Positions 1 through 41,147 of a stretch of DNA of 41,147 bases are shown here, piece by piece. Source of the stretch: Nitrospinota bacterium. GTDB taxonomy: Bacteria; JADFOP01; DATKYB01. Position 1 is the first letter of the stretch. Each line of letters opens with the position of its first letter. The stretch lies in the NCBI GenBank assembly GCA_035528715.1, contig DATKYB010000120.1, forward strand, positions 1-41,147, written 5' to 3'. The notes beneath the pieces were generated by a model. That model worked only from the letters and a program-made list of their open reading frames with translations, searched no databases and was not told the origin of the DNA. The position numbers were made by a program, and so were the translations under genes.

Positions 1-7
1 ATTAATT

Positions 8-50
8 AAAAAGAAGGGAGTATAGGGGAATCTCCTTTTTATCCCCTTCT
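8..50 (-). terminator. Possible Rho-independent terminator after the first TMTC-like gene
   Basis: AGAAGGG at 12-18 can pair with CCCTTCT at 44-50. On the minus strand the stem runs straight into five T residues (plus-strand A8-A12). It lies 45 bases beyond the stop codon of the gene ending at 96. The 25-base loop is long, although an alternative inner GGAG/CTCC pairing (17-20 with 32-35) shortens it. It sits at the window edge, so the call is tentative. Confidence 0.4.
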
Positions 51-95
51 TCAGTTTTATTTGAACCCCAAAAACCATAAATAGCCAATATAAGC

Positions 96-2054
96 TTAAT
101 GATTAATCTCTAACTCCTGAATCTTCTTCTTTATTTCTACCACTATCTTCCCATCCTTTTCTCTCTTTAAAATCTCCATAAGATGATTGAGGCCCCTTTT
201 TTTATTATTAAGTTTATAAATATAGATATCTGCTAGGATATAATGAATCTCTATCAGATTATTATTAAGCTCCAATGCTTTTTCATATTGAGATACAGCC
301 TCTTTAAACCTCTGCTTTTGATAAAGGGCGCTCCCAAGATTGGCCCTCGCCTCTACTGAATCTGGCTGTATGTCCAGCGCTTTTTTAAATTCATCTATTC
401 CTTTATCAATAAATCCCTTTTTGATATACAAAATGCCGAGATTCACCTTTGCTTCGTAATATTCAGGGTCGACCTCTAATGCCCTTTGATATGTACTCAT
501 GGCATCATCAATCAACCCCCTTTTCCCTAATACTTTGGCTAAATAAAAATAGGCATCGGCGTAGTCCGGCTTTATTCTCAATGCTTCCTCGAATTCAAAC
601 TCAGCAACATCCAGCATATTTTTCTTCAAATAGATTATGCCAATGTGTTTATGGGCCTTATAGTGTTTGGGATTTATCATCAATGTTATTCTATATTCTT
701 TTTCAGCCTCGTCTAATAACCCCTTTTTTTCATACTCGAGGCCAAGGTTATAACGGGCCCTGAAACTTATAGGAGAATCATGAGCAGTTTTTGACCAGAG
801 GGTAAAATCGTTCTTCCATACCGAATTTCTCTTTATGGTTATGGTGGAATAGAAAATGAGAAGCAGAACCACAGATGAAATAATAAAGCCTTGGTATATC
901 TTTTTTACTCTCTTTTCGAGATTTCTATCAAAAAGAGCTGTAAAAAATATTCCCATAACCAATGAAAACCCTACAAAAGGAATATAAAGATATCTCTCAG
1001 CTAAAGGGTTTGCAATGGGAACGAGACTTAATACGGGTAGTAATGTTATAAAAAACCAGCAAGATGAAAAGAATATACTTTGAGAAAATCTGTAACTCTT
1101 CCAGATCAGAAGGAAGAAAAGGATCAATATGCATGTAGTGATAATCACGGGTAATTCAAAGAGAGATTTTGATGGTATAACTATATGATCCGCATTCAGA
1201 TAAAGAGGAAAGACGACTAGCTTAATATAAGATAATACGATTCTCGGCAATGTGAATAAATCTATCCAGAAACTCCCTCCAGTATAATGAACCAGAGCTT
1301 CTGGGTTTTTGAAATAATAAAATCTTAGGAAGAGATAAAAGATTGTGATTAATATATACCCTGAATAATTTTTTATTATCTCTTTAATTTTAAAGTCCTT
1401 AAAACCTCTAAATGTAAAATCGTATAGGATGAGTATAAAAGGAAGGGTCAAGGCCATCTCTTTGCTGAGAAGAGAGAAAAGATACAATAATAATCCAAGG
1501 GAATAGTAAAATATATATCTTAATCCCCTCTCCTTACCCTCTTCTTCGAAATATCTCCTGGAAACAACTATATAGAGCATTAAGGAGGGGATGAAAAAGA
1601 AGAGGGCTAATAGATCCTCTCTGTAATTTATAGAATTGACTGCTTCTGTAAGAATAGGGTGAACCGCAAAGATGAGAGAGGCAATCACAGATGGAAGGAT
1701 CCTCTTAAATAAAAACCTGTATGAAAAGAGATAAATGAATATTACATTGAGGGTATGAAGAATGATATTAACAAGATGATAACCAAAAGGATTTAATTTC
1801 CATATGGAATAATCCAGAAAATAAGTAAGGGTAACAAAAGGTCTATAGCTAAACTCATTAAATTTGAAAAGGTATTCTTTTAAAAAAAGATATTTTATAT
1901 TTTTGAGGCTTTTTATCCATTTATTATAGACAATCAATCCTTGATCATCGTAAACAAAGGAGTTTTCTAATGAGTTATAATAGACAGCTAAGGAAATAAA
2001 AATAATAAAAATGATAACCCAGAACTCGACCCTAATTATCTTTTTGACTAACAT
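96..2054 (-). CDS. TMTC-like multi-pass membrane protein with C-terminal TPR repeats (putative GT-C glycosyltransferase)
   Basis: The protein has 652 residues. The N-terminal two thirds hold about ten hydrophobic segments and the last ~220 residues hold five to six TPR units. The first extracytoplasmic loop carries the acidic pair YDD (about residues 36-38), followed by RPFVTLTYFLDY, GYHLVNIILH and FAVHPILTEAV. These resemble the conserved core of the TMTC family, whose animal members are ER O-mannosyltransferases using a lipid-linked sugar. Bacterial members are mostly uncharacterised. By analogy this one would move a polyprenyl-linked sugar to a protein or glycan on the periplasmic side. 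It is more distant from the two paralogues at 3925 and 13703 than they are from each other. The start is ATG at 2054 with no clear Shine-Dalgarno. It lies 158 bases downstream of pyruvate kinase on the same strand with no convincing terminator between them, so read-through is possible. Confidence 0.8.
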   Translation of the reverse strand: MLVKKIIRVEFWVIIFIIFISLAVYYNSLENSFVYDDQGLIVYNKWIKSLKNIKYLFLKEYLFKFNEFSYRPFVTLTYFLDYSIWKLNPFGYHLVNIILHTLNVIFIYLFSYRFLFKRILPSVIASLIFAVHPILTEAVNSINYREDLLALFFFIPSLMLYIVVSRRYFEEEGKERGLRYIFYYSLGLLLYLFSLLSKEMALTLPFILILYDFTFRGFKDFKIKEIIKNYSGYILITIFYLFLRFYYFKNPEALVHYTGGSFWIDLFTLPRIVLSYIKLVVFPLYLNADHIVIPSKSLFELPVIITTCILILFFLLIWKSYRFSQSIFFSSCWFFITLLPVLSLVPIANPLAERYLYIPFVGFSLVMGIFFTALFDRNLEKRVKKIYQGFIISSVVLLLIFYSTITIKRNSVWKNDFTLWSKTAHDSPISFRARYNLGLEYEKKGLLDEAEKEYRITLMINPKHYKAHKHIGIIYLKKNMLDVAEFEFEEALRIKPDYADAYFYLAKVLGKRGLIDDAMSTYQRALEVDPEYYEAKVNLGILYIKKGFIDKGIDEFKKALDIQPDSVEARANLGSALYQKQRFKEAVSQYEKALELNNNLIEIHYILADIYIYKLNNKKRGLNHLMEILKREKDGKIVVEIKKKIQELEINH

Positions 2055-2212
2055 ATTTTATATCTATTCTGGTATGATGCTATACGTTACAAATTTTAAT
2101 TAAAGATTATATCTATATTTTAAATACTTAAATAATTTTACTTAATGTAAATTATCATATATTTTATCATTATAAATAGTATTCTCTCTTGGCATTGCCA
2201 ATATATTAATTT

Positions 2213-3646
2213 TTATCGTTTTTCTATCGTATGTATCTTCATTAGATTTGTCGTTCCCTTTACATACAAGGGCCAACCGAGCAAGATGACCAAAGAATCA
2301 CCCCTTTTTGCAATCCTATCGGATATAAGAGATTTTTCTAATTCCATAATCAATTCATCTGTACCTTCTATAGGTCGCATAATCTTTGGCAATATACCCC
2401 AATAGAGATTTATCTTCCTTCTTGTCTCTTCATGAGGGGTATAAGCTATTATGGGTATGTTGGGTCTATACTTTGACATTAAGAGGGCTGTATAACCTGA
2501 CTGCGTAAAGGTAACGATTGCCTTTGCTTTTATCTCATGCGCTGCAACAAATGCGGCATTACATACGGCATCGGGCTGGGTCAAGACTCCCCTATCTTCT
2601 GTTCTTCTTCGAAATATAAAACTTTGGCTGGCGTTTTTCTCAGTTACAGTAGCAATTGAGGACATCATCTTCACCGTCTCAACTGGATACTTACCCACAG
2701 CTGTTTCTCCTGAGAGCATAACAGCGTCAGTGTCATCAAATATGGCATTCGCGACATCAGATACTTCTGCCCTAGTAGGCCTTGGAGAATTGGTCATCGA
2801 TTCGAGCATCTGGGTAGCAACGATTACAGGCACCCTAGCCCTATTGGCCTTTTGAATAATACCTTTTTGCGCAATAGGAACCATTTCAAGAGACATCTCT
2901 ACACCCAAATCCCCCCTTGCAACCATAACACCATCGACCTCTTTTAAGATTTCATCTATATCATCCCGAACCTCGGGTTTTTCCAGCTTAGCAATTATCG
3001 GCACATACTTGCCCTTCTTTGACATAACCCTTTTTACTTCCTTTATGTCCTTAGCCCTCCTGACAAAAGAAACACCGATATAATCTACACCCTTTTCAAT
3101 TCCAAAATTTAGGTCTTCGAAATCTTTTTTTGTCATTGAGGAGGCACTGATATCAACTCCGGGCAGATTTATGCCTTTATGGGGCTTAAGGACACCCCCG
3201 TCTATAACCTGACAGACTACGTCCCTTCCTTTTATTTTTTTAACCTTTAACTTCATAATTCCATCATCCAAGAGAATAGTGTCTCCTGGCTTTACATCCT
3301 TGTGGAGATTTTTATATCCAGTTGAGACAATCTGGTCATGACCCTTACCAATATTCCTTGTTGTAATAATAAGCCCCTTCCCCCTCTTTAATAAAACATA
3401 ACCACCCTCTAAGTCTCCTACCCTGATTTTTGGTCCTTGAAGGTCAAGGAGTATGGGCACAGGCACATTTAATTCTTTGGAAACCTTTCTTATTATATCT
3501 ATATTCCTGTCATGCTCTTCCATTTTTCCGTGGGAAAGATTGATTCTTGCCATATTCATTCCAGCTTTAATAATATCTTTTATTTTCTGTTTGGAACGAG
3601 TAGCCGGACCAATCGTGCAAACAATCTTTGTCCTTCTATTGCTCAT
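2213..3646 (-). CDS. pyk: Pyruvate kinase
   Basis: The 477-residue product matches the usual length of the short bacterial form, which lacks an extra C-terminal PEP-utilizer domain. It converts phosphoenolpyruvate and ADP to pyruvate and ATP in the cytoplasm. The N-terminus RRTKIVCTIGPATRS, the substrate segment ARINLSHG, the catalytic lysine region IIAKLEKPEV, the metal-binding segment VMVARGDLGVEM and VIVATQMLESM are all clear. The B domain lies at about residues 70-170 and the C-terminal allosteric domain follows residue ~345. The ATG at 3646 has an AAGGAG Shine-Dalgarno seven bases upstream. A sigma-70-type promoter is visible at 3693-3721. It is a housekeeping gene with no apparent functional tie to the sugar island beside it. 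Confidence 0.97.
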   Translation of the reverse strand: MSNRRTKIVCTIGPATRSKQKIKDIIKAGMNMARINLSHGKMEEHDRNIDIIRKVSKELNVPVPILLDLQGPKIRVGDLEGGYVLLKRGKGLIITTRNIGKGHDQIVSTGYKNLHKDVKPGDTILLDDGIMKLKVKKIKGRDVVCQVIDGGVLKPHKGINLPGVDISASSMTKKDFEDLNFGIEKGVDYIGVSFVRRAKDIKEVKRVMSKKGKYVPIIAKLEKPEVRDDIDEILKEVDGVMVARGDLGVEMSLEMVPIAQKGIIQKANRARVPVIVATQMLESMTNSPRPTRAEVSDVANAIFDDTDAVMLSGETAVGKYPVETVKMMSSIATVTEKNASQSFIFRRRTEDRGVLTQPDAVCNAAFVAAHEIKAKAIVTFTQSGYTALLMSKYRPNIPIIAYTPHEETRRKINLYWGILPKIMRPIEGTDELIMELEKSLISDRIAKRGDSLVILLGWPLYVKGTTNLMKIHTIEKR

Positions 3647-3692
3647 AATTTTCTCCTTATTTTGAATATAGACATTTTAAAAAATACGAAAA

Positions 3693-3721
3693 ATTATAAT
3701 ATCTTGATTAAAAAAAGTCGA
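3693..3721 (-). promoter_or_regulatory. Predicted sigma-70 promoter of pyk
   Basis: On the minus strand, TCGACT (3716-3721) is followed by a 17-base spacer and a perfect TATAAT (3693-3698). The -35 box matches consensus at four of six positions. Transcription would start about 40 bases before the pyk ATG. Confidence 0.5.
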
Positions 3722-3795
3722 GTTTTTACTCAATAATTATGGGAAAATTAAAGAATTTTTAATAATGTCTTTTACATTTCTATCGAGAGTTTAGT

Positions 3796-3859
3796 GAAAA
3801 TTCCTTGGAAGTTTAATATCTATATGATAAGCTCTATTTAATCTAATTAATCTAAACAT
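3796..3859 (+). repeat. Conserved upstream block, copy A (partner at 13431-13494)
   Basis: These 64 bases align without gaps to 13431-13494, with about 48 identical positions by eye. Each block lies upstream of one of the two plus-strand TMTC-like paralogues. The block shows that the ancestral duplication included upstream DNA, and it may hold a shared control element. I see no convincing -35/-10 pair inside it. Confidence 0.6.
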
Positions 3860-3924
3860 TACCACAATTTAAAAAACCTATAAATTTTATTTGAATACAA
3901 CACCCTCAAGATTATTTCAAAATA

Positions 3925-5730
3925 TTGGATAAAAAATTTAAAATATCTCGTAATACTATAGTTTGTTTGTTTCTTATATTTGCTACCCTCTTGGTCTTCT
4001 GGCAGATAAAGAACCACGACTTTGTTAACTATGATGACAATAGATATATTACTGAAAACCGTCATGTTCAGGGTGGACTCACTGTTGAAGGGATTATCTG
4101 GGCTTTTACGACTACATATGCTACCAACTGGCATCCCTTAACATGGCTCTCTCACATGCTGGATATTTCTCTTTTTGGTTTGAATCCAGGTTATCATCAT
4201 CTCATGAATCTCCTCTTTCATATAGCCAACACCCTCTTATTATTTTTTATTCTCAGGAGGATGACAGGAGAGGTATGGAAGAGCGGTTTTGTTGCCGCTC
4301 TCTTTGCTCTGCATCCCTTGCATGTGGACTCAGTGGCCTGGATAGCAGAGAGAAAGGACGTTCTTTCCACCTTTTTCTTTATGCTTACTCTCTTGGCGTA
4401 TGTCTTTTATGTAGAAAAGCCGGTTTTCAGAAGATATCTCTTTGTATTCTTCTTTTTTGTTTTTGGGCTTCTGTCCAAGCCTATGCTGGTTACCCTTCCC
4501 TTTTTACTTCTTCTTCTGGACTATTGGCCCTTATCTCGCTTTGAGTCTAACAAAGATAAATCAAAAGCTAAGATACCTCTTCATCTGATATGGGAGAAGA
4601 TTCCCTTATTTGCTCTATCCTTTTTATCGAGCATTGTGACCTTCTTTGCTCGGCAGCATGGTGGGGCTGTAAAATCTCTAGAATTATTTCTATTGAATAT
4701 AAGGATTGAAAATGCCCTTATTTCCTATCTGAGCTATATTGGAAAGATGATCTGGCCATTTAACCTGGCTGTCTTTTATCCTCATCCTGGCAATAATTTA
4801 CCTTTGTTGAATGCCTTTTTAGCTCTCCTTTTTTTGCTTTTTATAACTGTTTTCGTGATGCGGAAGATAAAAAAGCTCCCTTATCTTTTTGTGGGATGGT
4901 TCTGGTATGTTGGGACGCTTGTTCCTGTTATCGGTTTGATCATGGCTGACCGATACACGTATATATCCCTTATCGGTATTTTTATCATGATTGCCTTTGG
5001 TATTCCTGATGTTTTGAAGAAATGGCAATATCAGAGGATTTTTCTTTCCCTATCAGCAGGGGGAATCCTTTCAATCCTTATGGTACTTACATGGATTCAG
5101 GTAGGCTACTGGAAGAACAGCATTACTCTTTTTGAACATGCGCTCAATGTAACTTCTAATAACTACCTAGCGCACAATAACTTAGGGGTCGTTCAGGCAA
5201 GGCGTGGAAAGCTTAACGAAGCTATTACTCATTATCATGAGGCATTGCGGATAAAGCCTGATGATACAGATACGCATAATAACTTAGGTTTTGCTCTAGC
5301 CCAACAGGGAAAACTTGAAGAAGCAATTTTTCATTTTAAAGAAGCGATAAAAATAAATCCTGATAATGAGTATGCACAGATAAACATGGGGACTGCTATG
5401 GCGCATCAAGGGAGGTTAGGGGAGGCCATTTTCCATTTTAAAGAAGCGGTAAGAATAAATCCTGATAATGAGACAACACATAAAAATTTAGCAGTTGCTT
5501 TAATCAATCAAGGAAAGATAGATGAGGCCATTTTCCATCTTAAAGAAATGGTAAGAATAAACCCTGATAATGGAACGACACATAACAATCTAGGGGTTTT
5601 TTTGGCTCGACAGGGGAAGCTTAAAGAAGCTATTTTTCATTTTCGAGAAGCGTTAAAGATTAATCCTGAAGATATGGAAGCACGTAAAAACCTGGAAAGT
5701 ATTATGTCAACGATAGAGGATTCTCGATGA
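3925..5730 (+). CDS. TMTC-like multi-pass membrane protein with five TPR repeats, paralogue A
   Basis: The protein has 601 residues, with about ten hydrophobic segments to residue ~390 and then five TPR units to the end. The acidic motif YDD in the first extracytoplasmic loop (about residues 36-38), followed by NWHPLTWLSHMLD, GYHHLMNLLFHIAN and FALHPLHVDSVAWIAER, places it in the TMTC-type GT-C group. A role in transferring a lipid-linked sugar is inferred. The start is TTG at 3925; the aligned codon in paralogue B is ATG, which supports this position despite the missing Shine-Dalgarno. Residues ~44-208 are encoded by DNA about 95% identical to paralogue B, while the flanking parts are clearly more diverged. 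The TPR part consists of near-identical 102-base units and could vary in number. Confidence 0.82.
   Translation: MDKKFKISRNTIVCLFLIFATLLVFWQIKNHDFVNYDDNRYITENRHVQGGLTVEGIIWAFTTTYATNWHPLTWLSHMLDISLFGLNPGYHHLMNLLFHIANTLLLFFILRRMTGEVWKSGFVAALFALHPLHVDSVAWIAERKDVLSTFFFMLTLLAYVFYVEKPVFRRYLFVFFFFVFGLLSKPMLVTLPFLLLLLDYWPLSRFESNKDKSKAKIPLHLIWEKIPLFALSFLSSIVTFFARQHGGAVKSLELFLLNIRIENALISYLSYIGKMIWPFNLAVFYPHPGNNLPLLNAFLALLFLLFITVFVMRKIKKLPYLFVGWFWYVGTLVPVIGLIMADRYTYISLIGIFIMIAFGIPDVLKKWQYQRIFLSLSAGGILSILMVLTWIQVGYWKNSITLFEHALNVTSNNYLAHNNLGVVQARRGKLNEAITHYHEALRIKPDDTDTHNNLGFALAQQGKLEEAIFHFKEAIKINPDNEYAQINMGTAMAHQGRLGEAIFHFKEAVRINPDNETTHKNLAVALINQGKIDEAIFHLKEMVRINPDNGTTHNNLGVFLARQGKLKEAIFHFREALKINPEDMEARKNLESIMSTIEDSR
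4055..4550 (+). repeat. Long direct repeat, copy A (partner 13833-14328)
   Basis: This 496-base stretch inside the TMTC-like gene aligns without any gap to 13833-14328. I count about 24 mismatches by eye, roughly 95% identity. Both copies are in the same orientation and about 9.8 kb apart. Identity falls sharply at both edges. Confidence 0.9.
5165..5690 (+). repeat. Tandem 102-base units encoding TPRs
   Basis: Five consecutive units of 34 codons encode TPRs of the type NLGxxLAxQGKLEEAIFHFKEALKINPD. The middle units share long identical stretches, such as GCCATTTTCCAT and AAATCCTGATAATGAG, which implies recent internal duplication. Confidence 0.75.
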
Positions 5731-5813
5731 ATAGAAACTCACTTATCGAGAATAATTAAGAAAAATCTTGTAATATATAAGCGAATTTTTCTATTATACT
5801 TCCTATGTTTTGC

Positions 5814-5842
5814 TTGACCTTTTTAATTTAATAATATATTTT
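5814..5842 (+). promoter_or_regulatory. Possible promoter of the FAD oxidoreductase gene
   Basis: TTGACC (5814-5819), a 17-base spacer and TATTTT (5837-5842) lie about 70 bases before the ATG at 5911. The surrounding DNA is very AT-rich, so chance matches are common. Confidence 0.4.
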
Positions 5843-5910
5843 TCTTCCAATTTTCTAATAATTTGTTGAAAAAGTAAATTTTTTGATTTTTGAATAAGAG
5901 TGGTTTTGTT

Positions 5911-7281
5911 ATGAAACCCCATGTTGTAATTTTAGGAGCTGGTATTTCAGGACTAAGCTTAGCTTGGAAACTGATGACTCATGGCATTCAAGTTGATGTT
6001 CTTGAATCAAACCCATTTGTAGGAGGTCTTGCAGGTACAGTTCGTGAAGATGGATACTGTCTCGATTTCGGACCCCATTCCTTTTTTTCTGAAAATGAAG
6101 AAATCTTGGATACAGTTTTCAATCTATTTGATAGGAAATTAGAACCCAAGCCCAGAGAGGTAAAATTCTACTATAATGGTAAATATCTTGATTACCCACT
6201 AACATCTGTTAATGTTCTCTTTCAAATGGGTATTACTTCCGGTTTACGGTCAGGTTTGAGTTTTCTGAAAAACAAGATTATTCCACGAAAACACAATCCT
6301 TCTGAAAAAGAAGAGGAAACAGTAGAAGATTGGGCAATTGCAAACTTCGGAGAACATCTTTATCAAACTTTCTTTAAACCATATACTGAACAGTTCTGGA
6401 AAGTATCCTGTAGGGAACTATCTTCTCATTCTATTCCAACGCATACGCGAATGAGTTTTGCTAATACTTGCCGCCTCCTATTGCACCGACGCTTTACCAA
6501 GGATGGATCTTCACTGATCGAGCGCGAGATGTTGCCCACTTACTACCCTAAAACAGGATTTGGGGAAATTGCTGAAAGAATCGCAAAAGAAATTACCAAA
6601 AATGGCGGTAATATCCATTTAGATTGCCAAGTAACTGAAATTTCTGAGCTTTCTAACAAAGCGTGTGTTTACTATAAGCAAAATGGTCAGCAGAAAGAAA
6701 CAGAGGGTTCTTATGTCGTTTCGACGATTCCTCTCCACCTCCTAATTAAGATGCTAAATCCCTCCCCTGGATCTGAAGTTCTCCTATCAGCTGAGAAGCT
6801 CGATTATAGAGCATTGATTGTATTAGGAATGATTACAGAAAAACAGGATATTTTGGATTGTAACTATATATATGTACTGAATCGTCCTTATAATCGAATT
6901 ACAGAGATGAACAAATTTAGTCCACATACCAGTCCACCCACTGATAATATTATTGCCGTTGAAATTCCAACCCTAAAAGAAGGGGCAGCATGGACTGCAA
7001 GCAAAGAGGAGCTATTTGATATGTGCATTGGAAGCTTATCAGAGGACGGCTTTCTTGGACCTGGAGATGTCAAGAAACTCTTTCTGGTAAAGACTCCTTA
7101 TGCTTATCCGGTATATCGTAAAGATTATAAAGTGCATTTAGACCGATTGCTTTCCTGCATACAGCAACATGAACGTCTGGCAACACTTGGACGAACTGGT
7201 GAATTTATCTACATGGATGCAGACATTTGTATGAAAAGGGCTTTCAAGTTTGCTGATGATCTGCAGAAAAATTTAATTTAG
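5911..7281 (+). CDS. NAD(P)/FAD-dependent oxidoreductase of the amine oxidase / protoporphyrinogen oxidase-like type
   Basis: The product has 456 residues. It starts with a classic dinucleotide-binding fold, VVILGAGISGLSLAWKL, an acidic residue at the end of strand 2 (VLES), and then GGLAG, as in UDP-galactopyranose mutase, phytoene desaturase and protoporphyrinogen oxidase relatives. GPHSFFSENEEI and PYTEQFWKVS are typical of members found in glycan loci, which are often labelled UDP-galactopyranose mutase-like. The substrate cannot be read from the sequence. Position between the TMTC-like genes and the deoxysugar operon suggests a role in sugar or lipid-carrier modification. I chose ATG at 5911, which has AAGAG about ten bases upstream, over an upstream in-frame TTG at 5890. 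It converges with the aminotransferase gene. Confidence 0.8.
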   Translation: MKPHVVILGAGISGLSLAWKLMTHGIQVDVLESNPFVGGLAGTVREDGYCLDFGPHSFFSENEEILDTVFNLFDRKLEPKPREVKFYYNGKYLDYPLTSVNVLFQMGITSGLRSGLSFLKNKIIPRKHNPSEKEEETVEDWAIANFGEHLYQTFFKPYTEQFWKVSCRELSSHSIPTHTRMSFANTCRLLLHRRFTKDGSSLIEREMLPTYYPKTGFGEIAERIAKEITKNGGNIHLDCQVTEISELSNKACVYYKQNGQQKETEGSYVVSTIPLHLLIKMLNPSPGSEVLLSAEKLDYRALIVLGMITEKQDILDCNYIYVLNRPYNRITEMNKFSPHTSPPTDNIIAVEIPTLKEGAAWTASKEELFDMCIGSLSEDGFLGPGDVKKLFLVKTPYAYPVYRKDYKVHLDRLLSCIQQHERLATLGRTGEFIYMDADICMKRAFKFADDLQKNLI

Positions 7282-7326
7282 CAGTTTTCACTTTCTGATC
7301 CTATCTGAGATTACAGTACTAAGAAG

Positions 7327-7381
7327 CTAAAGTATCTTTTCAGGTAATTATAATAAAATTCATTCTGAAGGAATACTTTAG
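7327..7381. other. Imperfect stem-loop between convergent genes, possible bidirectional terminator
   Basis: CTAAAGTAT (7327-7335) pairs perfectly with ATACTTTAG (7373-7381). A second short pairing, TTCAG with CTGAA, lies inside it. It occupies the 101-base gap between the oxidoreductase stop and the aminotransferase stop. There is no strong T run, so termination is only inferred. Confidence 0.4.
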
Positions 7382-7399
7382 ATCATAATTCATTCTGAA
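7357..7399. repeat. 13-bp direct repeat copying the 3' end of the aminotransferase gene
   Basis: AATTCATTCTGAA occurs at 7357-7369 and again at 7387-7399, 30 bases apart. The second copy encodes the C-terminal residues just before the stop of the aminotransferase gene on the minus strand. The first copy lies just beyond the stop. This looks like a small local duplication. Confidence 0.6.
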
Positions 7400-8501
7400 T
7401 AAAATCTTTTGTCACTTCACATACGTATTCTACCTGTCCCTTTGTTAGGTGAGGCCCTATGGGAAGGCTTATAACTTCATCTGATAATTTGTTTGTTAAG
7501 GGAAATTTTTTACTTAGATGTTTAGATTCTTTATAAGCATCTTGTTTATAAGGCGGAATAGGGTAATGGATAAGATGACCGATATTATGCTTGTTAAGAT
7601 ATGAAATCAATTTTTCCCTCTTGCCTGTTCTTACAACAAAAAGATGCCATATGTGTTTATTCTCTTTCAGACATTCGGGCACAATAAAATTTTTACTTTT
7701 ATCAGGATTTAAATGCTCCGTGTAGTAATGAGCGATCTCATTCCTTTTGGCATTCCACTGATCTAAGTATCTTAATTTTATTCGTAAAATCGAGGCCTGA
7801 ATTTCATCTAACCGACTATTTACGCCTTTTATTGTATTATAGTATTTCTTCTCTGAACCATAATTCCTGGCAACACGGATATATTCAGCAACAGATCTAT
7901 CATTCGTAGTCACAGCTCCTCCATCACCGTGAGCACCGAGGTTCTTGCTCGGATAAAAGCTAAAACCTGCTGCGTGACCAAGAGCCCCGGCTTTTTTACC
8001 AAAATGTTCAGCCCCATGTGCTTGAGCAGCATCCTCAATTAGCTTTAGGTTATATCTCTCACAAATTGGTTTGATTCTTTTTATATCTGCTGTCTGGCCG
8101 TAAAGATGGACTGCGATGACAGCCTTTGTTTTTTCTGTTATTACAGCTTCTATGCTAGCTGGGTCTATGTTATAGGTTTTCTCATCCGGCTCTACAAATA
8201 CGGGAGTTGCTCCTACGTTACTGACAGCAAGAACAGTCGCTATATATGTATTGGCAGGAACAATAACCTCATCTTCTGTTCCAATTTGATAAGCTTTTAA
8301 TGTCAGCTCTAACGCGGAGAGGCCGCTCCCTACAGATACACAGTATTTACTCCCACAATACGATGCAAATTCTTTTTCAAATAACTCAACGTTTTCCCCA
8401 AGAATATACCAACCACTTTCTAAAACTTTTTTAACGGCGTCCTCTATCTCCTCTTTTATTTCTAAATAAGACGAGCTGAGATCAAGAAAATCAACTTTCA
8501 T
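7383..8501 (-). CDS. DegT/DnrJ/EryC1/StrS-family sugar aminotransferase
   Basis: The 372-residue product is a full-length PLP-dependent aminotransferase of the sugar-nucleotide class. Family members transfer an amino group, normally from glutamate, to a 3- or 4-keto nucleotide sugar. Visible features are [15 protein letters not shown] (cofactor phosphate site), [13 protein letters not shown], the [11 protein letters not shown] segment with the PLP-pyridine Asp, and the Schiff-base lysine K186 in [10 protein letters not shown]. The pattern is close to 3-keto sugar aminotransferases such as FdtB/QdtB, but the regiochemistry cannot be assigned safely. It is the last gene of the minus-strand operon starting at 13211. 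The ATG at 8501 has AAGAGG about twelve bases upstream. Confidence 0.9.
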
Positions 8502-8574
8502 CTTTTAAAAACGCCTCTTAAAAAAATTAAATATTATTTAGCAACAAACATTCTTTCTTTCTGACTCCTTCATA

Positions 8575-9528
8575 CTACATATTATTTTTAATAATAGAAA
8601 AATTTATATTCTGTAATTTCTCTATTGTTTCTTTTATGCCTTCATTAAAACTATTGCAATACGTAAACCCTCGTTCTAAAGATTTTTTATTAGAAACATG
8701 ATAAGAGAGCTGATTCATAATTGGGGAATCAACAAATTTTATCTTAATATCTGGGATATAGAGTTTTATTGCATCGAGAATGTCTTTAACGGTTAAATTC
8801 GTAGTCACAATATTGTATATTTGGCAGTCAAAAATTTTGTTATTGATGATATAATTAATAGCTTTGATGCAGTCATTTAAACCACAATAGGGCCTCATTT
8901 GATTCAATGCAGTTTTCCAGACAGTAATATCCTTTCCGGAAGAGGCCTGCCATATAAATTTATTTACAGCAGTATGAAATCTCATTCCAATAGAATATCC
9001 AAAAATCGTCCCGAGTCTAAGTATAATAAAAGGAAATCCTTTTTCTTTAACTAATGACTGTAAAAATTTCTCGCCGTAAAGCTTTGACTCTGCATAAGGG
9101 CTTTGAGGATTTAAGTCCGATTCTTTACAATTTTCATCAATTCTATCATCTTGAGAACCATACACACTTGTTGTAGAAAAGAACATTAAGGAACGTTTAT
9201 ATTTTGCACAGAGTTGAGCAATATGATCAACCCCTTTTTTGTTGACTTTATCAATTAAGTCGGCATATTGAAAGCTTGATTCAGCACCCGTTATAGCAGC
9301 GAGGTGAATTACAAAACTGGAATCTTTGATTATTGGTTCTATCTCATCTGATAGAATGTCCATTTCATAAAAACAATAATTTATTCCTGATGGGAGATTA
9401 AATAACGAGGAATATCTCTGGGTAAAAAAGTTATCGATGAGATAAACCTTGTCGACAGACGAAATAGATAAATTACGAATCAGCTTTGAACCGATATGGC
9501 CAAGGGCTCCTGTAATACAGATATTCAT
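8575..9528 (-). CDS. NAD-dependent epimerase/dehydratase (extended SDR)
   Basis: The 317-residue protein has the extended SDR signature: GALGHIG (Gly 7, 10, 13) for NAD(P) binding, HLAAITGAESS, and the catalytic YxxxK as Y145 and K149 in SPYAESKLYG, preceded by the Ser/Thr site in FFSTTSVYGS. The Thr-Asp-Glu triad of the dTDP-glucose and GDP-mannose 4,6-dehydratases is not seen. An epimerase or ketoreductase acting on a nucleotide sugar is therefore more likely than a dehydratase. It follows the next SDR gene with one base between them, consistent with one transcript. AAGGAT lies ahead of the ATG. Confidence 0.85.
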   Translation of the reverse strand: MNICITGALGHIGSKLIRNLSISSVDKVYLIDNFFTQRYSSLFNLPSGINYCFYEMDILSDEIEPIIKDSSFVIHLAAITGAESSFQYADLIDKVNKKGVDHIAQLCAKYKRSLMFFSTTSVYGSQDDRIDENCKESDLNPQSPYAESKLYGEKFLQSLVKEKGFPFIILRLGTIFGYSIGMRFHTAVNKFIWQASSGKDITVWKTALNQMRPYCGLNDCIKAINYIINNKIFDCQIYNIVTTNLTVKDILDAIKLYIPDIKIKFVDSPIMNQLSYHVSNKKSLERGFTYCNSFNEGIKETIEKLQNINFSIIKNNM

Positions 9529-9529
9529 G

Positions 9530-10507
9530 TTATTTATCCTTTTTTTTGCTTCTCAATTCTTTTGCCTCGATAACTTTTTTTGTTTCAATTAATCCTTCTC
9601 TCAAGGTATATTTTGGTTCCCATTGTATTTCATAAAAGAGTTTTGCTCCGCCAATGATCACGCTATCAATCTCAACACGCTTTTTTATGTCTGGCCAATC
9701 TATTCTCACAACTTTTCCTCGGCCAAAAACTGATATAATTTCTTCTGCGATCTCTCGAACAGAGTAGTGCTCTCTATGGACCGCAAAATAAACATCCCCA
9801 AAAATCTCTTTATGAAAAATGCACTGATAGAGCAAATCTACAGCGTCTTCAACATACATAACATTTCGCGTTTGCTTGCCGTCCCCATAGATAGTAATTT
9901 TTTTACCATCCTGCGCGAGAGAAATAAAATAGTTTATAAAGCCAAACTCGGGATAACCTTTACCATAAGGCCCATAAAGATTTGCAAATCTAAGAACCAG
10001 AGTTTTCAGGTCATAAACACGATTGTATATATAATGATACTTTTCTGCGACGCCTTTATTTGCAGAATAGATATCCAAAGGAAACTCGCCATGGGCTTCA
10101 CTCACTACCTCTCCAACGGCTTTCCCAATTACTGTGCTACTAGAAGCATAGATGACTAAAGCATTCTTGTTATATTTCCTGATAGCTTCCAATAATGTCA
10201 AGTTGCCTAAACAGTTAATTTCAGTATCAAAAAAAGGATCTGTAAGAGATAGAGAATGAGATGTTTGAGCAGCGCAGTTAAAAATCACACCTTTATCTCT
10301 CACCACCTCTTTCATCAAGTCACTATCTCGCATATCGCCTTTAATAAATGTTATGGACATCATGAACTCATCTAAATTATCGAGGGTGCTTTTTAATCGA
10401 GGGTCGAGGGAATCAACAACAGTAATATTATATTGATCTTCCTGTAGTAACCGTCTGATCAAATTAATTCCTAAGAATCCAGCTCCTCCCAATATTAAAA
10501 TATTCAT
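9530..10507 (-). CDS. NAD-dependent epimerase/dehydratase (extended SDR), tandem paralogue
   Basis: The 325-residue extended SDR has GGAGFLG at residues 7-13, NCAAQTSHS, the Ser site in YASSSTVIG, and Y147/K151 in DIYSANKGVAEKY. The segment AAQTS followed by DPFFDTEIN is shared with the adjacent upstream SDR (AAQTS then NPSLDVEVN). The two are therefore tandem paralogues that may act on related substrates or at different carbons. No 4,6-dehydratase Asp-Glu pair is visible. Its ATG overlaps the stop of the preceding gene by four bases (ATGA), indicating translational coupling. The exact reaction is unknown. Confidence 0.85.
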   Translation of the reverse strand: MNILILGGAGFLGINLIRRLLQEDQYNITVVDSLDPRLKSTLDNLDEFMMSITFIKGDMRDSDLMKEVVRDKGVIFNCAAQTSHSLSLTDPFFDTEINCLGNLTLLEAIRKYNKNALVIYASSSTVIGKAVGEVVSEAHGEFPLDIYSANKGVAEKYHYIYNRVYDLKTLVLRFANLYGPYGKGYPEFGFINYFISLAQDGKKITIYGDGKQTRNVMYVEDAVDLLYQCIFHKEIFGDVYFAVHREHYSVREIAEEIISVFGRGKVVRIDWPDIKKRVEIDSVIIGGAKLFYEIQWEPKYTLREGLIETKKVIEAKELRSKKKDK

Positions 10508-11508
10508 ACTTTAGACTCCTTAAGAAAATAGTTTATAGTCCTATCAATCCCCTCTCCCAAAGAGATTTTTGCCTTCCAGCCAGTAAGCGAGCTGAAACGG
10601 TTAGTATCAGCTACAAAATTTCGGTATTCAATCTGTGAAATATCTTCTGGTGGAGAAATGAACGCAACCTCAACATTTCTTTTTGTTTTTTTCATAACCT
10701 TATCTTTAATAATATTTACTGCATCTTTAATTGTTGAACCTATACCACTGCCGATTACATAATAATTCCCTCTTAAAGCATCAATTTTTACTCCAGCTAA
10801 TAAAAATGCCTCTGCGACATCATCAATAAAAATATAATCTCTTATAAAATTTCCATCGCCATAGATTGTCAAAGGCTCACCTTGAAGTGCCTTTCGAATC
10901 ATTATGTTTAAAATACCGCGATCAGCGCTACTGCTTCTGGGACCTGGACCGTACACATTAGAGAGTCGTAATGTCACAGCATGATTTCCCAATTGATTAC
11001 TATAAAATTGAAGATATTTTTCTGCGGCAAGCTTATTAATATCATAAATCGTAATAGGAACGTCTTTGAAACTTTCATTAACAGGGTAGATACTTGTAAA
11101 ACCCACTTGGGTTACTGTTCCAGAAAAAATAATGTGAGGAGAGAGATCATTTTTTATACATGTCTCTATAATATTCACAACAGGCAGTAAATTAACTTCT
11201 ACATCCAGAGATGGATTATCGTTAGCCACGCTTGAACTTGTTTGAGCTGCAAAATGAAAAAGAACATCAACACCACTTAAAAGGTTCTTCCAAATATCTT
11301 TCTTTCTGATATCAGCTTTAACTACAGAAATTTGAGCAGCCCCCTTAGAAAAATTAACTGCTTTACGATTTTCTTTAGTCACAATAATAATATTACATGA
11401 TATCTTGTTTAAAACACTGACAACCGAAGAGCCAATATATCCAAATCCACCGGTAATCAGTATCGTTTTATCTTTATAATATTTTAAATGGCTGAATTTT
11501 TCTGACAT
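10504..11508 (-). CDS. NAD-dependent epimerase/dehydratase (extended SDR), tandem paralogue
   Basis: From ATG at 11508 the product has 334 residues. TGGFGYIG forms the NAD(P) site near residue 20, FAAQTSSS follows, and Y155/K159 of the YxxxK pair lie in IYDINKLAAEKY. I preferred ATG 11508 over an in-frame TTG at 11538. The ATG begins two bases after the stop of the cupin gene (TAACGATG), which fits coupled translation, and no Shine-Dalgarno supports the TTG. The residue before the active Tyr pair reads FSGTVTQVG, slightly unusual for the Ser site. It probably performs epimerisation or keto reduction on the branched deoxysugar made by this operon. Which step is not readable. Confidence 0.83.
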   Translation of the reverse strand: MSEKFSHLKYYKDKTILITGGFGYIGSSVVSVLNKISCNIIIVTKENRKAVNFSKGAAQISVVKADIRKKDIWKNLLSGVDVLFHFAAQTSSSVANDNPSLDVEVNLLPVVNIIETCIKNDLSPHIIFSGTVTQVGFTSIYPVNESFKDVPITIYDINKLAAEKYLQFYSNQLGNHAVTLRLSNVYGPGPRSSSADRGILNIMIRKALQGEPLTIYGDGNFIRDYIFIDDVAEAFLLAGVKIDALRGNYYVIGSGIGSTIKDAVNIIKDKVMKKTKRNVEVAFISPPEDISQIEYRNFVADTNRFSSLTGWKAKISLGEGIDRTINYFLKESKV

Positions 11509-11510
11509 CG

Positions 11511-11978
11511 TTATTTTATGGGGGGATTTGATTTCCAATCATAATCAATTTCTGGATCGTCATGAGGTATTCTCAACTCGTCCTCAGGATCGTATTCTCT
11601 GTTTGTTACATATAAAATATACATAGGACCGTTAATAACTTTATATCCGTGAGCCACTCCAGGTGGAACCTTAACAACCTTAAGACCTTGTGTTTCTCCC
11701 ATTAAAATCTCTATCTTTGCCTTATACGTTGGTGAATCTTCTCTTGTATCATACAAAACCAGTTTCAAATCACCAACCACTACACACATCCAGTCTGTCT
11801 GTTTCTTGTGAAGATGCCAGGCTTTGGTAACACTAGTATATACCATGGAATAGCTCAACTGAGCAAAGCTCTCCTGAAAAAAACCTTCAGAATGGCGAAT
11901 AATCTCGGAAAAAAAACCCCTCTCATCTTTGTGAAGTATTAACTCCTTAATTTCTACCCCTTCAATTTTTACAGACAA
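11511..11978 (-). CDS. RmlC-like cupin, putative nucleotide-sugar 3,5-epimerase
   Basis: The 155-residue protein has the single-domain cupin layout of the dTDP-4-keto-6-deoxyglucose 3,5-epimerase (RmlC) family: HKDERGFFSEI, an early catalytic-type His in KAWHLHKKQTDW, LVLYDTREDSPTY, and VPPGVAHGYKVI with the conserved His late in the barrel. It is shorter than typical RmlC (~180 residues), which fits the C-3- or C-5-specific epimerases that accompany sugar C-methyltransferases. The start is TTG at 11978, supported by AAGGAGG about six bases upstream. It sits directly between the methyltransferase and SDR genes, with an 18-base gap on one side and coupled translation on the other. Confidence 0.85.
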   Translation of the reverse strand: MSVKIEGVEIKELILHKDERGFFSEIIRHSEGFFQESFAQLSYSMVYTSVTKAWHLHKKQTDWMCVVVGDLKLVLYDTREDSPTYKAKIEILMGETQGLKVVKVPPGVAHGYKVINGPMYILYVTNREYDPEDELRIPHDDPEIDYDWKSNPPIK

Positions 11979-11996
11979 TTTTTCCTCCTTAAGGTA

Positions 11997-13211
11997 TTAT
12001 TTTATTGATAGCTCAGGAAAGTAGGTAATAAATTTCCCTTCCCTTTTTCGATAATTTCCCTCTTTATTAAGAATTTCTTTTTCATGATTCCATGCTAAAA
12101 GGAGGGTATAAGGCGGATTATCATTTATAAAAAATTCATGGGACTTCACAGGAATATGCATTCCTGGAGTATATTTGTTGATCTTTGTAGGTGTAATATC
12201 AGAAATATAATCAATTATATCTGGACCAATTCCAGCGTAGTTGAGCAATGTAGTGCTTTTAGAAGTCGCTCCGTATCCTGCAATGCGATTACCAGCCCTC
12301 TTTAGCTTTAAAAGAGTATTTTTTAAATCTTTGCAGATATGATTTACATTGTCTCTAAAGTTTAAATAACCATCCGGTTCATAGAGTTTAAATCTTTTCT
12401 CATCGGACAGATACTCTTTGATTCTATCCGACACAATCTTTTGGTTACCTTTTTTAAGATAATATCTCATAGAACCGCCGTGAACATCCTGATGAACCAT
12501 ATCAACTAACTGCATACGATGTCTCTTTGCTAATTCTGAAACTGACAAGCCAAAAAAATAATAAATATGCTCATCATATATCTGATCAAAGGAGGTTTTC
12601 TTAATAACATCAAGAAGATAAGGATCTTCAAAGAAGAATATTCCCTTATTTTTTAATAAAATATTAATTCCATCAAAAACAGAATTGATGTCTTCAATAT
12701 GACACATAACATTCGAGCCGCATATCACATCCGCCTGACCATATTCTTTGACAATCTCTCTGGCAATATCGCTATTAAAAAATTTCTCCAAAACCTCAAT
12801 GCCTTTTTCTCTGGCCAGTAGAGCAACATTTTTAGAAGGCTCCACTCCAAGGTGCCGAATTTTCTTGGCTAAAATATGCCTTAGCATTATACCGTCGTTG
12901 CATCCAAGCTCCACGACAAAAGGCGATTCGTTTGATGAAATCATGGTTGCAATTTCGTTTGCTATTTCTTCAAAATGTATTTCCATCGCGATAGAAGTAG
13001 ATGAAATGAAATGGTAGTTTTCGTTAAACATCATATCTGGCCTCACAGTTTCTCCTAACTGAACCATAAAGCAGGTTGTGCAAATATCTATTTTTAATTC
13101 ATAAGTAAATTCTTCATCAGAGACGCTGGTTATAAAACCATTCGCGATGGGCATTTTCCCAAAAGATATGATTGATTCAGTCTTATAACCGCATACCTTG
13201 CACCTGCTCAT
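11997..13211 (-). CDS. Zinc-containing nucleotide-sugar C-methyltransferase
   Basis: The 404-residue protein has the three-part layout of the TylC3/TcaB9 sugar C-methyltransferases. An N-terminal zinc domain has Cys 4, 7, 44 and 47. A SAM-binding Rossmann domain has VVELGCNDGIMLRHI near residue 100. A C-terminal domain follows after about residue 300, with GYGATSKSTTLLNYAGI. The segment YDEHIYYFFGLS matches the conserved DEH...Y active-site region. These enzymes add a methyl group from SAM to C-3 of a 4-keto-6-deoxy nucleotide sugar, giving a branched sugar. It is the first gene of the six-gene operon. The ATG at 13211 has AAGGAGAG six bases upstream, and a good promoter lies at 13241-13269. 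Confidence 0.92.
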   Translation of the reverse strand: MSRCKVCGYKTESIISFGKMPIANGFITSVSDEEFTYELKIDICTTCFMVQLGETVRPDMMFNENYHFISSTSIAMEIHFEEIANEIATMISSNESPFVVELGCNDGIMLRHILAKKIRHLGVEPSKNVALLAREKGIEVLEKFFNSDIAREIVKEYGQADVICGSNVMCHIEDINSVFDGINILLKNKGIFFFEDPYLLDVIKKTSFDQIYDEHIYYFFGLSVSELAKRHRMQLVDMVHQDVHGGSMRYYLKKGNQKIVSDRIKEYLSDEKRFKLYEPDGYLNFRDNVNHICKDLKNTLLKLKRAGNRIAGYGATSKSTTLLNYAGIGPDIIDYISDITPTKINKYTPGMHIPVKSHEFFINDNPPYTLLLAWNHEKEILNKEGNYRKREGKFITYFPELSIK

Positions 13212-13240
13212 TCAACTCTCCTTGGTTTCAACCTAAAGAG

Positions 13241-13269
13241 CTTATAGCATAGGGAAGGTTTTAAGTCAA
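13241..13269 (-). promoter_or_regulatory. Predicted sigma-70 promoter of the branched deoxysugar operon
   Basis: On the minus strand TTGACT (13264-13269), a 17-base spacer and TATAAG (13241-13246) match consensus at five of six positions in each box. They lie about 30 bases ahead of the methyltransferase ATG. Confidence 0.65.
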
Positions 13270-13702
13270 AAGTTAAAATTTAAGCTTTAAATGCCGTTTT
13301 TTCATTAGAAATCTAAGTATAGTTTTAGGGCACGTTTTTCTAAATATTATTTAAAAATATTTTATAAAGAAATACTGTTATAGAAAATTTAGTGTATTTT
13401 GAACCTATGAAAGTCTAAGATAGCACTAAAGAAAATTTCTTTGAAGTTTAATGTTCATATGTTAAACTTTATTTAATAAGATTATCAAAGACATAGAACT
13501 ATTAGCTTACATTTGAAGAACTAAAAAATATCTTAATAATTTACTTTAAATATAATATTTTAAGTCTCTGGTTAATATGAGTATTTTTTATTTATTTTAA
13601 AATAAATATTATGAGAGATAGCTGTTAGTTTTAGATTGTCAGTTTCAAAAAATCTTGATTATCGTAACTCCTTTTTTGGAGAACGATCCTATACTTCATA
13701 TA
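13270..13702. other. AT-rich intergenic region with no gene
   Basis: Between the operon promoter and the ATG at 13703 I see no open frame with coding character and no RNA gene. It contains the upstream block shared with 3796-3859 (at 13431-13494) and about 200 bases with no counterpart upstream of paralogue A. A short CTCC-T6-GGAG inverted repeat lies near 13668-13681. Confidence 0.6.
13431..13494 (+). repeat. Conserved upstream block, copy B (partner at 3796-3859)
   Basis: Ungapped alignment to 3796-3859 gives about 48 of 64 identical positions. Copy B lies about 210 bases before its gene, compared with about 65 bases for copy A. Copy B has therefore gained DNA, or copy A has lost it. Confidence 0.6.
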
Positions 13703-15520
13703 ATGAATAAAAAATTCAACATATATCGTGATACTGTAGTTTGTTTGTTTCTTGTTTTAGCTATTCTTGTCGTTTTCTCTCAAGTAAAGAGTTATGACTT
13801 TGTGAGCTATGATGATGATGTATACATCACAAAAAACCGTCATGTTCAGGGTGGACTCACTGTTGAAGGGATTATCTGGGCTTTTACGATTGCACATTCT
13901 GGCAACTGGCATCCCTTGACATGGCTCTCTCACATGCTGGATATTTCTCTTTTTGGTTTGAATCCAGGTTATCATCATCTCATGAGTCTCCTCTTTCACA
14001 TAGCCAACACCCTCTTATTGTTTTTTATTCTCAGGAGGATGACAGGTGAAATTTGGAAGAGCGGTTTTGTTGCCGCTCTTTTTGCTCTGCATCCCTTGCA
14101 TGTGGAGTCAGTGGCCTGGATAGCAGAGAGAAAGGACGTTCTTTCCACCTTTTTCTTTATGCTAACGATATTGGCGTATGTCTTTTATGTAGAAAAGCCG
14201 GTTTTAAGAAGATATCTCTTTGTATTCTTCTTTTTTGTTTTTGGTCTTCTGTCCAAGCCTATGCTGGTTACCCTTCCCTTTTTACTTCTTCTTCTGGACT
14301 ATTGGCCCTTATCTCGTTTTGAGTTTAAATCAAAAGCTAAAAATTTCAAAGTCCCTCTTCATCTGATATGGGAGAAGGTTCCTCTATTTGCCCTTACAGC
14401 TTTATCAAGCATTGTGACCTTTTTTGCTGAGAAGCACGGAAAATCTGTAAGTTCATTAGAAATCTTCCCTATTAAGACCAGAATTGCTAATACTTTTGTT
14501 TCTTATGTAAGTTATATAGGAAAGATGATCTGGTCTCTAAATCTAGCGGTCTTCTATCCATACCCAGAGATATTCCCTATATGGCAAGTCATGGGATCCC
14601 TCTTGTTACTGGTCTGCATATCTTTTCTTGTAATCCGTCATGCTAGGAGTCTTCCCTATCTTCCCGTAGGGTGGCTTTGGTATCTGGGAACCCTTGTTCC
14701 TGTGATTGGTCTAGTTCAGATAGGTTCCCAGTCCATGGCTGATCGGTACACATACGTGTCTCTCATTGGTCTTTTTATTATGATTGCATGGGGGGTCCCT
14801 GATATCTTAAAAAGATGGCGCTATCAAAGAATTGTTCTTTCCGTATCTTTAGGAATAATTCTTTTGTTATTGATGATTTTTACATGGTATCAGACAATCA
14901 ACTGGAAAAATAGCATTACCCTTTTTGAGCATGCTCTTAAGGTCACTACTCGCAATAACATAGCCCACAACAACCTAGGAACGGCGCTCGCTAGGGAGGG
15001 GAAACTCGAAGAGGCCATTTACCAATTTAGAGAAGCACTGAAGGGAAAACCCGATTTTTCAGATGCCCACTACAATCTTGGAACTGCTCTGGGTATACTG
15101 GGAAACCACGAAGAGGCCGTTTACCATCTCCGAGAAGCACTGAAAGGGGAAACCGGCCTCTCAGAGGTACACAACAAAATTGGAAGGCTATTAAGTCAAC
15201 AGAAAAAGTTTAATGAAGCGATTTACCACTTTCAAAAAGCACTAGAGATTAATCCAGACTTTGCGAATGCTCATAACAACATAGGAATTGTTCTCGGGCA
15301 ACAAGGAAGGCTTGAAGAAGCGATTTACCATTTTCGAGAAGCGCTGAGAACAAAGCCCTACTATGCAAAAGCCCATAACAACCTTGGTGTTACTCTGGGA
15401 CAACAAGGAAAGCTTGAAGAAGCAATCTACCATTTCCAGAAAGCACTGGAAATCAACCCAGGCTTCAAAGATGCAGAGAATAACTTAAGAAAAACCCTGA
15501 GCCTAAAGAAAAAATTTTAA
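13703..15520 (+). CDS. TMTC-like multi-pass membrane protein with five TPR repeats, paralogue B
   Basis: From ATG 13703 the protein has 605 residues and the same plan as the gene at 3925: about ten hydrophobic segments with YDD in the first loop, then five TPR units from about residue 415. A longer frame starts at TTG 13655, but its extra 16 residues have no counterpart in paralogue A and no ribosome site, so I use the ATG that aligns with A's start. The loop before MADRYTYVSLIG has a short insertion (QIGSQS) relative to A. The TPR region has diverged strongly from A while residues ~44-209 are almost identical. This suggests different partner specificities on a common catalytic core. A role in sugar transfer is inferred from family and context. 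Confidence 0.82.
   Translation: MNKKFNIYRDTVVCLFLVLAILVVFSQVKSYDFVSYDDDVYITKNRHVQGGLTVEGIIWAFTIAHSGNWHPLTWLSHMLDISLFGLNPGYHHLMSLLFHIANTLLLFFILRRMTGEIWKSGFVAALFALHPLHVESVAWIAERKDVLSTFFFMLTILAYVFYVEKPVLRRYLFVFFFFVFGLLSKPMLVTLPFLLLLLDYWPLSRFEFKSKAKNFKVPLHLIWEKVPLFALTALSSIVTFFAEKHGKSVSSLEIFPIKTRIANTFVSYVSYIGKMIWSLNLAVFYPYPEIFPIWQVMGSLLLLVCISFLVIRHARSLPYLPVGWLWYLGTLVPVIGLVQIGSQSMADRYTYVSLIGLFIMIAWGVPDILKRWRYQRIVLSVSLGIILLLLMIFTWYQTINWKNSITLFEHALKVTTRNNIAHNNLGTALAREGKLEEAIYQFREALKGKPDFSDAHYNLGTALGILGNHEEAVYHLREALKGETGLSEVHNKIGRLLSQQKKFNEAIYHFQKALEINPDFANAHNNIGIVLGQQGRLEEAIYHFREALRTKPYYAKAHNNLGVTLGQQGKLEEAIYHFQKALEINPGFKDAENNLRKTLSLKKKF
13833..14328 (+). repeat. Long direct repeat, copy B (partner 4055-4550)
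   Basis: Same length as copy A with no indels and about 95% identity by eye. It covers codons for NRHVQGGL through the loop after DYWPLSRFE. Confidence 0.9.
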
Positions 15521-15579
15521 AGCTCCCCTCCTCTTTTCACCTTATCGCTATGCAGCAGTAAAAAACATTAAGGGGCTCA

Positions 15580-16428
15580 TCAATCCTCCTCGCCGTCCCC
15601 CCCTTCATCAATCTCATCTACTGACTTCCAGCCAAAGAAAATGGTGGGGGTATTTTTATTGGAAAAACTCCCTTTATCAAATGAAATCCTTATTAATACT
15701 GTATCGTTATAGTTGTTATAATCGCTTGAGGTAGCTTGAATCGTAAACCTGTCATCTTCACCCGGTGCCTCTTCAACAATCTTTCTGATAATCAGTATCT
15801 GAAAACCATGCTTCCATTCAAGCTCTTTATCCAAAAGCTTTTTTATATCCCCAATATCCTTCCGATAGTAGAAATAGTCATCTGACAGGACCAGAACAGG
15901 GCCTCTTCCCCTGTCCAATGCCCCCTTCCTTTTTACAGGAATATCCTCGATAACCCCATCAGGCCTCTTGATACCGATATTACCGACCTGCTGATGAACG
16001 GGCTCTCCAATCCCCCCCTTAATCTCAAGCAAAACCTCCCTTGAACCATTCAAATCAAAAAGATGGATATCCGTCCATCCCCTGCTTTCATAAGGATAGT
16101 CAACCTTCCTTATCCTCGTTTTCTCCCCCAAATATCCCAATCCATAAGCTATTTCTCCAGGCTCCGAAATAACCTTATCTGACAGTGAAAAACTATCAAT
16201 CTGCCTTTTATTACCCCATCCTATACCGAATATGGTATTCTCTACAACCCCGCTTTCTAAAGCTATCTCCAATGTTTTTGAGTAGGTACGCTGCGAGGTT
16301 TGGTGCTTTTGCATGGCAAAATTGTCCAGATTAGCTATCCTTACAATCTCATCGGCACAAAGAACCCTCAATGGAATCACTTCCAAAAAAAAGATAAAAA
16401 GAATGATAAGTCCCGTCTTCCCTTTCAT
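15580..16428 (-). CDS. Exported protein of unknown function
   Basis: I do not recognise a family. From ATG 16428 the product has 282 residues. It opens with a signal peptide (MKGKTGLIILFIFFLEVIP, then a likely cut after VLCA). The mature part is soluble, mixed alpha/beta and acidic at the C-terminus (DEIDEGGDGEED). The frame is also open to an upstream ATG at 16458, but ATG 16428 has GAGAGA about six bases upstream and puts the signal peptide at the very start. Several short strands and repeated phrases about equally spaced (FGIGWGNK, AYGLGYLG, FFGWKS) suggest a beta-rich fold. It lies just downstream of the porin, beyond that gene's strong terminator, so it probably has its own weak promoter or relies on read-through. 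Confidence 0.6.
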   Translation of the reverse strand: MKGKTGLIILFIFFLEVIPLRVLCADEIVRIANLDNFAMQKHQTSQRTYSKTLEIALESGVVENTIFGIGWGNKRQIDSFSLSDKVISEPGEIAYGLGYLGEKTRIRKVDYPYESRGWTDIHLFDLNGSREVLLEIKGGIGEPVHQQVGNIGIKRPDGVIEDIPVKRKGALDRGRGPVLVLSDDYFYYRKDIGDIKKLLDKELEWKHGFQILIIRKIVEEAPGEDDRFTIQATSSDYNNYNDTVLIRISFDKGSFSNKNTPTIFFGWKSVDEIDEGGDGEED

Positions 16429-16502
16429 ATGATCTCTCACATACCCTTTCAATTGCATAATATATTCGATATAAATATAGGATTATAATTAAAAAAAACA
16501 AG

Positions 16503-16538
16503 AAAAAAAAGGCCCATAAGAAAAATCTTATGGGCCTT
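16503..16538 (-). terminator. Rho-independent terminator of the porin gene
   Basis: AAGGCCCATAAG (16509-16520) pairs perfectly over 12 bases with CTTATGGGCCTT (16527-16538) around a six-base loop. On the minus strand the stem is followed by a run of T residues (plus-strand A16503-A16510). It begins about 20 bases after the porin stop. Confidence 0.93.
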
Positions 16539-16558
16539 CCAATCTTCAAACAGTGAGA

Positions 16559-17968
16559 CTAGAACTTGTAGGTAAAGTTATAGCCTAAGAACCATACATC
16601 ATCAGGGCTTAAAGCACCAGTATTACTAGCGGTATCTGCTGTCTCCTTGAAGTAGTCGCCGGAAAACATGTAGGCGGCTACACCCCTTAAGCTCAGCTCC
16701 TTATAGACCTTGTAGTCAACAATCAGGTCAAGCTCGTTACCGATATCCTTGTTGCCGCGTTTGTATACATCTCTGTCGAATTTACTGGTTGAATAATAGA
16801 CAGAGCCGTATTTGTCGGAATCTTCGGCTGCCATAACATTGGCAAACATGCCTGTCAGCTTAAGCTTGGAGGTCGGCTTGTAAACAGCCTTGGCACCTAT
16901 CATGCTGACACCGTTATAACCGGCAGCCAGGAAATCACCGTTAGAATCCGAGAGACTGCCGCTATCAAAGCCTTTGTATCCGCTGACAATCATCATTCTT
17001 CTGAAGTCTTCTTTTCCTGTCTCGATATTTCTCCAGAGCTTTTCTTTCTCGTCATTAGGATTATTGTCTCCTGATGCATACTGGTAGAAAGCCTCGAGAT
17101 ATATAGGGCCAATATCACCGCCAACGGTTACATCAACTGCATAACCTTCCCAGTCGGTTACCAGAGTATTTGTACCTGATGTTGTTGCTCCGACGTCATA
17201 ATCTCTCTCACCGTCCATAATGATCAGGTCAGCCGTGAACTTGAGAGGCACTTGGGTTGGGATCTTGCCATTTGCGGTGAGTCCATACCAGTATATATGA
17301 TCCAGTGACCCAGGATTATCGGTCAGGGTATCATGTAGATTAGCCCTGTCGTTCGTATAGGTGACATGGCCGCCTATCCTGATATCCTTGGTAATGTTAT
17401 AGAAAAGAATACCACCCATCACGTCTCTGTCTGCTGCTTGAGTTACATTTTCTTTATCCTTGTAGAAGTAAGCGATGAGCTTCCCATTTTTGAATTCATA
17501 CTTTCCCTTGATACCAGCAGCGTCCATTCCCATGACTATGCCTTTCGGAAGGTCATAGGCAGGTACAGCACCCATCTGGAAGTTGAAGGCCTTGTTCCAC
17601 GGGAGCTTGAAGTCAATGTACATCTGCTTTACTTCTACCATTGTGGCATCGTTATCATTACGAAACCCCTGCGAACTGCCGTAAGCGACTGTTGCAGTCT
17701 CCATCTCACCCATATATGAATCACCGATTTCAAAATAGAACACACCCTGCAGATCATCGCTCGCCTTTGCTGTCATCTTGAACCTTCCCCTCATGTCCAT
17801 GACCTGCTGGGAGTCATTGCCCATGTCGTCCCTGTCAAGGTTATCAATTGACCAGCCTCTAAAGCGGATATCACCCTTAAAGCTGACTTTCGCCTTGGCC
17901 ATGGAATCAACTGCAGTGAAGGCAAGAATCAAGGTCAGTGCTGCAAATACAACAAGAAACTTCCTCAT
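16559..17968 (-). CDS. Porin-like outer-membrane beta-barrel protein
   Basis: The 469-residue protein has a signal peptide (MRKFLVVFAALTLILAF, cut likely after DSMA at residue 24). The mature protein opens with VSFKGDIRFRGW and ends LGYNFTYKF, the terminal aromatic residue expected of an outer-membrane barrel. Alternating hydrophobic/polar stretches such as GGHVTYTN, VDLIVDYKVY and LIAYFYKD fit many transmembrane strands. It resembles the putative porins common in deltaproteobacterial-type genomes that are thought to pass small solutes. The substrate is unknown. It appears highly expressed: it has a near-consensus promoter (18158-18186), a long leader with a stand-alone ribosome-binding-like site, GGAGGAGG ahead of the ATG, and a strong terminator. 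Its base composition is less AT-rich than most neighbours, consistent with high expression. Confidence 0.85.
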   Translation of the reverse strand: MRKFLVVFAALTLILAFTAVDSMAKAKVSFKGDIRFRGWSIDNLDRDDMGNDSQQVMDMRGRFKMTAKASDDLQGVFYFEIGDSYMGEMETATVAYGSSQGFRNDNDATMVEVKQMYIDFKLPWNKAFNFQMGAVPAYDLPKGIVMGMDAAGIKGKYEFKNGKLIAYFYKDKENVTQAADRDVMGGILFYNITKDIRIGGHVTYTNDRANLHDTLTDNPGSLDHIYWYGLTANGKIPTQVPLKFTADLIIMDGERDYDVGATTSGTNTLVTDWEGYAVDVTVGGDIGPIYLEAFYQYASGDNNPNDEKEKLWRNIETGKEDFRRMMIVSGYKGFDSGSLSDSNGDFLAAGYNGVSMIGAKAVYKPTSKLKLTGMFANVMAAEDSDKYGSVYYSTSKFDRDVYKRGNKDIGNELDLIVDYKVYKELSLRGVAAYMFSGDYFKETADTASNTGALSPDDVWFLGYNFTYKF

Positions 17969-18044
17969 ACTTTAACCTCCTCCTTCAGAATTTTTGAAAT
18001 AACTATCCAAAACCAGTAAGTAAAAATACTGCTAAATAAACCCC

Positions 18045-18056
18045 TCACCTCCTTTC
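18045..18056 (-). promoter_or_regulatory. Stand-alone Shine-Dalgarno-like element in the porin leader
   Basis: On the minus strand this reads GAAAGGAGGTGA, a near-perfect complement to the 3' end of 16S rRNA. No ATG, GTG or TTG follows at usable spacing, and the frame after it closes quickly. It lies about 75 bases upstream of the real porin start, which has its own GGAGGAGG. Such start-less sites (STAB-SD, known from the Bacillus cry3A leader) protect mRNA by binding 30S subunits. That role here is inferred. Confidence 0.5.
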
Positions 18057-18157
18057 TGATTAAGACATAATTATATTTCCAGTGACCCTATCGAAAAACC
18101 GTAGTCTGTAATTTTTATTAATTATATGATTTAAGAAGGTTTATTTAAATTGGGTGA

Positions 18158-18186
18158 ACATTAACAAAAAAAATCTAAGCTGTCAA
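18158..18186 (-). promoter_or_regulatory. Strong sigma-70 promoter of the porin gene
   Basis: Minus strand: perfect TTGACA (18181-18186), a 17-base spacer, then TAATGT (18158-18163). The leader to the ATG at 17968 would be about 180 bases. The -35 box lies within 40 bases of the stop of the upstream lipoprotein gene. Confidence 0.75.
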
Positions 18187-18222
18187 GGGTTTTTTTCGCC
18201 TGACATAAAATTTTTTAATTTC

Positions 18223-20331
18223 TCAATTCATGTCGTATACAATAATCATGCTCTCCTTCTCCTTAAGGTCTAATGTCCCCCTTTGAAAGGCGAGAACAGA
18301 TACCAGTTCATCCTTGCCGTCATTATCAATATCTCCAATGGCAAAATCATTGATGGCTCCATTGGCGTTCTTAGCTCTCCAAACCTCGATAAGCCCGGCA
18401 GTATCCCATATCATATTGACCATCTGGGAATCATTATATCCGCTCAAACCTGCCAAAGCCTTGTATGTTGTCGGTATATTTCTCTGGATGATGACCTCTC
18501 CCAGGCCATCTCTATCTGTATCATAGATAAGGATACGACCCTTGATAGAAACCATGTTTTCTAAGCCAATAGGGTCAGTAGGTTTAGATATATCCCAACT
18601 CCTGCTCCCTTTATCCTCAAAAGAGAGTGAATATCCGCCGTAATACTCCCTGCTCAACCATTTCAAATCCCCCTTCCGGGAATAGAGACGAAGGTGATCA
18701 TCATTATCAATCATCAAAATATCCTCTTGTCCATCCCTGTTAATATCATCAAGAACAAAGCCGTAAACGGTCCTTGTGACAGTTAATGGAATTCCTAATT
18801 CATTACCCCTTTTGAGCTTGTTTCCGTTCCAGGTGTAGTGATACATATATTTTGAGAAAAGGGATCCTTGACCCATGGGTTGGCCTATTAGAAAGGGCTC
18901 TTTGCGGTATGGCTTAAGAACCCTCAAAAAGAAAGGAAGGTCTTTGGCAATCTTTTTATAACTATTCCCCTTATTTTCTATCACAAAAGATTTGATAAAC
19001 TCCCCGTTGATGTTTGAGATATAAATCTCTTCAACCCCATTCTTGTTGATATCGGCCACATCCAGGGAAATAAAACCATCGGTTCTTTTCTCAGTATAGG
19101 AGTAGATTCTCTGCAGCTTTGAACCCTGTGCCTGGTATACCTCAAGCCTGTTTCTAAAAATTATTACCACCTCTTTAAGACCATCTCCGTTGACATCTCC
19201 AATAGCAATATTCCTTATCTCCGTTTGAAAGAGACGGCTCTTCCACAGACCCTCCTGCTGGAAAATATACTTCCCAGCTTGACTTTGAAAGACGAACTGG
19301 GGATTGACTGGCGAACTCATCTGGCCAGTGGTTTGACCCGTAGAAAAACGAGGTTGATAGGTTGCAGGGGGCATCCCCATAGACGCCATTCTTGTGGGAA
19401 GCTCTTTCACAATAGCATTTGTAGCAAAGATGCTCGAATGATCCTTCAGGGAAAAAATCTCTGAATCGACCACCTGCTTCCCTTTCAAATCTCTTGTGAT
19501 ATTGACGAGGAGAAAATCTGAGTTTACAATCTGCTTTATCCTGACAAGATCCCTCGATGGGAGAAAATTTTTGATATCAATATTATTTTCTAATAGGGCG
19601 ACTTGGAATTTATCCTTGTCATAAATCTCAAATCTTTTTGTCTCTTTTAATGCGTTTACCATCTCTTCTGTTATAGTATCTGTGTCCAGATCTTGCTTTG
19701 ATTTATTGATGAAGGGAAGAACGGCTATCTCTATCCTCGTAGCGGTTATTCTCACCTTATCACCCCTCTGGATTTTTTTACCCTTTAGCTCTGAAACCAC
19801 CCTTGCATTAGAATACTTTTCTGCAATCCTTGTTATCTCTATTTTTCCGATCTCCTCCTCAAATCTTCCCAAAACCTCTCCTGACAATGGATGTCTGAAT
19901 TCTTCCCCTTCCCTAAAGACCGCCATGATGTTCCCATCAGCTATGTTATCGCCATACTTCAGATCCAAGAAAAGCTCTCTTCCTTTTACAGAAACGATAT
20001 AGCCCTCAACCTGAGGAAAGGTAGAAGCAAACTTTTTTGCTAGTTTCCTTAAAGCCTCAGAATAGTCGAGAACCGTGTTAGAACGAGGGTCTTTCTTGAC
20101 AAGAAGGCTAGATGAGCCTGCGTAGACAGGGCTTGGATTGAGTTGTGCTTTCGGTTCAGAAGTGATGGGCACAGAAACCGGCTTTTTCATATCCTCAGGA
20201 ATAGGATCACTTCCCGAAATCTTATTTAACTTCTTTTTGGTAGCAGAACATCCTGTGATAAAGACCACCGCAAGTAAAGCGATCAGAAAAAATGAAAATT
20301 TATGATATCTTGAAACTGGCCTGGACATCAA
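18223..20331 (-). CDS. Lipoprotein with CsgG/TolB-N-like domain and C-terminal FG-GAP (VCBS) repeats
   Basis: The 702-residue protein has a lipoprotein signal peptide with lipobox FITGC, so Cys 28 is the acylated residue. Residues ~60-200 form a beta-rich domain on flagellar FlgT/CsgG-type lines (VSVKGRELFLDLKYGD, IQRGDKVRI). Next comes a CsgG/TolB-N-like segment, IAVLPFINKSKQDLD followed by EEMVNALKETKRFEIYD. From about residue 370 there are at least five FG-GAP/EF-loop units: GDVNGDGLKEV, ADINKNGVEEI, DDINRDGQEDI, YDTDRDGLGEV and GDIDNDGKDEL. These suggest a calcium-stabilised beta-propeller. It would sit in the periplasm, anchored to a membrane. The role is not established. It is divergent from exbB, with a good promoter at 20367-20395 and AGAGG ahead of the ATG. 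Confidence 0.8.
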   Translation of the reverse strand: MMSRPVSRYHKFSFFLIALLAVVFITGCSATKKKLNKISGSDPIPEDMKKPVSVPITSEPKAQLNPSPVYAGSSSLLVKKDPRSNTVLDYSEALRKLAKKFASTFPQVEGYIVSVKGRELFLDLKYGDNIADGNIMAVFREGEEFRHPLSGEVLGRFEEEIGKIEITRIAEKYSNARVVSELKGKKIQRGDKVRITATRIEIAVLPFINKSKQDLDTDTITEEMVNALKETKRFEIYDKDKFQVALLENNIDIKNFLPSRDLVRIKQIVNSDFLLVNITRDLKGKQVVDSEIFSLKDHSSIFATNAIVKELPTRMASMGMPPATYQPRFSTGQTTGQMSSPVNPQFVFQSQAGKYIFQQEGLWKSRLFQTEIRNIAIGDVNGDGLKEVVIIFRNRLEVYQAQGSKLQRIYSYTEKRTDGFISLDVADINKNGVEEIYISNINGEFIKSFVIENKGNSYKKIAKDLPFFLRVLKPYRKEPFLIGQPMGQGSLFSKYMYHYTWNGNKLKRGNELGIPLTVTRTVYGFVLDDINRDGQEDILMIDNDDHLRLYSRKGDLKWLSREYYGGYSLSFEDKGSRSWDISKPTDPIGLENMVSIKGRILIYDTDRDGLGEVIIQRNIPTTYKALAGLSGYNDSQMVNMIWDTAGLIEVWRAKNANGAINDFAIGDIDNDGKDELVSVLAFQRGTLDLKEKESMIIVYDMN

Positions 20332-20366
20332 AAAACCTCTGTATTTTAAGGATACTTTAAATTACT

Positions 20367-20395
20367 ATAATATTTTAATTAAAATATATAGTCAA
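20367..20395 (-). promoter_or_regulatory. Promoter of the FG-GAP lipoprotein gene
   Basis: Minus strand TTGACT (20390-20395), a 17-base spacer and TATTAT (20367-20372), each one base off consensus. It lies about 40 bases ahead of the start codon. Confidence 0.65.
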
Positions 20396-20417
20396 GTTTT
20401 TTTGACCTCTCTTTTTC

Positions 20418-20453
20418 ATGCCTGTTTTTACGCCTGTTTTTATGCCTGAAGTG
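20418..20453. repeat. Three tandem 12-bp repeats between divergent promoters
   Basis: ATGCCTGTTTTT, ACGCCTGTTTTT and ATGCCTGAAGTG follow one another directly. The RYGCCTG core recurs every 12 bases. The array sits about 20 bases upstream of the lipoprotein -35 box and about 90 bases before the exbB promoter, as expected of an activator or repressor site. Confidence 0.5.
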
Positions 20454-20541
20454 ATTTTATTGATTGGTTTTTATTCATCTTTTTTTCAAAATTAAAATTT
20501 TAAAATCATATATAGAAATTTGATATATATCTATATTTCCC

Positions 20542-20571
20542 TTGACATAAAATCATTTCTCTCTTTATAAT
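20542..20571 (+). promoter_or_regulatory. Promoter of exbB-exbD
   Basis: Perfect TTGACA (20542-20547), an 18-base spacer and perfect TATAAT (20566-20571). The leader to the ATG at 20651 is about 73 bases. Confidence 0.75.
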
Positions 20572-20650
20572 TGAAAACCTAATCTCATACAGATTGGGAA
20601 TTTTTTTATCTGGATTATCTTTTTCCCATCGAAGCTTAAGGAGCAAAAAA

Positions 20651-21388
20651 ATGAAAAATGCGATAAGAGTATTTTTTTGGACAATTATCCTTTTTGGCCT
20701 AACCCTAACTCTCTCCTATGCCCAAGAAATTGAAAGCGCATCAAAAGATTCTCAATGGGTTATCATATCCCTCTTTAAGAGGGGGGGTATCACCATGTAT
20801 CCTATCTTTTTCTGTTCTGTACTCTCTCTGGCTATATGTCTGGAGCGCCTTTTTTATCTGAGAAAAAAGAGGATCGTCCATCCCGAATTTTTAGAAAATA
20901 TCCAGAAGTACTGGTACAGGCATGAAACAAATAAAGCCATTTCAACGTGTCAAAAATATGATATATCGATTTCAAAGATCCTCAGGGCTGGTCTCTTAAG
21001 GTTTGGTCATGGCTTTAGAGAAATTGAGAGGGCAATTGAAGCGGCTGGACAGCATGAAACCTCTCTTCTCGTATCAAACCTGAGGATATTGGGTGCTATC
21101 GCCAATCTGGCACCGATGCTGGGTCTTCTCGGAACCGTTTTAGGAATGATCAAGGCCTTTAACGTTATCTCTCAAAGTGGAACAGGAAACCCAGGGCTTG
21201 TTGCCAGCGGTATATCTGAGGCATTGATAACAACAGCAGCTGGCCTCATGATAGGGATACCTACACTCGCAGCCTACCACTATTTCAGAGGAAGGGTTGA
21301 TAAATTCGTATTTGAAATGGAAGATATATCATTAAAGCTTTTGGAAGAACTGGTCTACCAACCTGAAAAGGAACAAAAGGAACAATAA
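20651..21388 (+). CDS. exbB: MotA/TolQ/ExbB-family proton channel protein
   Basis: From ATG 20651 the product has 245 residues. A hydrophobic N-terminus resembling a signal peptide ends in SYAQE. Three membrane spans then follow: GGITMYPIFFCSVLSLAICLE, the long span in LRILGAIANLAPMLGLLGTV, and EALITTAAGLMIGIPTLAAY. The last two contain the conserved Thr/Pro/Gly pattern of ExbB/TolQ. It would form the pentameric proton channel that energises TonB-type transport with the ExbD protein encoded 19 bases downstream. I moved the start from an upstream TTG at 20594 to ATG 20651, which has AAGGAG at 20638-20643, seven bases upstream. TolQ of a Tol-Pal system is an alternative, but no tolA, tolB or pal is nearby. 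Confidence 0.88.
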   Translation: MKNAIRVFFWTIILFGLTLTLSYAQEIESASKDSQWVIISLFKRGGITMYPIFFCSVLSLAICLERLFYLRKKRIVHPEFLENIQKYWYRHETNKAISTCQKYDISISKILRAGLLRFGHGFREIERAIEAAGQHETSLLVSNLRILGAIANLAPMLGLLGTVLGMIKAFNVISQSGTGNPGLVASGISEALITTAAGLMIGIPTLAAYHYFRGRVDKFVFEMEDISLKLLEELVYQPEKEQKEQ

Positions 21389-21407
21389 AAAGCGGTAAGG
21401 GAAAATT

Positions 21408-21806
21408 ATGATTTTCAAAAAAGAAGCAGAAGAGGATTACGGATTACAGTTAACTCCTCTCATCGATGTTATCTTTCTCCTTTTAATATTCTTTATGGTT
21501 TCAACGGCCTTTATCGATTTCACAAGGAGACTTGATATAAAGCTTCCCGAATCCAAGGCCGCAGATGTTATTGAAAAGGTCAAGAGCTTTGTTATCGAAA
21601 TGGCTGTCGATAAAAAAATATATCTCAATAGCAAAGAGGTAACCCTAAATGCCCTCGAATCAGAATTAAAAGAATCCTCTAAAAAAGCAACCCATGTCTC
21701 TGTAATCATAAAGGCAGACAAAAGACTCCCCTATGGGAATGTTATTAAAGTAATGGGGATAGTAAAGGATGCAAAGATAAGAGATATCGGGGTTGCGGTG
21801 AAATAA
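21408..21806 (+). CDS. exbD: ExbD/TolR-family biopolymer transport protein
   Basis: The 132-residue protein has the standard ExbD plan: a short cytoplasmic N-terminus, one membrane helix LIDVIFLLLIFFMVSTAF that carries the essential proton-binding Asp (counterpart of E. coli ExbD Asp25), and a periplasmic domain with VSVIIKADKRLPYGNVIKVM. It works with ExbB to couple proton flow to TonB. It shares the exbB transcript. No tonB follows directly; the only TonB-like gene in the window is on the other strand at 24064-25842. Confidence 0.92.
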   Translation: MIFKKEAEEDYGLQLTPLIDVIFLLLIFFMVSTAFIDFTRRLDIKLPESKAADVIEKVKSFVIEMAVDKKIYLNSKEVTLNALESELKESSKKATHVSVIIKADKRLPYGNVIKVMGIVKDAKIRDIGVAVK

Positions 21807-21880
21807 AAGAGAGCTCAGTTAGATTAGGAGAATGAGCACTTTTAAGTTCAAAGACCCGCTAAAAATTCTTTATAATCGTT

Positions 21881-22657
21881 TTAGAAATCTTGCCATCCCT
21901 TATACGTAAAATAAAATGTTTCAGGCTGCTTTGGTTTAAAAAACCAATATGAACGTTTTATCTTCTTAGAGAGAGTTGAATACTGTCCAATTCTTGGTGG
22001 TGGTTCTACATCAATTGGTTTTTTCCATGTTAAAGCTAATGACTTTGGAGATGAAAAATAGCTAGTTAAGTCTTGATTCTTCATAATTTCTTTTACTGCT
22101 TTGAACTCACCATAAGTAGGGTGGTAGGGACTGTTATTATACCATCTGATATCATGAACAGAAACTAAGCCATTTTTTTTCACATATTTTAAGACATTAT
22201 TTTTCCACCAATAACCAAAATCTTCTGAATGATCACTATCAATCAATAGATAATCTATCGTGCCAATTTGTTCAATAATTTTTGGGAAGGTAACCTTTAC
22301 ATCTCCCAAATAAAAAGAGAATAGATCTTCAAATCCTAAATCAATTGCATTTTGTTTGGCAACCTCCAAATGTCGGGGATTAATTTCAAAGCTGTGAAGA
22401 TGACCAACCCTATTATCATAAAGAGCTTTCAATATAGATTGAGTACTATGACCTTTGCCACAGGATATTTCTACAACAACCCTTGGTTTTGTCTCTCTGA
22501 TTAACATGTAACATATCTCACAATCAGCAATATCTTGTTGCCGACCATATTTTTTTTTATGTTTTCTATAATATTTCCAGTGTCCATATAGATTCCACTT
22601 ATATTTTTTATATAAAGATAAAATAAATTCTTCATTAAGATATAATTTTTTTATCAT
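21881..22657 (-). CDS. Class I SAM-dependent methyltransferase (Methyltransf_24 / cephalosporin hydroxylase-like)
   Basis: The 258-residue protein has the SAM-binding motif VVEISCGKGHSTQSIL near residues 60-75, the acidic end of strand 2 in HSFEINPRH, and IDYLLIDSDHSEDFGYWW, typical of Methyltransf_24 and the related CmcI-type enzymes found in glycan and secondary-metabolite clusters. The N-terminus is Lys/Tyr-rich (KYKWNLYGHWKYYRKHKKK), which could hold it at a membrane or nucleic acid. The substrate is not readable. It converges on exbD with 74 bases between. The ATG at 22657 has a weak AAAGG site. It may be a relative of the sugar-island genes rather than part of the Ton system. Confidence 0.75.
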   Translation of the reverse strand: MIKKLYLNEEFILSLYKKYKWNLYGHWKYYRKHKKKYGRQQDIADCEICYMLIRETKPRVVVEISCGKGHSTQSILKALYDNRVGHLHSFEINPRHLEVAKQNAIDLGFEDLFSFYLGDVKVTFPKIIEQIGTIDYLLIDSDHSEDFGYWWKNNVLKYVKKNGLVSVHDIRWYNNSPYHPTYGEFKAVKEIMKNQDLTSYFSSPKSLALTWKKPIDVEPPPRIGQYSTLSKKIKRSYWFFKPKQPETFYFTYKGWQDF

Positions 22658-22810
22658 TTCATGCCTTTACGATTAATTCATTTTCTACAGATTATAATTC
22701 AACATTTTTAATCACTTTTGAGTTATTGTATAAGATAATAAAAAGCTAATATTTTAGTGAATTGTTTCAACTTATATTTCATGAAAATTTATATCTTTTG
22801 ATAAATTCAA

Positions 22811-24034
22811 TTAACCTCTTTCCTCTCTTATGAGCCTTCCGTTTTTATAAAAAAACCGGATGTCTATCTTACCGTCATAGTTCGTATCCTCTTCCTGTCT
22901 TTCAATCTTTCCATCTTTATAGTAAGACCAGATATCTATCTTTCCGTCATAATTCGTGTCCCCCTCCTGCTTTGTCAGTTTTTCTTCTTGATAATATGAG
23001 AGGATATCTGCCTTTCCGTCTTTATTGGTGTCTTCTTCTATTTTTGCTATTTTCCCTTTATTATAAGTATACCAAACATCTATCTTTCCATCATTATCGG
23101 AATCGAAATGCCTTGTTACAAGCATTTCTTTTTCATAGAGTAAAATATTATCGATATTTCCGTCCCTGTTCCTATCCTCTTCCTGTCTAACCAACTCCCC
23201 GCCTTGATAATGATAGACAATTTTGGGTCTGCCACTTAAATCTATTCCCTCTTCTACTCTCTTTAATTTACTATCTTCATAGAACGATTTTATATCTTTA
23301 TGACCGTCTCCCTTTGTATCGGCCTCTCTCCTTACAAGCTTTCCATCTCTATAGTAAGACCAAAGGTCGATCTTGTCATCGTTGTTTGTATCCTCATGAG
23401 AGCTAACCAACTTTTCATTTTCATAAAAATAGGTCTTATCGATCCTTCCATCACCATTTATGTCTTGTTCTTCTTTAACCAATTTCTCGTTTTCAAAATA
23501 GGACCAGAGATCTATCTTACCCCTCTTCTTTGTATCTTCCTCTCGCTTTACTAATCTTTCGTTTTTATAATGGAGGATAAGGTCTTTCTTTCCGTCAAAA
23601 TCTATATCTCCCTCCTGCTTTACTATTCTTCCATCCTCATAATACGTCCAAATATCGACCTTTCTATCCTTATTAGAGTCCTTCCACTTCCTTGACAGAC
23701 TCCCTTTGTTATCCAGAAAAAACCAGAGCTCTGGGTATCCATCAAAATTGGTATCAACCTCCTGCTTATCTATCTTCTCGTTTAAATAATACGTCCAGAT
23801 ATCAGGCTTGCCGTCACCATCTTTATCCTCCTCCTGTCTCTCAAGTTTTCCATCCACGTAATAAAACCATGCATCAGTTTTTCCGTCTCTATTATTATCT
23901 AGCTCTTGTCTGGCTATCCTTCCCTCTTCATCATAAAAAGTCTTCACTTTGGGCTTCTCTTCTTGGCTAAAACCGATAGAAAAATTAAGCAGCATAAAAA
24001 TGATAAAAAGGAATGACCAAATATTCCTAATCAT
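22811..24034 (-). CDS. Exported protein built from fifteen 24-residue EF-loop-like repeats
   Basis: The 407-residue product has a signal peptide (MIRNIWSFLFIIFMLLNF, cut after GFSQ or nearby). It is then almost entirely an array of 24-residue units with the pattern SYYxDGKLxRQEEDTNxDG followed by KIDIW. I count fifteen units plus a half unit that caps the end. Each unit pairs a YYxDGKL beta-hairpin, similar to the MORN_2/YwqK type, with a Dx(N/D)xDGxxD loop of the dockerin/EF-hand kind. Most loops keep the acidic ligands; units four, six, eight and ten have lost some. A Ca-stabilised beta-solenoid in the periplasm or on the surface is inferred. The gene starts 29 bases after tonB, with GGAG five bases before ATG, so it is probably co-transcribed. 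No named family is certain. Confidence 0.8.
   Translation of the reverse strand: MIRNIWSFLFIIFMLLNFSIGFSQEEKPKVKTFYDEEGRIARQELDNNRDGKTDAWFYYVDGKLERQEEDKDGDGKPDIWTYYLNEKIDKQEVDTNFDGYPELWFFLDNKGSLSRKWKDSNKDRKVDIWTYYEDGRIVKQEGDIDFDGKKDLILHYKNERLVKREEDTKKRGKIDLWSYFENEKLVKEEQDINGDGRIDKTYFYENEKLVSSHEDTNNDDKIDLWSYYRDGKLVRREADTKGDGHKDIKSFYEDSKLKRVEEGIDLSGRPKIVYHYQGGELVRQEEDRNRDGNIDNILLYEKEMLVTRHFDSDNDGKIDVWYTYNKGKIAKIEEDTNKDGKADILSYYQEEKLTKQEGDTNYDGKIDIWSYYKDGKIERQEEDTNYDGKIDIRFFYKNGRLIREERG
22820..23990 (-). repeat. 72-bp tandem repeat array inside the EF-loop repeat gene
   Basis: Fifteen units of 24 codons. The last three units (about 22820-23035) are the most alike, suggesting the array grew at its 3' end most recently. 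Confidence 0.75.
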
Positions 24035-24063
24035 GTGTACTCCAAATCTTAAGATAAAAAAAT

Positions 24064-25842
24064 TTAATTATATTTAAAATGACCGTCAATAGCAAGCCTT
24101 CGTTTGTTTCCAACTAATAGTGAACTGGGAACAGGAGGGAATGGAGAAGCTTTATGAATCGCATTTACAGCCCCTTTATCGAGAGGGATATATCCAGAAG
24201 AAGACAATAGATATACACTGGAGACACTCCCGTCAATCTCGATACGAAATTCGAGCGATACCCTACCTTTCAAACCCGGTCTTGCTTCAACGGGATAATG
24301 CCAGACTGACATTATTCTTCTTTTTATTTTTTCCAAATAATCTTTGAATTGAGGATCATCACTATCCAGCGAAACATATACGGCCTCTGCATCTTTTCTA
24401 AGCAGGGGATGTTCTACTTTTTTCCTGAGATCAACAGGAGCCCTTGCCATTGCTTCAGGATCCTCAGGAACCCTAAATATTTCTCTTCCTTCTAATCTGT
24501 TCTCTACCTCTTTAGACCTTCCCTTTGTTTCGACCTGACTCTTTATAGGGCTTTTATCGAATGCTAATTTTCTCATGTCTGAAGTAACTCTTTTTGGCGC
24601 ATTCGTATCTTTATGTTCTATAGGTTGAGAACTCACTAATCGTGTAGGAAAGGTCTTTGTCGAAGAAGCTATCAGCTCGGTTGGCTCAATGAAAGCTTCT
24701 TTCCCTTTAAATTCCTTTGGGGTTGTTTTCAATATCCTCTCATGAGACATTTCCTCTTTCAATTCAAAATCAAATTTATGGGTTAAAAAAAAAGGCTTTG
24801 GGGGTGCTTTAAACTTCTTCTCAAATTCATCCCCCTGAGATATAAGTATCTTGGGTTTTAAATCTGGTGTTTTATTTTTTAAATCAGGATAATTATTAGT
24901 AGTTTTTGGTCTTTTCAAAGTCTCTTGACCCTTAAATAAATCAGGGATTTTCTCTGTTGTTTCTCTTTTCCTCTCTATATCATCCTTCGTTTTAAGAAAC
25001 TTAAAAGGCTCTTTATATTTCTTTTGGTCCTCTTTGAACCCAGCAACACTGGAAGCTAAGAGTTTTGGCTTGTTAAAGGTCTTTTGTGTTTCCTCTTTTT
25101 TTGGTTGTAAAATTTTTTTAGGCTCCTGTTTTTGTTCTGGTTTAGATAAAGTTTTCTTAGCTAATACTGTCTTCTTTGGCTTAACTTTTTTCTCAACCTT
25201 TTTTACTGCTTTGGATTTCGGTTCAGCCTCTTTTACTTTTTTTATTTCAGAAACCTCTGGAACCTCAACAATCTTTATTGAAACGGGCTTCTTTAAAATC
25301 TCTTTTGTTTCAAGTGCTTTATTAAAAAAGGGGAGGAAAATTATTAAATGAAGAAGGAATGAAACGACCAGGAATATATCTAATCTTGACTTATAAGAAG
25401 AAACTTCTAAATTTTCCCACAACAGATTACCATAAATAACTCTCTTTTTTGATTCTCTCCCCCTATCCCTTAGATATTCTTTCGCTCTTTTATAATGGCT
25501 ATCAATAAAATCTTTGAAACAATGAATCAATCTGAGGAAAATATCTCTACTCTTGAAAAAAAGAAGCGTATAAGATCTTTTTTGGTTCTTTGGTTCCTCT
25601 AGATTATTGCCAGATGTTATCGAACTTTTTACCTTGGTTTTGCTCTCAATTTTATCAAGGAGTTTATCACCCTTTTTAGAGAATTCCCTTTTGCTAGCCT
25701 TTTTTTGGATATTACTGTCTAACTTACCTCTCTTTTTTTCAATATTTTTTTTCGTAACGATATATTTTCGAACAGTGGTCCTTCTTTTTCCCGAACCTTC
25801 GACCCCTCCTCTTATTTTTTCCTTCTTAATCTTTTTTCTCAT
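24064..25842 (-). CDS. TonB-like energy transducer with long basic N-terminal extension
   Basis: The protein has 592 residues. Residues 1-150 are highly basic and predicted cytoplasmic. One membrane helix follows at ~154-173 (LDIFLVVSFLLHLIIFLPFF) with Ser161 and His165, which reproduce the S-x3-H motif that TonB needs to couple to ExbB/ExbD. A Lys/Pro/Glu-rich periplasmic linker runs to ~495. The C-terminal TonB domain includes YLEKIKRRIMSVWHYP, GRVSLEFRIEIDGSV and SSGYIPLDKGAV. It would transmit energy to outer-membrane transporters. E. coli TonB begins about ten residues before its helix, so the 150-residue extension is odd, and no Shine-Dalgarno precedes ATG 25842. A later non-ATG start is possible. 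The gene for the 24-residue repeat protein follows 29 bases downstream. Confidence 0.82.
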   Translation of the reverse strand: MRKKIKKEKIRGGVEGSGKRRTTVRKYIVTKKNIEKKRGKLDSNIQKKASKREFSKKGDKLLDKIESKTKVKSSITSGNNLEEPKNQKRSYTLLFFKSRDIFLRLIHCFKDFIDSHYKRAKEYLRDRGRESKKRVIYGNLLWENLEVSSYKSRLDIFLVVSFLLHLIIFLPFFNKALETKEILKKPVSIKIVEVPEVSEIKKVKEAEPKSKAVKKVEKKVKPKKTVLAKKTLSKPEQKQEPKKILQPKKEETQKTFNKPKLLASSVAGFKEDQKKYKEPFKFLKTKDDIERKRETTEKIPDLFKGQETLKRPKTTNNYPDLKNKTPDLKPKILISQGDEFEKKFKAPPKPFFLTHKFDFELKEEMSHERILKTTPKEFKGKEAFIEPTELIASSTKTFPTRLVSSQPIEHKDTNAPKRVTSDMRKLAFDKSPIKSQVETKGRSKEVENRLEGREIFRVPEDPEAMARAPVDLRKKVEHPLLRKDAEAVYVSLDSDDPQFKDYLEKIKRRIMSVWHYPVEARPGLKGRVSLEFRIEIDGSVSSVYLLSSSGYIPLDKGAVNAIHKASPFPPVPSSLLVGNKRRLAIDGHFKYN

Positions 25843-25852
25843 AACTATAAAC

Positions 25853-25879
25853 TAAAAAGGACAGAAAAATTTCTGCCCT
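25853..25879 (-). terminator. Hairpin and T-run just ahead of the tonB-like gene
   Basis: AGGACAGAAA (25858-25867) pairs with TTTCTGCCCT (25870-25879), with one G-T pair. On the minus strand the stem is followed by TTTTT. It would end the lipoprotein transcript (stop at 26004). Because only ~11 bases separate it from the tonB ATG, it could instead act as a leader attenuator of tonB. A TATAAT at 25933-25938 (minus) lies upstream of it. Confidence 0.55.
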
Positions 25880-26003
25880 AATCTGTTTCGAGTTCCTTTG
25901 TAAATAATTGAAAAGAATGAATATTGAAAATTATTATATATAACAGCACTTTTTCAAAAAACAGAAGAAAAATTGTTCATTAAGAACAAATTTATGAAAA
26001 TTT

Positions 26004-26612
26004 TTATCTTCTCTCTCCTGCTATTTCAAGGTCTAACTCAAGCTTCTGTTTTTTCAGTTTTTCCAACTTTTCTTTGATCTCTGCCTCAAGGTCTTTATTT
26101 CCTGTACGTTTCGCTAATTCCAGCTGCTCATTCAACTTTTTTATTTCCTTTGCCAACTCATTTGACAACTCCTGCTGTAGCGTTCTCCTGCCCTCAATCT
26201 CTTTTTGTAAGTCCGGGTCTTTCAATCTGGCTAATTCTATCTCCAGCTGTTTCGTCTGTTGGCGCTGTCTTTCCAGTTCTAACCTTAATTCTTCCTGTTT
26301 TTTTCTCTCTTGCTCTAGCTGCTGCTGCGTCGTTTCTGGATATGCTCCAGTCCCTGTTTTTGACTGTTGTTTCGCTCCCTCTCTTTCTATCGCTTGACCA
26401 GCTAAACGCCCTGTCAATGCCCCAATTCCTGCACCTATAGCACTACCAGTTCCTGCATGACCGCTAGCACCCCCTATGATAGCTCCTGTTCCTGCACCTA
26501 TAAGGGTACCTGCAATCGTTGCTTGTTCTGTAGTGGTGAGTCCCCCTCCTCCACACGAATAAAGGGCCACTAAAAAAATCCCAGAAATAACAAGAGCTAG
26601 GTAACGCCTCAT
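26004..26612 (-). CDS. Glycine-zipper lipoprotein with C-terminal coiled coil
   Basis: The 202-residue protein has a lipoprotein signal peptide with lipobox ALYSC, so Cys20 would be acylated. Residues ~32-70 form a glycine-zipper of the YMGG/Gly-zipper type (IAGTLIGAGTGAIIGG, then GSAIGAGIGALTGRLAG), which may insert in or oligomerise at a membrane. From ~90 to the end it is Gln/Glu/Lys/Leu-rich with heptad spacing, a long coiled coil. It looks like a structural outer-membrane lipoprotein of the kind often linked to envelope stability. No enzymatic role is suggested. It is divergent from the AsmA-family gene. AAGGAGG lies ten bases before the ATG, and the promoter at 26668-26696 overlaps an inverted repeat. 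Confidence 0.8.
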   Translation of the reverse strand: MRRYLALVISGIFLVALYSCGGGGLTTTEQATIAGTLIGAGTGAIIGGASGHAGTGSAIGAGIGALTGRLAGQAIEREGAKQQSKTGTGAYPETTQQQLEQERKKQEELRLELERQRQQTKQLEIELARLKDPDLQKEIEGRRTLQQELSNELAKEIKKLNEQLELAKRTGNKDLEAEIKEKLEKLKKQKLELDLEIAGERR

Positions 26613-26667
26613 CTATCTATTGCCTCCTTTCTTCATTAAATATTGAAAGGGTTTGGATCTAAAATTA

Positions 26668-26696
26668 AAGGTATGACAATTTTAAAGGATTGTCAA
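26668..26696 (-). promoter_or_regulatory. Promoter of the glycine-zipper lipoprotein
   Basis: Minus strand perfect TTGACA (26691-26696), a 17-base spacer, then TACCTT (26668-26673), a poor -10. The weak -10 with a perfect -35 would fit a promoter needing an activator. Confidence 0.5.
26674..26695. repeat. Inverted repeat TGACAAT-N8-ATTGTCA, candidate operator
   Basis: TGACAAT (26674-26680) and ATTGTCA (26689-26695) are perfect 7-base inverted arms. The outer arm lies over the -35 box of the lipoprotein promoter and the rest fills its spacer, where a dimeric repressor would block RNA polymerase. Confidence 0.5.
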
Positions 26697-26767
26697 GCAG
26701 GAAATCCCTTTGATTTTATTGACTTAATCTCCAGCAATATCAATTTTATAAAAAAGGAAATAATTTA

Positions 26768-26794
26768 TTGACAATAAAATCTTTTTGATATACT
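26768..26794 (+). promoter_or_regulatory. Possible promoter of the AsmA-family gene
   Basis: Perfect TTGACA (26768-26773) and TATACT (26789-26794), but with only 15 bases between them. It lies about 50 bases before the ATG at 26844. Confidence 0.4.
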
Positions 26795-26843
26795 AATAAA
26801 TGGATATGTTGGAAAATAATATCTTTTTTAGATTCTAAATATT

Positions 26844-29800
26844 ATGAAAAACCAGAGGAGAGGTATAAAGATACCTCTTATTTTTTTTACTCTTATTGTC
26901 TTTCTGCTTGTCTGTTCAATGCTTCTTGCATCCCTCATTAAGTTAGACAACTACAAAACCCTTCTATCTAAACAGATTGGACAAGCTATCAAGAGAGATA
27001 TATCAATTGAAAAAATCCGTCTAAGCATTTTGAATGGTTTGGCTTTTGAAGCAAAAGGAGTCTCTATCAAAAATAAAAAAGAAGCGTCTTCTCCACTCTA
27101 CATTGAGAAGTTAACACTAAATGCTGAACTATTACCTTTGTTAAAGAAGAAGGTTGTATTAAAAAAAATAGTTCTTCATGAGCCCCAAGTAACAATAAAA
27201 AGGAATGAAAAAGGTCTTATCAATATTCTTAGCCTGCCTGAAAAACGATTTCTTATAATAGAAAATAGTTCGGCATCGTATAAAGTAAAGAATATTTTAA
27301 TCAAAAACGGATACGTGAAATTTATTGATGAAAAGATCTCTAATCCCGCAACTACTACAGAATTTCAGAACGTTTCTATAAATCTCATAAATACATCAAA
27401 AGCCAGCCCTATAGCTTTCAAACTATCAGCAAACATAAGCAGTAATAACTCTCAAAAGACAAAAATCTCCGCTAAAGGATCCCTTAATAAAATACCTATA
27501 GATCTAGACCTTTCTGATTTTCAATTTGATGCAGATATTAAAACGGATTCAATTCAATATGAAGACCATAGCATCTACCTCAAACAAATCTCTTTTTTAA
27601 AAGATCTTAAAGGAGAAATAAAGGCTGACATCAATCTGAAAAAAGATACCGATGGAATACTCAAACTATCAGGAAATATTACCACAGGCTCTTTATCCTT
27701 AAAAATTCCTTATTTGCATGATGGCATACCCTGCGATGCTTATAAAAATATAATTAGCTGTGACATTGAATTTAATAAAAACTCTATAACGGTTAACAAG
27801 ATTGGACTAAAAGTCAAAGATTCTCATAAGCATGAAATAATAAAGGTGGACAATACTTTTGGTAAAGATGGCAAACTTGTAACACAGGTTAACGCAAAAG
27901 ATCTCTCTTTGAAAGCAATAAAAAAGTATATCCCAAAGAAATATATTTCTGATGATTTTAATAAGGTATTTGATAAAACAAAATTTTCTGGATCGATAAA
28001 AATTACTTCCGTTTCTTATTCAAAAACCATATCAAGGCCTGCTTCTTGGACACTAGAGCTCAAAGATGTAAATATTGATACAGGAGAAAATCTGCCGTCT
28101 ATCAAAGGACTGACGGGACTCATAAATCTGAAAGATGATGAAATCAAATTGAACCGGTTGAATGGAAGGATTCGAAACTCCAACTTTTTCAATAGCCAAG
28201 GAAAAATTTTTCAAATAAACTCAGATCCTCAAATAGAATTTTCTCTTAAGGGAAATATGGACGCAGCTGATATTGAGTATATAAAATCCTTAAGTATATT
28301 TCCTCGTAAACTTTCTTCTCGCTTAAAAGGGTTAGAAAAAATGTCGGGAAATGCCTCGCTAACATTAAATGCCAAAGGGAATATTAAAGATAGAGAATCC
28401 TTTGAAATGCAGGGAAGTTTGGATTTGAAAAAAATAAATCTTTCTCATAAAAAAATCAAACCTGAGATGAGAAATGTCAACGGAAAGATCGATTTTACAG
28501 ATGAGTTGATTAAGTTTGACTCGCTGAACATGCTATTAGATGGTTATGAATTGAACCTAAAGGATGGATTGATAGAATATGGCGCTGACGACCCTTATAT
28601 TGAATTAACCATTGAGTCAAAGAAAACCCCTTTAGAGAATCTCCTAAACATTCTCCCATTTAAAAAAGATTACAAAACAAATATAAAGGGATTTGTAAAG
28701 AGCAAGATTATTATCTCTGGGAATTTGAACAATCGAAATAACCTTAATATAAAAGGAGATATTAGTCTGGATCACACAATGATTCTATCAAACAGAATTT
28801 CCAATCCCATCTATCTACACAGAGGTAACATCATTTTCAATACAAAAAAGGCGTATATTAAGATTGAAAAGGCCAAGATTGGGAACTCTGTTATTAATTT
28901 AAAAGGAGAGGTTAAAGACTTTCTTGAACCAAAAATCAACATCGACCTTATTTCTCCATATATTGAATTAGATGAAATACCTGCCCTATTCTCAAAACAA
29001 AATAGCGATTATGGACATCTCCTCAATTACGCAATGATAAAGGCAAGGATTCAGATAGAAAAGGCAAAATATAAGGATATGAATTTTAAAGAGATAGATA
29101 CAAATATTATTTGCAATAAAGGTCAATTGAAAATAGATGACCTGAGGATAAAATCCAATGGTGGAAGTATTATGCTTAGCTCCTTGATAGATCTATCCTC
29201 GCTAAAAAATCCAACTATTCGTATCGAACCAAAGATTCTTAATGTCGATTCAGAGAGCCTGCTTAATGAACTAAACATAAACCAGAATATTCTGACAGGG
29301 TCTATGGATATTTCAGGCAACCTCTTTTTTCAAAGTCTCAATCCTGATGAACTTAAAAAAAATATGGACGGGCATGTCTTTATCCAATTTAAAAATGGGT
29401 TTATAAAAAAATCGGAGAGTATGGCTCTCCTTTCCTCCAAACTTCACTTCGATAAGGAATTCAAGAAAATTTCTGGTAAAAACGGTATGAAAAAACTTCC
29501 TTATCATACTATCAGTGGTGATTTTATCATTCATGATGGAATCATTACTACCAACAACCTATCCATCGTGGGCAAAAAGGTGAATATTGCAGCTACTGGT
29601 AGAATTGATCTGACTCACGAATTTATGGATCTCAAGGTAAGCGTATTAACCTCCAATACAATGGAAAGAATTGTCAACAAATTACCCTTTGTGGGAAATG
29701 CTGCTGTTGGAAATGATAAAAATCTGATAGCAAATTTTTATGAAGTCAAAGGGAAAATAAGCGATCCGGAAGTCACAAAGATCCCTTCTCATTCCATAGA

Positions 29801-29891
29801 ACTAAATATTTTAAAGGCCTTTCGAAAAATAATTGTCCTTACCGGCGAGGTCCTCCATATACCTCAAAAGGTTCTAGCAATCGGGAGATAA
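26844..29891 (+). CDS. AsmA-family protein (AsmA/TamB/YhdP-like)
   Basis: The 1015-residue protein has one N-terminal membrane anchor (about residues 10-33, PLIFFTLIVFLLVCSMLLAS). The typical AsmA opening follows: SKQIGQAIKRDISIEKIRLS, then LSLLP-like strands and LKKIVLHEPQVTIKRNEKG. The rest is repetitive beta-strand sequence with the recurrent pattern 'isLkGevkd...pxidi', as in the bridge-like AsmA/TamB repeats that span the periplasm. The C-terminal region (IIHDGIITTNNLSIVGKKV, ATGRIDLTHEFMDLKVSV) matches the AsmA C-terminal domain. Related proteins carry phospholipids between membranes. That role here is inferred. It stands alone, converging on lipM with only six bases between the stops, so the two transcripts must overlap. 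Confidence 0.85.
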   Translation: MKNQRRGIKIPLIFFTLIVFLLVCSMLLASLIKLDNYKTLLSKQIGQAIKRDISIEKIRLSILNGLAFEAKGVSIKNKKEASSPLYIEKLTLNAELLPLLKKKVVLKKIVLHEPQVTIKRNEKGLINILSLPEKRFLIIENSSASYKVKNILIKNGYVKFIDEKISNPATTTEFQNVSINLINTSKASPIAFKLSANISSNNSQKTKISAKGSLNKIPIDLDLSDFQFDADIKTDSIQYEDHSIYLKQISFLKDLKGEIKADINLKKDTDGILKLSGNITTGSLSLKIPYLHDGIPCDAYKNIISCDIEFNKNSITVNKIGLKVKDSHKHEIIKVDNTFGKDGKLVTQVNAKDLSLKAIKKYIPKKYISDDFNKVFDKTKFSGSIKITSVSYSKTISRPASWTLELKDVNIDTGENLPSIKGLTGLINLKDDEIKLNRLNGRIRNSNFFNSQGKIFQINSDPQIEFSLKGNMDAADIEYIKSLSIFPRKLSSRLKGLEKMSGNASLTLNAKGNIKDRESFEMQGSLDLKKINLSHKKIKPEMRNVNGKIDFTDELIKFDSLNMLLDGYELNLKDGLIEYGADDPYIELTIESKKTPLENLLNILPFKKDYKTNIKGFVKSKIIISGNLNNRNNLNIKGDISLDHTMILSNRISNPIYLHRGNIIFNTKKAYIKIEKAKIGNSVINLKGEVKDFLEPKINIDLISPYIELDEIPALFSKQNSDYGHLLNYAMIKARIQIEKAKYKDMNFKEIDTNIICNKGQLKIDDLRIKSNGGSIMLSSLIDLSSLKNPTIRIEPKILNVDSESLLNELNINQNILTGSMDISGNLFFQSLNPDELKKNMDGHVFIQFKNGFIKKSESMALLSSKLHFDKEFKKISGKNGMKKLPYHTISGDFIIHDGIITTNNLSIVGKKVNIAATGRIDLTHEFMDLKVSVLTSNTMERIVNKLPFVGNAAVGNDKNLIANFYEVKGKISDPEVTKIPSHSIELNILKAFRKIIVLTGEVLHIPQKVLAIGR

Positions 29892-29897
29892 AAGAGG

Positions 29898-30692
29898 TTA
29901 TCTCTGAAAATTCCATTCTTGAGTTGTGTACTTTTCTTTCCTTAGCCTTTCTGACAATCTCTTCTCGTAGAGAGTTAATTTATCCTGAAACAATGGTCCG
30001 AAAGACTTATTAAGCGCCTCTATGAGGGCCTTGGAAACTTCTCTAAATGAGATCTTTCTGTTTAAAACCTCCTGAAGACTGATCATTCTATTATCATCCT
30101 CTGTTTTAAAAATAGAAGTCCATTTCTCTCTGTTTAAATTTAAAAGGATTGAACCCTGTTGGAGCAGAAAGTTTCTGCTCCTCTTTTGTGCACTTCCAAT
30201 AATCTTTTTCCCCTGAGTAACAATCTCATAGAGAGAAGAGGAGGAAAAGCATGATGGTGAATCTATACCCTTTGTCTGTCCCCTTTTTCTTTTTGATGAT
30301 AACTCAGCTAAAACACCGATGCTTTTTAATCCGGAAACCAAGGCATGACTTATAATCCTATAAGGTTCAAGGACACCATTACGAGAAAAGGCGTCTAAGC
30401 TTGATATAATGCTATAGGTGACCTCCTCTTCATGAAAGACAGCCCTTCCTCCTGTTGGCCTCCTTACCATATCCAAGGATAACTCATTCATTCTTTTAGA
30501 TTCAAACAGATATGATGTCTTTTGGAAATACCCTATTGATATGGCCGGGGGATTCCAGCCATAAAATCGTATCGTTTTTGGCGAAAATCCTTTTTCACAT
30601 GCAATGAATATCGCTTCATCGATGGCCATATTCATATAACCATCATAAAAAACATCTTTGATTAATCTCCATCCTTCCCTCTTATTATTCAT
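29898..30692 (-). CDS. lipM: Octanoyltransferase LipM-like (lipoate/biotin ligase superfamily)
   Basis: The 264-residue protein belongs to the LplA/LipB/BirA fold. RRPTGGRAVFHEEEVTYSI (from residue 77) is the acyl-adenylate/acyl-binding loop. SPSCFSSSSLYEIV holds Cys148 at the place of the catalytic Cys150 of Bacillus subtilis LipM, and GKKIIGSAQKR then LLQQGSILL complete the site. LipM moves octanoate from acyl carrier protein to the lysine of GcvH. This fits its position as last gene of the glycine cleavage operon. A lipoate-protein ligase is the alternative, but the Cys motif favours LipM. Sulfur insertion (LipA) must be encoded elsewhere. It follows gcvPB after 52 bases. Confidence 0.85.
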   Translation of the reverse strand: MNNKREGWRLIKDVFYDGYMNMAIDEAIFIACEKGFSPKTIRFYGWNPPAISIGYFQKTSYLFESKRMNELSLDMVRRPTGGRAVFHEEEVTYSIISSLDAFSRNGVLEPYRIISHALVSGLKSIGVLAELSSKRKRGQTKGIDSPSCFSSSSLYEIVTQGKKIIGSAQKRSRNFLLQQGSILLNLNREKWTSIFKTEDDNRMISLQEVLNRKISFREVSKALIEALNKSFGPLFQDKLTLYEKRLSERLRKEKYTTQEWNFQR

Positions 30693-30744
30693 GATTATTC
30701 TCTAGCTTTTTGGTTTATCATGAAAAGTATGGATGGATTTTTCT

Positions 30745-32229
30745 TTAGTCTTTCCATCTTAGTTGAGGTTCTCTTGCGGCGGAGGTTTCATCTAAACGTA
30801 ATACTTTGGTTTTATGGGGGGCATTCTTCAATTTATCTGGTTCATCTTTTGCCTCCCTTGCAATCTCTTGCATCGCCCAGATAAACTCTTCCAGGCTTTC
30901 TTTACTTTCTGTCTCGGTTGGCTCTATCATGATTGCGCCCTTCACAATCAATGGGAAATATATGGTTGGAGGATGAAAACCATAATCCATAAGTCTTTTA
31001 GCAATATCTAAAGTTGTTACACCATTTTTATTCTGAATTTTATCAGAAAAGACACATTCGTGCTTACAAACTCTATTATAGGAAAGGTCATAGTAATCTT
31101 TTAATTTATTCATAATATAATTGGCATTGATTACTGCGACTTCACTAGCTTCCTTAAGTCCTTCTCCACCCATAGATCTTATATAGGCATAAGCCCTAAC
31201 CATGATAGCAAAATTTCCATAAAAGCTATGAACTTTTCCGATTGAAAAAGGCCTATCATATTCTAAGTAAAATCTTTCACCATCTTTCTCAACAGTGGGA
31301 CTCGGCATAAAAGGAACAAGATGTTCCTTTATCCCAACTGGACCTGCTCCTGGACCCCCTCCTCCATGAGGAGTGGAAAATGTCTTATGGAGGTTAATAT
31401 GAACAACATCTATACCCATATCTCCGTATCTCACCTTCCCCATCAGTGCATTAAGATTAGCTCCGTCACAATATACCAGTCCTCCTTTTTGATGGATCAT
31501 ATCAGAAATTTCTAAGATATCTTCTTCAAAAAGACCAAGGGTATTCGGATTTGTCAGCATAATAGCTGCCGCATCCTCATCAACAATTCTCGAAAGTTCA
31601 TCTAGATCGATACACCCCCGACTGTTTGATCTTACCACTATACTTTTATATCCACATAGTGTAGCACTGGCTGGATTGGTCCCATGAGCAGAATCTGGAA
31701 TAATAACCTTTTTTCTCGGATTACCCCTGGACTTTAAATATTCCCTTATCATCATCAAACCTACCACCTCTCCCTGAGCACCAGCAGAAGGTTGTAATGT
31801 AACTCTGTCCATCCCGCAGATATCTTTTAAGTACTGTTCGAGTTCATACATGAGTTGTAAAGAACCCTGACAAAGCTCTTCAGGAGTATACGGATGGAGT
31901 TCAGAAAAACCCGAAAACCTTGATATATCCTCATTCACTTTGGGATTATACTTCATCGTGCAAGACCCCAGAGGATAAAAACCTAAATCTACACCGTAAT
32001 TCCATTGGGACATCCTCACAAAATGCCTTACAATATCTACCTCGCTAACCTCAGGAAAACCTTCAATCTCATCTCTATATAAGCCCTCAGGAATTAAAGC
32101 TTTAATATTTTCTTCTGGTACATCACATGATGGAAGTGAAAATGCCTCTCTTTTTTTGGAGCTCTTTTCAAAAATTAAAGGCTCGTTAAAAACCAAACCC
32201 TTTGCTCCTATCATTCTTTGCTCTTTCAT
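30745..32229 (-). CDS. gcvPB: Glycine dehydrogenase (decarboxylating) subunit 2
   Basis: From ATG 32229 the product has 494 residues, normal for the PLP-bearing half of the two-subunit P protein. DSAHGTNPASATLCGY, YCDGANLNALMG and HINLHKTFSTPHGGGGPG are diagnostic; the Schiff-base lysine is in NLHKTFS (K282 in this numbering). Together with GcvPA it decarboxylates glycine and passes the aminomethyl group to lipoyl-GcvH. A longer frame starts at GTG 32259 and overlaps gcvPA by 11 bases, but ATG 32229 has AGGAG five bases upstream and is the better start. The C-terminus has PHKTKVLRLDETSAAREP, typical of this subunit. Confidence 0.96.
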   Translation of the reverse strand: MKEQRMIGAKGLVFNEPLIFEKSSKKREAFSLPSCDVPEENIKALIPEGLYRDEIEGFPEVSEVDIVRHFVRMSQWNYGVDLGFYPLGSCTMKYNPKVNEDISRFSGFSELHPYTPEELCQGSLQLMYELEQYLKDICGMDRVTLQPSAGAQGEVVGLMMIREYLKSRGNPRKKVIIPDSAHGTNPASATLCGYKSIVVRSNSRGCIDLDELSRIVDEDAAAIMLTNPNTLGLFEEDILEISDMIHQKGGLVYCDGANLNALMGKVRYGDMGIDVVHINLHKTFSTPHGGGGPGAGPVGIKEHLVPFMPSPTVEKDGERFYLEYDRPFSIGKVHSFYGNFAIMVRAYAYIRSMGGEGLKEASEVAVINANYIMNKLKDYYDLSYNRVCKHECVFSDKIQNKNGVTTLDIAKRLMDYGFHPPTIYFPLIVKGAIMIEPTETESKESLEEFIWAMQEIAREAKDEPDKLKNAPHKTKVLRLDETSAAREPQLRWKD

Positions 32230-32248
32230 CAATTCTCCTAAATTTGGA

Positions 32249-33589
32249 CTATAGAGCACTCAAAACTCTACAGAGAATATCAATATCCTCTTTTGTATTC
32301 TTTTCAGTAACACAGAAGAGAAGTGAATCTTTCATCTCCGGATAAAACCTTAATAAGGCTAATCCCCCTATGATATTCTTTTGTAATAACCATTCATTGA
32401 CTTTCTCTAAAGGCAGTTTCGATCTGACTACAAATTCATTAAACGTGGGAATACTCATATCAACGGAAAAGTTTCTCATCTTTGAAATCTCTTTTTTTAC
32501 ATAGTTCGCTTTGTAAAGATTCAATTCTGCAAGTTTTTTCATGCCCCTCCTTCCTAAGGTAGAAAGATAGATAGACGCAGCTAAAGCACAAAGAGATTGA
32601 TTCGTACAGATATTTGAGGTGGCTTTTTCTCTTCTTATATGCTGTTCTCTGGTAGCCATTGTAAGAACATAACCTCTCTGCAAACTTTTATCTGTAGTTG
32701 CTCCTACAATCCTTCCTGGAATATTCCTTACATACTTCTCTTTTGTAGCAAAAATGCCAAGGCTTGGGCCACCAAAATTTATGGGGTTCCCAAAAACCTG
32801 CCCTTCCCCAACTACTATGTCACAATCAAAAGCCCCAGGAGGTTTTAAAATTCCCAATGCAATGGGCTCAACAACAACAACGATCAGGAGAGCTTCTTTT
32901 TCCCTTGCAACCTCAGAAATCTTTTTTATATCCTCAATGGAGCCGAAAAAGTTTGGATATTGGATGATCACTGAAGAGCTGTTAGAAGAAACAAGCATTT
33001 TTACTTCATTCGAATCTGTAAACAGATTCTTTGTAAATGGTATTTCTTTAATCTCTAAATCAAGGGACTGGGTATAGGTATTTAAAACCTTTCTATATTC
33101 AGGGTGGACAGCTTGAGAAATAAGTATCTCTTTTCTATTATTAATACGATTTGCCATTAAAACAGCTTCTGCGAGAGCAGAAGCACCATCATACATAGAT
33201 GCATTTGTAATCTCCATGTCTGTAAGCTGACAGATAAGGGTCTGATATTCATAGATTCCCTGGAGTGTACCTTGACTTATTTCTGGTTGATAAGGGGTAT
33301 AAGCTGTATAGAACTCGGATCGCGATACGAGGTGTTCGACCACACTTGGGATATAGTGACCATAACTCCCAGCACCTAAAAAAGATATATATTCAGTACC
33401 AGCGTTTTTCTCGCTTAATAAATTTAAATGGCTCTTGAGCTCTGGCTCTGATAAAGCTGAAGGTAACTTAAGATTCTCTTTAAGCCTAATCTTTTCTGGT
33501 ATATCTGTAAAAAGTTCTGTAACATCCCTAACCCCTATTGCTCTTAGCATCTCTCTACAGTCATCATCTGTGTTAGGAATATATCTCAT
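32249..33589 (-). CDS. gcvPA: Glycine dehydrogenase (decarboxylating) subunit 1
   Basis: The 446-residue product is the first half of the split P protein. MRYIPNTDDDCREMLRAIG, SFLGAGSYGHYIPSVVEHL, TPYQPEISQGTLQGIYEYQT and GPSLGIFATKEKYVRNIPGR are all hallmark segments. It has a PLP-enzyme fold but no cofactor lysine, as expected, and forms a dimer of heterodimers with GcvPB. AAAGGA overlapping the gcvH stop serves as ribosome site. The ten-base gap to gcvH indicates co-transcription. The split form is usual in Firmicutes, Thermotogae, archaea and many deep-branching diderms and differs from the fused E. coli GcvP. Confidence 0.97.
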   Translation of the reverse strand: MRYIPNTDDDCREMLRAIGVRDVTELFTDIPEKIRLKENLKLPSALSEPELKSHLNLLSEKNAGTEYISFLGAGSYGHYIPSVVEHLVSRSEFYTAYTPYQPEISQGTLQGIYEYQTLICQLTDMEITNASMYDGASALAEAVLMANRINNRKEILISQAVHPEYRKVLNTYTQSLDLEIKEIPFTKNLFTDSNEVKMLVSSNSSSVIIQYPNFFGSIEDIKKISEVAREKEALLIVVVVEPIALGILKPPGAFDCDIVVGEGQVFGNPINFGGPSLGIFATKEKYVRNIPGRIVGATTDKSLQRGYVLTMATREQHIRREKATSNICTNQSLCALAASIYLSTLGRRGMKKLAELNLYKANYVKKEISKMRNFSVDMSIPTFNEFVVRSKLPLEKVNEWLLQKNIIGGLALLRFYPEMKDSLLFCVTEKNTKEDIDILCRVLSAL

Positions 33590-33599
33590 CTAGATTCCT

Positions 33600-33989
33600 T
33601 TATTTCTTTTCTTCTTTGATAAAGGCTTCATATTCTTCAGCTGAAAGAAGCGCATCAATTTCATCCTCATCACTTATTTTTACAACAATGAGCCATCCGT
33701 CTCCATAGGGATCAGAATTTATTAATTCAGGTTCTTCTTTCAGTGCTTCATTGATTTCTAATACCTCTCCGGTTACAGGAGAATATAAGTCAGAGACTGC
33801 CTTGACAGATTCAACTACTCCAAAAGTCCCCATCTGCTCAACCTCACTTCCTACCTCTGGGAGCTCCACGAAAACAACATCTCCTAATTCTTCCTGGGCA
33901 TGGTCGGTAATGCCGATAATAGCTTTACCACCCTCAATCCTCGTCCACTCGTGTTCCTTTGAATACTTTAAATCTTTTGGAAATTCCAT
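33600..33989 (-). CDS. gcvH: Glycine cleavage system H protein
   Basis: The 129-residue protein carries the swinging lipoyl arm of the glycine cleavage system. The opening YSKEHEWTRIEG, the GITDHAQEELGDVVFVELP strand and the lipoyl site VVESVKAVSDLYSPVTGEV place the modified lysine at K63. The C-terminus (PYGDGWLIVVKI) is standard. It shuttles the aminomethyl group from P to T protein and is re-oxidised by lipoamide dehydrogenase, which is not in this window. GGAGGAG lies about ten bases before the ATG. A 144-base gap separates it from gcvT, without a clear promoter or terminator. Confidence 0.97.
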   Translation of the reverse strand: MEFPKDLKYSKEHEWTRIEGGKAIIGITDHAQEELGDVVFVELPEVGSEVEQMGTFGVVESVKAVSDLYSPVTGEVLEINEALKEEPELINSDPYGDGWLIVVKISDEDEIDALLSAEEYEAFIKEEKK

Positions 33990-34133
33990 TTTTCTCTCTC
34001 CTCCTTTTCTGTTTATCTTCTTTATAAAAATTTACCAAAAGCTAAAATTTTATTAATCCCAAATAATTTTCTTTTCACAAATGATAATCGAGGCCAAATC
34101 ACTCAATGAATCAACAATACATTAAAAAGGCGG

Positions 34134-35252
34134 TTAATGAATCCTTTCAACCCGAGAGGAATAAAAAGGAGTCTTAACAATTTTTGCCTTTACCCTTTTA
34201 TCCCTTATTGCTATATCCAAAGCAGTACCAATATCTGAATAAACAATACTAACATATCCTATTCCAATAGGCTTTTTTAAGGAAGGAGACATGGTTCCAC
34301 TCGTCACATTTCCAACCTTTATATTTTTATGATATAATGAATTTGATGAGCGTGGAATCCCTCTCTCTATAGCTTCAAAACCTATTAATTTTCTATCTAC
34401 TCCTTTTTCCTTTTGTTTTAAAAGCACCTCCTTTCCAATAAAATCTTCCTTGTTGAGTTTTACAACCCAATCAAGACTTGCATCAAAAGGTGTGGTTTGG
34501 GAATCAATATCATTTCCATATAAAGGATACTTCATTTCTATTCGGAGGGTATCTCTAGCCCCTAAGCCTGCTGGCTTTATTCCAAACTCTTCCCCCGCAT
34601 TAAATATCGCATCCCATATCTTTTGTGCCTTTTTATGATTAAAATATATCTCAAAACCATCCTCCCCAGTATAGCCAGTCCTTGATATAATTGATTCAAC
34701 CCCGTCTATCCTACCTCTTTTAAACCAGAAATATCTGATTGAAGAAAGTTTAATATCCGAAAGCCGCTGTAAAACCTCCTCAGACTTTTTCCCCTGTATG
34801 GCCAGTTGACAAAGTTCTTCAGCTACATTAATCACTTCGGCATTTTCTTTATTATTGCTTTTTATCCAATCTAAATCTTTATCTGCATTAATTGCATTCA
34901 CGCACAACATTAATCTTTCATCTTCTATTTTATACACAGTAATATCATCAACGATACCTCCATAAGGGTAACACATCAGTGAATATTGAATCTGATCATT
35001 CTTGAGTCTTGAAACGTCATTTGATGTTAGCCTCTGTATTAATTGGAGAGCTTTTTTGCCCCTGATTTCAATTTTACCCATATGGCTTACATCAAAAACA
35101 CCCACCTGACTTCTGACACAGTTATGCTCATCAATAATGCCTGAATATTGCACCGGCATCTCCCATCCAGCAAAATCTATAAGCCTGGCTCCTAATTTTT
35201 TATGAATACTATGAAAAGGAGTCTTTTTTATTGAAAAACCTCCTTCTGTCAC
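34134..35252 (-). CDS. gcvT: Glycine cleavage system T protein (aminomethyltransferase)
   Basis: The 372-residue frame encodes a complete T protein, which releases ammonia and passes the one-carbon unit to tetrahydrofolate. Hallmarks are LGARLIDFAGWEMPVQYSG, VGVFDVSHMGKIEIRG, ISRTGYTGEDGFEIYF, LGARDTLRIEMKYPLYGND and GNVTSGTMSPSLKKPIGIGY. The start is unsettled. GTG at 35252 has no Shine-Dalgarno. A perfect AAGGAGG (35239-35245) lies inside the frame, seven bases ahead of an ATA codon (35229-35231) whose downstream residues KKTPFHSIHKKLGAR coincide with the usual N-terminus of the family. I report the longer frame because GTG is a normal start, but initiation at ATA is a real alternative. It is first gene of the operon, with promoter at 35341-35368. 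Confidence 0.95.
   Translation of the reverse strand: MTEGGFSIKKTPFHSIHKKLGARLIDFAGWEMPVQYSGIIDEHNCVRSQVGVFDVSHMGKIEIRGKKALQLIQRLTSNDVSRLKNDQIQYSLMCYPYGGIVDDITVYKIEDERLMLCVNAINADKDLDWIKSNNKENAEVINVAEELCQLAIQGKKSEEVLQRLSDIKLSSIRYFWFKRGRIDGVESIISRTGYTGEDGFEIYFNHKKAQKIWDAIFNAGEEFGIKPAGLGARDTLRIEMKYPLYGNDIDSQTTPFDASLDWVVKLNKEDFIGKEVLLKQKEKGVDRKLIGFEAIERGIPRSSNSLYHKNIKVGNVTSGTMSPSLKKPIGIGYVSIVYSDIGTALDIAIRDKRVKAKIVKTPFYSSRVERIH
35229..35245 (-). promoter_or_regulatory. Strong ribosome binding site seven bases before an ATA codon in gcvT
   Basis: Minus strand AAGGAGG (35239-35245), spacer TTTTTCA, then ATA (35229-35231). No ATG, GTG or TTG lies at workable spacing. The codon aligns with the family's usual first Met. 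Confidence 0.55.
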
Positions 35253-35281
35253 TCAATGAGGCTATATTTCTTCACAACAAA

Positions 35282-35330
35282 TCTGCCACTATAATTAGAA
35301 TGAAAGATTTTTTTTATTTAAACTGGCAGA
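35282..35330. repeat. 7-bp inverted repeat in the gcvT leader
   Basis: TCTGCCA (35282-35288) and TGGCAGA (35324-35330) are perfect inverted arms 35 bases apart. If transcription starts near 35334, the arms bracket the first ~50 bases of the mRNA and could form a 5' stem-loop. They do not match the glycine riboswitch core. Confidence 0.4.
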
Positions 35331-35340
35331 AAATAGTTAC

Positions 35341-35368
35341 AAGATACATATTCTTTTTTTATTGTCAA
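35341..35368 (-). promoter_or_regulatory. Predicted promoter of the glycine cleavage operon
   Basis: Minus strand perfect TTGACA (35363-35368), a 16-base spacer, TATCTT (35341-35346). The leader to GTG 35252 is about 80 bases. The rest of the 292-base gap up to 35544 shows no gene. Confidence 0.55.
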
Positions 35369-35544
35369 ATAAAAATTCTCATTAACCAAATAATTTTTTA
35401 AAAGTTTTTGCTCAATAAATTTTTGGTTGGTCTTTAGATGAAAAGAAAAAAGAGGAAAAGCTTTTTTACAAATAAAAGTTTTTTGTTATAAGATTTAAAA
35501 AAGGACTTGATATTGTGCCAAAATTCAAAGTAAGATTATTAAAA

Positions 35545-37848
35545 TTAAGAAAAAGCTATAGGTTCTAAATTTTTGGCTTTCACTCCTCTCATTTCCATTA
35601 TGTTCTTTAAAGTCCTGTCCACAGTAAAAAATATCATCTGCCAACCATCTTCTGTAATATCAAATAAAATATCTAAAATTCGAGATATCCTTTCAGAATC
35701 AAAAGTTAAAAATGGATCATCCAGAAGCAAAAATCCTTTTTGTTTCTTTAGACTCCTTTCCGCTAATGCTATTCTTATAGCCATATAGAACTGGTTTAAT
35801 GTTCCGCTGCTTAGCCACTCAATTGGTTTTTCTTCGCCAGAGGGGAGTTCGACCATAACATCAACAAGATCCCATCTCTTAACGATAATTCTATCGTATC
35901 TAAAATTTGTTATTTGAGAAAATAGTTCAGAAGACCTCTCTTCTAAAATATTTTTCACCTGAAGAGTAGCCTCTTTTTCAATATCCCGCATAATAAAATA
36001 AGCTGCCTCTGCTGCCTCACGCTCCAGTAGAAAATTATCTAGTTCCTTTTTCTTCTCGTCGAGCTTAAGAAGGATATCTATCTTCTCTATACCCATTAAA
36101 CCTCCCTTTAATTCTCCAATAGAAACCCGGAGTTCATGCACCTCGTTTTTTCTTTTTTCCACTTCATTCCTGAGTTCTAGAATCTCATTATTTAATCTAT
36201 TATATTTCTCTTCATCCCAAGGGATATTTTCTATCTTATCTTTATCTCTCACTCTTTCTTCTAAAGCTTCAATCCGATCTACAACGATATTCATATCTGG
36301 GCTGCCTATAAGTCCTTCCATCTCTTTTGTCAATCCCCTAAAATTCTCTTTTATAGATAGATATTCATCCCATTTTTCCTTAAACTGTTCAAGAGAAACG
36401 AACCCTGTTATCTCTTTAATCTTCATTATTTTTTTATCAATAAAATCGATATTTTCACGAATCTCATCAATCTCTTTTTCAATATTTTTTCTTTCATTTT
36501 GTAGTATCTCAGCCTGTCTCTTCTTTTCCCTTGATTCACCTTCATCTCTATTTATCTCTCTTCTTTTTCCTTCTATCCTATCTTTAAGGTCATCGATATC
36601 TGTATTCTCCCAGTCCTCTCCAAGATTCACTAGAAAGCTATTTGTCTTTATCGATAGCTTATCCAATTCCTCTTCCAATTCCCTTGCTTTTTTATAACTT
36701 TTTTTCAAATAAAAAATCAGAATAACAGGAATTAATATAATGAGAATCATTCCTAACAATACTTCCTTTTTCCAAATAAACCCTATAGCAAAAAGAAGCA
36801 AGGCTGACAAAAAACATGAGGATTGTATAATACGAATAGCTTTTTTTACCTTCTTAGAATCTTTAAACGCTGATAATTTTTTCTTCATATCATTATACTG
36901 TTTAACATCCTTTTCTAAATTTACAATTGTTTCAGTAATACTCTGCCAACCCATAATACGAGACATTAAATTCTTTATATCCTCTTCCAATTCCTTTTTT
37001 TTCACATCAACTTCTCTACTTCTTTTTTTATAAATATTGCTTTCATTTACAAGCTTTTCCTTATTCTTTGAAAATTCCGACCACTCCTTTAATTCTTCTT
37101 CTTTAAAATGGCTATATGAATTAAGCTCCTTTTTCTTTTCTTTAATCTTTTTATAAATCTCCTTTATCTTGATAAGTTCATCCCTTTCTCTAGCCTTTTC
37201 TAATGCCTTTTTATTTTCTTCAGCCTCTTTAAGTCTTGTCTCTAAATTATTTAATTCTCCAAACCTGATATCCATCTCCTTTTCTTTATTGATTAATGTT
37301 TCAACCTTCGTTCTTTTATCCTCATACGTACTTATCTCATCCCTTAGCGCATCCTCATCTTTCCATACCTTTGTCCTGGACTCCTTCTCTCCATGTGGGT
37401 TTATGCCAGCGTTCTTTCGCAGTTCCTCAATCACACCCTTTAAATCACCATGCATGCCAAGAATCCTATTTATCAGCATAGCTGTCCATGCCTTCTTCCT
37501 AAAATCATTTTTATCAAATATAACCTCGCCTGCTCTTATACAGAATACGTTTTTAAAAAATAACGGGCTTAAAGAGGAAATCTTATAAAAATTACCTTTT
37601 TGAGGTAGTGATATCTCCTGTCCATTATGAATCAGAATTAATTCTCCTTTAAAACCTTCCTGATACCTCTTTTCCCATACAGGAAATATCCTCTTATTGT
37701 ATCCATAGAGTGCACAAAAGATTGCATCAATCAGAGTTGTTTTTCCTGATTCATTTTTTCCATAAAAAAGGCTTACATGATCATCGAAGTCAAATACCAC
37801 ATCATTGAACATGCCAAATTTTTCAATGGTTAACCTTTTTAATCTCAA
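35545..37848 (-). CDS. Rad50/SbcC/YhaN-like ATPase with central membrane hairpin
   Basis: From TTG 37848 the product has 767 residues. Domains in order: ABC-type ATPase half with Walker A GKNESGKT (residues 30-37), long coiled coil (~180-335), two hydrophobic segments (~340-358 and ~363-381) separated by WKKEV, second coiled coil (~385-620), and C-terminal ATPase half with signature WLSSGTLNQ and Walker B FLLLDDPF. This is the plan of Rad50/SbcC, but no CxxC zinc hook is seen. Like Bacillus YhaN it carries a predicted membrane pair mid-coil. TTG 37848 overlaps the stop of the phosphoesterase gene (TTGA), with AAGGAGGG just upstream. That is better supported than ATG 37887, which would overlap by 43 bases. 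It probably pairs with that nuclease on DNA ends. Confidence 0.88.
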   Translation of the reverse strand: MRLKRLTIEKFGMFNDVVFDFDDHVSLFYGKNESGKTTLIDAIFCALYGYNKRIFPVWEKRYQEGFKGELILIHNGQEISLPQKGNFYKISSLSPLFFKNVFCIRAGEVIFDKNDFRKKAWTAMLINRILGMHGDLKGVIEELRKNAGINPHGEKESRTKVWKDEDALRDEISTYEDKRTKVETLINKEKEMDIRFGELNNLETRLKEAEENKKALEKARERDELIKIKEIYKKIKEKKKELNSYSHFKEEELKEWSEFSKNKEKLVNESNIYKKRSREVDVKKKELEEDIKNLMSRIMGWQSITETIVNLEKDVKQYNDMKKKLSAFKDSKKVKKAIRIIQSSCFLSALLLFAIGFIWKKEVLLGMILIILIPVILIFYLKKSYKKARELEEELDKLSIKTNSFLVNLGEDWENTDIDDLKDRIEGKRREINRDEGESREKKRQAEILQNERKNIEKEIDEIRENIDFIDKKIMKIKEITGFVSLEQFKEKWDEYLSIKENFRGLTKEMEGLIGSPDMNIVVDRIEALEERVRDKDKIENIPWDEEKYNRLNNEILELRNEVEKRKNEVHELRVSIGELKGGLMGIEKIDILLKLDEKKKELDNFLLEREAAEAAYFIMRDIEKEATLQVKNILEERSSELFSQITNFRYDRIIVKRWDLVDVMVELPSGEEKPIEWLSSGTLNQFYMAIRIALAERSLKKQKGFLLLDDPFLTFDSERISRILDILFDITEDGWQMIFFTVDRTLKNIMEMRGVKAKNLEPIAFS

Positions 37849-38984
37849 CCAAGCCCTCCTTTTTCTCTTAATTCTTTCAGTCCGCAACTGAGTGCTCTCT
37901 TGTAAATATTTCTCTCTTTATCTGTTTCGGCTTGTTCAATCCTTTCTTCTACCTTTTTTATAAAACTGAGACACACCGGAAAGTCTTTGAACTGCGCTAT
38001 ACTTAAAATCTCATTTTTTATACTAAACTCTGGGAAGCGACAGGCATATTTATCAGTAATATAATCAAGATATCTCTTGAGAGCCCTTTCATCTTCAACG
38101 ACGCCTTCAATCCTGATGAGAGGCCATATCTTCCTGTTAGCTCCCTCTTTTATTCTTTTTCCCATTTCCTGATCAATCTGTGAAAACACATTCTTTACTT
38201 CTCCTATCCTTATCATAAACGGTCCAATGCTCTCAATTCTCAGAGCAGTCTCAATGGTAATGTCTTGAATTTCTATTTTTCCTTTATTTTTAATGTCTGC
38301 AAGAACGACTTTTCTTTCGCTTGCCTCATTTATCTTCATCGGTTCAGGGGTTCCGGGATAGACAGCTATTGTCTCACCAATGACCCTTTTTGAAAAATGA
38401 TTATGGATATGTCCTAAGGCTAAATAATCAAATCCCCATGACTCGACATCCCCTGTTTCAACAGGAAAATATTCATCTTTTTCAATATCCATTTCTTGAA
38501 CAAAAGATCGTATTTCCCTCTCATCCACCAACGTCCCATGAAGAATTCCAATATTAATCTTTTTTATGTCTTTTTGGACCTCTGATATTGGTAACAAATC
38601 TCTTGCCTTCTTTCCCTTTTGGAAAGGAATGCAATAAAACACAATATCTTGTCCAAGGCTATCAAAAATTTGATAAGGTCCCTCGCTTCCTATGAATACA
38701 TTTTCACCGTAAAACATTTCAGGGGCAAAGGATTCTACCTCACCTTTAATATCATGATTTCCTGGTACAATTATTATTTTTATAGGGCTTATCCTTTCAA
38801 AGGCTTTTTTCATCTTTTCTCTTGCCTCTTGACTGGCTTGTATAGGAGAATCAAAAATGTCACCTGAAATTATTAAATAATCAACCTTCTCAACCCTAGC
38901 CTTTTCACAAATCCAAAAGAAGGTATTCCATCTCCTTTCAGAATCTTCTTGTAGATGTAAATCTGCCGTGTGAAGTATCTTCAC
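37845..38984 (-). CDS. Mre11/SbcD/YhaO-type metallophosphoesterase, putative DNA nuclease
   Basis: The 379-residue protein shows the calcineurin-like phosphoesterase motifs in order: TADLHL (D8, H10), ISGDIFD (D42), VPGNHD (N76, H77, D78), GILHGTL (H149) and LALGHIHNHF (H192, H194). The GHIH after ALG and the C-terminal ~120 residues resemble the Mre11/SbcD capping and partner-binding regions. Members cut DNA ends and hairpins together with a Rad50-type ATPase, which is encoded directly downstream with a four-base overlap. The start is GTG 38984; GAGGTAAGAGGTAAG immediately upstream offers two overlapping ribosome sites. It lies 69 bases after the endonuclease Q gene on the same strand. Confidence 0.92.
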   Translation of the reverse strand: MKILHTADLHLQEDSERRWNTFFWICEKARVEKVDYLIISGDIFDSPIQASQEAREKMKKAFERISPIKIIIVPGNHDIKGEVESFAPEMFYGENVFIGSEGPYQIFDSLGQDIVFYCIPFQKGKKARDLLPISEVQKDIKKINIGILHGTLVDEREIRSFVQEMDIEKDEYFPVETGDVESWGFDYLALGHIHNHFSKRVIGETIAVYPGTPEPMKINEASERKVVLADIKNKGKIEIQDITIETALRIESIGPFMIRIGEVKNVFSQIDQEMGKRIKEGANRKIWPLIRIEGVVEDERALKRYLDYITDKYACRFPEFSIKNEILSIAQFKDFPVCLSFIKKVEERIEQAETDKERNIYKRALSCGLKELREKGGLG

Positions 38985-39053
38985 CTTACCTCTTACCTCT
39001 ATATAATATTTTTCTACTACACACTATTTTCAGAAAACTATTTTAATTCTCTA

Positions 39054-40316
39054 TTAAAACAGGTTCATCTGTTCCTTTTGCTCATCTTCATCAAAACCCT
39101 GTTCTTTACTCTCCTCAAATATCTTAATTTTGCCAAAAACCCCGTCATATCCTGGAACAATATTAAATTTTCCCTCTCTGACTCTCATTACTCCCTCTGA
39201 AACCTTTGGATGAGCATACCTAGAAAGCTCTTCTTTTTCTATATCAAGAAGAATCTTAAATTCTGATCCACCCCATTCTATGAGACGATCATACTCATTA
39301 TCTACGGCCTTTGTTCCAACAGAAACACCAAAGGCATCAGCTATAATCTCCCCTAGTGGCACAACATATCTAGCAGGAATACTATTTTCAGGCTTAAATC
39401 CTTCTTCCCTATCAGCAAGGTCATCTACCCTATGCATCACACCAATGGTAAGAGCCTTCTTACAAACAGGGCAGATATTATTAACCTCTTGACTTTCCTT
39501 GGGAGAAAAAAGTATCTGGCAATTTCTGTGTCCATCATAATGATATTTGCCTTCCTCTGGATAAAACTCAATCGTAAAAAGAAATCTCTGTCTATCTTTG
39601 TTTTTGATAACTTCCATAATCGTTCTATAATCCCTCTCGCAGTCAAAAACATTGGCCTCTCTCCCTATTTTTTGGGGAGAATGAGCATCTGAATTAGATA
39701 TCAGGCATATCCTATCTAGCTGGGATAGCCTCCAGTTCATAGAGGGATCAGATGACAGGCCTGTTTCAATAGCATAAATATTATTTACTTCTTCTTCAAA
39801 ACATTCTTCGAGAGAATCAAACCCTGAATTAGCCCCAAACAAAGAAAACCAAGGAGTCCATGCATGGGCTGGAACTAAAAGACATTCTTCTGAAATATCT
39901 AAAACCAGTTTAACGAGGTTTTTTGCTGAAAATCCGAAAATAGGTCTGCCATCCGCAGAAAGTTTACCTTTCCCTGCTAATTTTGTATTTATTTTTTCAA
40001 CCACTTTTATACTTGGAGCAAAGACAACAGTATGGATTTTCCTCAGTCGCCCTCCCTGATGATATATATTGCTTACCTCTCCTGTAAGGATAAAATCTGT
40101 CTTTTCATCTCCTCTTTTTAACTGAAAGAGACCATTACCTTTAGGTTCTAGTTTTGTCTTTAGCTCGGATAGATAGAACGGATGGGTAAAATCTCCTGTT
40201 CCCATGAGATCAATTCCTTTTTTCTTAGCCCATCTTCCCAGGGCTTCTACCTCCATCTCTTTGCTGGTTGCTCTGCTATACTTTGAATGAATATGAAAAT
40301 CAGCAATAAATTTCAT
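39054..40316 (-). CDS. Endonuclease Q (EndoQ), PHP-domain nuclease for deaminated bases
   Basis: From ATG 40316 the protein has 420 residues, almost the same as Pyrococcus furiosus EndoQ (about 424). The PHP-domain metal ligands are visible: DFHIH (D6, H8, H10), GTGDFTHP (D42, H45), LTGEVS (E80), KIHTV (H95), PAHAWTPWFS (H151) and SNSDAHS (D210, H212). A zinc-finger-like insert follows with Cys 266, 282 and 285 (NICPVC), and then a C-terminal helical region. EndoQ nicks DNA 5' of uracil, hypoxanthine or xanthine and at abasic sites. It is known mainly from Thermococcales and a few bacteria. I chose ATG 40316 over GTG 40325 because GAGGTG sits six bases before the ATG and overlaps the GTG. Its operon partners are nuclease genes. 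Confidence 0.9.
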   Translation of the reverse strand: MKFIADFHIHSKYSRATSKEMEVEALGRWAKKKGIDLMGTGDFTHPFYLSELKTKLEPKGNGLFQLKRGDEKTDFILTGEVSNIYHQGGRLRKIHTVVFAPSIKVVEKINTKLAGKGKLSADGRPIFGFSAKNLVKLVLDISEECLLVPAHAWTPWFSLFGANSGFDSLEECFEEEVNNIYAIETGLSSDPSMNWRLSQLDRICLISNSDAHSPQKIGREANVFDCERDYRTIMEVIKNKDRQRFLFTIEFYPEEGKYHYDGHRNCQILFSPKESQEVNNICPVCKKALTIGVMHRVDDLADREEGFKPENSIPARYVVPLGEIIADAFGVSVGTKAVDNEYDRLIEWGGSEFKILLDIEKEELSRYAHPKVSEGVMRVREGKFNIVPGYDGVFGKIKIFEESKEQGFDEDEQKEQMNLF

Positions 40317-40385
40317 ATATCTCACCTCGAATAGTAAAAAACTCGAACAAGATTATCATCACGTTTATATCCATTAAACCATTAA

Positions 40386-40970
40386 CTAACTAAGATTTAA
40401 CAAAATTGATTCATAGATAAACTGCCTACCACCGGCGTTCAACAACTCCTCCTGTCTTATGAGGAGCCTTTTTTTATAAAGATTTATCAGTCGAGTACTA
40501 CTTGTATTAAGCTCTATTCCTAATCTGTCTGCTACTTCTCTGGAAGTCATCTTACCATTTCGCATAACGAAAAATAACGTCTCTTTAAGATAATTATTTA
40601 AAGGACCGATTATTTCCAATGGACCTTTTTCCGTTAAATTTAAGACCGATAGCCTCTTTCTTTCCAAAGCGACCTCAATATTCTCCCTCTGATGAGGATT
40701 CAATCCTTTGATCAAAATATACTTTTCACCGTATTCTCCAGAGATTAATCTCGACACTAATTTAGCAACAATTTCATCACCGCAGGAATAATCGATGATA
40801 CCGATATTGGAAAAGTTAAGAAGGATAATGACTGACTCCTTAAGTAACTTCAATTCTCTTTCTATCCTCTCTCTGATTCTATTTCCTGTCTCTCTTGTAA
40901 CAAGGTCATTAGAGCCGTTATTAAGCTCCTGATCTATTATACTTTTCATATCATAATCAACAATTTTCAT
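40386..40970 (-). CDS. STAS-like (DUF4325-type) plus winged-helix protein, putative regulator
   Basis: The 194-residue protein has two parts. Residues ~25-105 are a STAS-like alpha/beta domain (ESVIILLNFSNIGIIDYSCG followed by EIVAKLVSRLISGEYGEKYI), the DUF4325 pattern. Residues ~125-190 are a winged helix-turn-helix of MarR/ArsR appearance (MTSREVADRLGIELNTSSTR then LYKKRLLIRQEE and a GGRQFIYES wing). A transcription or translation regulator answering to a partner protein is inferred. It is the gene directly before endonuclease Q, 60 bases upstream, so it may control this repair operon. GAGG lies five bases before the ATG. The family function is not established. Confidence 0.75.
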   Translation of the reverse strand: MKIVDYDMKSIIDQELNNGSNDLVTRETGNRIRERIERELKLLKESVIILLNFSNIGIIDYSCGDEIVAKLVSRLISGEYGEKYILIKGLNPHQRENIEVALERKRLSVLNLTEKGPLEIIGPLNNYLKETLFFVMRNGKMTSREVADRLGIELNTSSTRLINLYKKRLLIRQEELLNAGGRQFIYESILLNLS

Positions 40971-40977
40971 AGAAACC

Positions 40978-41147
40978 TCATAAAAAAGGGAAATTCAAAG
41001 CATTAAAACACGACCCTTCTCTTTTATCAAAGAAGCCTAGTTGTTGTTCCCTCTTATATTTATCAAATTCCTCGAAAAAGGTCTTCTTAGAAAGGGTGCA
41101 TACCTCTGTTTCAATGTCAGGATTTTTACAAGCGCATATATGACCTT
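40978..41147 (-). CDS. C-terminal end of an unidentified cysteine-containing protein (cut by window edge)
   Basis: The minus-strand frame is open from the window end to a TGA at 40978-40980. It encodes 56 residues beginning GHICACKNPDIETEVCTL and ending SCFNALNFPFL. Three closely placed cysteines (CAC and one at +12) plus one near the end suggest metal or Fe-S binding. I do not recognise the family. The stop is seven bases from the start of the STAS-like gene and overlaps its ribosome site, so the two are very probably in one operon. Confidence 0.6.
   Translation of the reverse strand, partial: GHICACKNPDIETEVCTLSKKTFFEEFDKYKREQQLGFFDKREGSCFNALNFPFL

Follow-up and report, generated by a model that had tools for sequence, protein, structure and literature searches.

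The window analysed here is an entire contig of 41,147 nucleotides (G000:C120) from a 2.0-Mb bacterial genome (G000) that is 97% complete. At its right end, four intact genes on the minus strand follow one another in the direction of transcription. The first gene of the visible operon (40386..40970) encodes a putative regulator of 194 amino acids, a STAS-like (DUF4325-like) and winged-helix protein (STAS-wHTH). It is followed by the gene for Endonuclease Q (EndoQ; 39054..40325), a protein of about 420 amino acids whose true start is probably the ATG at 40316, by a gene for a nuclease of the YhaO/SbcD/Mre11 type with 379 amino acids (Mre11L; 37845..38984) and by that for a YhaN (SbcE)-type Rad50-like ATPase of about 767 amino acids (Rad50L; 35545..37848). 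The frame of the latter was called as 35545-37887, but the TTG at 37848 is probably the true start: it is closely preceded by an AGGAGG and shares a TTGA overlap with the stop of Mre11L. Gaps of 60 bp (STAS/EndoQ) and 69 bp (EndoQ/Mre11L) and the 2-nt overlap between Mre11L and Rad50L hold the four genes together.

Downstream on the same strand lie gcvT, gcvH, gcvPA, gcvPB and lplA (29898..35252), which provide context and are considered to be outside the system. Upstream, the cysteine protein of an earlier reading corresponds to an open frame of 55 codons with four cysteines (40978..41145, minus strand), which is cut by the contig end, has no Pfam match and may be non-coding. The contig end sits 177 bp above the STAS gene, and end-overlap extension gave no match to any other contig. 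Promoter- and terminator-like sites at the locus were found by scanning at chance level only, so that gene spacing is the sole guide to the operon limits; we infer that the genes from STAS to Rad50L are co-transcribed. An earlier, sequence-only reading of the locus had described a tight one-strand cluster with short gaps, forming an operon of EndoQ, an Mre11-like nuclease, a Rad50/YhaN-like ATPase and a STAS/winged-helix protein. The gene identities are borne out by profile and structure matches and by motifs, and the operon by the spacing and the TTGA overlap behind AGGAGG.

The EndoQ of the window matches the archaeal enzyme PfuEndoQ (5zb8) with E=4.9e-52 over residues 8-407, nearly its whole length, and the TIGR00375 model with E=9e-54, under the family cut-off. 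Substitutions of E76, H84 and H139 abolish the activity of PfuEndoQ (PMC8307549). These residues correspond to E83, H98 and H154 of the window protein and are invariant across 16 aligned bacterial sequences. Judged by its full-length match and catalytic residues, the protein is a genuine Endonuclease Q. It ends in QMNLF, a beta-clamp-type motif, and a tail of the form Q-x-x-[LIM]-[FLI] closes 89 of 102 complete EndoQ frames compared with 6 of 1024 control frames, the controls being other frames of >150 amino acids from the same EndoQ loci. Archaeal EndoQ binds PCNA via such a tail, and a beta-clamp-type motif had already been noted in a few bacterial sequences (PMC4858679). From the tail counts, a predicted clamp-binding tail is general among bacterial EndoQ, and QMNLF probably tethers the window enzyme to the sliding clamp. 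The enzyme may be redundant in its host, since G000 has genes for a UDG-family protein and for EndoV as well.

EndoQ was detected in 25 of 98 sampled genomes (25 of 97 genera), and at least 591 relatives were confirmed in named genomes; the earlier notion that the enzyme is rare in bacteria has to be abandoned. Apart from G001 and G002, which fall into its class, the sampled genomes are kin to the window genome at the domain level only. The distribution is patchy and the EndoQ tree mixes phyla, the window sequence grouping with sequences labelled Nitrospirota, Thermodesulfobacteriota and Deltaproteobacteria/Myxococcota. The view of EndoQ as an archaeal enzyme is thereby corrected to one of an enzyme common across candidate phyla that carries a clamp-binding-type tail in nearly all cases.

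In Mre11L, the metallophosphoesterase motifs DLHL, GDIFD, GNHD, HG and GHIH are all intact. The protein matches Metallophos (E=3e-13), SbcD structures (E=6e-10) and the SbcD model (E about 1e-15), the last with 58 bits against a cut-off of 77.65, and its gene is the sole SbcD-type gene found in G000; G001 likewise has one. Rad50L matches AAA_27 (E=1.3e-9, 38 bits against a cut-off of 22), stays far under the cut-offs of the Rad50/SbcC models and carries Walker A (GKNESGKT), signature (LSSGT, at 692) and Walker B (FLLLDDP) motifs. A hydropathy scan revealed two adjacent hydrophobic segments (353-371 and 376-394) in the middle of its coiled coil, a predicted transmembrane hairpin that stands in the position of the Rad50 hook, and a motif scan found no zinc-hook CxxC in the protein. 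Hydrophobic segments of that kind, at least one in each, occur in 18 of 18 homologous ATPases scanned, and the membrane-hairpin criterion for YhaN was drawn from these relatives rather than from Bacillus YhaN. Because of the AAA_27 match, the motifs, the hairpin and the missing CxxC hook, the pair is assigned to the YhaO-YhaN (SbcEF) type, which places the proposed SbcCD/YhaON-type pair on the YhaON side. A true SbcCD or Mre11-Rad50 identity is ruled out by the missing hook and the scores under the cut-offs. In Bacillus pumilus, peroxide induces the yhaONM cluster, to which a putative role in double-strand-break repair was ascribed; yhaO and yhaN appear there among the genes of the LexA/SOS regulon, and the title of a reference cited in that study names YhaN/SbcE a DNA double-strand-break repair protein (PMC3896406).

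The STAS-wHTH protein gave weak Pfam matches to winged-helix families (MarR_2, E=4.6e-4). Its DUF4325 match is marginal in the window (E=0.11) and reaches 2.6e-4 in a 52%-identical relative from G022; relatives with 51-53% identity occur in G001, G002, G022 and G287. A single-sequence AlphaFold model reached a pLDDT of 45. The protein is likely to be the regulator of the locus.

A closely corresponding locus was found in G001. On one strand it encodes STAS, a methylpurine-DNA glycosylase (AAG; PF02245, E=1.9e-67), a UvrD helicase whose C-terminal domain is a PDDEXK nuclease, an Mre11-type and a Rad50-type protein, an isochorismatase-like protein, gcvH, sarcosine/glycine-reductase-like genes and lplA, to be compared with STAS, EndoQ, Mre11L, Rad50L, gcvT, gcvH, gcvPA, gcvPB and lplA in the window. 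Five genes (STAS, Mre11, Rad50, gcvH and lplA) are common to both with order and orientation kept, at GC contents of 36% in the window and 58% in G001. G002 has STAS-AAG-UvrD as far as its contig end is reached. Homologue searches found no EndoQ in G001 or G002, and neither a PF02245 protein nor a full UvrD-PDDEXK homologue in G000. At one address, EndoQ thus alternates with AAG-UvrD-PDDEXK between the window and its sister family. AAG-family enzymes remove hypoxanthine and methylated purines, so both EndoQ and AAG are plausible initiators of hypoxanthine repair. A base-lesion enzyme is seen beside YhaON twice, each time a non-homologous one, which fits a shared DNA-damage programme; a hand-off between the two activities stays unproven.

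In trees of the Mre11 proteins (31 rows) and the ATPases (18 rows), the window pair clusters with the pairs of G056, G029 and their kin, and the G001 pair belongs to another subfamily. A clade of the window and G001 was rejected in both trees (AU p=0.0006 and 2e-13), which argues against a plain vertical descent of the pair in G000 and G001. Given the long branches and the differences in base composition (36% versus 58-66% GC), a replacement of the pair in place between the two lineages is likely rather than proven.

Recurrence of the neighbourhood at other EndoQ loci had been set beforehand as the deciding observation for a general EndoQ-YhaON pathway. When EndoQ neighbours were tabulated across bacteria, queries from the window, G001 and G056 detected homologues of neither Mre11L nor Rad50L nor STAS near EndoQ at any of 103 other loci, 63 of which have at least 3 kb upstream and at least 3.5 kb downstream, and the conserved pathway is refuted. 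Conversely, neither EndoQ nor AAG lies nearby at 29 other YhaON loci examined. Within the data examined, EndoQ combined with YhaON is new; the component families are already known. The dedicated route from an EndoQ nick to the Mre11/Rad50-like pair, as first proposed, therefore fails as a general pathway and survives in part, in that AAG takes the place of EndoQ in G001 (and in G002 as far as the contig end).

To our knowledge, the fate of DNA after an EndoQ nick is poorly known, and we know of no well-defined substrate of YhaO-YhaN. The explanation that we favour, with slightly better than even confidence, is a co-transcribed DNA-damage operon in which a base-lesion enzyme, clamp-held EndoQ, lies beside a YhaON end-processing machine and a STAS-wHTH regulator, and in which YhaON is not obligate after EndoQ. 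EndoQ, held at the clamp via QMNLF, would nick 5' of deaminated bases and abasic sites and leave a 3'-OH for repair synthesis. Opposed lesion incisions, or incisions met by replication, would give rise to breaks and ends, and a membrane-anchored YhaO-YhaN would process DNA ends, those breaks included. We infer such a role of YhaON on EndoQ-incised DNA as a non-obligate downstream step, the genes sharing a damage programme in an operon that STAS-wHTH would regulate. Counted for this explanation were the EndoQ residues, the short gaps and TTGA, the gene order in G001 with AAG and UvrD-PDDEXK at the EndoQ position, the STAS-AAG-UvrD series of G002, the sole SbcD-type gene, the tail statistics and the LexA/SOS listing in B. 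pumilus. Counted against it were the missing recurrence at the 103 EndoQ loci, the lack of AAG or EndoQ at the 29 YhaON loci, the chance-level promoter and terminator sites, the contig end 177 bp away and the presence of a UDG-family protein and EndoV.

EndoQ might instead be a bystander that was horizontally transferred into an existing repair or housekeeping operon and is tied to YhaON by co-expression only. The patchy distribution and phylum-mixing tree, the lack of EndoQ in both same-class genomes, the failure of the neighbourhood to recur and the lineage-dependent company of EndoQ, such as pyrimidine-biosynthesis genes in Omnitrophota, all agree with this explanation. It is nevertheless rather unlikely, as what takes the place of EndoQ at this address again comprises a base-lesion enzyme (AAG), an improbable coincidence for random insertion, albeit a post hoc argument from a single lineage pair. 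A bolder and somewhat more doubtful idea is that a regulated locus of this class has an interchangeable slot for a base-lesion enzyme (EndoQ or AAG) from which the membrane-anchored Mre11/Rad50-like machine is fed: the cell would deliberately convert deaminated or alkylated bases into ends for YhaO-YhaN. If true, this would be a lesion-specific entry into end resection, of which no description was found.

The strict form of a dedicated pathway, in which YhaO-YhaN acts directly on EndoQ-nicked DNA and removes the 5' lesion-bearing strand as the obligate next step, is more doubtful still. The adjacency and coupling of EndoQ and YhaON in the window, the second base-lesion enzyme in the same slot of the sister family and the lack of another SbcD-type gene in G000 argue for it. 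Mre11 exonucleases canonically run 3'-5', whereas after an EndoQ nick the lesion is on a 5' end; together with the missing recurrence, this makes a dedicated hand-off less likely. Moreover, 9 of 104 EndoQ genes instead have a UvrD-type helicase as fusion partner or immediate neighbour, and EndoQ and YhaON occupy separate sites in the same genome, for example in G029, G037 and G077. An anti-phage module, in which phage DNA that contains uracil or hypoxanthine is attacked by EndoQ and degraded by YhaON at the membrane, is very improbable: a defence role has been suggested for bacterial EndoQ (PMC8307549) and nuclease-ATPase pairs are frequent in defence systems, but PADLOC returned generic P-loop and phosphoesterase matches and none for EndoQ or STAS, so that a defence system was set aside for lack of a specific match, and the address is conserved beside gcv/lplA metabolic genes rather than in an island.

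For the favoured damage operon, two unrelated damaged-base enzymes that alternate beside the only SbcD-type gene of a genome offer a concrete pair for joint testing. Its components can be set beside known systems. The window EndoQ shares the whole-length fold family, the catalytic residues, a Cys-rich Zn region and a C-terminal clamp-binding-type motif with PfuEndoQ and TkoEndoQ of archaea and with B. pumilus EndoQ; it differs from them in that its gene adjoins YhaO-YhaN, and its QMNLF tail is of the bacterial clamp type, whereas archaeal EndoQ has a PIP box. As in Bacillus YhaO-YhaN (SbcEF, with SbcE being YhaN), an Mre11-type phosphoesterase is followed by an AAA_27-family Rad50-like ATPase, but the Bacillus pair has yhaM as a third gene and the window pair neighbours EndoQ and STAS-wHTH instead. 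SbcCD and Mre11-Rad50 resemble the pair in nuclease and ATPase motifs and in gene pairing, while the window ATPase has a short coiled coil with a predicted transmembrane hairpin in place of a zinc hook and the scores lie under all SbcC, SbcD and Rad50 cut-offs. The archaeal HerA-NurA-Mre11-Rad50 operon likewise places Mre11 and Rad50 genes in a repair operon. Its helicase-nuclease has a parallel in G001, G077 and G138, where UvrD-PDDEXK directly adjoins the pair, whereas in the window EndoQ stands in that place.

At 9 of the 104 loci of endonuclease Q (EndoQ) compared, a UvrD-type helicase is fused to EndoQ or encoded directly after its gene. The fusions (loci L044, L045, L046, L049, L051, L052 and L053) form frames of approximately 980-1270 amino acids, and a separate, adjacent helicase gene is found at L047 and L123. 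At 17 EndoQ loci, mostly from Omnitrophota (e.g. L074, L081 and L100), EndoQ lies inside or beside an apparent pyrimidine biosynthesis operon on the same strand, with neighbours resembling dihydroorotase, aspartate carbamoyltransferase, PyrR and carbamoyl-phosphate synthase, names that were assigned by reading the sequence, without a family search. A glycosylase labelled MutM/Fpg-like by its MPELPEVET start is encoded on the same strand within four genes of EndoQ at L032, L081, L089, L092 and L134.

Relatives of the putative STAS-winged-helix regulator, with 51-52% identity, were found in genomes G022 (C7:6137-6697, L177) and G287 (C143, L178). Neither has the YhaO-YhaN nuclease-ATPase pair, EndoQ or the glycosylase AAG nearby, and since both stand without YhaO-YhaN, the family is not tied to this pair.

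The glycine module downstream is also swapped between the window (29898-35252; gcvT-gcvH-gcvPA-gcvPB, then lplA) and the same-class genome G001 (L175/L274; gcvH and sarcosine/glycine reductase genes, then lplA). Elsewhere, the window contig encodes three large membrane proteins with TPR-like repeats at the C-terminal end (96-2054, 3925-5730 and 13655-15520), the latter two closely similar to each other.

In three genomes from different families, the YhaO-YhaN pair is adjoined by a UvrD helicase that bears a PDDEXK/Cas4-like nuclease at its C-terminal end (L230:4166-11296, L237:5889-12627 and L175:5701-11957), an adjacency present in 3 of the 17 genomes carrying this helicase. Compared with the archaeal HerA-NurA-Mre11-Rad50 system, the combination of UvrD-PDDEXK and YhaO-YhaN looks like a bacterial counterpart.
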